Shown here piece by piece: positions 1 through 64,000 of a DNA stretch of 64,000 nt. The notes below the pieces were generated by a model. It saw only the letters and a program-made list of their open reading frames with translations, had not been told where the DNA came from and made no database searches. Source of the stretch: Guyparkeria hydrothermalis (lineage in GTDB: Bacteria > Pseudomonadota > Gammaproteobacteria > Halothiobacillales > Halothiobacillaceae); assembly GCF_023555375.1 (NCBI RefSeq), contig NZ_JAJSEE010000006.1:1-64000 (forward strand), written 5' to 3'. The stretch's first letter is position 1; the number at the start of each line of letters is the position of its first letter. The translations under genes and the position numbers were made by a program.

Positions 1-84
1 CGTCTGGCCGCGGTCGGATCCGACAGGCATGGCCTTGATGACCCCGGGATGGGTATAGTCCGGGTTTCCCCTTGAGGAGCGACG

Positions 85-969
85 ATGGACGATTTTCGCA
101 CCTGGCACTGGCTTGAGACGGTGATCGAGCTCGGCGGCTTGAAGCCCGCCTCCGAGCGGCTGCATCGCACCCCATCGACCATCAGTCACGCCATCAAGCA
201 GCTCGAGCGCCGCATCGGGGTCACCCTGGTCGAAACCCGTGCCCGGCGCATCCAGCTGACCGAGGCCGGTTCGATCCTGCTCGAGCACATGCGCCCGCTG
301 ATCCGTGAACTCGAGGGCGTGCGGGGGGTGATCGAACAGTTCCGCGATACCGGCGCCTCGGTCATGCGACTGGCCGTCGACCAGGTGTTCCCGCACGACC
401 GCCTTATCGCGGCGATGGAAACCTTCTCCACCGAGTATCCGCACACGCGGATCGAGTTGTTCGAAACGGTGCTGGGCGGGGGACCGGCGATGTTTCGCGA
501 CGGGGAAGTGGGCGTCTACCTGGGGCTTGAACCCGTCGGTGATCACACGGGGGTGCAGGTGGGGCGAGTGCGATTCGTGCCCTGTGTCGGCCCGAATCAT
601 CCTCTGGCGGAGATGGCCGCCGAGTTGCCCGATGACGAACGGCTCTCCGAGGGCCAGTTGCGGCAGCACCGACAGGTCGTCCTGCGCGATTCGCACCCGG
701 AACGCAGCGCCAACGCCGGCTGGCTGGGCGCCGCGCAACGCATCACCGTCGATCACCTGCACACGGCGGTGGAATTGATGCGCTCGGGACTGGGCTTCGG
801 CTGGCTTCCCGAGCACGAGGTCCGGACCGAAACGGATCTCGAGGTGCTGCCGGTCGACGACGGCCTGTGCCCCGAGGCCGCACTGATGCTCTATCGGCAA
901 CGCGACCTGATGGCGAGCCCGGCGCACCAGTGCATGATGGAATCCCTGGTCGATTCGGTCTCGAGGTAG
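85..969 (+). CDS. LysR-family transcriptional regulator
   Basis: This is a 294-residue LysR-type regulator. Residues 1-62 form the winged helix-turn-helix, with the characteristic stretch ASERLHRTPSTISHAIKQLE. The rest is an effector-binding domain of normal family length. The ATG is preceded by GAGGAG at 74-79, which fixes the start. The gene faces the suf operon tail convergently, with only 14 bases between the two stop codons. Its effector and targets cannot be deduced. LysR regulators often act on a divergent neighbour, and that neighbour would lie off the left edge of the window. Family assignment is secure; function is unknown. Confidence 0.9.
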   Translation: MDDFRTWHWLETVIELGGLKPASERLHRTPSTISHAIKQLERRIGVTLVETRARRIQLTEAGSILLEHMRPLIRELEGVRGVIEQFRDTGASVMRLAVDQVFPHDRLIAAMETFSTEYPHTRIELFETVLGGGPAMFRDGEVGVYLGLEPVGDHTGVQVGRVRFVPCVGPNHPLAEMAAELPDDERLSEGQLRQHRQVVLRDSHPERSANAGWLGAAQRITVDHLHTAVELMRSGLGFGWLPEHEVRTETDLEVLPVDDGLCPEAALMLYRQRDLMASPAHQCMMESLVDSVSR

Positions 970-982
970 GCTGTCCCGGGAA

Positions 983-1414
983 TCAGGCGGCCGCGCGTTC
1001 GGCGGCGAGCTGGCGAATCTTCTCGATCATGTTGGACAGGCCCGTGGCCCGGTTGGCCGAGAGGTGCGCCGACAGACCGAGCTCGTCGATGAACGCCCCG
1101 TCGGTCGCGAGGATCTCATCGGCCGTGCGACCGGAATAGACGCGAAACAGCAGCGCGATCAGGCCATTGACGATCATCGCGTCACTGGTGCCGCGCAAGT
1201 CGAGGCGGTCGCCATCCCATTCGTAATCGAACCACACCTGCGACTGACAGCCATGGAACTTGTGCGCCTCGTCCTGCTTTTCGCACGGAAACGCGGGCAT
1301 CTGCTTGCCCATGTCCATGATGTACTGGTAGCGCTCGGTCCAGTCGCCGAGAAAGGCGAATTCGTCCTTGAGCGCCTGGATCTCGGCGTCGATGCTGGGC
1401 GCCTGATCGGCCAT
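983..1414 (-). CDS. sufE: Cysteine desulfuration protein SufE
   Basis: SufE accepts persulfide sulfur from SufS and passes it to the SufBCD scaffold for Fe-S cluster assembly in the cytoplasm. The protein is 143 residues, the usual size. The acceptor cysteine lies in the motif FHGCQSQVWF near residue 57. The ATG at 1414 was chosen because AGGAGG stands just upstream, although the reading frame stays open further. It is the last gene of the leftward suf operon, 14 bases after sufA. Confidence 0.93.
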   Translation of the reverse strand: MADQAPSIDAEIQALKDEFAFLGDWTERYQYIMDMGKQMPAFPCEKQDEAHKFHGCQSQVWFDYEWDGDRLDLRGTSDAMIVNGLIALLFRVYSGRTADEILATDGAFIDELGLSAHLSANRATGLSNMIEKIRQLAAERAAA

Positions 1415-1428
1415 GGGTAGCCTCCTGG

Positions 1429-1875
1429 TCAGTCGGTTTCGCGGACGGTGAAGCTCTCGCCGCAGCCGCAGCTGTCCTCGACGTTGGGGTTGTTCACGTG
1501 GAGCATGCGCGTCAGGCCGTCGACCACGTAGTCGAGTTCCGAGCCACGGATGGCATCGAGGCTCTGCGGGTCGGTGATGATCGGTATGCCGTCGCAATCG
1601 AACCACAGATCGTCATCGGCGACGTCGCGTGCCACGTCCATCACGTAGGCGAATCCGGAGCAGCCGGATTTCTTGATGCCCAGCCGCAGCCCCAGCGCCG
1701 TCGGATCGTCGGCGAACGTGCGCTCGAGGTGCTTGCGTGCCGCCTCGGTCATGGTCAGCCGCTGGCCCTCGGGCAGGGCAACGGCGCGTTGGCGGGCGGC
1801 CTCGATCGCCGCCGGGTCGACCGGGCTGACGGGCGTGTTGGAAACGGGTTGTGCGCTGTGCGTCTGAGCGGTCAT
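1429..1875 (-). CDS. sufA: A-type Fe-S carrier, SufA/IscA family
   Basis: This is a 148-residue HesB/IscA-type carrier that receives or transfers Fe-S clusters. The three conserved cysteines are present: one in KKSGCSGFAY and two in the C-terminal DSCGCGESF. An N-terminal extension of about 40 residues, rich in Ala, Pro and Thr, precedes the domain and is longer than in E. coli SufA. The ATG at 1875 has GGAGG upstream. The gene sits between the Rieske ferredoxin gene and sufE in the same operon. SufA rather than IscA is inferred from the operon. Confidence 0.92.
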   Translation of the reverse strand: MTAQTHSAQPVSNTPVSPVDPAAIEAARQRAVALPEGQRLTMTEAARKHLERTFADDPTALGLRLGIKKSGCSGFAYVMDVARDVADDDLWFDCDGIPIITDPQSLDAIRGSELDYVVDGLTRMLHVNNPNVEDSCGCGESFTVRETD

Positions 1876-1889
1876 GGACCACCTCCAGT

Positions 1890-2228
1890 TCAGCTGTCGC
1901 GCGGCGTCTTGGCGACAAAAATGGTGTCGTTTTCGACTCGAACATCGTAACAGTCGATCGGCTCGTAGGCCGGGGCCGAGAGTGCCTCGCCGTCCCGCAG
2001 GCAGAACTCGGCGTTGTGCCAAGGGCAGGTGATGATGTCCCCGTCCAGCGGGCCCTCGGAGATCGGCAGTTCCTGGTGGCTGCATTCGTCGGCCACGGCC
2101 AGGATCACGCCATCGGCGTTGACCACGAGGATGTCGACGTCCGGGCCTTCCACCACGCGGCGCTCGCCGGGAGCCAGCTCGCGCTGCTCACAGACCCGGA
2201 TCCAGTTGTCGTCCATCGATTCACTCAC
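1890..2228 (-). CDS. Rieske-type [2Fe-2S] ferredoxin in the suf operon
   Basis: This small soluble Rieske protein of up to 112 residues resembles the ferredoxin components of dioxygenases and NirD. The paired cluster-binding motifs are visible as ECSHQE and, 16 residues on, CPWHNAEF, so both Cys-X-His and Cys-X-X-His ligands are intact. There is no membrane segment. The frame opens with a GTG at 2228; an ATG at 2216 is an alternative start. It lies between sufT and sufA with short gaps, so it is probably co-transcribed. A role as electron donor or cluster target in Fe-S assembly is inference only. Confidence 0.88.
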   Translation of the reverse strand: MSESMDDNWIRVCEQRELAPGERRVVEGPDVDILVVNADGVILAVADECSHQELPISEGPLDGDIITCPWHNAEFCLRDGEALSAPAYEPIDCYDVRVENDTIFVAKTPRDS

Positions 2229-2280
2229 GGTTCGGCTCTCAAGGGTTTGATTTTTCTTCGGTCGGTTCGTTCCGGTTCGG

Positions 2281-2826
2281 TCAGAACATGCCCGTGGCGA
2301 GTTTCGCCTCGTCGGACATCATCTCGCGGCTCCAGGGCGGGTCGAAGACCAGTTCCACCGCCGCTTCCTCGATGGTGGGGATCTCCATGATCCGCTGGTG
2401 GGCATCCGAGGCGATCACGCCACCCATGCCGCAGCCGGGGGCCGTCAGCGTCATGTCCACCTCGACGCGCCGACCGGAGACGGGCAGGGATTCGACCTTC
2501 ACCTTGTAGACGAGCCCGAGGTCGACGATGTTGATCGGGATCTCGGGGTCGAACACGCCGCGCAGTTGATCCCAGACCATCTTCTCGACCTCCTCGTCGG
2601 AGGCGTTTTCCGGCAACTCGGGCTGCGGGGGCGGCTCCTTGCCCAGTGCGTCGGCATCCTTGCCCTCGACCCGGAGCAGATGGCCGCGTGCCTTGATGGT
2701 GAAGCTGCCGCCCAGGGCCTGCATCAGCTCGACGGGCGTGTCCTTGGAGGCAAGTACCTTCTGGCCCGAAGGGACCATGGTGCAGACCACGTCCCGGGCC
2801 AGGCGAATGCGTTCCATCGGTTCCAC
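2281..2826 (-). CDS. sufT: Fe-S assembly protein SufT (DUF59/MIP18 family)
   Basis: SufT is a 181-residue member of the MIP18/DUF59 family, associated with Fe-S protein maturation. An N-terminal beta-rich segment of about 85 residues is followed by the DUF59 core, with the typical GVFDPEIPINIVDLGLVY and LTAPGCGMGG motifs. The GTG at 2826 has a GGGAG ribosome site at suitable distance; an ATG three codons later is possible. It lies 16 bases after sufS. The biochemical step is not settled for the family, but the operon position supports a role in cluster assembly or carrier maturation. Confidence 0.9.
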   Translation of the reverse strand: MEPMERIRLARDVVCTMVPSGQKVLASKDTPVELMQALGGSFTIKARGHLLRVEGKDADALGKEPPPQPELPENASDEEVEKMVWDQLRGVFDPEIPINIVDLGLVYKVKVESLPVSGRRVEVDMTLTAPGCGMGGVIASDAHQRIMEIPTIEEAAVELVFDPPWSREMMSDEAKLATGMF

Positions 2827-2842
2827 GGTTGGTTCTCCCGGT

Positions 2843-4084
2843 TCAGACGAGCATGTCGCGCACGCGGGCGACCGCGGCGACGAACTGGTCGATCTCGTCG
2901 AGTGTGTTGTAGAAGGCCGCCGAGGCGCGCGCGGTCCCCGCCGGTGCCTCGACGCATTGCATCAGCGGCATGGCGCAGTGATGGCCGGTGCGCACGGCAA
3001 TACCCATCGAATCGAGCAGGGTGCCGATATCGTGCGGGTGGGCACCATCGATCAGGAACGAGACCACCGGCACCTTGTGCGCCGCCTGGCCAACGAGGCG
3101 CAGGCCGGGGATCTCGGCGAGTCCCTCGGTCATCCGCTGGAGCAGGGCGGCCTCGTGGCGCTCGATCGCAAGCCAGTCGAGCCCATCGGCCCATTCGAGG
3201 GCCGCGCCGAAGCCGATCGCGCCCTCGATATTGGGCGTCCCGGCCTCGAACTTCGACGGCGGCGGGGCGAAGCGTACGCCGTCGAAGCGGACCTCCTCGA
3301 TCATGTCACCACCACCCAGGAACGGCGGCAGGCGATCGAGCCAGTCCCCGCGGGCGTACAGGGCGCCGACCCCACTGGGGCCGAAGACCTTGTGGCTCGA
3401 ACAGGCGTAGAAGTTGCAGCCCAGCGCCTGCACGTCGACCGGCCCGTGCGGCAGGCCCTGCGCGCCGTCGACCAGCACGGGGATGCCGTGTGCCTGGGCG
3501 GTCTCGGCGATGCGGGCGACCGGATTGACCGTGCCCAGCGCGTTGGAGACATGGTTGACCGCAATCAGCCGCGTCTTGTCCGTGATCAGGCCGGGCAGGG
3601 CGTCGAGCTCGAGATCGCCCCGGTCGTTGACCGGAATGGTGCGAATCACGATGCCCTTGCGCTGACCGACCATCAGCCAGGGCACGATGTTCGCGTGGTG
3701 CTCGAGTTCGCTCAGGATCACCTCGTCGCCCGCCTGCCAGTCATCCGACAGCGAGTGGGCCAGGAGGTTGATCGCCTCGGTCACGCCACGCACGAACACG
3801 ATTTCGCGCTCGCTCTCGGCATTGAGCGACCGGGCGATCCGGGCACGGGCGTTCTCGAACCGTTCGCTGGCTCGGGCGGAGAGCGTGTGCACGCCACGGT
3901 GGATATTGGCGTTGTCGCGCTCGTAGAACTCGCGGATGGTGTCGATCACCACCTGCGGCTTCTGCGTGGTGGCCGCGTTGTCGAGGTAGACCAGCGGCTT
4001 GCCGTGCACCTGCTGGTCGAGCGCCGGGAACTGGGCCCGGATCGACTCGACGTCGAACGGCTGGGTGCGACCGTCGTCCGTCAT
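2843..4084 (-). CDS. sufS: Cysteine desulfurase SufS
   Basis: This PLP-dependent group II cysteine desulfurase, 413 residues, releases sulfur from L-cysteine to SufE. The PLP lysine is in SSHKVFGPSG. The catalytic cysteine is in the short RTGHHCAMPLM loop typical of the SufS/CsdA class. The ATG at 4084 overlaps the sufD stop codon (TGATG), indicating translational coupling; a GTG immediately upstream is also possible. It is placed between sufD and sufT in the operon. Confidence 0.95.
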   Translation of the reverse strand: MTDDGRTQPFDVESIRAQFPALDQQVHGKPLVYLDNAATTQKPQVVIDTIREFYERDNANIHRGVHTLSARASERFENARARIARSLNAESEREIVFVRGVTEAINLLAHSLSDDWQAGDEVILSELEHHANIVPWLMVGQRKGIVIRTIPVNDRGDLELDALPGLITDKTRLIAVNHVSNALGTVNPVARIAETAQAHGIPVLVDGAQGLPHGPVDVQALGCNFYACSSHKVFGPSGVGALYARGDWLDRLPPFLGGGDMIEEVRFDGVRFAPPPSKFEAGTPNIEGAIGFGAALEWADGLDWLAIERHEAALLQRMTEGLAEIPGLRLVGQAAHKVPVVSFLIDGAHPHDIGTLLDSMGIAVRTGHHCAMPLMQCVEAPAGTARASAAFYNTLDEIDQFVAAVARVRDMLV

Positions 4085-5378
4085 CACTCGGTCTCGTGGC
4101 CGGCGAGGTCCTGCTCGCCCAGGCGCTCTTCGAGGCGGATGCTCAGCCAGTCACGCAGCTCGACCAGCGGGATCTCGTCGATCACCTCCTGGGCAAAGCC
4201 GGCGATCAACAGGCCACGCGCCTCGGCCAGCGGCACGCCGCGCGTGCGCAGGTAGAACAGGGCTTCCTGGTCCAGCCGGCCGATGGTGGCGCCGTGCGAG
4301 CAACTGACGTCGTCGGCGTAGATCTCGAGCTCGGGCTTGGCGTCGATCTCCGCGTTGTCCGACAGGATCAGGTTGTTGCTCGACTGGTACGCCTCGATCC
4401 GCTGGGCGTCTTCCTCGATCAGGATGCGACCCTTGAAGATGCCGCGACCGGCGTCGTCGGCGATGGTGCGGTAGTGCTCGTTGCTGGTGGTGTCGGCGGC
4501 CGCGTGCGTGATGCGGGTGTGAGTATCCAGCACCTGCTTGCCGCGCGGCATCATCAGCCCGATCAGGTCGGTGTGCGCGCCGGAACCGCCGACATGGATG
4601 TCGTACTCGCGGCGAATCATCTGCCCGCCGAGCTGGACGTTGTAGCTGTGATAGCGGGCGTCGCGCTCGAGCGAGGCAAAGCTGCGCTCGGTCGCCAGAC
4701 GCGAGGCACCGTCCAGGCCCAGGGCGATGTGCGTCAACGCGGCGTTGGCCGCGATGGTCGAGACGATCACGCTGTTGCGCCAGGCCGGCTGATCGCCGAC
4801 GGTCTCGATGTGCTCGACCACCGTGGCCTTGGCGCTCTGGCCGAGGCGGACCAGCACGCGCGGATGGCTCATGACCGATTCGGTGGCGCCGTCGAGCCAC
4901 TCGATCACGATCGGGCGCTCGATGGTGGCGTTGGCCGCGACGTCGATCACGACGCCCTCGCGGGCCATGGCCGTGTTCAGGGTGACCAGCGCGTCGTTGG
5001 GGTTCTCCACGCTCGGGGCCGGCTTGGGCGAGAAGGCCGCCTGACGGGTCGCTTCGTCGGCATCCGCCAGGGCGGTCAGGGTCAGGCCCTCGGGCGCGTC
5101 GTTCGGCACGCCCTGGAACACGCCGTCGATGAAGCGCAGGCGCAGCGGGTTGTCGAGCGGCAGGCGGATGGCCGGCTCGATGTCGGCACCGACGCCGGCC
5201 GGGGCGCTGAAGTTGCCGCGCTGGATCGCGCGGATGTTGGTCCAGCGCCATTCCTCGTCACGCAGGCCGGGCAGGCCGAGCGTCTCGACCTGCTCGCGCG
5301 CGGTGCGGGCGATGGTTGCCGGGGCCGCCGCCGTCTGCGGCAAGGCCGTCTTGAGCCAATCGGGAAGCCCTTGGCGCA

Positions 5379-5379
<1 letters not shown>
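4084..5379 (-). CDS. sufD: Fe-S assembly scaffold protein SufD
   Basis: SufD, 431 residues, forms the SufBC2D scaffold complex with SufB and SufC. The C-terminal half carries the conserved beta-helix core, with motifs such as SCSHGATIGRLD and FYLRTRG shared with SufB. The start overlaps the sufC stop in the same TGATG arrangement seen at the sufD-sufS junction, so sufC, sufD and sufS appear translationally coupled. The N-terminal helical segment is of normal length. Confidence 0.94.
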
Positions 5380-6134
<755 letters not shown>

Positions 6135-6195
6135 GTTGATAAGCCTCAATAGATTGTTCGGGTAACCGGTTGGTAATTCGTCGCGTTGCCGCGGG

Positions 6196-7668
6196 TCAGC
6201 CCACGGAGCCTTCGAGCGACACGGCCAGCAGGGCCTGCGCCTCGACGGCGAATTCCATCGGCAGTTCGTTGAATACGTCCTTGCAGAAGCCGCTGACCAC
6301 CATGTTCATCGCGTCTTCCTCGGACAGCCCGCGCGAGCGCAGGTAGAACATCTGGTCGTCGCTCACCTTGGAGGTGGTCGCCTCGTGCTCGACCTGCGCG
6401 CTGGCGTTCTTCGCCTCGATGTACGGGAAGGTGTGCGCGCCGCAGCGATCGCCGATCAGCAGCGAATCGCACTGGGTGAAGTTGCGCGCGTCCGTCGCGG
6501 TCTTGCCGATGTGCACCAGCCCGCGGTAGGCGTTCTCCGCGCGGCCGGCGGAAATGCCCTTGGAGACGATCGTCGACCGGGTGCGCTTTCCCAGATGGAT
6601 CATCTTGGTGCCCGAGTCGATCTGCTGGTAGTTGTTGCCCACCGCGACCGAGTAGAACTCGCCGACCGAGTCGTCGCCCTTCAGCACGCAGCTCGGGTAC
6701 TTCCAGGTAATCGCCGAGCCGGCCTCGACCTGTGTCCAGGTGATCTTGGAGCGATCGCCACGGCACTCGCCACGCTTGGTGACGAAGTTGTAGATGCCGC
6801 CACGGCCTTCCTCGTCGCCCGGGTACCAGTTCTGGACGGTGGAGTACTTGATCTCGGCATCGTCGAGTGCGACCAGCTCGACCACGGCCGCGTGCAGCTG
6901 GTTCTCGTCGCGTTGCGGGGCCGTGCAACCCTCGAGGTAGCTGACCGAGGCGCCTTCCTCGGCGATGATCAGCGTGCGCTCGAACTGGCCGGTGTTCTTC
7001 GCGTTGATGCGGAAGTAGGTGGACAGCTCCATCGGGCATTTGACGCCCTTGGGGACGTAGACGAACGACCCGTCGGAGAACACCGCCGAGTTCAGGGCGG
7101 CGAAGAAGTTGTCGCCCTGCGGCACGACGGTGCCGAGGTACTGCTTGACCAGCTCGGGATGGTTCTCGACCGCCTCGGAGAACGAGCAGAAGATCACGCC
7201 GGCCTCGGCGAGCTTCTCCTTGAACGTGGTGGTGACCGAGACCGAATCGAACACGGCGTCGACCGCCACGTTCGCGCCCTTGACGCCGGCGAGTGCGGCC
7301 CGCTCATGCAGCGGGATGCCGAGCTTCTCGTAGGTCTCCAGGAGCTTCGGGTCGACGTCGTCGAGCGACTCGGGCGCCTCGGCGTCGAGCTCTTCCTGGC
7401 TCTTGGGCGCGGCGTAGTAGGACAGTGCCTGGTAGTCGATCTTCGGGTAGTGGACGTGGGCCCACTCCGGCTCGGTCATCTTCTTCCACTGGCGGAACGC
7501 CGACAGGCGCCACTCAAGCATGAACTCCGGCTCGTTCTTCTTGGCCGAGATCATGCGCACCACGTCCTCATCGAGGCCGGGTGGGATGATTTCCTGCTCG
7601 ATGTCGGTCGTGAAACCGTACTTGTACTCGCGCTTGACGAGTTGTTCGAGTTCCTGTGTTTCGGTCAT
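6196..7668 (-). CDS. sufB: Fe-S assembly scaffold protein SufB
   Basis: SufB is the main cluster-building subunit of the SufBC2D complex. At 490 residues it is full length. The C-terminal core contains the conserved stretches [10 protein letters not shown] and the cysteine-bearing [12 protein letters not shown]. The ATG at 7668 is preceded by AGGTGA. It is the first structural gene of the operon, only 72 bases after sufR, with no terminator visible between them. Confidence 0.96.
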
Positions 7669-7740
7669 GTCGTTGTCACCTGGTCGAAGGCTGGTGGCCG
7701 GGCGGGTGCCCGCCCGGCGGTGTTCGTGTTCTCGATTCGT

Positions 7741-8256
7741 TCAGGACGCGTCTCGACGCGTGCCGGCCTCGGCGTCCTTGAGCTCGCCGCCGCGCGAACG
7801 CTCGTACCAGACCGGCACCTGGGTCGTCGCCTGGCTGCCCACGGGACGCGTCATGTCCGCCAGCGTGGTGGCATCGAGCAGGGCATGCACGCCCCGGTTG
7901 ATCGCCTCCCAGTGGGGTCGGACCGCGCAGTCACCCTGCATCGAGCAGTCGTGGTCCGGTCGAAAGCAGTCGGTCATCGCGATCGGGCCGTCGATGGCCT
8001 CGATGATCTCGGCCAGCGTGATCTCGGCGGCCGGACGGGCCAGAAAGTACCCGCCGCTGCGGCCCTGGCGCGACTGCACGATCCCCTCGCCATTGAGCAG
8101 TTTCAACAGCTTGCCGACCGTCGGCATGTTGATGCCGGTGCGCTCGGCCAGGGCGCGGGCATTGGCGCGCTGCTCGCTCGGCTTTCCGCGCGGATCGCCG
8201 GCGAGTGCCGTCAACAGCACGATCGCGTAATCGCTCAGTCGGCTGATTTTCAACAT
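7741..8256 (-). CDS. sufR: SUF system Rrf2-family regulator
   Basis: This 171-residue Rrf2-type regulator matches the gammaproteobacterial SUF regulator family. An N-terminal winged helix (MLKISRLSDYAIVLLTALA) is followed by three cysteines in CFRPDHDCSMQGDC that would ligate an Fe-S cluster, as in IscR. Such proteins sense cluster status and control the suf genes, commonly by autorepression. The ATG at 8256 is chosen over an upstream start because GGAGGC precedes it and the family begins here. It leads the suf operon. Confidence 0.93.
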   Translation of the reverse strand: MLKISRLSDYAIVLLTALAGDPRGKPSEQRANARALAERTGINMPTVGKLLKLLNGEGIVQSRQGRSGGYFLARPAAEITLAEIIEAIDGPIAMTDCFRPDHDCSMQGDCAVRPHWEAINRGVHALLDATTLADMTRPVGSQATTQVPVWYERSRGGELKDAEAGTRRDAS

Positions 8257-8357
8257 GCCTGCCTCCGCGGATGGCGGTCCGGTGGCCCGGTTGCCGGACC
8301 GGTCTGCCAACTCGAAAGTGGTCGACCACGCCCACGGCACCGGGAATAAGTGGCTTA

Positions 8358-8386
8358 AAAGTACTAAACCGGTACGGTTTTTTCAA
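8358..8386 (-). promoter_or_regulatory. Predicted sigma70 promoter of the suf operon
   Basis: On the minus strand there is a -35 box TTGAAA (8381-8386), a 17-bp spacer and a -10 box TACTTT (8358-8363), about 100 bases upstream of the sufR start. It is the best promoter-like sequence in the divergent region between sufR and miaB and stands in an AT-richer patch. Confidence 0.6.
8366..8380. promoter_or_regulatory. Palindrome in the suf promoter spacer, candidate SufR operator
   Basis: A perfect inverted repeat AAACCG-TAC-CGGTTT (minus-strand reading) fills most of the spacer between the -35 and -10 boxes. A dimeric Rrf2 protein bound here would block RNA polymerase, which fits autorepression by SufR. 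Assignment to SufR is inferred from position; no experimental consensus is being matched. Confidence 0.5.
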
Positions 8387-8530
8387 GCATAACGACCGCT
8401 CACGGAGTCCGGGTGTCGACACACACGGGCAGAAGGGGGTAAACCCTTGTCCCCACTTCGGTTTGGCGGCGTTTTCTGCTATCTTTCATCCCCTTTTTTC
8501 GACAGCCGGAATGACGAGGAATTCGTTCAC

Positions 8531-9952
8531 GTGACGACGACAGCCACCCACCAGACATCCGTGCCCACCGATGGCGCCGGCAAGCGGCTCTTCATCAAGA
8601 CCTGGGGTTGCCAGATGAACGAGTACGATTCGGCGAAGATGGCCGACGTGCTCGGCGTGTCGCGCGGGTTCCATCCGGTGAGTGACCCGGCCGAGGCCGA
8701 CGTGATCCTGCTCAACACCTGCTCGATCCGCGAGAAGGCGCAGGAAAAGGTGTTTTCCCAGCTCGGCCAGTGGCGTCCGCTCAAAGAAAAGAACCCCGAC
8801 CTGATCATCGGCGTCGGCGGATGCGTCGCGAGCCAGGAAGGCGAGGCGATCCGTGACCGCGCCCCGTACGTCGACATCGTCTTCGGCCCGCAGACCCTTC
8901 ACCGCTTGCCCGAGATGGTCGCGGTGGTGGAGGCCGAGCGCACGCCGGTGGTCGACATCTCCTTCCCTGAGATCGAGAAGTTCGACAACCTGCCGGACCC
9001 ACGCGCCGACGGCCCGGTGGCCTTCGTCTCGATCATGGAAGGCTGCTCGAAGTACTGCACCTTCTGCGTGGTGCCCTACACCCGGGGCGAGGAGATCTCG
9101 CGCCCGTTCGACGACGTCGTGGCCGAGGTGGCCGATCTGGCCGAGCAGGGCGTGCGCGAGGTGAACCTGCTGGGTCAGAACGTCAACGCCTACCAGGGGC
9201 CGATGCACGACGGGCAGATCGCGGACCTCGCTTTGCTGATCGAGGTCATCGCCCAGATCGACGGCATCGACCGCATCCGCTTCACCACCTCGCACCCGGT
9301 CGAGTTCACCGACCGCCTGATCGAGGCCTACCGCAACGTGCCGGAACTGGCGAGCTTCCTGCACCTGCCGGTGCAATCGGGGTCTGACCGCGTGCTGGCG
9401 CTGATGAAGCGCGGCCACATGGCAATGGAATACAAGTCGAAGATCCGCAAGCTGCGCGAGGCGCGCCCGGGCATCTCGATCTCCTCGGACTTCATTGTCG
9501 GCTTCCCCGGCGAGACCGATCACGACTTCGAGCAGACGATGAAGCTGATCGAGGAGATCGGTTTCGACCATTCCTTCTCGTTCATCTACAGCGCGCGGCC
9601 GGGCACGCCGGCCTCCAACCTGCCGGACGACCAGCCCGAGGAGGTCAAGAAGGCCCGCCTCAAGCGCCTACAGTCGCGCATCACTGAGTTCGAGCAGGAG
9701 ATCTCCCAGTCGATGCTCGGCACCACGCAGACCGTACTGGTGCAGGGGCCGTCCAAGAAGGACCCCAACGAGCTGATGGGCAAGACCGAGAACAATCGCA
9801 GCGTGATCTTCCGCGGCCGGCCGGGCCTGGTGGGGCTGTTCGTGGATCTCGAGATCACGCAGGTCAACCCCAACTCGCTGCGTGGCGAGTTCATCGACAT
9901 CCATCCGACCGACCGTGAGCGCGCCAAGGCGCGCAACCTGGTGGCAGCGTAA
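8531..9952 (+). CDS. miaB: tRNA-2-methylthio-N6-dimethylallyladenosine synthase MiaB
   Basis: MiaB is a radical-SAM methylthiotransferase that modifies A37 of tRNAs reading UNN codons. Three domains are seen in order. The UPF0004 domain has cluster cysteines in [19 protein letters not shown] and GGCVAS. The radical-SAM domain has [19 protein letters not shown]-terminal TRAM domain follows. The start is taken as the GTG at 8531, preceded by GAGGA at a 10-base distance, giving 473 residues. The open frame further upstream begins only with TTG and looks like leader. The stop overlaps the phoH start (TAATG). Confidence 0.95.
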
Positions 9953-10920
9953 TGGTGGACACGCAAGCCGAACGCCTCGAATTCGCCCTGGAGCCGGCCG
10001 ACAACGAGCGGCTGGCCAACCTCGCGGGCACCTTCGACGAGCATCTGCGCATGATCGAGCGTCGACTGGGCGTGGAGATCAATCACCGCGGCAATCTGTT
10101 CGCGGTGATCGGACCGGCCGCGGTCGCCGGCCAGGTGGAGACCCTGCTCGCCGACCTGTACAAGCTCAGCGAAAGCCAGGTGATCGATCCCGAGCGGGTC
10201 AATCTGGGCATGCAGCAGGCCGGCATGGAAGAGGCGCCCCCGCCGCCGGGCGACGAGGTGATGATCAAGACCCTGCGCGGCATCGTCCGCGGCCGAGGCA
10301 ACCGGCAGGTGCAATACCTCAAGGCGATCCGCGAGTCGGATCTCAACTTCGGTATCGGCCCGGCGGGTACCGGCAAGACCTATCTCGCCGTGGCCAGCGC
10401 GATCGATGCCTTTGAGCGCGGCCAGGTCCAGCGCATCGTGCTGGTGCGCCCGGCGGTGGAAGCGGGCGAGAAGCTGGGCTTTCTGCCTGGCGATCTGGCG
10501 CAGAAGATCGACCCGTACCTGCGCCCGATGTACGACGCGCTCTACGAGATGATGGGCTTCGACAAGGTCAACCGCCTGATCGAGCGCAACGTGATCGAGG
10601 TCGCGCCGCTAGCCTTCATGCGCGGACGCACGCTCAACGAGTCGTTCGTGATCCTCGACGAGGCGCAGAACACCAGCATCGAGCAGATGAAGATGTTCCT
10701 CACCCGCATCGGGTTCGGCACCTCCGCGGTGGTCACCGGCGACATCACCCAGGTCGACCTGCCCAAGGGGGTGACCTCGGGCTTGCGACACGCGATCGAC
10801 ATGCTCAGTGAGGTGGAAGGCGTGCAGTTCACGTTTTTCCAGAGCCGCGACGTGGTGCGTCACCCGCTGGTCAAGCGCATCATCGATGCCTACGAAAGCC
10901 GGGGACGGGCGACCGATTGA
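9952..10920 (+). CDS. ybeZ: PhoH-family ATPase (YbeZ)
   Basis: This PhoH-like ATPase is 322 residues, with Walker A GPAGTGKT near residue 136 and Walker B FVILDEAQN. An N-terminal extension of about 100 residues is typical of YbeZ. The family is linked to rRNA maturation with YbeY, which follows directly here. The ATG overlaps the miaB stop and the gene ends overlapping ybeY, so miaB-ybeZ-ybeY is one translation-coupled unit. The role in 16S processing is known from homologues, not from this sequence. Confidence 0.93.
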   Translation: MVDTQAERLEFALEPADNERLANLAGTFDEHLRMIERRLGVEINHRGNLFAVIGPAAVAGQVETLLADLYKLSESQVIDPERVNLGMQQAGMEEAPPPPGDEVMIKTLRGIVRGRGNRQVQYLKAIRESDLNFGIGPAGTGKTYLAVASAIDAFERGQVQRIVLVRPAVEAGEKLGFLPGDLAQKIDPYLRPMYDALYEMMGFDKVNRLIERNVIEVAPLAFMRGRTLNESFVILDEAQNTSIEQMKMFLTRIGFGTSAVVTGDITQVDLPKGVTSGLRHAIDMLSEVEGVQFTFFQSRDVVRHPLVKRIIDAYESRGRATD

Positions 10921-11402
10921 ACGCCCGCGTCTCGATCGACCGACAGCGCGCCTGCCAGGCACGATGCCCGTCCCGGGAGACGCTGACGCGCTGGGTCGCG
11001 CAAACCCTCGACGAACTGGACGCGCAAGGGCCGGGTGAGGGCGAGGTGACGGTGCGCTACGTCGAGCCCGGGGAGAGCCGGGAGCTGAACGCGCAGTTTC
11101 GCCACAAGGATCGACCGACGAACGTGCTGTCCTTCCCGGCCGCGGATGAACCGGGCGAGCTGATGACGCTGCCCGGCTCCGATCGTCCCTACCTGGGAGA
11201 CCTGGTCATCTGCCCGGCGATCGTCGAGCGCGAGGCGGCCGAGCAGGGCAAGAGTCGGCGCGCGCATCACGCCCACATGGCGGTTCATGGGATTTTGCAC
11301 CTGTTGGGCTATGATCACCTCACCGATGAGGAGGCCGAGCGGATGGAATCGATCGAGATTCGCGTGCTCGCCTCGCTGGGTTACCCCGATCCCTATGCCT
11401 GA
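10917..11402 (+). CDS. ybeY: Endoribonuclease YbeY
   Basis: YbeY is a zinc-dependent endoribonuclease for 16S rRNA 3'-end maturation and ribosome quality control. The metal motif HGILHLLGYDH (three histidines) is intact near residue 124. The protein is 161 residues. The only reasonable start is TTG at 10917, which overlaps the ybeZ stop as TTGA; no better in-frame ATG or GTG lies nearby. That rare start codon suggests expression depends on coupling to ybeZ. Confidence 0.93.
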   Translation: MNARVSIDRQRACQARCPSRETLTRWVAQTLDELDAQGPGEGEVTVRYVEPGESRELNAQFRHKDRPTNVLSFPAADEPGELMTLPGSDRPYLGDLVICPAIVEREAAEQGKSRRAHHAHMAVHGILHLLGYDHLTDEEAERMESIEIRVLASLGYPDPYA

Positions 11403-11495
11403 CTTGCCACACCGTTGCGACCGGTGAAAGCGTGTAGCGGGTCGGGTTGATCCATTTGATTTTCCTCACCTTTATCCCTTCTGAAAAAGAGCCCC

Positions 11496-12404
11496 ATGGA
11501 AGACGAACCTCCTAGTACGGACTCGCCGCGCGGGTCCCTGTTGCAACGCGTAAAGCAACGCCTCTGTCCCTGTGAAATCCGGTCGGTCGACCAGATGAAG
11601 TCCCTGGTCCGCCAGGCGACGGAAACCGAGGTGTTCCCCGTGTCGACCGGCGGATTGATCGACTCGGTGCTGGATTTCCACGATCTGCGCGTACGCGACG
11701 TCATGGTGCCGCGTGGCCAGATGGACGTGATCGAGGAGGGCACCACGCTGCCGCAACTCCTCTCGGCCGCGATCGAGACCGGCCATTCCCGTTACCCCGT
11801 CATCCGCAGCAACCGCGACGAGGTGATCGGCATCCTGCTGGTCAAGGAACTGCTGCGTTTCTATGCCAATTCGCAGGAGCAGGGTGGGGACGAGACCGGT
11901 TTCGACCTGCTCTCGCTGGTCCGTACCCCGATGTTCGTACCGGAAAGCAAGCGCCTTGATGCCTTGCTCGCCGAATTCCGTCTGACCCGCACGCACATGG
12001 CCATCGTCCTGGACGAGTTCGGTGGAGTGGCCGGTCTGGTGACCATCGAGGACGTGCTCGAGGAGATCGTCGGTGACATCGACGACGAGTTCGATGTCGA
12101 GGAGCGGGTGAACATTCGCCAGCAGGCGCCGCGACGCCACACCGTTCGCGCGTTGACGCCGATCGGCGAGTTCAACGAGGTGTTCGGCACCGACTTCTCG
12201 GACGACGAGTACGACACCATCGGCGGCTTGGTATCCAACACGTTGGGCCACCTGCCGCGCCGCGGCGAGGTCGCCCGTCTGGGCGAGTACGAGTTCAAGG
12301 TCCTCGGGGCCGACCGGCGCCGTCTGCACCTGCTGCTGGTGACCAAGCTCGACTTCGAACCGAGCGAGGACGCGGATGGCGCATCGGCCAGCGACGAGGG
12401 CTGA
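11496..12404 (+). CDS. corC: CBS-domain protein of the CorC/YbeX family
   Basis: This 302-residue cytoplasmic protein has two CBS domains (about residues 65-190) followed by a CorC/HlyC C-terminal domain. Motifs include VRDVMVPRGQMDV, HMAIVLDEFGGVAGLVT and IEDVLEEIVGDIDDE. The family is associated with magnesium/cobalt efflux and, by its conserved neighbourhood with ybeY, with ribosome function. It overlaps lnt by 29 bases. The Shine-Dalgarno sequence is weak (AAAGAG). Confidence 0.92.
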   Translation: MEDEPPSTDSPRGSLLQRVKQRLCPCEIRSVDQMKSLVRQATETEVFPVSTGGLIDSVLDFHDLRVRDVMVPRGQMDVIEEGTTLPQLLSAAIETGHSRYPVIRSNRDEVIGILLVKELLRFYANSQEQGGDETGFDLLSLVRTPMFVPESKRLDALLAEFRLTRTHMAIVLDEFGGVAGLVTIEDVLEEIVGDIDDEFDVEERVNIRQQAPRRHTVRALTPIGEFNEVFGTDFSDDEYDTIGGLVSNTLGHLPRRGEVARLGEYEFKVLGADRRRLHLLLVTKLDFEPSEDADGASASDEG

Positions 12405-13968
12405 CCGGGCAGCGGGAGACGGTGCGGCGACCGGGTCGACTCCGGTTGCCATCCCGGACCGGTTGAACGGTTGGCTCGGCAGCCTGCTGGCGCTGCTTGC
12501 CGGCGCGTCCCTGGTACTGGCCTTCGCGCCGTTTGAATTCTGGCCGGCCGCCATCCTGGCGCCGGCCGCCCTGTTTGGGCTCATCCGTCGATGCACGCCG
12601 GGTCGTGCATTCCGACTGGGATGGTGGTTCGGGCTGGGCCAGTTCGGTCTCGGCGTGAGCTGGGTCTACGAGAGTTTCACCCTGTTCGGCGGTATCGTCG
12701 CCCCGTTGGCCGTCCTGGTCACTTCACTGTTCGTGATGGGCCTGGCGTTCTACCCGGCCGTCTCTGCCTGGCTGGCCGTGCGTGTCACCCGTCGAGGCCA
12801 GTGGCCGGCGCGCGCCGCGGCGTTCGCCGCCAGCTGGGTCCTGATCGAGGCCCTGCGCGCCTGGCTCTTTGGCGGGTTTCCCTGGCTCAACCTGGGGATC
12901 AGCCAGGTGGACGGGCCGTTGGTCGGCTGGCTGCCCATCGTGGGCGAGTACGGTGTCAGCGCGATCCTGCTCGTGCTCGCCGTGGCGGTGTGGCGTGTCG
13001 TGAGCCAACTGGGGTCTCACGGGCCGGATTGGCGTCGCTGGGTGGGGCCGGTCGCGCTGATTTCCGCCGTCTTGCTGGCCTCCTTGCCGCTGCAGCGCGC
13101 CGAGTGGTCGCAGCCGAACGGCTCGCCACTGACTGTCGGGCTGGTGCAGGGCAACATTGCGCAGATGCAGAAGTTCGACCCGGCGTTCTTCCAGCGCACG
13201 CTCTCGATCTACCGCGACCTGACCGCGTCGTTGCCGGCAGTGGATCTGATCGTGTGGCCGGAAACCGCGATTCCGCGGGTGATCGGCGATCTTCCCGACC
13301 TTCGCGCCGAGCTCGACGCGCTTGCCAACGACCGCGACGCCACGCTCCTTGCCGGCACCTTCACGCGTGATGCCGCCGGTCGCTATTACAACGCGCTGCT
13401 GGGTTTCCCCGGGTCGTCGGGCGAGTACCGAAAGCGCCACCTGGTGCCGTTCGGCGAGTACTTCCCGTTACGCGGTCTGATCGAGCGCATGCCATGGCTC
13501 TTCGAGGTCCCGATGTCCGACCTGAGCCCTGGGCCGTCGGACCAGGCACCGTTGCGTGTCGATGGCGTGATGCTGGGCGCGTCGATCTGTTTCGAGGCGG
13601 ACTTCTCCCGTGACATCCGCGCCACCATCCCCACCGCCGACGTGTTGGTGACCGTGTCGAACGACTCCTGGTTCGGCGATAGCTTCTCACCGCACCAACA
13701 TCTGCAAATGGCAAGGGCCCGTGCCATCGAGTTCCAGCGCCCGTTGGCACGCGCGACCAACACCGGCATTTCCGCGATCATCGATACGAACGGTCGTGTC
13801 CGGGAAATCCTGGGGACCGGCGAGCAGGGCGTGCTGACGGCCGAGCTGCAGCCCCGCCGGGGCAACACGCCCCTGGCCCTTACGGGTGCCTGGCCCGTAC
13901 TGGGCTTGATGTTGCTCGTGCTCGCCGTGGCGGGATGGCGGTCGAGGGCGATGAGCAGGCCGGGCTGA
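12376..13968 (+). CDS. lnt: Apolipoprotein N-acyltransferase
   Basis: Lnt adds the third acyl chain to lipoproteins in the inner membrane. The 530-residue protein begins with several hydrophobic helices (about residues 30-235) followed by a periplasmic nitrilase-type domain. The catalytic triad is visible: Glu in VWPETAIP, Lys in YRKRHLVPFGEY and Cys in GASICFEADF. A final membrane helix lies near residues 500-525. The start inside corC is kept because the upstream gene is coupled, but a slightly later start cannot be excluded. The LolB and TPR lipoproteins encoded nearby would be substrates. Confidence 0.94.
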   Translation: MAHRPATRADRAAGDGAATGSTPVAIPDRLNGWLGSLLALLAGASLVLAFAPFEFWPAAILAPAALFGLIRRCTPGRAFRLGWWFGLGQFGLGVSWVYESFTLFGGIVAPLAVLVTSLFVMGLAFYPAVSAWLAVRVTRRGQWPARAAAFAASWVLIEALRAWLFGGFPWLNLGISQVDGPLVGWLPIVGEYGVSAILLVLAVAVWRVVSQLGSHGPDWRRWVGPVALISAVLLASLPLQRAEWSQPNGSPLTVGLVQGNIAQMQKFDPAFFQRTLSIYRDLTASLPAVDLIVWPETAIPRVIGDLPDLRAELDALANDRDATLLAGTFTRDAAGRYYNALLGFPGSSGEYRKRHLVPFGEYFPLRGLIERMPWLFEVPMSDLSPGPSDQAPLRVDGVMLGASICFEADFSRDIRATIPTADVLVTVSNDSWFGDSFSPHQHLQMARARAIEFQRPLARATNTGISAIIDTNGRVREILGTGEQGVLTAELQPRRGNTPLALTGAWPVLGLMLLVLAVAGWRSRAMSRPG

Positions 13969-14026
13969 GCCGACCACTTGTCAGGCGAGCCCGCGTAACG
14001 CTCGTATCGAATTGTCCAGAAACGAA

Positions 14027-14052
14027 AAACCCCCGCCATCCGGCGGGGGTTT
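14027..14052. terminator. Rho-independent terminator after lnt
   Basis: An 11-bp perfect stem (AAACCCCCGCC / GGCGGGGGTTT) with an ATCC loop, flanked by A and T tracts, lies 58 bases after the lnt stop. It can act in both directions: for lnt on the plus strand and for tRNA-Met on the minus strand. Confidence 0.85.
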
Positions 14053-14082
14053 CGTGATTCCATCGCAAGGTGAAATCGGGTC

Positions 14083-14159
14083 TGGTGGCTATGGGTGGAT
14101 TCGAACCACCGACTCCGGCATTATGAGTGCCGTGCTCTAACCAGCTGAGCTACATAGCC
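14083..14159 (-). tRNA. tRNA-Met (CAT), elongator
   Basis: A complete 77-base cloverleaf is encoded on the minus strand. The acceptor stem GGCTATG/CATAGCC is perfect, the anticodon loop is CTCATAA and CCA is encoded. The sequence closely follows the E. coli elongator tRNA-Met pattern. CAT could also mark a lysidine-modified Ile2 tRNA, but the body sequence favours elongator Met. Confidence 0.93.
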
Positions 14160-14172
14160 AAGCGAGGCGCGC

Positions 14173-14201
14173 ATTATCGGGATTCCCCGGGGGCTTGTCA
14201 A
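14173..14201 (-). promoter_or_regulatory. Promoter of tRNA-Met
   Basis: The minus strand has TTGACA (14196-14201), a 17-bp spacer and GATAAT (14173-14178). A GC-rich discriminator (GCGCGCC) follows, as is typical of stringently controlled stable RNA promoters. It directly precedes the tRNA. Confidence 0.85.
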
Positions 14202-14241
14202 CCCTGTCCGCGCGCCTTTTCACGCGGAATTTGTCGTCCGC

Positions 14242-15336
14242 TCAGACGTTGAAGCGGAAGTGCACGATATCCCCTTCGTGCATGACGTAGTCCTTGCCTT
14301 CCAGGCGCCATTTGCCGGCCTCCTTGGCCCCCTGTTCGCCACCACAGGCGACGAAGTCCTCGTAGGCGACCACCTCGGCGCGGATGAACCCCTTCTCGAA
14401 GTCCGTGTGGATCACGCCGGCCGCCTGCGGGGCGGTCATGCCGCGCTTGATCGTCCAGGCACGCACCTCCTTCACCCCGGCGGTGAAGTAGGTCTGCAGT
14501 CCGAGCAGGTCGTAGCCGGCGCGGATCACGCGATCGAGCCCCGGCTCCTCGAGGCCCATCTCCTCGAGGAACATCGCCTTGTCGTCCCCCTCGAGATCGA
14601 TCAGCTCGGCCTCGGTGGTCGCGCAGACGGGAACCACGGTGGCGTCCTCGCGCGCGGCAAGCTCGCGCACCTGGTCGAGGAACGGATTGTTCTCGAACCC
14701 GTTCTCGTCGACGTTGGCGATGAACATCAGCGGCTTGGCGGTGAGCAGGTGCAGGTCGTGGAGCAGGGCGAGCTTGTCGGCCTCGAGCTTCATGGAACGG
14801 ACCGAGTGACCCTCGTCGAGCACTTCCGCGACCTGCTTGACCAGCTCGAGCTTGGCCGCGGCGTCCTTGTTCTGCCCGGACTTGGTCTGCTTGGTCAGCC
14901 GATCGACTGCCTTCTGCACGGTGTCGAGGTCGGCGAGCGCCAGTTCGGTGTTGATCACCTCGATGTCGGCGGCCGGGTCGACCTTGCCGGCGACGTGGAC
15001 GACGTCGTCATTGGCAAAGCAGCGCACGACCTGAACGATGGCATCGGTCTCGCGGATGTTCGCGAGGAACTGGTTGCCCAGGCCCTCGCCCTTGGAGGCG
15101 CCGGCCACCAGCCCGGCAATGTCGACGAACTCCATGCTGGTGGGGATGACCCGCTCGGGCTTGACGATCTGGGCGAGGGTGTCGAGGCGCGGGTCGGGCA
15201 CCGCCACCACGCCGACGTTCGGCTCGATGGTGCAGAACGGGTAGTTGGCGGCCTGGATGCCGGCCTTGGTCAGTGCATTGAACAGGGTGGACTTGCCGAC
15301 GTTGGGCAGGCCCACGATGCCACAGTTGAAACCCAT
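14242..15336 (-). CDS. ychF: Redox-regulated ATPase YchF
   Basis: YchF is an Obg-related P-loop protein that prefers ATP, 364 residues. G1 is [13 protein letters not shown]3 is [14 protein letters not shown], and the specificity motif is a non-canonical ANVDEN rather than NKxD, which explains the ATP preference. A helical insert and a C-terminal TGS domain (ending in DIVHFRFNV) follow. The expected partner gene pth lies upstream, separated by a MITE-like repeat. Confidence 0.96.
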
Positions 15337-15362
15337 AGGGACTCCGTTGATTCAATGTTTAG

Positions 15363-15538
15363 GGAAGGTCTGCACGATTGCGATGGCATCTCTGGCCCGC
15401 GGGTTTGTTCGCTTTTCTGGCGCCGGACCGAAGACGGGCTCATTGCCCGTCGAGGGACGGCAACGACGAGTGCGGACAAACCCGCGAGCCCCGTCCGGGC
15501 GGGCCTCCAAAGACGTCATCGAATCGTGCAGACCTTCC
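15363..15538. mobile_element. MITE-like fold-back element, copy A
   Basis: This 176-bp non-coding element between pth and ychF has perfect 17-bp terminal inverted repeats (GGAAGGTCTGCACGATT). It is bounded on both sides by TTAG (15359-15362 and 15539-15542), a 4-bp target duplication of the YTAR type. Inner arms 15394-15412 and 15472-15490 also pair at 17 of 19 positions, and a GACGGGC/GCCCGTC hairpin lies at the centre, so nearly the whole element folds back. There is no coding capacity. The IS5-group link rests on the GGAAGG tip and TSD type. Confidence 0.8.
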
Positions 15539-15585
15539 TTAGGCGCGGCCGGGCAGGGCGGCCGCGGAATGTGTGTGCCGCCCTC

Positions 15586-16170
15586 TCAGGAGGACGGCCG
15601 ATAGCTGTTGATGGCCTGCATCAATGCCGGTTCGTCGGCACGGACCAGGTCGGGCGCCAGGTGACGGATCTCGATCACGGCATCGTCGATCAGTCGGCGT
15701 TCGTCAGGCGGGGCACTGGTGAGCACGTAGCCGACCACGGCGTCTCGGTGCCCCGGGTGTCCCACGCCGATACGCAGGCGCCAGAAATTCGCGCTGCCCA
15801 GGGCCGCCTGGATGTCCTTGAGGCCATTGTGACCCCCGTGACCACCGCCGCATTTCAGCCGCAGGCGGCCGGGCGGCAGGTCGAGCTCGTCGTGGATCAC
15901 GAGGATCTCTTCCGGGGCGATCTTGAAGAACTGAGCCAGCGGTCCGACCGACTGGCCCGAACGGTTCATGAACGTGTCCGGGCGCAGTAGCCGCAGGTCG
16001 ACACCATCAACCATCACGCGGGCGACCGATCCCTTGAACTTGCGCTCTTCGGCCCAGTGGCCGCCCAGCGTCGCCGCAATCGCATCCACGGCCCAGAAGC
16101 CGGCGTTGTGACGCGTGTTGTCGTACTTCTGCCCGGGATTACCCAGTCCCACGATCAGCTTGATACTCAT
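15586..16170 (-). CDS. pth: Peptidyl-tRNA hydrolase
   Basis: Pth recycles peptidyl-tRNA released from stalled ribosomes. The 194-residue protein begins with IKLIVGLGNPGQKYDNTRHN, including the catalytic His (TRHNAGF) near residue 21, and keeps the GGGHGGHNGLKD motif. The ATG at 16170 matches the family N-terminus. It follows rplY but is separated from it by a terminator, so it probably has its own promoter. Confidence 0.96.
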   Translation of the reverse strand: MSIKLIVGLGNPGQKYDNTRHNAGFWAVDAIAATLGGHWAEERKFKGSVARVMVDGVDLRLLRPDTFMNRSGQSVGPLAQFFKIAPEEILVIHDELDLPPGRLRLKCGGGHGGHNGLKDIQAALGSANFWRLRIGVGHPGHRDAVVGYVLTSAPPDERRLIDDAVIEIRHLAPDLVRADEPALMQAINSYRPSS

Positions 16171-16218
16171 GGGCGCGGATTATCGCATAGCCGAACGCGC
16201 TGCTCGCCGGGGTCAAAC

Positions 16219-16245
16219 GAAAAAACCCCGATCAATCGATCGGGG
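16219..16245 (-). terminator. Rho-independent terminator of rplY
   Basis: On the minus strand a CCCCGATC/GATCGGGG stem with a 4-base loop is followed by six or more T residues, 27 bases past the rplY stop. It separates rplY from pth. Confidence 0.85.
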
Positions 16246-16271
16246 TCGGTCGAGCATCGAGGCAGGGAAGA

Positions 16272-16931
16272 TCAGGCTTCTTCGTCGCCTTTCTCTTCCT
16301 CGCCGCCGGTCTCGGCCTGTTGCTCTTCCTCTTCCGGCTCCTTCTCCACCTTCGGCGGGTGGATGGCAACGACGGCGACGTCGTGCTCTTCACCCAGGGC
16401 CAGCTCCGGAATGGCGATGCCTTCCGGCAGCTTGATCTCGGACAGGTGGATGGACTCGTTCACGTCCAGGTCGGCCAGATCGATGGTGAGGTATTCCGGC
16501 AGCTGACGCGGCAGGCACTCGATCTCGATCTCGTTGTGGATGACGCTGATGACGCCGCCGGCCTTCGCGCCTTTGCTCTCTTCGCGATTGTCGAAGTGCA
16601 GCGGCACGTGCATACGCATCTTCTGACCACGGGTGATGCGCTGGAAGTCGGCGTGCAGCACGACGGTGGTCTTGTACGGGTGGCGGTGCAGGTCACGCAG
16701 GACCACCTCGTCGGTCTCGCCGTCGACATTGAGCTCGAGGATATGTGAGAAGAACGCCTCGTGGTCGAGGTGCTTCAGGAGCTCGTTATGGTTGATGGTC
16801 AGCGAGACCGGCGGCTTCTTGCCACCGTAGACGATTGCCGGGATGTTCCCTTCGCGACGCAGGCGGCGGCTCGCACCTTTCCCCAGGTCATCGCGAACGG
16901 ACGCTTCAATCTTGAAAGTTTCTTGAGACAT
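16272..16931 (-). CDS. rplY: 50S ribosomal protein L25/general stress protein Ctc
   Basis: This is the long (Ctc) form of ribosomal protein L25, which binds 5S rRNA. At 219 residues it has the N-terminal L25 domain (about 1-95), a C-terminal beta domain and a very acidic tail rich in Glu. The ATG at 16931 has GGAG upstream; the frame continues upstream but without family similarity. It follows prs, as in many Gammaproteobacteria. Confidence 0.95.
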   Translation of the reverse strand: MSQETFKIEASVRDDLGKGASRRLRREGNIPAIVYGGKKPPVSLTINHNELLKHLDHEAFFSHILELNVDGETDEVVLRDLHRHPYKTTVVLHADFQRITRGQKMRMHVPLHFDNREESKGAKAGGVISVIHNEIEIECLPRQLPEYLTIDLADLDVNESIHLSEIKLPEGIAIPELALGEEHDVAVVAIHPPKVEKEPEEEEQQAETGGEEEKGDEEA

Positions 16932-17104
16932 GATTGGGTCCACTCCAGAAATGAAAACCGCCGGGGCGACTCGAGGCCGACTCCCGGCGTCTGATGTACG
17001 GCTGCGGCCCGCGACCAAGCCCACAACCGACGCGCGCCACCCGATCGTTCGAGTGGCGCGCGAATTGTACAGGATTCGGATGCCGACCGGAAGGGCGGGG
17101 CGGG

Positions 17105-18064
17105 TCAGTCGTCGTTGTAGAGCGAGCTGACCGACTCGTCGGTGTGGATGCGGCGGATCGTCTCGGCCAGCATGCCGGCGACGGAAAGCACCCGGATGCG
17201 CTCGCAGGCCTCGGCCTCGGGCTTGAGCGGCACGGTGTCGGTCACCACCAGCTCGTCGAGGGACGATGCCTCGATGTTGCTGATCGCGTTGCCCGAGAGG
17301 ATGGCGTGGGTGGAGTAGGCCACCACCTTGCGGGCACCGTGCTTCTTGAGTGCATCGGCCGCCTTGCAGAGCGTGCCGGCGGTGTCGACCATGTCGTCGA
17401 CCAGCACGCAGGTCTTGCCCTTGACCTCGCCGATGATGTGCATCACCTGGGAGACGTTGGCGCGCGGACGGCGCTTGTCGATGATGGCGAGATCCGCGTC
17501 GTCGAGCCGCTTGGCAACGGCTCGGGCACGCACCACGCCCCCCACGTCGGGCGAGACCACGATCAGGTCCTCGTACTTCTGGCGCCAGATGTCGCCCAGC
17601 AGGATGGGCGAGGCGTAGACGTTGTCGACCGGGATATCGAAGAAGCCCTGGATCTGATCGGCGTGCAGGTCGACGGTCAGGATCCGGTCCACGCCGCCGC
17701 TCTGCAGCATGTTGGCCACGACCTTGGCGCTGATCGGCACGCGGGAGGAGCGGACACGACGGTCCTGACGGGAGTAGCCGAAGTAGGGGATGACCGCGGT
17801 GATGCGGTGAGCCGAGGCCCGACGCAGCGCGTCGGTCATCAGCATGAGCTCCATGATGTGGTCGTTCGTCGGATCGCAGGTCGGCTGGATGACGAAGATG
17901 TCGCGACCGCGGACGTTTTCCAGGAGCTCGACGGCGGATTCACCGTCCGAGAAGTGCGTTACCGATGCCTGTCCGAGTTGGCTATCCAGACTTTCCGCAA
18001 CCCGTTCGGCCAGTGGCCGATTCGCGTTGCCCGTGAAGACCATCAAGGAGCGTGATAGTGACAT
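17105..18064 (-). CDS. prs: Ribose-phosphate pyrophosphokinase
   Basis: Prs makes PRPP from ribose 5-phosphate and ATP for nucleotide, His and Trp synthesis. The protein is 319 residues. The PRPP-binding motif [13 protein letters not shown] and the flexible catalytic loop region around YSRQDRR are present. The ATG at 18064 gives the family N-terminus ([14 protein letters not shown]). It begins only 17 bases after the mature 3' end of tRNA-Gln, so the two are probably one transcript and tRNA processing would create the prs 5' end. Confidence 0.96.
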
Positions 18065-18081
18065 CGGTCTCGCCGGTTGTT

Positions 18082-18158
18082 TGGCTGGGCCGGCAGGATT
18101 CGAACCTGCGAATGCCGGAATCAAAATCCGGTGCCTTAACCAACTTGGCGACGGCCCA
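18082..18158 (-). tRNA. tRNA-Gln (TTG)
   Basis: A 77-base cloverleaf lies on the minus strand. The acceptor stem is TGGGCCG/CGGCCCA, the anticodon stem CCGGA/TCCGG has the loop TTTTGAT (anticodon TTG), the T loop is TTCGAAT, and GCCA ends the gene. It is placed between ispE and prs, the usual gammaproteobacterial position. Confidence 0.95.
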
Positions 18159-18174
18159 TTCGAAAGAGGTGCGC

Positions 18175-18203
18175 ATCTTAACCAAGCGATCCGGGTTTGC
18201 CAA
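18175..18203 (-). promoter_or_regulatory. Promoter of tRNA-Gln and probably prs
   Basis: The minus strand has TTGGCA (18198-18203), a 17-bp spacer and TAAGAT (18175-18180), each one mismatch from consensus. A GCGCACC discriminator follows, then tRNA-Gln. No terminator is visible between the tRNA and prs. Confidence 0.8.
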
Positions 18204-18255
18204 GGCCTGAGCACGGTTTTTTGCCGATTTTTTCCGAATCGGTGCCCACGGATTT

Positions 18256-19212
18256 CTAACTGGCTGATTTGCCGTTGCCGACCGACCGGGAAACGAAATA
18301 GCGGCGCAGGACGGGGTGTTTCGCTGCCAGGGCGTGGCCGATTCGCCGGCCTTCGTCGGCGGAGGAGACCGGGGCAAACAGGCACGCGCCGGAGCCGGTC
18401 ACGCGGGCGAATCCGGCCTGGGATTCGAGATCATCGCGCAGGGCAGCCAGCGCCGGATGCGCCGCCAGGAGTAGCGGTTCGAAGACGTTGGTTGCCCCCT
18501 GGCGCCAGTGTTCGAGCAGGTCGGTGTCGGAACGCTTGGGCGTGTCGCGCTTGAGTCCGTCGGCGGCGAACAGTCGGGCCGTCGGCGATGACAGCGCCGG
18601 AATGAGCACGAGGTAGGTGCCGGTGGTCTGCCCGGCGGTGCCGGGATGCAACTCCTCGCCGATCCCGTGGGCCGTGGCACTCTCCCCTCGGACAAACACC
18701 GGCACATCCGCGCCGAGTTCCCGGCCAATTTCGGCTAGTGTCTCGCGTGGCAGATCGAGTGCCCATTCTCGGTTGAGCGCGAGCAGCAGGCAGGCCGCCG
18801 CGGCCGAGCCGCCACCCAATCCGCCCCCGACGGGCGCGTGCTTTTTCAGGGTGATGTGTGCGCCGAGCGGTCGCCGCCGTGGGGCCTGTTCGAGGTCGTG
18901 CGCGTATTGGCGCAATCGCAAGGCGGTGCGGTACAGGAGATCATCGCCGGGGTCGGTCGGCCGCCCGTCGATCGGCTCGTCACCGGCGATCCAGTCGACG
19001 CGGATGTCCTCGGGGTTCGTGTCGACGAGGAGTTCGTCGCCGTAGTCGAGCAGTTCGAAGAACGTCTGCAGCTCGTGGTAACCGTCCGGACGTCGGGCAT
19101 TGATGTGCAGGTAGAGATTGAGCTTGCTGCCGGCCCGCCGCCAGGTCGGGCTCCCGCCCTTGGTGGTGGCGTTTTCCAGGGGCCGGTCGGTGGTCTGCCC
19201 ATCGGCCGTCAT
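18256..19212 (-). CDS. ispE: 4-diphosphocytidyl-2-C-methyl-D-erythritol kinase
   Basis: IspE is the GHMP-type kinase of the MEP isoprenoid pathway. The 318-residue protein has the ATP-binding glycine loop [14 protein letters not shown] near residue 112 and the N-terminal motif [17 protein letters not shown]. An N-terminal extension of about 25 residues precedes the domain. The ATG overlaps the lolB stop (ATGA), so lolB and ispE are coupled. Confidence 0.94.
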
Positions 19213-19871
19213 TGCCGGCCTTGCCCCACGTCCCAGGCGTGGACGGCGATACGGATACGCATGCCGTCGTGGCGCAGCTCGACGAAGTGGGGCAGGGCGA
19301 ATCGCCCGATCTCGCGGTAGCGGTCGTATTCCACCTCCCAGCCCTCGTCGGTAAAGGACAGCAACCGTCCCTGGTCGTCGAGGCGGTACTCGTCCGATTC
19401 GAGTGCCTCGAGCGAATCGCTGGGCAGGCCGCGCACCCAGCGGGGCAGGGTCGACAACGGGATGCGCCAGCCGGTCTGCTCCTCGAGCAGGGCCTCGGGA
19501 CGATCGGTGACGCGGCGATTCCCGTTACCGTCGGTCAACAGCATGTGATCGGCGGTGCCAGTCATGGCCAGTCGACCGGTATCAAAGGGGCCGGCCAGTT
19601 CCAGCGAGGTGACCGTGCCGACCTGGGTCCATTCGAGCTGCACGCTACCGCCCGTCACCCCGGAGCGGACCGCGGCGCGTCCATCGAAGGCCCAGTCGCT
19701 CATCGATTCGAGGGACTGTTCGTGGGACTCCCAGGCGGCCAGCTGCGCGTCGCTGGCCGGTTCGGACGGTGGTGTGCCGAGCAGCGAGGCACAGCCCGAA
19801 AGCAGGGCGCTCGCGGCGAGCAGGGCGAGCGCGCGCGGGAACGGGAGGGGTACTGAGGCGATGGCAGGCAT
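19209..19871 (-). CDS. lolB: Outer-membrane lipoprotein LolB
   Basis: LolB receives lipoproteins from LolA and inserts them in the outer membrane. The 220-residue precursor has a type II signal peptide with lipobox LLSGC (lipidated Cys near 27). The mature part follows the LolB fold and ends with a WDVG-type beta strand. Gene position between a TPR lipoprotein and ispE supports the assignment, since overall sequence conservation of LolB is low. Confidence 0.9.
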   Translation of the reverse strand: MPAIASVPLPFPRALALLAASALLSGCASLLGTPPSEPASDAQLAAWESHEQSLESMSDWAFDGRAAVRSGVTGGSVQLEWTQVGTVTSLELAGPFDTGRLAMTGTADHMLLTDGNGNRRVTDRPEALLEEQTGWRIPLSTLPRWVRGLPSDSLEALESDEYRLDDQGRLLSFTDEGWEVEYDRYREIGRFALPHFVELRHDGMRIRIAVHAWDVGQGRQ

Positions 19872-19957
19872 GTGGTTAGGTATTCGTAGTCAGGTATGGG
19901 ATCGGGCCATCGGACCGCCAGGAGAAACACGGAACGACGGCGGCTGGGCCTGTCGGG

Positions 19958-21769
19958 TCAGGGCTGTCCGTCCGCCGGCACCAATTCCGGGGCGTACTGG
20001 CGCAAGGTATCCAGAAGCGTCGTGTCGTCGGCATCGAGTTTCAGGGACTCCTGCCAGACCCCCAGCGCGGCATCACGCTGACCGTCGACCCAAAGCACTT
20101 CGCCAAGGTGGGCGCCGATCTCGGCGTTGGGAGCGCTGCGATAAGCGCTGCGCAGCGCCTTGAGGGCCGCTTGCACGTCGCCCTGGCGATATTTGAGCCA
20201 CCCGAGGCTGTCGAGGTAAGCCGGGTTGTCCGGATCGATGTGCAAGGCACGCCCGATCAGATCCTCGGCCTCGTCAAGGCTGCGGTCTTCGTCGGCCAGC
20301 GTGTAGCCCAGGGCGTTGAGGGCCGGCGCGTGTTCGGGGTCACGCTCGATCAGTTCGCGCAGCACGCTGATTGCCGAGCCCGATTCGTCCAGGGCAAACA
20401 GGGTCATGGCCTTCTGGAGCCGGAAGTCGCTGGCATCCGGCCACGCGTCGATGGCCTGATCGGCGATATCGAGGCTCTCCTCGAAGCGCCCGGACTGGGC
20501 CAGCGTCGAGGCCAGCGCAAGCATCAGTTGCTGCTGATCTGCCTCGTCGATCTCCTCGGAAAGCAGGGCGGTTTCAAGGCCACGTAGGGCCGCGTCCGGC
20601 TCACCCTGGTCCACGCGGGCGCCGGCGAGCAGCACCTGGGCGTTGGCGTAATGCTCGCTGCGCGCGCTGACCCGGGACAGGGCCGATTCGGCGGCGGCGA
20701 GATCGGCTTCCTGCAGCGCGACTCGGCCGCGGATCAGGTGAACCACGTCGGATTGACCCGGCAATCGCTCGAGGCGCGCCAGCGCCTGTTCGGCAAGGTC
20801 GGGACGATCCAGCCGGAACGCGAACAGCGAAACGTTGCGGAGCAGTTCCGGGTCGTTCGGCCGGGTCTGCAGGGTGCGTTCAAGCAGTGCGAGCGCACTC
20901 TCGTTCTCGCCGGCGGCGAGGCGCGCTTCGATCAGGCCGCTTGCATAACGGCCTTGGTCCGGGAAGCGATTGTGGGCCTTTTCCAGCACCCGGATCGCCT
21001 GCTGGACGTCACCGTCGCGGTTGGCGATCACCATGGCGAGGTCGTAGGCCATGGTTTCGTCGGGGCGCAGTGACATGGCCCGGCTGGCCGCCTCGCGCGC
21101 CAGCGTCATTTCGCCAAAGGACAACGCGAGCTTGGCGACGACGACCTGGGCCTCGTACTGCTGGGGAAAGCGCTCGGCCAGGTGATGCGTGTAGGCCACG
21201 GCACGCTCGCGCTCGAGACTCTTCTGCAGATACTGACCGGTTTCGTTGAAGATCTTCTCGACGTTGCCGGAATCGGACTCCAGCCACTGATTGAGTGCCC
21301 GGTCGGCCTGCTCGGTTTCCCCGAGCTCCAGCGACGAAATCATCATCACCGCGGCCGCTCGCGCGTTGCCCGGGGCGAGTCCACGCAGGCGTTCGCCCAA
21401 TTCCTGAGCGAGGTCGAAGCGGTCGGCGAAGATCGCGGCCTGGATGGCACGCTCCAGAACGGCCGCGTCATTGCTGTTCCTGGCCACTTCGGCGTAATGC
21501 ATGGCGGCCTGATCGTAGTTCTTCTCGCGTCCGTAGAATTCACCGGCCAGGATGTGAAATATCGGTCCCTGATCGAAGGCCTCGAGCTCACGCGACGTGG
21601 CCGTGGGAGATGTGCCGGTGGGTTGTGAGACGTCGACACCGGTCGGCACCGAGCGCTCGGCGGCCGGGCTGATCGAGCAACCGGAACCCAGCCCGACGAC
21701 CATGGCCAGGGTGGCAATGGTCGCAAGGCTCATTCCGGGAATCGGTGCGGCGGGCGAGATCGGGCGCAT
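19958..21769 (-). CDS. TPR-repeat lipoprotein
   Basis: This is a 603-residue precursor with a lipoprotein signal ending GLGSGC (Cys 31 from this start). It is followed by many tetratricopeptide repeats through to the C-terminus, for example NALGYTLADEDRSLDEAEDLI. A second ATG 12 codons in (21733) would give a more typical lipobox distance, and neither start has a clear ribosome site. The gene lies upstream of lolB in many Gammaproteobacteria. It may act as an envelope protein-interaction scaffold, but no defined function is known to me. Confidence 0.85.
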   Translation of the reverse strand: MRPISPAAPIPGMSLATIATLAMVVGLGSGCSISPAAERSVPTGVDVSQPTGTSPTATSRELEAFDQGPIFHILAGEFYGREKNYDQAAMHYAEVARNSNDAAVLERAIQAAIFADRFDLAQELGERLRGLAPGNARAAAVMMISSLELGETEQADRALNQWLESDSGNVEKIFNETGQYLQKSLERERAVAYTHHLAERFPQQYEAQVVVAKLALSFGEMTLAREAASRAMSLRPDETMAYDLAMVIANRDGDVQQAIRVLEKAHNRFPDQGRYASGLIEARLAAGENESALALLERTLQTRPNDPELLRNVSLFAFRLDRPDLAEQALARLERLPGQSDVVHLIRGRVALQEADLAAAESALSRVSARSEHYANAQVLLAGARVDQGEPDAALRGLETALLSEEIDEADQQQLMLALASTLAQSGRFEESLDIADQAIDAWPDASDFRLQKAMTLFALDESGSAISVLRELIERDPEHAPALNALGYTLADEDRSLDEAEDLIGRALHIDPDNPAYLDSLGWLKYRQGDVQAALKALRSAYRSAPNAEIGAHLGEVLWVDGQRDAALGVWQESLKLDADDTTLLDTLRQYAPELVPADGQP

Positions 21770-22062
21770 GGCGGGCCTGTCGAGACGGTGGATTCACGTG
21801 GCCGGACGCCGGGTCGGGCCAATGGCGTCCATTGTAGTGCAACTGCCTGCCGGCATGGCGGACGAAAGCGGCGACCGACAGGCATCGACACGTGACGGCC
21901 AGGATCACTCACTCGCCTGACCGGGCATGACTATTCGTAGAATATATATTATGTTAAATATAGTTGAGAGTGATCCCTGCCATCGGAACGATGGCGCGGC
22001 CATGGATAACAGTCTCGTCCGCCTTTCGACGGACTTGCTGCCGCCACATGACGTCTTCTCAC

Positions 22063-22575
22063 CTACCACCGGTACTTTCCCCACAACTCGGGGTTGGCCC
22101 AGTTGCGCGCGTTCAGCCAATCCGGCGTGTGCTTGTACGTCTTTATGTCGAACAGGTAGACGGGCGCGTCCGGCGCCTGGCGGGTGAATCCCAGTGACAC
22201 CATCTTCCGATTCACGTCACTTCCGATCGGATGATCGTGGCCAACGTGCGCGATCACCGGGTGGTTCGCGCGATCGCGTAACGCGGCGAACAGCGGCAAC
22301 AGCGCATCCGACCACGCGTCCAACTCCACGATCAGTTCAATCACCACCTCGGTGTCGATCGTCCTGGCGATCAACTGGTCGACGTCCAGGTCGTCGGACG
22401 CCACGTCGGGAAAGTCGCCCGGCGTCCCGTCGAGACGCGCAAAAACCGTCAGACGCGCGGCGTCCGGATACGGCTTTCTGCACGCAATCAACCGGTTGTC
22501 GGTTTGGGACAGCCGATTCCTGGACGCGGGCTCGACCGCCCGCATCACCAACGTCGGCGTTTTTTTTGCATTCAC
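22063..22575 (-). CDS. Conserved hypothetical protein (DUF6231-like)
   Basis: This 170-residue protein has no signal peptide or membrane segment. Its C-terminus (WANPELWGKYRW) resembles a small gammaproteobacterial family that I tentatively match to DUF6231. The middle contains hydrophobic strands (EVVIELIVELD, HPVIAHVGHD) suggesting an alpha/beta fold. The start is a GTG at 22575 with AGAGGGG upstream; an ATG at 22545 has a poor site. The GTG is followed by an A8 run. Its ribosome site lies inside the divergent tRNA-Leu promoter. Function unknown. Confidence 0.7.
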   Translation of the reverse strand: MNAKKTPTLVMRAVEPASRNRLSQTDNRLIACRKPYPDAARLTVFARLDGTPGDFPDVASDDLDVDQLIARTIDTEVVIELIVELDAWSDALLPLFAALRDRANHPVIAHVGHDHPIGSDVNRKMVSLGFTRQAPDAPVYLFDIKTYKHTPDWLNARNWANPELWGKYRW

Positions 22576-22577
22576 TG

Positions 22578-22606
22578 TTGACAGCCCCTCTCAGGATTCC
22601 TAATAT
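22578..22606 (+). promoter_or_regulatory. Consensus sigma70 promoter of tRNA-Leu
   Basis: TTGACA (22578-22583), exactly 17 bp, then TAATAT (22601-22606) and a GC-rich discriminator (GCGCCGC) before the tRNA 5' end at 22617. The -35 box is consensus and the -10 box differs at one base. It lies over the translation start of the divergent gene. Confidence 0.9.
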
Positions 22607-22616
22607 GCGCCGCGTT

Positions 22617-22701
22617 GCCCAGGTGGCGGAACTGGTAGACGCGCTAGTTTCAGGTACTAGTGGAGAGATCCGTGGAGGTTCGAGTCCTCTCCTGGGCACC
22701 A
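22617..22701 (+). tRNA. tRNA-Leu (CAG)
   Basis: This is an 85-base class II tRNA with acceptor GCCCAGG/CCTGGGC, anticodon stem CTAGT/ACTAG with loop TTCAGGT (anticodon CAG), a long variable arm, T loop TTCGAGT and encoded CCA. Confidence 0.95.
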
Positions 22702-22717
22702 AATTCAAGACCCGATC

Positions 22718-22750
22718 AAGGCCGACGACTCACGCAGTCTCGGCCTTTTT
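22718..22750 (+). terminator. Terminator of tRNA-Leu
   Basis: A stem AAGGCCGA.. / ..TCGGCCTT with one bulge and an inner GACT/AGTC pair is followed by five Ts, 17 bases after the tRNA. Confidence 0.75.
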
Positions 22751-22797
22751 CGTTTTCGGACCACGTGATCCGGACGGGAACCGCCTCCGACAATAAC

Positions 22798-22828
22798 AAA
22801 AGGCCCACCGCCGTTGGTGGGCCTTTTT
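22798..22828. terminator. Bidirectional terminator between tRNA-Leu and fimV
   Basis: The hairpin AAAAGGCCCACC / GGTGGGCCTTTT, with a short GCCGTT loop, has T tracts on both strands. It is the likely terminator of fimV on the minus strand, 58 bases past its stop. Confidence 0.85.
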
Positions 22829-22885
22829 TCGTTGTTCCACTTCGGGAGGCGGCAAAAGGACCACCCGAGGCAGCGCCCCGAGCCG

Positions 22886-25264
22886 TCAGCCGGCGTTGAA
22901 ACGCGCCTTGAGCGCTTCCAGGCGCTCCAGGGCGGCCGTTGCGCCCTCCTCCCGCAGCTCGGACTCGATCATGTCGAAGCTCTCGCGATCGCCAACGTCC
23001 AGGAAGGCTTCGGCCAGACCAACGCGGGTGTCGATATCGGCCTCGGCGTCCGCCGCCGCGGCCTTCTCCTCGGCGGCAGCGCTCTCGAGCGCCTCCGCCT
23101 CGTCCTGGGCCTGCTCGTCGCTGGCCGGCGTTTCGCCGAGATCGAGATCAAGGCCCACGTCCTCGTCCGGCGTGGCCTTCGGCTCTTGTGCCTCTCCGGC
23201 CGGCTCGTAACCGGACAGGTCCAGGTCCAGCGGTTCGGGTTCGCCCGTCTCGATGCCCTGATCCTCGACACTGGCCGCTGGCGCTTCGTTGTTCGGCAAT
23301 TCGAGCTCGCCCGGTTCCTCGCCGCTCGTCGCGGTCGATGCCGTGGCATCGCCCTCTTCGGCGGCCGGGGTCTCCAGCGCGAACGAGTCATCGAAGTCCA
23401 TCAGCTGATCGTCCTCGGACGGCGTCGCTTCAGGCTCCGGCGTGGCGAGCATGTCGTCGGCATCGTCCCAATCGACCGCACCCTCCTGACCTTCCGGTTC
23501 CGCGGCACTCCAATCGTCGGTCGATTCCGGTGCACCGGCGGTCGAAGCATCCGAGTCGCCAATCTCCGGGGTCAGGTCATCCTCTTGAGTCCCTTCACCG
23601 GACGCGTCCACGTCGGACGGCGTCACGGCGGCGTTGTGGGTTTCGGCGTCCTCGATGCCCTTGAGTCGGTTGAGCGCCGACTGAAGGCCAGCGTGACCCG
23701 GATGCTCCGCCAAGCTGTCCTGCAATAATTCCACTGCTTGGTGGGTCAGGTTGAACGACTCGAGCACCCTCGCCTCTTCCAGCGCCATCTCCGGGTTCAT
23801 CGGGTCGTCCATGCCCGTGGCCGACGCGGAGGTCGACTCCTCCGACGCATCCTCGGAAGCCGCCCCGGCAGACGACTGGGCACCAACGGCAGCCGCGCCA
23901 AAGGCGGCGGCACCGGCGGTGGTTGCCGCCGAAGAACCGGGCGGGGTCGATTCGACCACCGGCTCGCGCTCACTGCGGCGCGTGTCGGAACGATCGGCGG
24001 CGTCCGCCGTGACGGGCATGGCAATGGCGGGCTCCTCGTCACGACGACCGCGTCGCAGGCCAAGGGCGATCAACAAGGCGATGACGACCAGACCCAGCGC
24101 GCCGGTGAGGTACTTGCCCCACTGGACCCAGAAATTTCCGGAATCCTGTTGGGCCTGGGCCAATTCGGCGCGCGACTGCTGCACGACTTCCTGCAACTCG
24201 GCGATCTGCGCGTCGCGCTCGTCGATCGCGACCTTGACCGAATCGATCTGGTCCTTGAGCGCGCGGAGCTGTTCCGTGAGCGCCTCGTTCTCCGCCCGCA
24301 CGGACTCGACCTCTTCCTGATCGAGCGCCGTCTCGCGGTCGACAGTGGCATCGGGCGATGCCTGCGTGCTGTCGGCGATCGCCGCCAGGGGTTGTTCGCG
24401 GGACAGGTCACCGAAACCGCCAAGCTCGGTCGGTGTGGCGGCGGTTTCACCGCCTTCGTTCTCGGGGCCCAGCAGCTCCAGCGCCGGCAGCCGCTCGACC
24501 GGCGAGGCGCCCTCTTCCTGCCCTGCGTCGGCCGTATCGCTGGCCACGCTATCGGCAGACGCGTTGCCGGGCACCTTCAGACGGGCCCCCGCCATGAGGG
24601 CATTGCCGTTGCCGTTGGCGAACGCCTCGGGGTTGGCATCGATGATCGCCTGCATCATCGGACGCACGTCGGCGCCGTCGTCCACGTAGTCGCGGGCAAT
24701 CTCGTAGAGGGTGTCTCCACGCTGAACGTCACGGGTGGCGTCGAGCGATACGTCACGAGCCGGCTCCACGCGCTGCCATGCGGTGGAGGCCGGCTTGGCA
24801 CGGGGTGTCGAAGCGGTTGTGGCCGGTTGGTCGGTGCTGCCCGCGGTGACGCGGGACTGCTGCGAGGCGCCGATCGACGGGGGATCGAGCAAGAGGTTGT
24901 ACTCGCGGATCATTCGCCCCTGCGGCGAATCGACCTCGAGCAGGATGCTCAGGATCGGATCGCGAATCGGGCGCTTGGACCCGATCACGACGAACTCCCG
25001 CCCCCCCTCGGATGCGATGCGGAAGGTGAGATTCCCCGTGATGTTCTCCAAGGGCACCCCGGCCTCCCGGTAGAACGAGGGCGGGGCCAACTTGACGGTG
25101 ATCTCGTCGAGTGGCTCGTCGCTAGAGCGCGCCAGAGGCACCCGCACGTCGAGGGGTTGGCTCAAGTACGACTGCACCCGGGCCTCGCCCAGGGTGGCGG
25201 CCTGGCTGATCAACGGGGTCCCGGCACCCAGAATACCCGCAATCACCAAACTCAACTTCCGCAT
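22886..25264 (-). CDS. fimV: FimV-like pilus/polarity protein
   Basis: FimV family proteins are inner-membrane peptidoglycan-binding hub proteins needed for type IV pilus assembly and polar organisation. In this 792-residue protein, in order: signal peptide 1-22, a FimV N-terminal beta domain (to about 128), LysM (about 180-233), a coiled coil (about 310-365), a membrane helix (about 375-400), and a long acidic cytoplasmic region ending in the conserved C-terminal FimV/TPR segment (last 60 residues). AAGGAG precedes the ATG. The order leuCDB-asd-fimV is a common gammaproteobacterial arrangement. No other pilus genes are in the window. Confidence 0.9.
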   Translation of the reverse strand: MRKLSLVIAGILGAGTPLISQAATLGEARVQSYLSQPLDVRVPLARSSDEPLDEITVKLAPPSFYREAGVPLENITGNLTFRIASEGGREFVVIGSKRPIRDPILSILLEVDSPQGRMIREYNLLLDPPSIGASQQSRVTAGSTDQPATTASTPRAKPASTAWQRVEPARDVSLDATRDVQRGDTLYEIARDYVDDGADVRPMMQAIIDANPEAFANGNGNALMAGARLKVPGNASADSVASDTADAGQEEGASPVERLPALELLGPENEGGETAATPTELGGFGDLSREQPLAAIADSTQASPDATVDRETALDQEEVESVRAENEALTEQLRALKDQIDSVKVAIDERDAQIAELQEVVQQSRAELAQAQQDSGNFWVQWGKYLTGALGLVVIALLIALGLRRGRRDEEPAIAMPVTADAADRSDTRRSEREPVVESTPPGSSAATTAGAAAFGAAAVGAQSSAGAASEDASEESTSASATGMDDPMNPEMALEEARVLESFNLTHQAVELLQDSLAEHPGHAGLQSALNRLKGIEDAETHNAAVTPSDVDASGEGTQEDDLTPEIGDSDASTAGAPESTDDWSAAEPEGQEGAVDWDDADDMLATPEPEATPSEDDQLMDFDDSFALETPAAEEGDATASTATSGEEPGELELPNNEAPAASVEDQGIETGEPEPLDLDLSGYEPAGEAQEPKATPDEDVGLDLDLGETPASDEQAQDEAEALESAAAEEKAAAADAEADIDTRVGLAEAFLDVGDRESFDMIESELREEGATAALERLEALKARFNAG

Positions 25265-25333
25265 GTCACTGACTCCTTGCTCGTGCCGGCGTGATGGGTA
25301 GCTCCCCTTCTACGCTCCGGCGCCTTCCTTATG

Positions 25334-25508
25334 GGGAAATCTGCTCGAATACCCAATGCCTATGGCAAGCCCCTTCGGGCGGGTCGCCAGGCGCCCATCT
25401 GCGGTGTTGCACCGCTTGCCAATGACTACGGCCATTGGCGGCGCGCTGCGCCTAGCATCTGGACGCCTGGCGACCCGCCGAGGCGTTGGTTATTCGTGCA
25501 GAGTTCCC
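25334..25508. mobile_element. MITE-like fold-back element, copy B
   Basis: This 175-bp imperfect palindrome lies between fimV and asd. Its ends GGGAAATCTGCTCGAAT and GGGAACTCTGCACGAAT (right end reversed) match at 15 of 17 positions and resemble copy A. Inner arms 25379-25393 and 25464-25478 pair perfectly (GCGGGTCGCCAGGCG), and a central GCCAATG/CATTGGC hairpin lies at 25418-25439. The interior differs from copy A, so it is a second subfamily. No clean target duplication remains. Confidence 0.7.
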
Positions 25509-25542
25509 CTTGGCCCCATTTCGAGCCCGATTGTGCCACAGA

Positions 25543-26565
<1,023 letters not shown>

Positions 26566-26707
26566 GAAGATTTCTCCTTGGGATTGGAAGTCTGGTGCAA
26601 ATCGTGGGCGGGCCGCCCGCCGTTAACCGGCCGCGTGCCCGCTGTCTGCAATGCCTCTAGCCTAGCGCATGACGCCGGGCGACCGAAGCGGGAAATGGAT
26701 TGGGGAA

Positions 26708-27787
26708 TCAGTTGCCAAGCGCATTGACAACCGCCTCGCCGATCTCGGCGGTCGAGACCTGTCGCATGCCCGCCTGCATGATGTCCGGCGTGCGCAGCCC
26801 CTGATCGAGCACCGCCACGCAGGCGTTCTCGATCCGCTCGGCCAGATCGCCGCGGCCGAACGAATAGCGCAGCAGCATCGCCGCCGAGAGGATGGTGGCC
26901 ATGGGGTTGGCCACGCCCTGCCCGGCGATGTCGGGGGCCGACCCGTGGCTGGGTTCGTAGAGGCCCTGCCCCTTTTCGTTGAGCGAGGCCGAGGGCAGCA
27001 TGCCGATCGAGCCCGACAGCATCGACGCCTGATCGGAGAGGATGTCGCCGAACAGGTTCTCGGTGACGATGACGTCGAACTGCTTGGGCGCGCGCACCAG
27101 CTGCATCGCGGCGTTATCGACGTACATGTGCGAGAGCTCGACGTCCGGGTACTCGGCGGCCAGGCGGTTCATCACCTCGCGCCAGAGCTCGGAGGTCTCA
27201 AGCACGTTGGCCTTGTCGACCGAGCACAGGCGCTTGCCGCGCTTCTGCGCCGCTTCGAAGGCGACGCGACCGATGCGTTCGATCTCGCCCTCGTTGTAAT
27301 GCATGGTGTTGAAGCCCTCGCGCTGGCCATCGACCTCGCGAATGCCGCGCGGCTGGCCGAAGTACACCCCGCCGGTCAACTCGCGCACGATCAGGATGTC
27401 CAGCCCCGAGACCACCTCGGGCTTGAGCGAGGAGGCATCGGCCAGTGCGCTGTAGAGCATCGCCGGGCGCAGGTTGGCGAACAGGCCCAGTTCCTTGCGA
27501 ATGGCAAGTAGGCCGCGCTCCGGGCGCAGCGGGCGATCGAGCTCGTCGTACTGCGGGCTGCCGACGGCGCCGAGCAGGACGGCATCGGCCTCGTTGGCCT
27601 GTTGGCGCGTGATCTCGGGGAACGGCTGACCCTCGGCATCAAAGGCCGCCCCGCCGATCAGTCCGTCGGTGAACGACAGCTCGAGGTCGCTTCCCTCGAC
27701 CACCGCCTTGAGCACGTTGACCGCCTGTTCGGTGATCTCCGGGCCGATGCCGTCGCCCGGCAGCACGAGAATGTTCTTGCTTGTCAC
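26708..27787 (-). CDS. leuB: 3-isopropylmalate dehydrogenase
   Basis: LeuB oxidatively decarboxylates 3-isopropylmalate in leucine synthesis. The 359-residue protein begins with [14 protein letters not shown] and carries the substrate/metal motif [12 protein letters not shown]. The GTG at 27787 is preceded by AAAGGAAA; upstream in-frame codons lack family similarity. It is the third structural gene of leuCDB, 38 bases after leuD. Confidence 0.95.
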
Positions 27788-27825
27788 GGTGTTGCGTTTC
27801 CTTTCTTCAAATCGTTGTTCGGTGT

Positions 27826-28488
27826 TCAGCCGCCGACGTTGCCGCGCAGGTCGTTGAACAGCCACGGCGTCTTTTCCATCTGGGCGGTCTCGTAGGCCTT
27901 GATCTTGTCCGCGTGTTCGAGGGTCAGGGCGATGTCGTCGAGCCCCTCGATCAGGCAGTGCTTGCGGAAGCTGTCGATCTCGAAGGCGTACTCGCTGCCG
28001 TCAGGCGCCTTGACCACCTGGTTCGGCAGGTCGATCTCGAGTTCGAGCCCCGGGTTGGCCGCGACGGCCTTGAAGATGGCGTCGACCTCTTCTTCCTTCA
28101 AAGCAATCGGCAACAGGCCGTTCTTGAAGCTGTTGTTGAAGAAGATATCGGCAAACGACGGCGCGATCACGGCGCGGAAACCGAAGTCGGTCAGCGCCCA
28201 GACGGCGTGCTCGCGCGAGGAACCACAGCCGAAGTTTTCGCGGGCCAACAGGATGGTGGCACGGTCGAACGGCTCCTGGTTGAGCACGAAATCCGGGTTC
28301 TTGCGGCGCTGGCTGTGATCCATGCCCGGCTCGCCCGGGTCGAGGTAGCGCCAGTCGTCGAAGGCGGTCGGGCCGAAACCCGTGCGCTTGACCGATTTGA
28401 GGTACTGCTTGGGGATGATCGCGTCGGTGTCGACGTTCGAGCGGTCCAGCGGCGCGACGATTCCCTTGTGGGTGGTGAATGCCTGCAT
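27826..28488 (-). CDS. leuD: 3-isopropylmalate dehydratase small subunit
   Basis: LeuD forms isopropylmalate isomerase with LeuC. The 220-residue protein has the conserved [16 protein letters not shown] swivel-domain motif and [17 protein letters not shown] near the N-terminus. The ATG at 28488 has AAGGAG. It lies 11 bases after leuC. Confidence 0.96.
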
Positions 28489-28499
28489 GATGAATCTCC

Positions 28500-29903
28500 T
28501 TACGCTTGACGGACGTCGACGAAGTGCCCCGCCACGGCGGCCGCGGCGGCCATGGCCGGGCTGACGAGGTGGGTGCGACCGCCCTGCCCCTGTCGACCCT
28601 CGAAGTTTCGATTCGACGTCGAGGCGCAGCGCTCGCCCGGCTCGAGGCGATCGGCGTTCATCGCGAGACACATCGAGCAGCCCGGCTCGCGCCACTCGAA
28701 TCCGGCCTCGAGGAAGATCTTGTCGAGCCCTTCCTTCTCGGCCTGCTCGCGCACGAGCCCGGAGCCCGGCACGACCATGGCGAGCGTCACGTTGTCCGCG
28801 ACGTGCCTGCCCTTGATCGCCGCGGCGGCGGCGCGCAGATCCTCGATGCGCGCGTTGGTGCACGAGCCGATGAACACCTTGTCGATCTGGATGTCGGTGA
28901 TCGGCGTGTTGGCCTCGAGCCCCATGTATTTCAACGCGTTGCGCATGCCTTCGGCCTTGACCGGGTCGGACTCGGCCGCCGGGTCCGGTACGCGGGCATT
29001 GACCGGCACGACCATCTCGGGCGAGGTGCCCCAGCTGACCTGCGGCTCGATCTTGGTGCCATCGAGCGTGACCACCTTGTCGAATACCGCGTCCGGGTCG
29101 GACTTGAGCGTGCGCCAGTACTCGGCCGCGCGCTCGAACATCTCGCCGGTGGGCGCGAACGGCTTGTCCCGGAAGTAGTCGACCGTCTTCTCGTCGACGG
29201 CCACCATGCCGGCGCGGGCGCCGGCCTCGATCGACATGTTGCATACGCTCATGCGGCCCTCGATCGAGAGCGATTCGATCGCCGAACCGGCGAATTCGAT
29301 CGCGTAGCCCGTCCCGCCGGCGGTGCCGATCTTGCCGATGATCGCGAGCACGACGTCCTTGGCGGTCACGCCCGGCCCAAGCTCGCCCTCGACGCGCACC
29401 TGCATGGTCTTGGTGCGCTTTTGCAGCAAGGTCTGGGTGGCCATGACGTGCTCGACCTCGGAGGTGCCGATGCCGAAGGCCAGCGCGCCGATCGCCCCGT
29501 GGGTGGAGGTATGCGAATCCCCGCACACGACCGTGGCGCCGGGCAGCGTGAAGCCCTCCTCGGGGCCGATGATGTGGACGATGCCCTGGCGCATGTCGGC
29601 CATCGGGAATTCCTGCACACCGAATTCCTGGCAATTGCGGTCGAGCGTGCTGACCTGCTCGCGCGAGACGGGGTCGACGATGCCACCAGCCCGGTTGGTG
29701 GTCGGCACGTTGTGGTCCGGCACGGCCAGCATCGCGCCGGTGCGCCACGGCTTGCGCCCGGCCAGGCGCAGACCCTCGAAGGCCTGCGGGCTGGTCACCT
29801 CGTGAACGAGGTGACGGTCGATATAGAGAAGCGCCGTACCGTCGTCCTGTTCGTGGACGACGTGCGCGTCGAAGAGCTTTTCGTAGAGTGTCTTTCCGGC
29901 CAT
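28500..29903 (-). CDS. leuC: 3-isopropylmalate dehydratase large subunit
   Basis: LeuC is the 467-residue aconitase-like subunit carrying a [4Fe-4S] cluster. Cluster cysteines lie in [13 protein letters not shown] and [11 protein letters not shown], and the [16 protein letters not shown] and [12 protein letters not shown] regions are intact. GGAGGAAAA precedes the ATG. It heads leuCDB and would depend on Fe-S assembly such as the suf system encoded in this window. Confidence 0.96.
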
Positions 29904-30002
29904 GGCCTTTTCCTCCGGATCACCCGGGCGGCGCCGCAGGCCGCTCGGGATTCATTCCGCCATATAAGTAATTTGGGTCAATGACTTGCGAGGTCTTGTT
30001 CG

Positions 30003-30410
30003 CTAAAACTCGTAAAATCCGTCGTCCAGCCCCGAGGCGGGCGGGTCGACGGCATGCTGGATCAGGTCGCGTAGCTTGATCACGCGCAACACCTCGTGGT
30101 GCGTCGCGGCCAGCACCACCGGCGGCGCCACGCCGGCCTCGAAGGCCTCGCGCCACCGCCAGGCACAGACGCACCAGCGATCGCCGGCGGTCAGTCCCGG
30201 AAAGTCGTAGGCCGGTATCGGCCGGCGCAGTTCGTTGCCCTGCGCGGCGGTGTAGTCGAGAAACGCGTCATCGAGCTCGGCGCAGACGCCGTGCACCCCG
30301 CCGTCCTCGGCGCCGACCAGGCATCGGCCGTCGCGGTAGAACCCGGTTACGGGATCCACCGAGCATTTCGCCAGTGGCAGGCCAAGCACGTTGAGGGCGG
30401 CGTTTGTCAT
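30003..30410 (-). CDS. DUF2237 family protein
   Basis: This small soluble protein of 135 residues belongs to the DUF2237 family, whose function is unknown. It is recognised by NVLGLPLAKCSVDPVTGFYRDG near the start and by GLTAGDRWCVCAWRWREA. Several cysteines are spread along it. The ATG at 30410 is preferred because the family starts here, although the ribosome site is weak. It is upstream of leuC on the same strand and divergent from a LysR gene. Confidence 0.85.
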   Translation of the reverse strand: MTNAALNVLGLPLAKCSVDPVTGFYRDGRCLVGAEDGGVHGVCAELDDAFLDYTAAQGNELRRPIPAYDFPGLTAGDRWCVCAWRWREAFEAGVAPPVVLAATHHEVLRVIKLRDLIQHAVDPPASGLDDGFYEF

Positions 30411-30436
30411 GTCGCAATCATAGGGGTGCCCGACCA

Positions 30437-30482
30437 ATAACTAAAATGGAAATCGCGCATGAGTGCTATATCTTTTGGTTAT
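30437..30482. promoter_or_regulatory. Inverted repeat in the DUF2237/LysR divergent region
   Basis: ATAACTAAAA (30437-30446) and TTTTGGTTAT (30473-30482) are inverted copies matching at 9 of 10 positions, with centres 36 bp apart in an AT-rich patch. A TATAGT -10-like box for the LysR gene overlaps the second arm (30480-30485). This fits a LysR operator and promoter region, but the boxes are not proven. Confidence 0.4.
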
Positions 30483-30514
30483 AGTGACGCGCAGGCACGA
30501 CGCGGAGAGACGCG

Positions 30515-31453
30515 ATGAACCCCCTTCACCTCGATACCCAGCAACTGCTCACCTTTCTCGCCGTCGCCGAGACCGGGTCGTTCTCGTCGGCCGCCCTGCG
30601 GCTGCACATCAGCCAGCCGGCGGTATCCAAGCGACTCGCGCAGCTCGAAGACCGGCTGGGCTTCGCGCTGTTCGACCGGATGGGGCAGCGAGTCGTGCTG
30701 ACCTACCGGGGCGAGCAACTGCTTCCGGCAGTGCGCGAGATGCAGAGCTGCCTGGACGACATCGTCACGGCCGCCGAGGTGAGTGGCGAGGCGCTCGGCG
30801 GCCGACTCGCGCTGTCGCTGAGCCACTACGCCGGCCTGCACCTGCTGCCCGGGGTGCTCGAGCGATTCTCGGAACGCTACCCGCAGGTGCTGCTGGATCT
30901 GAGTTTTCACGACTCCGAGCGGGCCATCGACCAGGTGGCCACTGGCGAAACCGCGCTGGCGTACGCCACCCTGCCGCCGCGGCTTGACGACCGCGTGCGC
31001 ACCCGCGTGCTGTGGGAAGAAGTCATGCAACCGGTGGTCGCCCGCCGCCATTGTCCCGGCGGCATGCCGGCTGGCCTCGAGGCGATCGGCAAGCGCCTGC
31101 CGTTGATCCTGCCGGCCGAGGCGACCAGCACCCGCACGGCCATCGACCGCTGGCTCGACGACCGGCAATTACTGCCGCCGGCCATCATCGAGATCAACCA
31201 GCTCGACTCGATCGCGGTCCTTGCCGCCACCGGCGTTGGTTGGGCGGTGCTGCCGCCCACGCTGTTACGGGACGATCTGGTACGCCTGGACCTGGGCGAC
31301 CCCGGGGGCAATGGCGACGATCGCTTGCCGCATCGACGCCTGGGAGAAATCACGCCGCTCGGTCGAGCGCCCCACCCGCTGGCCGAGGCGTTCAGTGAGC
31401 TGGTCGACGCCGCAGCCACTCTCCAGGGCCCGGCAGAGAACGTCGCTGACTGA
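30515..31453 (+). CDS. LysR-family transcriptional regulator
   Basis: This 312-residue LysR-type regulator has an N-terminal HTH (AALRLHISQPAVSKRLAQLE, about residues 28-47) and a LysR substrate-binding domain (about 95-295). It is transcribed away from the DUF2237 gene, which together with leuCDB is the most likely target by position. It runs convergently into arsJ with 27 bases between stops. The effector is unknown. Confidence 0.9.
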   Translation: MNPLHLDTQQLLTFLAVAETGSFSSAALRLHISQPAVSKRLAQLEDRLGFALFDRMGQRVVLTYRGEQLLPAVREMQSCLDDIVTAAEVSGEALGGRLALSLSHYAGLHLLPGVLERFSERYPQVLLDLSFHDSERAIDQVATGETALAYATLPPRLDDRVRTRVLWEEVMQPVVARRHCPGGMPAGLEAIGKRLPLILPAEATSTRTAIDRWLDDRQLLPPAIIEINQLDSIAVLAATGVGWAVLPPTLLRDDLVRLDLGDPGGNGDDRLPHRRLGEITPLGRAPHPLAEAFSELVDAAATLQGPAENVAD

Positions 31454-31480
31454 CGACACGATGGTGCGCGCGGAACGGCA

Positions 31481-32722
31481 TCAGCCGGCTGGTGCCTCGT
31501 CGTGTGCGGTCTCGAGCGCGACCAGCCGGGTACTGATCAGCCCGGCGATCACCACGAAGGCCAAGGCAAAACCGAGGCTCCCGGCGATGCCCAGCCATTG
31601 GTAACTCGCCCCGGACAGCACAGTGCCCAGCAGGCGCCCGCCGGCGTTGGCCGCGTAGTAGAAGCCGACGTTCTGCGAGGCCTTCACGTCCGGCGAGTAG
31701 CGCAGCACGAGATAGGAATGCGTGGCCGAGTTGAGCGCGAACACGATGCCGAAGAACGCGAGACCCAGCGTGATGATCCAGCCGGCGGTCTGTCCGGAGG
31801 CGATTGCGAGCAGCAGCGCGGCCAGCGGCAGGACCAGCGCGAAGCTCCAGATCACGGCGGTGCGGGCGCCCGGCCCATTGCCATGACCCTCCCCCGGCTT
31901 GCGCCGGGCCCCGAGTAGCCACGGGGCGCTCGACTGGACCAGTCCGTAGCCGATCACCCACAGGGCCAGGTAGGCACCCACCCAGTGGAAATCCCAGCCG
32001 ATCGAGACCAGGAACACCGGCAGCGCCACGACGAACCAAACATCCCGGGCACCGAACAGGAACAGGCGTGCCGCGGCCAGCCAGTTGATCAACGGTTCAC
32101 GCGAGAACATCTGGCGGAAACCGGCCTTCTCCTTGATCGCACCGAAGCCGCCCGGCAACGTCAGGGTCATCAGGAAACCCGCGACCAGTACGGCGGCGAG
32201 CGCCCCCATCGCCCCCTGGAAGCCGACTGCGGCCAGCAGCACGGCCCCGAGAAAGAACCCCGCGCCCTTCAGGGCGTTCTTCGAGCCGGTGATCCACGCC
32301 ACCCAGCGAAACAACTGCGCGTTGCCCTCGCGGGCCACCAGCTTGACCCCGGCCTTGGCCGACATCTTATTGAGGTCCTTCGCGATGCCGGACAACGCCT
32401 GCGCCAGCATCACGTAGGCCACCGTGAGCCAGGCATCGGGCACGGTGAGCATCAACAGCGCGACGATCTGCAGGCCGGTACCGAGCTGCATGGTTCGGTT
32501 CAGGCCGATGCGCGCCCCGAGCCATCCGCCCACCAGGTTGGTGACGATGCCGAAGAACTCGTAGAACAGGAACAGCATCGCGATGGCGAACGGCGAGTAG
32601 CCAAGCTGATAGAAATGCAGCACCACCAGCATGCGGATCGCCCCGTCGGTCAGGGTGAACAGCCAGTAGTTGCCGGTGATGGTCAGGTAATGGCGCAATG
32701 CCTGGGTCATGGCGAGTGGCAT
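31481..32722 (-). CDS. arsJ: Organoarsenical efflux MFS transporter ArsJ
   Basis: ArsJ exports 1-arseno-3-phosphoglycerate, the unstable product formed when GAPDH uses arsenate in place of phosphate. The 413-residue protein has about 11-12 hydrophobic helices and the ArsJ-like N-terminus TITGNYWLFTLTDGAIRMLV. It starts 10 bases after the GAPDH gene, the diagnostic pairing for this system. Neither candidate ATG (32722, 32710) has a Shine-Dalgarno, so coupling to the upstream gene is likely. No arsR, arsB or arsC is in the window. Confidence 0.9.
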   Translation of the reverse strand: MPLAMTQALRHYLTITGNYWLFTLTDGAIRMLVVLHFYQLGYSPFAIAMLFLFYEFFGIVTNLVGGWLGARIGLNRTMQLGTGLQIVALLMLTVPDAWLTVAYVMLAQALSGIAKDLNKMSAKAGVKLVAREGNAQLFRWVAWITGSKNALKGAGFFLGAVLLAAVGFQGAMGALAAVLVAGFLMTLTLPGGFGAIKEKAGFRQMFSREPLINWLAAARLFLFGARDVWFVVALPVFLVSIGWDFHWVGAYLALWVIGYGLVQSSAPWLLGARRKPGEGHGNGPGARTAVIWSFALVLPLAALLLAIASGQTAGWIITLGLAFFGIVFALNSATHSYLVLRYSPDVKASQNVGFYYAANAGGRLLGTVLSGASYQWLGIAGSLGFALAFVVIAGLISTRLVALETAHDEAPAG

Positions 32723-32732
32723 GGTTGGAGAC

Positions 32733-33749
32733 TCAGGCCCGGCCGACCATCGAGACGAGCTCGACCAGTCGCTGGGCGTATCCCCATTCGTTGTCGTACC
32801 ACGCCATGACCTTCACCAGTTCGTCGTCGATCACCATGGTCGAGGGGGCATCCACGATCGACGAGCGAGGGTCGTTGACGTAGTCGACGGAGACCAGCGG
32901 GCGGGTCTCGAAGCCGAGAATACCGGCCAGCGGGCCGCTCTCGGCCGCCGCACGCAGCAACTCGTTGACCTCCTCGGCGGTGGTGCCGCGCTCGGGGGTG
33001 AAGACGAAGTCGGTCAGCGAGGCGTTGAGCAGTGGCACCCGCACGGCCAGTCCGTTGAGACGGCCGTCGAGTTCAGGGAAGATCGCGCCGATCGCCTTGG
33101 CCGACCCGGTGGTAGTCGGCGACAGCGACATCGACGAGGCCCGGGCGCGGCGCCAGTCCTTGTCGCCCCTGTCGACCACCACCTGGGTGTTCGTCAGGTC
33201 GTGCATGGTGGTCATCGTGCCACGCTGGATGCCCAGCCCTTCGTGCAGCACCTTGACCACGGGTGCGAGGCAGTTGGTGGTGCAGGAGGCCGCCGTGACG
33301 ACCCGGTGCCGGGTGGCGTCAAAGTGCTGGTGGTTCACGCCCATGACCATGTTGATCACGTCGGGGTGCTTGACCGGGGCTGCCACGGCCACGCGAGAGA
33401 CGCCCTGCTCCAGGTGTGTCGTGATTTCGTCGAACTGGCGCCAGCGACCGGTCGACTCGATCACCACGTCGACGTTGGATCCGCGCCAATCGATCGTTTC
33501 GATGGACTCGCTTTGCGTGAAACGGATCTCCCGCCCGTCGAGCGCGAGCATGCCGCCCTCCCCGGCAAGGGAACGCGACCAGCGCCCGTGCACGGAGTCG
33601 AATTCGGTCAGGTGAGCCATGCAAGCGGCATCGGCGGCCGTCTCGTTGACGTGCACGACCTCCAGCTCGAGTTCCGGCCGATCGGCAAGCGCCCGGAACG
33701 CCAGGCGGCCAATCCGGCCAAAGCCGTTGATCCCTACACGGATGGTCAT
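32733..33749 (-). CDS. ArsJ-associated glyceraldehyde-3-phosphate dehydrogenase
   Basis: This 338-residue GAPDH has the NAD motif GINGFGRIGRLAF and the catalytic Cys in AASCTTNCLAPV. Paired with arsJ, it is expected to make 1-arseno-3-phosphoglycerate from glyceraldehyde 3-phosphate and arsenate. The ATG at 33749 has AGGAG upstream. A housekeeping glycolytic GAPDH is normally encoded elsewhere; the pairing, not the active site, indicates the arsenate role. Confidence 0.9.
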   Translation of the reverse strand: MTIRVGINGFGRIGRLAFRALADRPELELEVVHVNETAADAACMAHLTEFDSVHGRWSRSLAGEGGMLALDGREIRFTQSESIETIDWRGSNVDVVIESTGRWRQFDEITTHLEQGVSRVAVAAPVKHPDVINMVMGVNHQHFDATRHRVVTAASCTTNCLAPVVKVLHEGLGIQRGTMTTMHDLTNTQVVVDRGDKDWRRARASSMSLSPTTTGSAKAIGAIFPELDGRLNGLAVRVPLLNASLTDFVFTPERGTTAEEVNELLRAAAESGPLAGILGFETRPLVSVDYVNDPRSSIVDAPSTMVIDDELVKVMAWYDNEWGYAQRLVELVSMVGRA

Positions 33750-34069
33750 GTCGTCAAACTCCTGGTTGTGATCTAGGAAACGTTCCCGCACGCCGAGTCA
33801 CAGGTTGCGCAAAGCCGCCCGGATCGACGGCTTTATATATGCGATACAAAGTATATTACGGCGATCCTAACCCGGGTTTATGACAAGAGGATGTCGTCCG
33901 GTTTCCGACCGCGTGGCGCGAACGCCCCATCGACGGGATCGATTCAGTGCCCGGCCGTGAGACCCATCCTGCCTTGCCCCGAAACCTGCCAATTTTCATG
34001 CCGTTTACGACGTCAAGATTTTGGCCTGAGTCGACCGGATTTCGACCCTCCGAAGTTTTTCACAGAAAC

Positions 34070-34078
34070 TGTGGATAA
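34070..34078 (-). other. Perfect DnaA box
   Basis: The minus strand reads TTATCCACA, the exact high-affinity DnaA box. A TTTTTCACA sequence lies just to the left on the plus strand and a TATGTGGAA just to the right, both weaker. Without dnaA, dnaN, gidA or par genes nearby it is not called an origin. Confidence 0.5.
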
Positions 34079-34228
34079 CTATGTGGAAGAACCCGAGAAT
34101 CCACGGTCCCACAAGGCAGGAGACGTTGTTGGTCATTTTTTCGCCACATCCGCGCCCCGGGACTCAAACCCCTAAATAACAACGGGTTATCGCTTCCCCT
34201 TCCCTAACTGTCTGATTCGTCGTCCACG

Positions 34229-34253
34229 AAAAAGGCGCAACCGACGTTGCGCC
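34229..34253 (-). terminator. Rho-independent terminator downstream of gloA
   Basis: On the minus strand a perfect GGCGCAAC/GTTGCGCC stem with a 4-base loop is followed by five Ts, 56 bases past the gloA stop. A second GCTGTCAA/TTGACAGC hairpin lies closer, at 34276-34294. Confidence 0.8.
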
Positions 34254-34308
34254 CTCGTTGATGTGGAAAATACCGGCTGTCAACCCTTGACAGCGGTCAT
34301 TTTTCCCT

Positions 34309-34692
34309 TCATTTCGCCCCGATCAATTCGATCGCGTAACCGTCCGGATCCGCGACGAAGGCGATGATGGTCGATCCGGCATTCATCGGGCCGGGTTCGC
34401 GCAGGATCTTGCCCCCTTTCTCGCGGATCTTTTCCGCCGCCGCATAGACGTCATCGACCTCGATCGCAATGTGCCCGTAGCCGTCACCGAGGTCGTACTG
34501 GTGATCACCCCAGTTGTAAGTGAGCTCGAGCACGGCCGTTTCGCTTTCTTCGCCGTAACCGACGAAGGCAAGCGTGAACTCCCCGGCCGGGTAATCCTGC
34601 TGGCGCAGAAGCTTCATGCCGAGTACGTCGGTGTAGAAGGCCAGCGACTTTTCCAGGTCACTGACGCGGATCATGGTGTGCAGAATGCGCAT
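34309..34692 (-). CDS. gloA: Lactoylglutathione lyase (glyoxalase I)
   Basis: GloA converts the methylglyoxal-glutathione hemithioacetal to S-lactoylglutathione. The 127-residue protein starts with [20 protein letters not shown] (metal His5). It keeps [10 protein letters not shown] (His) and GYAIELIG (Glu) at positions expected of the Ni/Zn ligands. GGAG precedes the ATG. It is a monocistronic leftward gene with terminator hairpins behind it. Confidence 0.95.
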
Positions 34693-34801
34693 GATTCATC
34701 TCCACGGGTGGATTGGTGTCTTGAACAAGAGCGTGGGCGCGAGACTCTAGTCGATCCGCTCGATGCTTGCGAGTGCGGCCCCTGTCCCGATGAGCGCCTG
34801 T

Positions 34802-37543
34802 TCAGGACCTGATCAGTGGCGTGGGACGGTGCAGCAGGAAGCCCTGTACGTAGTCGACACCCACCTCGACCACCTTGTGGTACTGCTCGTCGGTCTCGAC
34901 CCATTCGGCCACGGTTTGCGCCCCCATCACCCGCGAGACCTGGGCGATGGCCGCGACGATCACTGCGGCCACGGGATCGTGCGACAGGTCGTCGATCAAT
35001 CGTCCGTCGATCTTGACGATGTCCGGGTTCAGGCGCCGCAGATACTCGAACGAGAGGAACCCTCCACCAAAGTCATCCAGGGCAAAGCGACAACCAATGC
35101 GACGCATCGCGCCGATCAGGCGCTCGGCCTGGTCGAGATTGAGGATCGCGGCGGTCTCCGTGATCTCGAAGATCACCCGAGCCGGGTCGACGCCCGATTC
35201 GCCCAGGGCCTGGCGAATGAAGTCGAGCATCTCGGGGTCCTGCACCGAATGGCCCGAGAGGTTGATGCTGACCGTGCCGGCCTCCGGGGCCTGTTGCGAC
35301 AACCAGCGGCAACTCTGCCGAATCACCCAGCGGTCAATCTCGCCCATGGCGTGATGTTTCTCGGCGATCTCGATGTATTCGCTGGGAAACCGCATCCGGC
35401 CGTCGGCGTCAGTGACCCGAAGCAGCATTTCGTGGATCACGCCGCGAGCCGGGTCGACCGGGGCGATTCGCTGGGCCGCCAGGTCGAGCCGGTCCTCGGC
35501 GATGGCGGCCCGCAAGGCGTTGTAGCGCTCGATCTGCTGCTCGCGCTCCAGCAGTTCGGTGTCCTCGCCGGAAAACTGCACCACGCGGTCGCCGCCGAGC
35601 CGTTGGGCGCTCTGGCAGGCGCGCTCGGCATCCTCCAGGCGGCGCGAGGCCAGCAGGTCGTCACTGTCGATGCGCGTGACGCCCACACTGGCCTTCAGGC
35701 GCAGGTGCTCGTGCTCGTCCGGCAGACGGAAGGCGTGGATGATCTCGAGTACCTCGCGCGCGACCAGCATGCAGGTATCGCGGCTCGACAGCGGCATCCA
35801 GATGACGAACTCGTCCACCCCCATGCGCGCGAGGACCGCATCCGACGGCAGTTCCAGCGAGAAGTGGCTGGCCAGCGAGGAGAGAATGCGGTCCCCCAGC
35901 TCACGGCTACCGATCTCGTTGAGCAGGCGGAACTCGTCGAGATCGATCCAGACCAGGCAGCTTACATGGATCGGCTCGTTGCGCGGTGCCTTGCCCGGCA
36001 TGGCCTGAGAGAGAAACTCCTCCATCGCCTCGCGATTGAGCACCCCGGTCAGGCGATCGTGCGTTGCGCGGTAGGTGAGCAAGGCATTTGCCGAGCGCAG
36101 ATCCGTGACATCGAGCATGGAGACCAGCAACTGGGTGTCGCCCTCGTCGCCGTGCGCCTCCAGGCGGCTGATCTTCAGGTTGACGTCAAGACGCTGGTTG
36201 TCCCGCTCGATGACCCCATCGATCGATTGCGTTTCCCGCGTCTCGACACGCTCGACCAGGTCACCGAAGGCGCATTGCGGAGACAGTCCTTCGATCTGCA
36301 GGTTGAAGGCATCGCAGAACGCCCGCCCGCCCAACTGGCCCGTCAGTTCGGGCTGCGCGAAGGCCTCGACCGCGTGGTTGGTCAGCAGGATGCGACCCTC
36401 GGCATCCGTGAGCACCGCGCCGGTGTGCAGGCCGGAGAACGCCCGGCGCAGGCGGCGCTTTTCGGCGCCCAGGCGCCGGGTCGCACGCCGTGCCTGCCAC
36501 GCGAACAGGGCAAGGACAACGGCGAGGATCAGCACCAGGTAGTGCCAGAAATGGCGCAGCAGGGAACCCAGCGACACCGGATCCGGCAACCACTTGTCGT
36601 GCAGGCGATCGACGATTGAGTAGTCCAGCGGGGTACGCCAGCCGGCAATCCGGCCATCCTCGGCGGCCGGCGCCTGTGCGGGCATGGCGATCAGCTGGCG
36701 GGCGACCCGGGCGGCAAGCCCTTCGGGGGCGTATTCGGTCGCGGCAAACGGCCATTCGGGGACCAGCGGCGTGTTGCTCGGGTAGGGAAAGCCCTCGCGT
36801 TTCGCCTCGCCGACGGGGACCAGTCGACTGTCGGGGTAGGCCTCGAGATAGCGCTGGAAGAAGCTCGCCCGAACCACGCCGGCGTGGGCGCGGCCGTCGA
36901 GCACCGCGTCGACCACCGCCTCCAGGGGCAATCCGGTGAATATCGGGGTGATCTCGTGTTCCACGTCGAGACCGGCGTGCTCCAGCGCCTGCATGCCGAG
37001 CAGCCAGCCACCCAGTGCGTTGGGGCTGGTGCCGGCAATCCGTGTACCCACCAGGTCGTCAAGCGCGGCAAACCCGGTTCCCTGACGCGTGAACACCACG
37101 GCACCGAACTGCTCGAGCTCACCGCCGTTCCCCCTGACCACCAAGGTCGCCAACGGCCAGATCGTGCCGAGCCGCGAGAGCTCCGAGTATTGCAGTGACT
37201 GGGTCAGCACGAAATCGAGCCGTCCCTGAACGAAGGCGTGGCGCAGTTCCGAAAGGAACAATGGCTCGATCTCGAATCGATACCCCGGATTGCGTTCGCT
37301 CAGGTAGTCGGCGGTTGCCTGCCAGCGGTTGACCGCCTCATCCTTGCCGGCATACGCGAGCACGCCCACACGGATCGAGGTTGCCGGTTTCTCGGTGCCG
37401 GCGGATTGGGCCACGACCGGGCCGGCGCCGAGCACCGCCAGGCCGACGACGAGCGCGGCAAGCAACCGGGCCAGCTTGTCCATCGGTGGCCCCGGAACAC
37501 GCGCGGCCATCATCTGCAGCCAGTCCTTGCCGTTTCGCGGCAT
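34802..37543 (-). CDS. PhnD-like sensor with PAS, degenerate GGDEF and EAL domains (copy 1)
   Basis: This 913-residue membrane receptor has, in order, a signal segment (about 21-47), a periplasmic PhnD-type substrate-binding domain (56-315), a membrane helix (about 328-352), PAS (370-480), GGDEF (490-650) and EAL (670-905). The GGDEF signature is changed to MGVDEF (574-579), so cyclase activity is doubtful. EAL residues look complete: HEMLLR, INLSGHS, FEITET, LDDFGGG, VKIDG, AEWVE. A c-di-GMP phosphodiesterase controlled by a small ligand is inferred. The ATG at 37543 has GGAAGGTGAG. It follows a paralogue (copy 2) in tandem. Confidence 0.88.
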   Translation of the reverse strand: MPRNGKDWLQMMAARVPGPPMDKLARLLAALVVGLAVLGAGPVVAQSAGTEKPATSIRVGVLAYAGKDEAVNRWQATADYLSERNPGYRFEIEPLFLSELRHAFVQGRLDFVLTQSLQYSELSRLGTIWPLATLVVRGNGGELEQFGAVVFTRQGTGFAALDDLVGTRIAGTSPNALGGWLLGMQALEHAGLDVEHEITPIFTGLPLEAVVDAVLDGRAHAGVVRASFFQRYLEAYPDSRLVPVGEAKREGFPYPSNTPLVPEWPFAATEYAPEGLAARVARQLIAMPAQAPAAEDGRIAGWRTPLDYSIVDRLHDKWLPDPVSLGSLLRHFWHYLVLILAVVLALFAWQARRATRRLGAEKRRLRRAFSGLHTGAVLTDAEGRILLTNHAVEAFAQPELTGQLGGRAFCDAFNLQIEGLSPQCAFGDLVERVETRETQSIDGVIERDNQRLDVNLKISRLEAHGDEGDTQLLVSMLDVTDLRSANALLTYRATHDRLTGVLNREAMEEFLSQAMPGKAPRNEPIHVSCLVWIDLDEFRLLNEIGSRELGDRILSSLASHFSLELPSDAVLARMGVDEFVIWMPLSSRDTCMLVAREVLEIIHAFRLPDEHEHLRLKASVGVTRIDSDDLLASRRLEDAERACQSAQRLGGDRVVQFSGEDTELLEREQQIERYNALRAAIAEDRLDLAAQRIAPVDPARGVIHEMLLRVTDADGRMRFPSEYIEIAEKHHAMGEIDRWVIRQSCRWLSQQAPEAGTVSINLSGHSVQDPEMLDFIRQALGESGVDPARVIFEITETAAILNLDQAERLIGAMRRIGCRFALDDFGGGFLSFEYLRRLNPDIVKIDGRLIDDLSHDPVAAVIVAAIAQVSRVMGAQTVAEWVETDEQYHKVVEVGVDYVQGFLLHRPTPLIRS

Positions 37544-37670
37544 GCCAATCTCACCTTCCGTATCCTTTGATTGCCCCGCGCATTCGCGAGCGGTTTTTGG
37601 CGGGCACCGGCCTGGTCGCCTGCCCCACACGGAGAGAACCGTGCAAGGACGGGCCGGGGAAGCGTTGTCG

Positions 37671-40376
37671 TCAATCGGCCAGCGCCCGCTGCTCGAGGGC
37701 GAGCCGCGCGATCAACGGCTCGGGGCGATGCAGGAGATAGCCCTGCGCGAAATCCACGCCGATCGTTTCCAGCTGGGCCAGCGTGGCCGGGGTCTCGACC
37801 CATTCGCCCACGGTCCGCGCCCCCATCACGCGTGCCACCTCGTGGATCGACTCGACGATCACGGCGGCGACCGGGTCGTGCTCCAGGTCGGTGACCAGCT
37901 TGCCGTCGATCTTGACGATGTCGGGCTTGAGTCGACGCAGGAATTCGAACGAGATCAGCCCACCACCGAAGTCGTCCAGCGCCACCAGGCACCCGACGTC
38001 GCGTAGCGAGGCTATCAGTTCTGCCGCCTGATCGAAATTCGAGATCGCGGCCGTCTCGGTGATCTCGAAGCACAACCAGGTGGGGTCGATCTCGTTGCGA
38101 CGCAGTTCCTCGCGCACGAACCCGATCAACTCGCCGTCCTGCATCGACTGGCCCGACAGGTTGATCGTGAGCCGTGCCGGTGGCTCACCGTTATCGGCCC
38201 GGTGGGCACGCAGTCCCTCGAGCGCCCGTCGAACAACCCAGCGGTCGATCTGGGGCATGAAGTTGAATCGCTCGGCCAGTTCGATCAGCGGCGCCGGCGA
38301 GCCGAGGTTGCCGGCCTCGTCGGCCAGGCGCAGCAGCACTTCCAGTCGTACGCCGGCCGTCTCCGCGGCGCCGATGGCGTGGATTTCCTGGGCATGGAGC
38401 ACGAAACGATCCTGCTCGACCGCCTGCTTGAGCCGGTTGAGCTCGGCGAAATCCGATTGACGCAGGGAGCGTTCGGCCCCACTTTCCTCGAATACCACCA
38501 GGCGATTGCCACCCAGTTTCTGCGCGGTCATACAGGCGGATTCGGCTTCCTCGATGACGGTTTCCGCGTTGTAGTTGCCGCCGGCGGCCAACTGACGGAC
38601 ACCGATGCTGGCCGAGGTGCGTAGCGCCCGCCCCTCGCCATCGAGGCGAAAATCCCGGATCGCCTGCAGGATACGCTCCGGCCAGCTGCCGGCCTCGGCG
38701 CCCCTGAGAAAGATTCCGAACTCGTCGCCGCCCACGCGGCCGACCGGGGTGTTCGCCGGCAGCACCACCCGCAGGTAGCCGGCCAGGCGGCGGACCAGCT
38801 CGTCGCCCATGCGGTGGGAGCCGCCCTCGTTGACCAGGCGGAAATGGTCCAGGTCCAGCCACAGCAGGATGCCCTCCTCGATCGACCGGGTGGCGTCGTC
38901 GGGATGCAGCAGGCCGCGGATCTTCTCGAGGAAGTGCCGGCGCGTCATCAGGCCGGTCAGTTCGTCGTGCGTGGCGCGGTAAGCCAGTTGTCGACTGGTT
39001 TCGTCGAGTTCGGTGATGTCCATCATCGAGACGACCAGGCGCCGGGTGGGCTCGCCGGCCGAGTCCATGCGGGCAACGGTCAGGTTGAGCACCCGCCGGG
39101 GTTGACCGTGGGCAAGTATCACGGCGTATTCCATCCACTGGCGGGTGGCGAGTTGTTCCAGCATGCCCACCAGCGAGAAGTCATGGTTGTCGTGGCGCAA
39201 CATCAGGGCGAAGACGTCGGTCAGCCGTTGACCCATCGCCGTGTCGGCGTCGCACCCCTCGGGCAGCAGCCGCTCGGCCGACGGGTTGAGAAACTGGATG
39301 CACCCTTCCCCGTCCAGCGTGATCACGGCATCGTGCATCGCCGTCAGGGCGGCGCGGTGCTCGCGCTCCCGGCGTGCCAGCAATTGCCGGGCACGCCATT
39401 GCTGCCAGAGCAGGAGCGACAACACCGCACTGAGCGCAACCGGCACCACCCACCAGTGCGCGCGCAACCAGTCGACCACGCTCACCGGCGGCGTCAACCA
39501 GCGATCGGCAAGCGACTGGAGGCCGCTGTAGTCCGCCGGTTCGGACCAGCCGGACAGGTTCGCCGCCCGCATGGGTGCCGACTCGGTCGGCATCGCCAGG
39601 AGCGCTGCCCGCACCTGCTCGCGCAACGGCGCCTCGGCGCGCGAGGTGGCGGCAAGCGGCCATTGCGGCACCAGTCGCGTGGACAGGGGGTGGGCATAGC
39701 CCGGCTCGCTGATCCGATTGAGGACGGTGAAGGTCTCCGGCCCGTATCGTCCGGCCTCGATCTCGCGGGTGAGCACGTCGGCCCGCACGATACCCGCATC
39801 GGCCCGACCGGCGGCGACCGCGCCGAGCACGTTGCGCATCGGCAGGCCAACGTACAGTGGCAGAATGTCCGCCTCGATGGACAGCCCCGCCCGCTCGATC
39901 TCCTCCACGCCCAGAATCCAGGCGCCGAGCGCGTTGGGTGCGACCCCCGCGACGATCGCCCCCTGCAGATCGGCCAGATCCTGGATTTGCTCGCGATCGC
40001 TCAACCGCACGATCGCCGAGCCGAAGCGATTGCTCGGGCTGCCCGCCCCGTTGACCACCCGGGTGGCCAGGGCCTCGAGCCGGTAGTCGGCGCGCAACTG
40101 GACGAATTGCAGCGGTTGCAAGTGAACGAAGTGCAGCTCGTCCTGGCGAACCGCTCGGGCCACCTCCTGCAGGTAGAGCGGTCGAATCTCGAACCGCGTC
40201 CCGTCGATCCGGTCGCTGAGAAAATCGGCGGTCGGGTTCCAGCGCGCCTGCGCCTCCTCCTTGCTGGTGATGGTGAGCACACCGATCGTGATCAACCGAT
40301 CCTCGCTCGCCCAGGCCTGGGCGAGTGCCGCCGTCGGCCCGCCCAGCAGCAGGAAAGCGGTTAGCAGGAGTGCCAT
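37671..40376 (-). CDS. PhnD-like sensor with PAS, GGDEF and EAL domains (copy 2)
   Basis: This 901-residue paralogue of its downstream neighbour has a signal peptide (1-20), a PhnD-type periplasmic domain (28-280), a membrane helix (about 307-326), PAS (345-460), GGDEF with intact RVGGDEF (547-553) and EAL (645-895) with EVLLR, INLSGQ, FEITET, LDDFGGG, VKIDG and GEWVE. Both cyclase and phosphodiesterase activity are possible; the RxxD inhibitory site is absent. Starts further upstream (40517, 40526) are rejected because they would read through the argG terminator hairpin. The start at 40376 lacks a clear ribosome site. Confidence 0.87.
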   Translation of the reverse strand: MALLLTAFLLLGGPTAALAQAWASEDRLITIGVLTITSKEEAQARWNPTADFLSDRIDGTRFEIRPLYLQEVARAVRQDELHFVHLQPLQFVQLRADYRLEALATRVVNGAGSPSNRFGSAIVRLSDREQIQDLADLQGAIVAGVAPNALGAWILGVEEIERAGLSIEADILPLYVGLPMRNVLGAVAAGRADAGIVRADVLTREIEAGRYGPETFTVLNRISEPGYAHPLSTRLVPQWPLAATSRAEAPLREQVRAALLAMPTESAPMRAANLSGWSEPADYSGLQSLADRWLTPPVSVVDWLRAHWWVVPVALSAVLSLLLWQQWRARQLLARREREHRAALTAMHDAVITLDGEGCIQFLNPSAERLLPEGCDADTAMGQRLTDVFALMLRHDNHDFSLVGMLEQLATRQWMEYAVILAHGQPRRVLNLTVARMDSAGEPTRRLVVSMMDITELDETSRQLAYRATHDELTGLMTRRHFLEKIRGLLHPDDATRSIEEGILLWLDLDHFRLVNEGGSHRMGDELVRRLAGYLRVVLPANTPVGRVGGDEFGIFLRGAEAGSWPERILQAIRDFRLDGEGRALRTSASIGVRQLAAGGNYNAETVIEEAESACMTAQKLGGNRLVVFEESGAERSLRQSDFAELNRLKQAVEQDRFVLHAQEIHAIGAAETAGVRLEVLLRLADEAGNLGSPAPLIELAERFNFMPQIDRWVVRRALEGLRAHRADNGEPPARLTINLSGQSMQDGELIGFVREELRRNEIDPTWLCFEITETAAISNFDQAAELIASLRDVGCLVALDDFGGGLISFEFLRRLKPDIVKIDGKLVTDLEHDPVAAVIVESIHEVARVMGARTVGEWVETPATLAQLETIGVDFAQGYLLHRPEPLIARLALEQRALAD

Positions 40377-40424
40377 GGCGTGTCGCGCCCGCGAGGCGAA
40401 CCGGCAAGCCGGACCGCGGACATG

Positions 40425-40463
40425 AAAAAGGCGGGACGTGACCCACGTCACGACCCGCCCTTT
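40425..40463 (-). terminator. Terminator-like hairpin between argG and the GGDEF-EAL genes
   Basis: The long stem GGCGGG-a-CGTGAC / GTCACG-a-CCCGCC with a CCAC loop is followed on the minus strand by CTTTTT. It lies about 160 bases past the argG stop and 50 bases before the sensor gene start, so it probably ends argG transcription. Confidence 0.75.
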
Positions 40464-40620
40464 CGGCGAATGCGCCTCATTGGCGCCGAACTTCCTGCGG
40501 TTTGCCACACGCTGCATGCCAGACATCCCTTGCCTGTGAAACACACCCTTGCGGGGTCGGGGCGGCTCGTCCCTCGCGCCCGCCCCCGGGGTTGTCACCG
40601 GGATGCGGCGGGGCATTAAC

Positions 40621-41856
<1,236 letters not shown>

Positions 41857-42184
41857 CAGAACTCCTGATATCGATTTGTGTTTGCGATGTGCGTGGCACG
41901 TGATCGCGCCATTATATAGACACCGCCGCGCCTTGACAGGGCATAGGGTTTTTCAATCCCCCGATTACACCACCACGAGCGGCGTCAATACGGCACTCGC
42001 CGCGCCACGGGGGGGCTGACAAAACGGCGTGAAACGGCTTGCCCGTGCGCTCGAACATAGGAAATCGTGACGGAATCGCGCATAATGAGGCGCAAATTTA
42101 GGTCCGGTGCGACCATCGAAACCCCGCCCTGACGCGGTTTGCGAGGATTTCGAACGCACCCAACGACAGCTTTGAGGAGTGCTT
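41857..42184. other. Divergent intergenic region argG-aceE
   Basis: This 328-bp region holds the argG promoter (41911-41939, minus strand) and, on the plus strand, a CATAAT -10-like box at 42081-42086 without a convincing -35 box. I see no recognisable PdhR-type operator or hairpin leader. Confidence 0.5.
41911..41939 (-). promoter_or_regulatory. Promoter of argG
   Basis: The minus strand has CTGTCA (41934-41939), a 17-bp spacer and a consensus TATAAT (41911-41916), about 55 bases upstream of the argG start. The -35 box matches at four of six positions. Confidence 0.7.
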
Positions 42185-44842
42185 GTGACCGATTACATCG
42201 ATCAGGATCCGCAGGAAACCCGGGAATGGCTTGACGCGCTCGAGGCGGTCGTCAGCTTCGAAGGCACGGAAAAGGCCCGACACTTGATCGGCCACATGAT
42301 CGAGCTGGCGCGCCAGCACGGCATCGACACCCCGTACGCCGCCACCACCCCGTACATCAACACCATCCCGCCCGAAGACGAGCCGCAGTACCCCGGCGAC
42401 CGTCAGATCGAGCAGCGCCTGCGCGCCCTGATCCGCTGGAACGCGATGGCGATCGTGGTGCGAGCCAACAAGGAAAACTCGGTCGGGGGCCACATCGCCT
42501 CCTACCAGTCCAGCGCGACCATGTACGAGGTCGGCCTCAACCACTTCTTCAAGGGCCACGACCACCCGGAAGGCGCCGACATGGTGTTCTTCCAGGGGCA
42601 CGTGGCCCCGGGCATGTACGCCCGGGCCTTCCTCGAGGGACGGATCACCGAGGAGCAGCTGCTCAACTTCCGCCAGGAGGCACACAAGGACGGGCTGAGC
42701 TCCTACCCGCACCCCTGGCTGATGCCCGACTTCTGGCAGTTCCCGACCGTCTCCATGGGCCTCGGCCCGCTGATGGCGATCTACCAGGCGCGCTTCATGA
42801 AGTACATGGACGCGCGCGGCTTCGGCAAGGTCAACAGCCGCAAGGTCTACGCCTTCCTCGGTGACGGCGAGATGGACGAGCCGGAATCCCTGGGCGCGAT
42901 CGGCCTGGCCGTGCGCGAGAAGCTCGACAACCTGGTCTTCGTGGTAAACGCCAACCTGCAGCGCCTCGACGGCCCGGTACGCGGCAACGGCAAGATCATC
43001 CAGGAACTCGAGGGCAGCTTCCGCGGTGCCGGCTGGAACGTCATCAAGGTCATCTGGGGCCCGGGCTGGGACGAGCTGCTCGCCCGCGACAAGTCGGGCA
43101 AGCTGATCCAGCGCATGATGGAAGTCCCCGACGGCGAATACCAGGCCTACAAGGCGAAGGACGGCGGCTTCGTGCGCGAGCACTTCTTCGGCAAGTACCC
43201 GGAGACCGCCGAGCTGGTCAAGAACATGACCGACGACGAGATCTTCTCGCTCACCCGCGGCGGCCACAGCCCGCGCAAGATGTACGCGGCCTACAAGGCG
43301 GCCAACGATTGCAAGGGCAAGCCCACCGTCATCATCGCCAAGACCATCAAGGGCTACGGCATGGGCCCGTTCGGCGAAGGTGCGATGACGGCCCACCAGC
43401 AGAAGAAGCTCGACAACGAAGGCCTCAAGTACTTCCGCGATCGCTTCGGCCTGCCGATCTCCGACGAGCAGCTGGAAAAGGACGTTCCGTTCTACAAGCC
43501 GGACGACAGCCACGAGCTGATCAAGTACATGAACGAGCGACGCAAGGACCTGGGCGGCTACCTGCCTGCCCGCGTCGATCGGGCCGAGTCGATCCCGGCG
43601 CCGGACCTCAAGGCGTTCGACATGATCCTCAAGGGCACCGGCGAGCGCGAGATGTCCTCGACCATGCTCTTCGGTCGTATCCTCGCGATGATCCTGCGCG
43701 ACAAGAAGCTCGGCAAGCGCGTGGTGCCCATCATCCCGGACGAGGCCCGGACCTTCGGCCTCGAGGGCCTGTTCCGCCAGGTGGGCATCTACGACCCGGC
43801 CGGTCAGCTCTACGAGCCGGTCGATGCCGACCAGGTTGCCTGGTACAAGCAGGCGGCCAACGGCCAGGTGCTGCAGGAAGGCATCAACGAGGCCGGTTCC
43901 ATGTCCTCCTGGCTGGCCGCGGCGACCGCCTACGCCAACTACGGCGAGGCAATGGTGCCCTTCTACATCTACTACTCGATGTTCGGCTATCAGCGCATCG
44001 GGGATCTGGCCTGGCTGGCTGGCGACATCCGAGCGCGCGGCTTCCTGATCGGTGCGACCGCCGGTCGGACCACGCTCGAGGGCGAGGGCCTGCAGCACAA
44101 CGACGGCCACAACATCATGATGTTCTCCGCCGTACCGAGCTGCCGCGTCTATGACCCGACCTACGGCTACGAGATGGCGATCATTATTCGTGATGGCCTC
44201 AAGGCGATGGTCGAGGAGAAGCAGGATTGCTACTACTACATCACGGCGATGAACGAGAACTACTCGCACCCGGCCATGCCCGAGGATGTCGAGGAAGGGG
44301 TTCTCAAGGGCGCCTACCGCCTGCGCGAGAGCAAGAAGAAGCTCAAGAACCGGGTGCAGCTGATGGGCTCCGGTACCATCCTGCGCGAGGCCGAGGCCGC
44401 CGCCGTCATGCTCGAGGACGAGTGGAAGGTCGCCGCCGACGTCTGGTCGGCCACGAGCTTCACCGAGCTGGCCCGTGAAGGCCAGGCCTGCGAGCGTCAC
44501 AACCGCCTGCATCCGGACGCGGATCCCAAGACGCCGTACATCACCACGGCACTCGCCGAGCGCGAGGCCCCGGTGATCGCGGCCACCGACTACATCCAGG
44601 CTTACCCGGACCAGATCCGTCGCTTCGTGCCCGGCTCGTACACCACCCTGGGTACCGACGGTTACGGCCGCTCCGATACCCGGGCGGCACTGCGCCGGTT
44701 CTTCGAGGTCGACGCCGCGCACATCGTGGTCGCCGCGCTCAAGTCGCTGGCCGACGAGGGCAGCATCCCGGCATCCAAGGTCGGCGAGGCGATCAAGAAG
44801 TACGGCATCGATCCGGACTGCGCCCCGCCGATCGAGCGCTAA
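42185..44842 (+). CDS. aceE: Pyruvate dehydrogenase E1 component, homodimeric type
   Basis: AceE decarboxylates pyruvate and transfers the acetyl group to lipoyl-E2. The 885-residue protein has the typical AceE N-terminus (DYIDQDPQETREWLDALEA), QGHVAPGMYARAFLEGR, and the thiamine-diphosphate motif FLGDGEMDEPES. The GTG at 42185 is chosen since GAGGAG ends 5 bases before it; a GTG two codons earlier is too close to that site. It heads the aceE-aceF-lpd operon. Confidence 0.96.
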   Translation: MTDYIDQDPQETREWLDALEAVVSFEGTEKARHLIGHMIELARQHGIDTPYAATTPYINTIPPEDEPQYPGDRQIEQRLRALIRWNAMAIVVRANKENSVGGHIASYQSSATMYEVGLNHFFKGHDHPEGADMVFFQGHVAPGMYARAFLEGRITEEQLLNFRQEAHKDGLSSYPHPWLMPDFWQFPTVSMGLGPLMAIYQARFMKYMDARGFGKVNSRKVYAFLGDGEMDEPESLGAIGLAVREKLDNLVFVVNANLQRLDGPVRGNGKIIQELEGSFRGAGWNVIKVIWGPGWDELLARDKSGKLIQRMMEVPDGEYQAYKAKDGGFVREHFFGKYPETAELVKNMTDDEIFSLTRGGHSPRKMYAAYKAANDCKGKPTVIIAKTIKGYGMGPFGEGAMTAHQQKKLDNEGLKYFRDRFGLPISDEQLEKDVPFYKPDDSHELIKYMNERRKDLGGYLPARVDRAESIPAPDLKAFDMILKGTGEREMSSTMLFGRILAMILRDKKLGKRVVPIIPDEARTFGLEGLFRQVGIYDPAGQLYEPVDADQVAWYKQAANGQVLQEGINEAGSMSSWLAAATAYANYGEAMVPFYIYYSMFGYQRIGDLAWLAGDIRARGFLIGATAGRTTLEGEGLQHNDGHNIMMFSAVPSCRVYDPTYGYEMAIIIRDGLKAMVEEKQDCYYYITAMNENYSHPAMPEDVEEGVLKGAYRLRESKKKLKNRVQLMGSGTILREAEAAAVMLEDEWKVAADVWSATSFTELAREGQACERHNRLHPDADPKTPYITTALAEREAPVIAATDYIQAYPDQIRRFVPGSYTTLGTDGYGRSDTRAALRRFFEVDAAHIVVAALKSLADEGSIPASKVGEAIKKYGIDPDCAPPIER

Positions 44843-44957
44843 GACCCGCCACGCCCGCCATCGGTGACCGAATGGTCGGCCGGTGGCATGGCCCCATTCG
44901 ATCCGACGCCTGCAGGACCTTGCGGGCGCGCATGCAACCTTTCATGGAGACAGGCTG

Positions 44958-46268
44958 ATGGCCATCAAGTCGATCACCCTCCCCGACATCGGCAACTACG
45001 ACAACACCCCCGTCATCGAGGTGCTGGTCTCGCCCGGTGACCGGGTCGAAAAGGAAGACTCGCTGATCACGCTGGAGTCCGACAAGGCCACGATGGAGAT
45101 CCCGTCCCCCTACACGGGCGAGATCAAGAAGGTATTGGTCAAGGTCGACGACACCCTCAACCAGGGCGACCTGATCGCCGAGATCGAGGCCGACGACGAG
45201 GCTGAGGCGCCGGCGGCCGAGGAAAAGCCGGCCGAGGAGCCGGCATCCGAGGCACCTGCCGAGCAGAAGCCGGCCGAGCCGGAAACGCCGGCACCGGCTG
45301 CCGAAAAGGCTCCTGAACCGGCCGCCCCGGCTGCCGCTCCGGTCAATCGCCAGAGTGCCGGCGCAAAGTCACACGCTAGCCCGTCGGTGCGCCTGTTCGC
45401 TCGCAAGCTGGGCGTGGATCTCGCCAACGTAACCGGCACTGGCCCCAAGGGGCGGATCCGGCAGGAGGACGTCGAGGGCGCGATCAAGAAGGTGATGGAA
45501 GGCGTGGCCAAGGGCGGTGCCGCCACCGGGGCCGGCATCCCGCCCCTGCCGGAGATCGACTTCTCGCAGTTCGGCGAGATCGAGGAGCGTCCGCTCTCCC
45601 GGATCAAGAAGCTCTCGGGCAAGCACCTGTCGACCGCGTGGCTCAACATCCCGCACGTCACCCAGTTCGACGAGACCGACATCACCGAGCTCGAGGCCTT
45701 CCGCAAGTCGCTGAAGCCGCGGGCCGAGAAGGCCGGTATCAAGATGACGCCGCTGGTGTTCGTGTTGAAGGCGCTGGCGCACGTGCTGCGGGAATTCCCC
45801 AACATGAACGCCTCGCTCGCCCCGGACGGCGAGCACCTGATCGTCAAGAAGTACATCAACCTGGGCGTGGCCGTGGATACCCCGAACGGCCTGGTCGTGC
45901 CGGTGGTCCGCGACGTCGACCAGAAGGGCATCTTCGAGCTCTCCGAGGAACTCATGGAGATTTCGGCACGCGCCCGTGACGGCAAGCTCACCGGGGCCGA
46001 CCTCTCCGGCGGTACCTTCTCGGTCTCCAGCCTCGGCGGGATTGGCGGCACGCAGTTCACGCCGATCGTCAACGGGCCGGAAGTCGGGATCCTGGGGGTT
46101 TCCAAGGCCAGCATGCAGCCGGTCTGGAACGGCTCGGAGTTCGAGCCGCGCCTGATGCTGCCGCTGGCCCTTTCCTACGATCACCGCGTCATCGATGGCG
46201 CCGAGGGCGCGCGGTTCATGACCACGCTCTCGCGCACGCTCACCGATCTTCGCGAACTGATGCTGTAA
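44958..46268 (+). CDS. aceF: Dihydrolipoamide acetyltransferase (E2 of pyruvate dehydrogenase)
   Basis: AceF, 436 residues, has a single N-terminal lipoyl domain with the lipoylated Lys in [13 protein letters not shown] flexible Ala/Pro/Glu linker (about 82-128), the E1/E3-binding domain ([15 protein letters not shown]) and the catalytic domain with [16 protein letters not shown] follow. E. coli E2 has three lipoyl domains; here there is one, with another fused to E3. GGAG precedes the ATG. It is followed by lpd after 10 bases. Confidence 0.96.
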
Positions 46269-46278
46269 GGAGCGCCGG

Positions 46279-48048
46279 ATGACCATCGAAACCATCAACC
46301 TGCCCGACATCGGCAACTTTGACGAAGTCGAGATCATCGAGGTGCTGGTCGAGGCCGGCGACACCGTCGAGGCCGAGGACTCGCTGATCACTCTCGAGAC
46401 CGACAAGGCCACCATGGAGATCCCGGCCCCGGCCGCCGGCACGATCACCGAGATGCTGGTCGGCGTGGGCGACAAGGTGAGCACGGGCAAGCCGATCGCC
46501 AAGTACGAGCCGGCCGCCGGCGGCACCGGCGAGTCGAGCGACAGCGCCGATGCGCCCGCCGAGCAAGCGTCTGGCAGCGAAGACGAGGCGTCCTCCCCTG
46601 CCCCGGCCGCCGCTGCCGCCACCGACGAGAAGGCGGACGTCGAGTGCGAGGTCTGCGTACTCGGCTCCGGCCCGGGCGGTTACACCGCTGCCTTCCGCGC
46701 CGCGGATCTGGGCAAGACGGTGGTGCTGATCGAGCGCTACCCGGTCATCGGTGGCGTCTGCCTGAACGTCGGTTGCATCCCGTCCAAGGCCCTGCTGCAC
46801 GTCTCCGAGGTCCTAAACGAGACCCGCTCGATGAGCGACCACGGGGTCACCTTCGCCGAGCCCAAGATCGATCTCGACAAGCTGCGCGGCTTCAAGGAAA
46901 AGACCATCAAGAAGCTAACCGGCGGGCTCGAGGCCCTGGCCAAGCAGCGCAAGGTCCAGATCGTGCGCGGCTACGGCCGTTTCGTCGATCCCCACCACGT
47001 CAAGGTGGTCGACGACGAGGGCAATGAGACGCTGGTGCGCTTCGAGCATTCCGTCATCGCCGCCGGCTCGCAGCCGGTAAAGCTGCCGTTCATTCCGCAC
47101 GACGACCCGCGCGTGATGGATTCCACCGACGCCCTCGAGCTCGAGGAAGTACCGGGCAAGATGCTGGTGATCGGCGGCGGCATCATCGGTCTGGAAATGG
47201 CCCAGGTCTACGATTCGCTCGGTGCCGAGATCTCCATCGTCGAGCTGGCCGACACCATCATCCCGGGGGCCGACAAGGACCTGACGCGTCCGCTGCTGAA
47301 GATCCTCAAGAAGCGCTACAAGGACATCTTCCTGGGCGCGAAGGTGACCAACGTCGAGGCGAAGAAGGACGGTCTGCACGTCACCTTCGAGGGCAAGAAG
47401 ACGCCGGAAACGGCTGTTTTCGATCGCATTCTCGTCGCCGTCGGTCGTGCTCCCAACGGCAAGAAGATCGATGCCGAGAAGGCCGGCGTGTCGGTCGACG
47501 AACGCGGCTTTATCGCCGTCGACGAACGCCAGCGGACCAATGTCGAGCACATCCACGCCATCGGCGACGTGGTCGGCCAGCCGATGCTGGCCCACAAGGC
47601 GGTGCACGAGGGCAAGGTGGCCGCCGAGGTCATCTGCGGCCTGCCGTCGGCCTTCACCCCGATGGGCATCCCCAGTGTCGCCTACACCGACCCCGAGGTC
47701 GCCTGGGCTGGCAAGACCGAGGAAGAGCTCAAGGCCGAGGGCGTCGAGTACGAGAAAGGCGCCTTCCCCTGGGCGGCCTCAGGCCGTTCGCTCAGCCTTG
47801 GCCGGGACGAGGGGCTGACCAAGGCCCTGTTCTGCAAAGAAACGCATCGTCTCCTCGGTGCCGGCATCGTGGGGCCGAACGCCGGCGAGCTGGTCGCGGA
47901 GGCCATGCTGGCCATCGAGATGGGCGCGGACATGGCCGATATCGGCCTGACCATCCACCCGCACCCCACCCTGTCGGAGACGCTCGGTTTTGCCGCCGAG
48001 ATGGCCGAAGGCACGATCACGGACCTGTTGCCGCCCAAGAAACGCTGA
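46279..48048 (+). CDS. lpdA: Dihydrolipoamide dehydrogenase with N-terminal lipoyl domain
   Basis: This E3 of 589 residues regenerates oxidised lipoamide. Residues 1-80 are a lipoyl domain ([12 protein letters not shown]), followed by an acidic linker to about 115. The FAD/NAD disulfide reductase core has [13 protein letters not shown], the redox pair [13 protein letters not shown] and the C-terminal [10 protein letters not shown] active-site motif. Lipoyl-E3 fusions are known in some proteobacterial PDH operons. It is the third gene of the PDH operon. Confidence 0.96.
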
Positions 48049-48075
48049 TCGGGCGCCGGCAAAGGGAGAAGGCCA

Positions 48076-48861
48076 GTGGAATACCTGTTGTTCGCCATCC
48101 TGGGGATGGTCGGTGGCGTGGCCGCCGGCCTGCTCGGCATCGGTGGCGGGCTGATCATGGTGCCGGTGCTGCTGATGATCTTTCCGACCATCGGCATCAG
48201 CGGTCCCCACCTGGTGCATATCGCGATCGGCACCTCGCTCGCCGCGATCGTCTTTGCCTCGATCACCTCGGTCTACAGTCACCACCGTCACGGTGGCGTG
48301 CTGTGGGGGGTATTCGCGCGTTTCGCCCCCGGGATGGCCCTGGGCGCGATCCTCGGCTCGACCGTGGCCCACTACCTGCCCGGTGACGTGCTGAAGATCG
48401 TGTTCGGGGTGCTCGAAATCGCGGTCGCGCTACAGATGGCCTTCGGCAAGACCCCGCCGGCGAGTCGGCAACTCCCCGGGATCGTGCCGCTGACCGGGGT
48501 GTCGAGCACCTTCGGGGCGATCGCCTCGATCATGGGCATGGGCGGCGGCGCCATGACCACGCCGTTCTTCCTCTACTGCAACATCACGGCGCGCAACGCG
48601 ATTGCCACCAGCGCCTCGTTGACCCTGCCCACCGCGCTGTTCGGGGCGGCCGGCTACGTGGTCAGTGGCTGGACCATCGAGGGCCTGCCCGAGATGACGG
48701 CCGGTTACGTCTACCTGCCGGCACTGATCGGGATCGCGGTGTTCTCGGTGCTTTTCGCCCCCATCGGTGCCAAACTCGCGCAGATACTGCCGGCCCGGAC
48801 GCTAAAGCGCATCTTCGCCTTCGTCCTAATGGGACTGGGCGTGCACATGATCCTCGCCTGA
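48076..48861 (+). CDS. TauE/SafE-family sulfite/anion exporter
   Basis: This 261-residue inner-membrane protein has about eight helices and the repeated TauE/SafE motifs GGVAAGLLGIGGGLIMVPVL and SIMGMGGGAMTTPF. Family members export sulfite, sulfoacetate or related anions; the substrate here is unknown. The GTG start has GGGAGAAGG upstream. It follows lpdA by 27 bases and may be read through from the PDH operon. Confidence 0.88.
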   Translation: MEYLLFAILGMVGGVAAGLLGIGGGLIMVPVLLMIFPTIGISGPHLVHIAIGTSLAAIVFASITSVYSHHRHGGVLWGVFARFAPGMALGAILGSTVAHYLPGDVLKIVFGVLEIAVALQMAFGKTPPASRQLPGIVPLTGVSSTFGAIASIMGMGGGAMTTPFFLYCNITARNAIATSASLTLPTALFGAAGYVVSGWTIEGLPEMTAGYVYLPALIGIAVFSVLFAPIGAKLAQILPARTLKRIFAFVLMGLGVHMILA

Positions 48862-48914
48862 GCCGAGCCGACACCGATTTGCTCTTGACCTCGACACCCT
48901 TGGGGGGCCTGCAT

Positions 48915-49409
48915 ATGACAGCCAGCAAACGCATCGCGGTCTACCCGGGCACCTTCGACCCGATCACCTTTGGGCACGTCGATCTCGCGCATCGCGCCGC
49001 CCGCCTGTTCGACGAGGTGATCGTCGCCGTGGCTGGCGACTCGGGCAAGCGCACCCTCTTTCCGCTCGATAAACGTCGCTCACTGGCGGAACAGGCGATT
49101 GGTGAGAGTGACGGCAAGATTCGGGTGGCATCCTTCGACGGCCTGCTGGTCGAATTTGCCCAGGAAGTCGGTGCCACCGCCCTGGTGCGAGGCCTGCGGG
49201 CAGTCAGTGATTTCGAGTACGAGATCCAGTTGGCCGCCATCAACCGTCGGTTGAACAGCGAGCTGGAGACGGTGTTCCTCTCCCCGGCCGAGGATCTTGG
49301 TTTCATCTCCTCGAGTATCGTGCGGGAGCTCGCCCGACTCGGCGGCGACGTGGCCGATTTCGTCCCGCCGGCCGTGGTCGAGGCACTTGCCGACATTAAC
49401 CGAGCGTGA
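48915..49409 (+). CDS. coaD: Phosphopantetheine adenylyltransferase
   Basis: CoaD makes dephospho-CoA from 4'-phosphopantetheine and ATP. The 164-residue protein has the nucleotidyltransferase motif YPGTFDPITFGHVD and the ATP-binding LGFISSSIVRE. The ATG at 48915 with a G-rich site upstream is chosen; the frame extends further only by a TTG codon. The ferredoxin gene follows, a common gammaproteobacterial pairing. Confidence 0.96.
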   Translation: MTASKRIAVYPGTFDPITFGHVDLAHRAARLFDEVIVAVAGDSGKRTLFPLDKRRSLAEQAIGESDGKIRVASFDGLLVEFAQEVGATALVRGLRAVSDFEYEIQLAAINRRLNSELETVFLSPAEDLGFISSSIVRELARLGGDVADFVPPAVVEALADINRA

Positions 49410-49751
<342 letters not shown>

Positions 49752-49788
49752 TCCGGCTCCTGGCCCCAGGGGGCGATCGAGGAAACGC

Positions 49789-49816
49789 AAAAGGCCCGCC
49801 GTTTGGCGGGCCTTTT
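49789..49816. terminator. Bidirectional terminator after the ferredoxin gene
   Basis: The hairpin AAAAGGCCCGCC / GGCGGGCCTTTT with a GTTT loop sits between the convergent ferredoxin gene and acyl carrier protein gene and has T tracts on both strands. Confidence 0.88.
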
Positions 49817-49861
49817 CACGTCTGGGTCACCTTGGGTGCCCACGAGCCGGGGCGCCGGGTC

Positions 49862-51486
<1,625 letters not shown>

Positions 51487-51491
51487 TTAGG

Positions 51492-51970
51492 TCAGGCGAG
51501 GTACTCGACCTCGACGATCTCGAACGTCCGGGTGGTGCCACCCGGGGCATTGAAGGTGACCTCGTCACCCACCGACTTGCCGATCAACGCACGGGCGATC
51601 GGCGAATGGATCGAGATCAGGTTCTGCTTGATGTCGGCCTCGTCGTCACCAACGATCTTGTAGCGAATCTCCGAGTCGGTATCCAGGTCGAGCAGTTCGA
51701 CCGTGGCGCCGAAGATCACCTTGTCACCCGGCGGCATGCGCGTGACGTCGATGATCTGCGCGTGCGACAGCTTGGCCTCGATCTCCTTGATCCGCCCCTC
51801 GACGAAACCCTGCTCCTCGCGGGCGGCGTGGTACTCGGCGTTCTCCTTGAGATCGCCCAGCTCGCGCGCCTCGGCGATCGCCGCGATGATGCGGGGACGC
51901 TCGACGCTGCGCAGTCGCTTGAGCTCTTCCTCCAGCTTGGCCGCACCGGCGGCCGTCATCGGGGTCTGGT

Positions 51971-51974
<4 letters not shown>
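51492..51974 (-). CDS. greA: Transcription elongation factor GreA
   Basis: GreA rescues backtracked RNA polymerase. The 160-residue protein has the N-terminal antiparallel coiled coil with the acidic tip ([18 protein letters not shown]) and a C-terminal FKBP-like domain. The ATG overlaps the carB stop (ATGA) and has AAGGAG. The order carA-carB-greA is standard. Confidence 0.96.
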
Positions 51975-55204
<3,230 letters not shown>

Positions 55205-55260
55205 GCTCGACTCACCTGCCAGCCATGGCTGGGCAGTTGGTTGTTCTTGAAAAGGCGGTG

Positions 55261-56469
55261 TCACTGACGGGCGTCGATGCTCTCGACGAACTGATCGAAC
55301 AGCAGGTCGAGATCGTGCGGCCCGGGACTCGCCTCGGGGTGACCCTGGAAACTGAAGGCCGGGCAGTCGGTGCGGCGAATGCCTTGCAGGCTGCCGTCGA
55401 ACAGCGACCGGTGCGTCGCCTCGAGGTGGGCGGGCAGGCTGTCTTCTTCGACCGCGAAGCCGTGGTTCTGGCTGGAGATCAGCACGCGCTTGCTGCGGAT
55501 GTCCTGAACCGGGTGGTTCGCCCCGTGGTGGCCGAACTTCATCTTGCTGGTCTTCGCGCCACTGGCCAGCGCCAGCAGCTGGTGACCCAGGCAGATGCCG
55601 AAGAGCGGTATGCCGGTCTCGAGGAATCGTTCGATGTCACCGATCGCCTTGGTGCAGGCGGCCGGATCGCCCGGGCCATTGCCCACCAGGATGCCGTCGG
55701 GGTTGGCGGCCAGGAGCTCCTCAACCGGCGTGTCGGCCGGGAACAGCGTGACGCGGCAACCGCGATCGACGAGCTTGCGGAGGATGTTGTGCTTGAAGCC
55801 GTAGTCGTAGGCGACCACGTGGCGGGTGGCCTCGGGGCGATCGGACACGTCGACCCACCACGAGCCCTTGGCCCACTCGCGCACCTCGCGGGTGCCGACC
55901 TCGGGGATCAGGTCCATGCCCGCCAGGCCGGCGAACTCGCGCGCCTTCTCGATCGCGGCGGTGGCGTCCAGGTCCCCGCCGGCGACGATGCAGCCCTTCA
56001 TCGCCCCCTGGTCACGCAGGCGGCGGGTCAGTTCGCGGGTATCGATTTCGGCGATGGCGACCACGCCGTGCTCGCGGCAGTAGTCCTCGAGGCTCTGCTC
56101 GCCGCGCCAGGAACTCATCTGGCCGGAATCGCGGATGACGAGGCCGGCCACGTGGACCGAGTCCGATTCGGCGTCCTCGGCGTTGATGCCGACGTTACCG
56201 ATATGCGGGTAGGTCAGGGTCACGATCTGGCGGCGGTAGGACGGGTCGGTGAGGATCTCCTGGTAGCCCGTCATCGCGGTGTTGAACACCACCTCGCCCA
56301 CGGACTCCCCATCGGCGCCGATGGAGGTGCCGTAAAAAACGCTCCCGTCTTCAAGAGCCAGGAGCGCCGTGTTGGCCGGGAGCCCGGTGTTCGCGTCTGA
56401 GACCGTGCTATCCAAGAACTTTCCCCCACTGAATTGTCGTGTCGCCCCGCCCGAGTCGGCGCCGGCCAT
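55261..56469 (-). CDS. carA: Carbamoyl-phosphate synthase small subunit
   Basis: CarA is the glutaminase subunit. The class I amidotransferase domain has the catalytic Cys in [15 protein letters not shown] and the His-Glu pair in GHPEASPGP. The family normally begins near [13 protein letters not shown], so the start is uncertain. The ATG at 56469 gives 402 residues with a nonconserved leader and no clear ribosome site. A TTG at 56415, preceded by GTGGGGGAAAG, may be the true start. A good promoter lies at 56504-56533. Confidence 0.93.
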
Positions 56470-56503
56470 CGAGGCAGTCGGCGTGCCTCGGTTTCGGGGC
56501 GCA

Positions 56504-56533
56504 ATTATGACTGAAAGGCCCCGATGCTGTCCA
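56504..56533 (-). promoter_or_regulatory. Promoter of carAB
   Basis: The minus strand has TGGACA (56528-56533), an 18-bp spacer and CATAAT (56504-56509), each one mismatch from consensus. It lies between dapB and carA and should start transcription about 28 bases upstream of the first possible carA ATG. Confidence 0.7.
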
Positions 56534-56593
56534 CGGCGGAGCACTTCCTGACGGGTCGGGCAAGGCCCTGCCGTCGCCGACGCCGAGGGGAGT

Positions 56594-57451
<858 letters not shown>

Positions 57452-57478
57452 TTACCGAGGCGGCAAAGTCTACCAACC

Positions 57479-58024
57479 TTAGAGCTTGAAAAACCCGGCC
57501 CGGTAGTGGGAAAGCTCGGCAACCGACCCGCGGATGTCGTCCATTGCCTGGTGATTCGAGGGCTTGCGGAATCCGGCCAGCACGTCCGGTTGCCAGCGTC
57601 GGGCCAGCTCCTTGATCGTCGAGACGTCTAGGTTGCGGTAGTGGAAGTACGCCTCGAGCTCGGGCATCAGGCGGGCGAGGAAACGACGATCCTGGCAGAT
57701 GCTGTTGCCGCACATGGGCGACTTGCCTTCCGGCACGTACTGGCGGAGAAACTCCAGTGTGCGCGTTTCGCCGCAGCGCAGATCGCAATCGCTCTGGCGG
57801 ACCCGCTCGATCAGACCACTCTGCCCATGAACCCGCTGGTTCCACTCGTCCATGCCGGCGAGCATGGCCTCGGGCTGATGGATCGCCACCACCGGTCCCT
57901 CGGCGAGCACGTTGAGGTGCTTGTCGGTCACAAGGGTGGCAATCTCGATTATGGTGTCCCGCACCGGGTCGAGACCGGTCATCTCGAGATCGATCCAGAT
58001 CAGATTGTCTTCCGGGGCGTGCAT
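57479..58024 (-). CDS. orn: Oligoribonuclease
   Basis: Orn is the DEDDh 3'-5' exonuclease that degrades nanoRNAs, including pGpG from c-di-GMP turnover. The 181-residue protein has [11 protein letters not shown], the second Asp in [12 protein letters not shown] and the HxxxxD tail [11 protein letters not shown]. The ATG at 58024 has AGGAGA. It would process the product of the EAL proteins encoded at 34.8-40.4 kb, though that link is general, not specific to this locus. Confidence 0.95.
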
Positions 58025-58197
58025 GGATTCTCTCCTGTCGATTGAGGGCGCGGAAACCGACGCCAGTGAGGCAGTACGGCGCGCTCGAGCCGCACAGAAG
58101 CCTAGCACGTCGAACCCCGCTCGCCGGTGAGCGCGACCGCGATCGGACCATGCACCCGGGCCGGCCCCGTCCGCTATACTGGCCGCGGCTCATCTAA

Positions 58198-58254
58198 GGA
58201 AACCCTGCTCGAATGCCATAACCACTCTGGCTTGGCCATTCGAGCAGAGTCTTC
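58198..58254. repeat. Short fold-back repeat, copy C of the MITE-like family
   Basis: This 57-bp element has inverted ends GGAAACCCTGCTCGAATG and GAAGACTCTGCTCGAATG (right end reversed), sharing the CTGCWCGAAT core with copies A and B. It forms a hairpin with the central arms nearly meeting. A CTAA precedes the left end, but the right side lacks a matching copy, so it is a shortened or decayed member. It sits in the leader of mgtE. Confidence 0.65.
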
Positions 58255-58306
58255 AACCACCGACGGGGCAGTCGCCTGCGTCCACACCGCCCGGAATCCG
58301 ACGTTC

Positions 58307-59740
58307 ATGGCCGAACTCACCGACACCGATCGCCAGGAAGAGCTCGATTCGCTGATTCACGAGATCCGCGACACGCTCTCCCAGCAGGTTGCCGCCGATC
58401 GCGGCGGCGAACCGGGTGACGTCGCCACGCCGCTTTCCGAGCTCACCAAGCATGACCTGGCCAAGCTGGCGCAGAAGATCGAGCGCCTGCATGCCGCCGA
58501 CGTGGCCAAGGTGCTCGAGTCCCTGCCCCAGGACGAGCGACTGGTCATCTGGGAGCTGGTCCATTCGGATCGCGACGGCGAGGTCCTGCTCGAGGTGTCC
58601 GACTCGGTCCGGGACACCCTGATCGAGGTAATGGACCGCGAGGAGATCCTCAACGCCGCCTCGACACTGGATACCGACGAACTCGCCGACCTGGCTCCCG
58701 ATCTCCCCGAGGGCATGATGCAGGACGTGTTCACCGCCCTGCCGATCGACGACCGCGAAAAGCTGCGGTTCGTCATGTCCTACGACGAGGACACCATCGG
58801 CGCGCTGATGGACTTCGACCTCGTTACCGTCCGGGGCGACGTGACCATCGAGGTCGCCCTGCGCTACCTGCGCCGGATGGACTCGCTGCCCGATCACACC
58901 GACAAGCTGTTCGTCACCGATCGAGATGGGTTGTTCGAGGGCGTGATCCATCTCAAGACGCTACTGATCAACGACCCGGAGACCCTGATCAGCGATGTCA
59001 TGGAGCGCGACGCGGTGCGCTTTCATCCTGAAGACAAGGCGCGCGACGGCGCCGATGCCTTCGAGCGCTACGATCTGGTCAGCGCGCCGGTGGTCGACGA
59101 GGTCGACCGCCTGGTCGGCCGGGTCACCATCGACGCCGTGGTCGACTTCATCCGCGAGTCGTCCGACGAAGAGCGCCTCTCCCAGGTGGGTCTGTCCGAG
59201 GAAGAGGACATCTTCGCGCCGGTACGAAAGTCCGTGAGAAACCGCGCGCCCTGGCTGGCCGTGAACCTCGTCACGGCGATCGTCGCCGCCCAGGTGATCG
59301 GCCTGTTCGAGGGCTCGATCCAGCAACTGGTCGCGCTGGCCGTACTGATGCCCATCGTCGCGGGCATGGGCGGCAACGTCGGCAACCAGACCATCACCAT
59401 GATCGTGCGCGAGTTGGCCTTTAGAAAACTCGGTGGCGGCGATATCCGCCTGCTCTATGGAAAGGAGCTGAAGGTTGCGCTGATCAACGGCGTGGTCTGG
59501 GGCGGCATCCTCGGCATCGTCACCTTCGCGATGTACCAGAACGCCGGCGTCTCCGCGGTGATGGTCGCCGCCGTCACCCTGAACTTCCTGAGCGCGGCCT
59601 TCTTCGGCGTGACCATCCCGATCGTGCGCACGCGCATGGGCCGCGACCCGGCATTGGGAAGCGCGGTGATGATCACGGCGATCACCGATTCGGGCGGGTT
59701 TTTCATCTTCCTCGGGCTCGCCACCCTGTTCCTGCTCTGA
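58307..59740 (+). CDS. mgtE: Magnesium transporter MgtE
   Basis: MgtE is a magnesium channel of the inner membrane. The 477-residue protein has the acidic cytoplasmic N domain, two CBS domains (about 160-290) and five membrane helices at the C-terminus, with the conserved MPIVAGMGGNVGNQ motif. The ATG at 58307 is preferred because the open frame upstream crosses the copy C repeat. A TATACT -10-like box at 58175-58180 may be the promoter. No M-box riboswitch is recognised. Confidence 0.93.
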   Translation: MAELTDTDRQEELDSLIHEIRDTLSQQVAADRGGEPGDVATPLSELTKHDLAKLAQKIERLHAADVAKVLESLPQDERLVIWELVHSDRDGEVLLEVSDSVRDTLIEVMDREEILNAASTLDTDELADLAPDLPEGMMQDVFTALPIDDREKLRFVMSYDEDTIGALMDFDLVTVRGDVTIEVALRYLRRMDSLPDHTDKLFVTDRDGLFEGVIHLKTLLINDPETLISDVMERDAVRFHPEDKARDGADAFERYDLVSAPVVDEVDRLVGRVTIDAVVDFIRESSDEERLSQVGLSEEEDIFAPVRKSVRNRAPWLAVNLVTAIVAAQVIGLFEGSIQQLVALAVLMPIVAGMGGNVGNQTITMIVRELAFRKLGGGDIRLLYGKELKVALINGVVWGGILGIVTFAMYQNAGVSAVMVAAVTLNFLSAAFFGVTIPIVRTRMGRDPALGSAVMITAITDSGGFFIFLGLATLFLL

Positions 59741-59750
59741 ACCGGCCGCC

Positions 59751-60728
59751 ATGACCCGCAAGATTCGCCTGAGCAAGCAGCAGCAGCGCCAGATCGATCG
59801 CCGACGGCGCGTCGACACGCAAGACGACACCCGCCTGACACCGGGTATCGTGGTCACCCATCACGGCCACGACCTGCTGATCGAGGACGCCGAGCATCAC
59901 CTGCACCGGGGGCGCGCACGACGCACGGTGGGGCGCCTGACCACGGGCGACCGCATCCGCTGGCATCGCGACGAACAGGACAACGTGGTGATCGAGCAAC
60001 GCGAGGATCGCCGCAATCTGCTGATCCGGCCCGACGCCTACGGCAAGAAGAAGATGATGGCCGCCAACATCGACCAGGTGCTGGTGGTGACCTCGGTGCT
60101 GCCGTGGATGAACCCGGACGTGGTCGAGCGGACCCTGGTCGCGGTGTTCGCCCTGCCGGCCACGCCCGTGATCGTGCTCAACAAGACCGACCTGCTCGCG
60201 GAGATCGGCGCGGCCGAGCGCGAGCGCATCGAGTCAACGGTCGCCCTGTGGGAGTCGCTGGGCTTCGAGGTGATCCGCACCTCGGTCAAGTCCGGCGAAG
60301 GAATCGAGACCCTGCGCTCGCGCTTGCACGATCAGATCACGCTGGCCGTCGGCCTCTCCGGCGTCGGCAAGACATCACTCTCACGAGAAATCACGCCGAG
60401 TGCGGATCAGGCCGCCATCGGCGAGATCTCGGCGTTCAATCGCGAGGGGACGCACACCACCCGCGCCAGCACGCTGTATCGCTTCACCGATGGCGAGGGT
60501 GGGCTGATCGATGCCCCCGGAGTGCGCGACTTTCCGGTCGAGGACGTCCCACCATCCGCCCTCGACGATGCCTTCCCCGAGATTCACGCCGCCTCGGCCT
60601 ACTGCCGTTTCAACGACTGCCGCCACGTCAACGAGCCGGGATGCGCCGTGCGGGCCGGCGTCGCGTCGGGCGACATCCTCGAGCGCCGTCTCGCCCAGTA
60701 TCAGGCCATGCGCCAGACTGGGAGCTGA
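59751..60728 (+). CDS. rsgA: Ribosome small-subunit-dependent GTPase RsgA
   Basis: RsgA is a circularly permuted GTPase for 30S maturation. The 325-residue protein has an N-terminal OB fold, then G4 LNKTDLL, G1 GLSGVGKTSLS, G3 DAPGVRDF, and a C-terminal zinc site (CRFNDCRHVNEPGC). It lies 10 bases after mgtE and is probably co-transcribed. orn is divergent nearby, as in E. coli. Confidence 0.95.
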   Translation: MTRKIRLSKQQQRQIDRRRRVDTQDDTRLTPGIVVTHHGHDLLIEDAEHHLHRGRARRTVGRLTTGDRIRWHRDEQDNVVIEQREDRRNLLIRPDAYGKKKMMAANIDQVLVVTSVLPWMNPDVVERTLVAVFALPATPVIVLNKTDLLAEIGAAERERIESTVALWESLGFEVIRTSVKSGEGIETLRSRLHDQITLAVGLSGVGKTSLSREITPSADQAAIGEISAFNREGTHTTRASTLYRFTDGEGGLIDAPGVRDFPVEDVPPSALDDAFPEIHAASAYCRFNDCRHVNEPGCAVRAGVASGDILERRLAQYQAMRQTGS

Positions 60729-60756
60729 ACCGGGAACGCGCGAAGCATCGCGACAA

Positions 60757-61101
60757 TCAGCCCGGCGGCCACTGCATCGCCCGCCCCCCGAGCAGGTGCA
60801 GGTGCAGGTGGTAGACCTCCTGGCCGCCATCGCGATTGCAATTGAACACGGTGCGGTAGCCCGATTCGTCGATGCCCTCCTGCGCGGCCAACTCCCGGGC
60901 GACAACGAACAGCTCACCCACCAGCGGCGCGTCCTCCGGCGCAATGTCGTTCACCGTCGGGATGGGCTTTTTCGGGATGATCAACAGGTGCACCGGCGCC
61001 TGCGGGTTGATATCGCGAAAGGCCAGTATCCGATCGTTCTCGAACACGATGTCGGCCGGTATTTCACGGTTGATGATCTTGCTGAAGATGGTCTCGCTCA
61101 C
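60757..61101 (-). CDS. hinT: HIT-family purine nucleoside phosphoramidase HinT
   Basis: HinT hydrolyses AMP-lysine-type phosphoramidates. The 114-residue protein has the histidine triad EVYHLHLHLLGG at the C-terminus and begins SETIFSKIINREIPADIV. The start is GTG at 61101 with GGGAGG upstream. It converges on rsgA. Confidence 0.95.
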   Translation of the reverse strand: MSETIFSKIINREIPADIVFENDRILAFRDINPQAPVHLLIIPKKPIPTVNDIAPEDAPLVGELFVVARELAAQEGIDESGYRTVFNCNRDGGQEVYHLHLHLLGGRAMQWPPG

Positions 61102-61261
61102 GGTTGAGCCTCCCGGTCATGACACAGGTCGTTGAAGCGGAAACATGGCAAACGCCAGGAATCAGCGCAATGAAATGTTGCCCAGCTTAGCCTAAGTTCT
61201 TGTCTCCTCGGTCGAGCAACGGCGAGGCATCGCGGCACGCTACCCGTCCCGGCCGCCCCGA

Positions 61262-61290
61262 TTGCTGGCGAACGAATTCATTAGTACACT
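61262..61290 (+). promoter_or_regulatory. Candidate promoter of the RND efflux operon
   Basis: TTGCTG (61262-61267), a 17-bp spacer and TACACT (61285-61290) lie about 100 bases upstream of the adaptor gene in an AT-richer patch. Matches are moderate. No adjacent TetR/AcrR gene is in the window. Confidence 0.45.
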
Positions 61291-61388
61291 ACCTTTCTTT
61301 TGGCGCGGCAGCTCGCTGCCCCGCCGAGTGACTCCGTTGCGTCAACCCCAAGGCAGCCCTTCCCTGCCGCCGACACGGTACAACACCC

Positions 61389-62543
61389 ATGTCCCCGATC
61401 CGCGCCCTCACGCTCCTCCGCTCCCGGTCCATCGTCATGGCCATGGCGCCCGCCGCCCTGCTGGCCGCGAGCCTGTCCGCCCAGGCCCAGTCGGGTGGCC
61501 AGCAGCCACCGCCGAAGGTGCCGGTCATCGAGATCCAGCCAAGCAGCGCCGCGGTCTACAAGGAGTACACCGGTCGCACCGAGGCCAACCGTCACGTCGA
61601 GGTGCGGGCCCAGGTGAACGGCATTCTCGAATCTCGCGACTACGTGGAAGGGGCCCGGCTCGAGGCCGGTGATCCGCTGTTCAAGATCGACGACCGGCCG
61701 TTCCAGGCGGCCGTCCACGAGGCGGAAGCGGATCTGGCCTCGGCCCGCGCGACGCTTGCCGCGGCCCAACGCGACTGGCGCCGGATCAGCTCGTTGTTCG
61801 ATCGTGGCGTGGCCAGCGAGAAACAGCGCGACGATGCCCGTTCAGCGCTGGAGACCGCCCAGGCCGGCGTCAAGGTGGCCGAGGCGCAGCTCGAGTCCGC
61901 GCAGATCGACCTCGACTACACCTCGGTGACCGCCCCGATCCCGGGCATCGCCAGTCGCCGCGCCGTCGACCCGGGCAACCTGATCGGTGTCGGCGACCGA
62001 CTGGTCAGCATCGAGGAAATCGACCCGATCCAGGTCACCCTCTCCTACCCCGTGGACGACCCGTTTGCCGATTCGACGGCGCTCAACCCCACCCCGGAGC
62101 GGACCACCCCGGCCGAGGTCGTGGGCGTCACCGGTCCCGAGGGCGAGGCGATCACCGGCGAGCTCGATTACCGCGCCTCGAGCATCGAGCGCGGCACCAA
62201 CTCGATCGAGCTGCGTGGCGTGTTCGACAACCCGGGTGACGTCCTGCGCCCCAACCGTTACGTCCGCGTTCGCCTCAAGGTCGACGAGGTCAGCGACGCG
62301 GTCATCATCCCCGAGACCGCCATCGGCACGGGCGCGGAGCCCAACAGCACGGTCGTTTACGTTATCGACGACGAGAACCGGGCCGACCAGCGTCGCGTGG
62401 AGCTTGGCCCGATGAGCGATCAGGGCCGCATCATCCTCTCCGGCCTGGAGCCGGGTGACCGGCTGGTCATCGACGGGCTGCTCAAGGTGCGCCCGGGTGC
62501 ACCGGTCGACCCGCAGGACCCGCAGCAAGGCAACGGCAACTAA
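61389..62543 (+). CDS. RND efflux periplasmic adaptor (MexA/AcrA type)
   Basis: This 384-residue membrane-fusion protein has an N-terminal signal peptide ending near AQAQS. There is no lipobox cysteine, so it is probably soluble or anchored differently from AcrA. A biotinyl-lipoyl-like half motif (RAQVNGILESRDYVEGARLEAGDPLFKID), a long alpha-hairpin coiled coil and beta-barrel domains follow. Later ATGs (codons 17, 19) are possible starts. It is followed by the inner-membrane pump. Confidence 0.93.
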   Translation: MSPIRALTLLRSRSIVMAMAPAALLAASLSAQAQSGGQQPPPKVPVIEIQPSSAAVYKEYTGRTEANRHVEVRAQVNGILESRDYVEGARLEAGDPLFKIDDRPFQAAVHEAEADLASARATLAAAQRDWRRISSLFDRGVASEKQRDDARSALETAQAGVKVAEAQLESAQIDLDYTSVTAPIPGIASRRAVDPGNLIGVGDRLVSIEEIDPIQVTLSYPVDDPFADSTALNPTPERTTPAEVVGVTGPEGEAITGELDYRASSIERGTNSIELRGVFDNPGDVLRPNRYVRVRLKVDEVSDAVIIPETAIGTGAEPNSTVVYVIDDENRADQRRVELGPMSDQGRIILSGLEPGDRLVIDGLLKVRPGAPVDPQDPQQGNGN

Positions 62544-62617
62544 AACGGCGCCTACCCGCCGCCCGTCGTAACTACCCGACCGTGACGCCCTCGTGACGAG
62601 GGCACCGGAGACCATCG

Positions 62618-64000
62618 ATGTTTTCCAAGTTCTTCATTGACCGACCGATCTTCTCCACCGTGCTGGCGATCGTGATCATGATCGCCGGCGGGGCCGCCTT
62701 CACGGGCCTGCCGGTCGAGCAGTACCCCGAGATCGTGCCGCCCGAGGTCGAGGTGCGGGCGACCTACGCCGGTGCCGACGCCAGCACACTGGCCGAATCC
62801 GTGGCCGCGCCGCTCGAGCAGGCGATCAACGGCGTCGACGACATGCTCTACATGACGTCGGGCAGCTCGGATGCCGGCACGATGAACCTCTCGGTGACCT
62901 TCGCCACCGGCACCGACCCCGACCAGGCGACCATCGACGTCAACAACCGCGTGCAGCGCGCCCTGCCCCAGTTGCCGCAGGAGGTGCGTGACCAGGGCGT
63001 GGTGGTGAACAAGAAGAGCAGTTCGCTGCTGATGGTCATCACCCTGATCTCGGAGAACGAGGAATTCGACACCAAGTTCCTCTCCAACTACGGCCTGATC
63101 AACATCCTCGACTCGCTCAAGCGGGTGCCCGGCATCGGCGACGCGCGCCTGTTCGGTGCGCAGGATTACTCGATTCGTGTCTGGTTCGATCCGGCGAAAC
63201 TGGCGCACTTCGATCTCACCCAGGACGACATTGCCGAGGCGATCCGTGAGCAGAACGCCCAGTTCGCTGCCGGCAAGTTCAACGACTCGCCCAACAAGGA
63301 AGGCGAGGCGTTCACCTACACCATCACCTCGCAGGGACGCTTCTCCGACGTCGAGGAATTCCAGAACATCATCCTCGCCTCCTCGGAGGACGGCGGCACA
63401 CTGCGCTTGAGCGACGTGGCCGAGGTCGAGCTCGGCTCGCAGCGTTATGGCTTCAACGCCACCTACAACGGCGCCCCCACCGTCCCGATGGGGATCTACC
63501 TCGCGCCGGGCGCCAACGCGCTTGAGACGGTCGCCCAGGTGCGCGAACGAATGGAAGAGCTGCGTGACCGCTTCCCCGGCGACATGACCTACAAGATTCC
63601 GCTCGACACCACCGACTTCGTGCGCATCTCGATCGAGGAAGTGCTCAAGGTGTTCGTCGAGGCGTTGGTGCTCGTCTCCCTGGTCATCTTCGTCTTCCTG
63701 CAGAAACCCCGTGCGACCATCGTGCCCCTGATCGCCATTCCGGTCGCCCTGATCGGCGCACTCGCCGGTTTGTACTTGAGCGGCATGTCGATCAACCTGC
63801 TGACCCTGTTCGGCTTCGTGCTGGCGATCGGCATCGTCGTGGATGACGCGATCATTGTGATCGAGAACGTCGAGCGCCTGATGCGCGAGGAGGGCTTGAA
63901 GGCCCGCGAGGCCTCGATCAAGGCGATGGAACAGGTGACGGGACCGATCGTGGCCACCACCCTGGTCCTGCTGGCCGTGTTCGTGCCGGTCGCGTTCATC
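62618..64000 (+). CDS. RND efflux inner-membrane pump, HAE-1 family (partial, cut by window end)
   Basis: The first 461 codons of an AcrB/MexB-type proton-driven multidrug pump are present and run off the right edge. The N-terminus MFSKFFIDRPIFSTVLAI is a membrane helix. The periplasmic porter domain is followed by helices with the proton-relay motif AIGIVVDDAIIVIENVERLM, including the paired Asp residues. GGAG precedes the ATG. It starts 74 bases after the adaptor gene; the outer-membrane channel gene would be beyond the window if linked. Confidence 0.95.
   Translation, partial: MFSKFFIDRPIFSTVLAIVIMIAGGAAFTGLPVEQYPEIVPPEVEVRATYAGADASTLAESVAAPLEQAINGVDDMLYMTSGSSDAGTMNLSVTFATGTDPDQATIDVNNRVQRALPQLPQEVRDQGVVVNKKSSSLLMVITLISENEEFDTKFLSNYGLINILDSLKRVPGIGDARLFGAQDYSIRVWFDPAKLAHFDLTQDDIAEAIREQNAQFAAGKFNDSPNKEGEAFTYTITSQGRFSDVEEFQNIILASSEDGGTLRLSDVAEVELGSQRYGFNATYNGAPTVPMGIYLAPGANALETVAQVRERMEELRDRFPGDMTYKIPLDTTDFVRISIEEVLKVFVEALVLVSLVIFVFLQKPRATIVPLIAIPVALIGALAGLYLSGMSINLLTLFGFVLAIGIVVDDAIIVIENVERLMREEGLKAREASIKAMEQVTGPIVATTLVLLAVFVPVAFI

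Follow-up and report, generated by a model that had tools for sequence, protein, structure and literature searches.

What is the palindromic stretch that separates pth from ychF in Guyparkeria hydrothermalis, how did it get there, and how have its two halves remained matched? The window, meaning the whole stretch of DNA that was analysed (contig 6, bases 1-64000), belongs to a genome of 2.43 Mb in 9 contigs. A preliminary description made from the letters had reported, between these two genes, an element of 176 bp whose 17-bp ends are perfect, with TTAG on each side, all of which is seen in the sequence. In window coordinates the locus is built as follows:

14242-15336, minus strand: ychF, confirmed by Pfam
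15359-15362, unstranded: left target-duplication copy TTAG, from the letters; a single 4-mer stands here in empty alleles
15363-15538, minus strand: the 176-bp element, with a lineage-A body and GGAAGGT ends, from sequence
15363-15394, plus strand: left terminal-stem arm, perfect over 17 bases and with more pairing beyond a 1-base bulge, from sequence and fold
15395-15490, unstranded: hairpin arm 2, which is kept (GCCCGCGGGTTTGTTCGC ... GCGGACAAACCCGCGAGC), from sequence, fold and alignment
15491-15510, unstranded: junction and remnant of hairpin arm 1, from alignment to the same-site copy of Guyparkeria sp. SCN-R1 (G001), boundaries by eye
15511-15538, minus strand: right arm of the terminal stem, from sequence and fold
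15539-15542, unstranded: right target-duplication copy TTAG, from the letters
15586-16170, minus strand: pth, upstream of the element, confirmed by Pfam

At 15522-15538 the left end, GGAAGGTCTGCACGATT at 15363-15379, recurs in exact reverse complement. The family to which the element belongs has a canonical strand, on which hairpin 1 comes first; for this copy it is the window minus strand. The inner arms pair as had been claimed, the strand read with pth and ychF folding to -109.9 kcal/mol (z = -10.1 against 200 shuffles). The term "intact", however, is true of the ends alone. G001, the nearest relative with a copy here, carries 266 bp between TTAG repeats at the same site (contig 11, bases 3786-4051, the same coordinates as in NZ_QZMT01000011.1), and in alignment with this copy the window body is without about 90 bp of hairpin arm 1; the window copy has lost one of its two hairpin arms. 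Its identity is 93.4% to the G001 same-site copy (152 bp) and 92.6% to the paralogue L024 (148 bp), which places it just slightly nearer the former. Along transcription, 26 bases separate the element from the ychF ATG downstream of it. A scan of window positions 15200-16300 gave no promoter-like sites and two terminator-like sites (1.0 in shuffles); of these two, one falls within the element, as a stem of 5 pairs on the opposite strand. A cis effect of the element on ychF is possible.

A genome search for the 17-bp end, which the preliminary description had proposed, gave 74 matches (40 + 34) at up to two mismatches and none for the reversed-pattern control, and the repeat is therefore not unique. 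An open-tip end pattern, GGAANNTCTGCACGAWT, was run with at most one mismatch on 11 genus genomes together with its reversed control. Ends occur in 10 of the 11 (G. hydrothermalis 157, G010 191, G001 100, G009 94, G002 70, G006 58, G008 35, G004 27, G007 18, G005 12, G003 0) and the control gave 0 in all 11; the complete G009 listing comprises 42 + 52 ends. With a stricter lineage-A pattern, 7 of 57 relatives were positive, all from the genus Guyparkeria. Eighteen stretches matched in a collection of named species, all titled Guyparkeria, Halothiobacillus or Halothiobacillaceae, a count from which our own genome was possibly left out and in which the stricter pattern misses the tips of G172. 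An 18-base end was present in 7 of 369 genomes of the class, namely four of the genus, two with one match each, and G172 with 20; G172 belongs to another family and is the sole genome of its order in that set, and one of its copies, of 265 bp, is at most 87% identical to copies of our own genome. A lineage-A copy found no match among plasmids and phages, and a lineage-B copy none among plasmids. Viral contigs yielded 28 stretches with one match apiece and no convincing partner end. Two further members lie in the window:

25334-25508, minus strand: decayed lineage-C member, intergenic, with fimV-like and asd-like neighbours, from sequence (gene names by eye from translations); 92% identical to the G009 copy L199 over 140 bp
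58198-58254, plus strand: 57-bp remnant, almost just both ends, adjoining orn-like and mgtE-like genes (gene names by eye)

Judged by eye, at least six of our nine contigs (C3, C4, C5, C7, C8 and C9) end inside a family copy. Several G172 contigs also end inside family copies, and the G172 copy L263 is broken after about 35 bases by other sequence, which continues up to the end of the contig. Separately, an unrelated second repeat (GTTCGGTTGTTCCTCCAAACAGCG...) lies at three contig ends (L054 and L058, the starts of contigs 1 and 3, and L068, the end of contig 9) and is possibly an unassembled IS. No published description of the element family was found among the matches listed for Guyparkeria and Halothiobacillus repeats, and the main text of a Guyparkeria pangenome paper (PMC9032823) contains neither "transpos" nor "insertion sequence".

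For a closer look at insertion, copies were extracted from 57 loci of our own genome, 37 of G009 and 7 of G172, which gave 89 copies with paired ends (48, 38 and 3, respectively). The limit for end pairing was 400 bp and partnerless single ends were dropped; longer members fall outside the 89. The ends of L034, L037 and L230 were set by hand, weak-ended copies (among them L232, L239, the 69-bp one of L238 and the second of L231) were kept, and partnerless single ends in our own loci (L019, L028, L029, L049, L051 and others) were compared with the family. Flanking 4-mers are identical in 16 of the 89 copies (6.2 under shuffled pairing), identical and non-palindromic in 11 (2.4 shuffled), and alike in at least three of four bases with a one-base slip allowed in 58 (38.7 shuffled); 0 of 2000 shuffles reached the observed value in any of the three tests. 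The left-flank tally is led by CTAG, TTAG, CTAA and TTAA and the right by CTAG and CTAA. Among the 76 copies with exact GGAA/TTCC tips, 18 have strict YTAR on both sides and 24 on neither. Where both flanks are strict YTAR, without slip, 8 of 18 are identical (4.9 shuffled, P 0.08), so this test alone is no proof of duplication. We also considered whether YTAR is part of the element rather than a duplication; this was rejected, as mirrored non-palindromic flanks number 3 of 89 (2.5 shuffled) and it is the identical ones that are in excess. The 4-bp target duplication is real but worn, exact duplications being the minority.

Empty alleles complete the picture. Of nine genus relatives in which a ychF locus is present, eight have an empty pth-ychF site; G009, G002 and G006 align through the target without a gap, and the spacers of the remaining five have diverged. 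The single TTAG that had been predicted for an empty allele was borne out as to number, one 4-mer standing in its place, but not as to letters, this 4-mer being CAGA or CAGG. Since this species and G001 have the element here and eight other genus genomes lack it, it most likely entered the common line of the two. Other copies were compared with 390 kb of G001. For the G009 copies L228, L224 and L221, the G001 site is empty, has the right length and holds one 4-mer; the sites for L227 (G009) and our own L021 fit, with nearby differences. L245 has one occupied place in G001 and a second, empty look-alike place, as if its flanks stood twice in that genome like a duplicated stretch. The designation as a MITE-type element, which rests on the many copies, on YTAR-like 4-bp target duplications in excess of chance and on relatives with empty alleles, is upheld, and this is very probably a mobile MITE-type family.

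What moved it is less clear. The preliminary description had tied the element to the IS5 group by its target and its GGAAGG tip. This link stands in part: the YTAR preference fits, the target motif and duplication of IS5 being YTAR (PMC10359306), with 4-bp repeats such as CTAA or CTAG (PMC11677980), but agreement with the ends of E. coli IS5 is confined to GGAAGGT, the IS5 end GGAAGGTGCGAA (IS5A of MG1655, L295) and that of the window copy being identical for 7 bases. The GGAAGG tip is likewise present but is one of several family tips (GGAAAC, GGAACC, GGAATC). The proposed IS5-group transposase elsewhere in the genome did not materialize: our own genome has no PF01609 or PF13586 match, and a search for an IS5-family element with the same ends found no related IS. 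Profile searches for DDE_Tnp_1 (PF01609) were also negative in G001, G009, G005 and G172; the one match among the 11 genus genomes is in G002 and has no family ends in the 3.7 kb around it. PF13586 was found in 0 of 7 genomes (our own and six others, G001, G009 and G172 included). An autonomous partner with family ends was thus found neither via PF01609 (11 genus genomes and G172) nor via PF13586 (7 genomes), and the five wider end pairs in G009 (400-3500 bp) each start at an end with a nearer partner. The absence from G009 and G005 is not an assembly gap, because both are single contigs; a multi-copy element could be missing from our own assembly, because contigs break inside copies. These results bear on a simple explanation, namely that this is just an internally deleted IS5-group element without unusual upkeep of its arms. 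It has the YTAR-like 4-bp target and the first 7 bases in its favor, but in addition to the divergence of the ends beyond base 7 and the lack of either transposase in our own genome, G001, G009 and G172, it would leave the concerted change of internal stems described below unexplained, and we regard it as quite unlikely. A DDE transposase with IS5-like target choice as the mover has, in our estimate, an even chance of being correct.

Alternatively, the elements could be REPIN-like, single-stranded hairpins moved by a RAYT-type Y1 transposase that would select for matched arms. Compensatory changes have been reported in REPIN hairpins (PMC3116915), and Y1_Tnp is present in 6 of 7 genomes (three matches in our own), the exception being G005, which has just 12 ends. 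Nevertheless, none of the 10 Y1 loci examined, out of 19 Y1 matches, carries a family end, and a 4-bp duplication is seen here. To our knowledge, Y1 transposition makes no such duplication. Y1 transposases were consequently rejected as likely movers on the strength of the 10 loci, and the REPIN-like explanation is improbable. Four of the five Y1 loci examined for other palindromic repeats have them (two of our own and two of G009), and the RAYT-like loci L286, L292, L289 and L294 have their own small palindromic repeats nearby. Hairpins are present in the Guyparkeria family, but they appear to follow a plan other than the two inverted palindromes of REPINs.

The copies are short (42-350 bp, most commonly 265 and 266 bp), non-coding and without an internal transposase, have a G+C content of 0.54-0.70 and occur in both orientations. 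A tree of 54 full-length copies, in which L199 was reversed, was read as four lineages, across which the blocks CTCTGCG, GATGCAAGGCG and GCCAGAG are invariant or nearly so. All 54 have a minimum free energy between -156 and -199 kcal/mol; against 200 shuffles, the RNA fold of L024 gave z -13.7 and that of L038 -15.0, and L024 folded as single-stranded DNA gave -11.9. The full-length fold is a T, whose terminal stem has about 31 pairs and bears two long hairpins as arms. Copies of 338-350 bp, including those of G172, have extra hairpins in the arms. At the G172 loci L251, L254, L256, L261, L262 and L264 we observed further nested hairpins in the arms, which look as though grown by palindrome addition. 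Among copies of at least 150 bp, 38 of 78 have ends that match at 17 of 17 bases, as against 6.9% between different copies; alike ends within a copy could arise if copies spread with ends already matched.

The stems offer a broader view of this matching. In an alignment (A1) of 46 of the 54 full-length copies (L031, L040, L045, L198, L218, two of L137, and L156 being left out, and L199 standing in its proper orientation), double changes that preserve pairing occur at 50 of 95 consensus pairs. Pairing cells amount to 96.8%, against 81.7 in column shuffles and 35-42 with slid partners, and double-change cells to 685, where column shuffles give 268 and partners slid by 1-3 columns give 30-89. Columns 5-282, 21-266, 22-265 and 42-127 each have two to four Watson-Crick forms and no broken copy. 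Taking 20 disjoint nearest-neighbor pairs of copies to lessen shared ancestry, we found 53 double changes, 45 of them from one Watson-Crick pair to another, where independence predicts 11.7 and partners slid by 1-6 columns give 4-18 (0-3 Watson-Crick). The terminal stem and both arms all show this excess, and neighboring double changes cluster (8 adjacent against 2.3 by chance; 0 of 2000). All three stems of full-length copies thus evidently change in concert. One-sided changes outnumber double ones (154 to 53 over 95 pairs; 90 to 50 over 71 pairs), and any correction between arms is therefore far from complete.

Such covariation could also reflect a structured RNA or a protein-binding cruciform with a cellular role, in which selection keeps the stems paired by compensatory mutation. 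The near-invariant blocks of the four lineages fit this explanation, as do the many uncorrected single changes, which compensatory evolution would leave, and the position of the window copy between two co-directional genes. When all 95 pairs of the forward-strand fold are counted, the single changes comprise 74 G-U, 38 A-C and 42 others, an excess of G-U that points the same way; over the 71 pairs predicted from either strand the bias is small (31 G-U, 25 A-C, 34 others), so an RNA-level preference is not established. Four copies matched no Rfam family above the cut-off and gave just two chance microRNA matches. An RNA or cruciform role also sits poorly with the empty pth-ychF site of most relatives and with copies that stand in both orientations, even differing at the same site.

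At seven sites two species each have a copy whose orientation is readable, and at two of these the copies are inverted (window/G001 and L031/G001); L244 and L245 share the orientation of their G001 counterparts, as do L018, L052 and L016 with G009. L034 versus L135 was left out of the count, the place in G002 being without a copy. At L031 the G001 same-site copy is outside the ten best matches, and because of this a replacement or second insertion is possible there. Lengths differ as well, and shortened copies are common among same-site pairs: 265 versus 55 bp (L244/L226) and 171 versus 42 bp (L243/L230) in our own genome versus G009, and 140 versus 266 bp (L016/L220) and 175 versus 265 bp (L052/L205) at two other sites. 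Arms lost as freely as in the first two pairs are hard to reconcile with an RNA or cruciform under selection, and we consider such a role unlikely.

Instead, we find it rather probable that the family is a non-autonomous MITE-type element that was moved by a DDE transposase and whose T-shaped palindrome is kept by templating between arms. We infer that the transposase, perhaps IS5-like, was supplied in trans and is today either rare or absent. Once inserted, the palindrome would be upheld at the DNA level: as the arms drift apart, one arm would serve as template for rewriting the other, either by polymerase template switching or in the repair of an extruded cruciform. Template switching is known to homogenize inverted-repeat arms and invert spacers (PMC8604942), and quasipalindromes are corrected in this manner (PMC7202029). 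Such templating could rewrite all three stems pairwise and invert the inner part in place, and entire hairpin arms would be taken out by deletion, the window copy being an example. It would account for paired stem changes that a DDE transposase should not need, and for the weak strand signal and the same-site inversion. Arm-templated rewriting would be the main and likeliest cause of the paired changes, a proposal that we hold to be evenly poised. More tentatively, the T-shaped DNA fold might itself be the unit of inheritance, each of its three stems being copied from arm to arm by hairpin-templated synthesis, whether during replication or in a hairpin transposition intermediate; this is possible but doubtful. 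If true, the sequence would split into lineages while the T fold stays, with the inner part turning over in place as a viral terminal repeat does.

Inverted-repeat upkeep has so far been studied mainly in reporters and short repeats, as far as the cited work goes, and dozens of palindromic copies per genome, some at the same site across species, make up a natural data set on the matching of inverted repeats. The family also breaks assemblies and occupies gaps between genes, pth and ychF for example, and its density in the complete G009 genome (94 ends) without a DDE_Tnp_1 transposase raises the question of its mover.

Like bacterial MITEs such as Correia, Chunjie, QMITE2 and ERIC (reviewed in PMC10969869), the Guyparkeria elements are short, non-coding and multicopy, with inverted ends, target repeats, some internally shortened copies and transcripts predicted to fold. 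That review calls MITEs typically AT-rich, whereas the Guyparkeria copies are G+C-rich; the word "compensatory" is absent from its main text, and the account cited here describes neither paired arm rewriting nor same-site inversion. Nor did the matches listed for MITE literature on compensatory change and target duplication include paired rewriting in a MITE. E. coli IS5A is alike in the GGAAGGT tip, which is one end variant of the family, and in the YTAR 4-bp target, but the family ends differ after base 7 and the Guyparkeria element has no transposase. The T-shaped terminal repeats of AAV have a long stem with two inner hairpins and occur in two orientations. The Guyparkeria fold appears alike in its long stem, two inner hairpins and two possible orientations; AAV-type repeats are viral chromosome ends, and we claim no homology. 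REPINs are shorter than the Guyparkeria elements. Both are paired palindromic mobile DNA with compensatory changes (PMC3116915), but the Guyparkeria family, unlike REPINs, has three stems, a 4-bp duplication and no link to the Y1 genes examined. Work on quasipalindrome correction (PMC8604942, PMC7202029) concerns short repeats in genes and reporters, whereas in Guyparkeria a whole interspersed family is involved, on comparative evidence only; the two would be alike in the homogenization of arms and the inversion of spacers.
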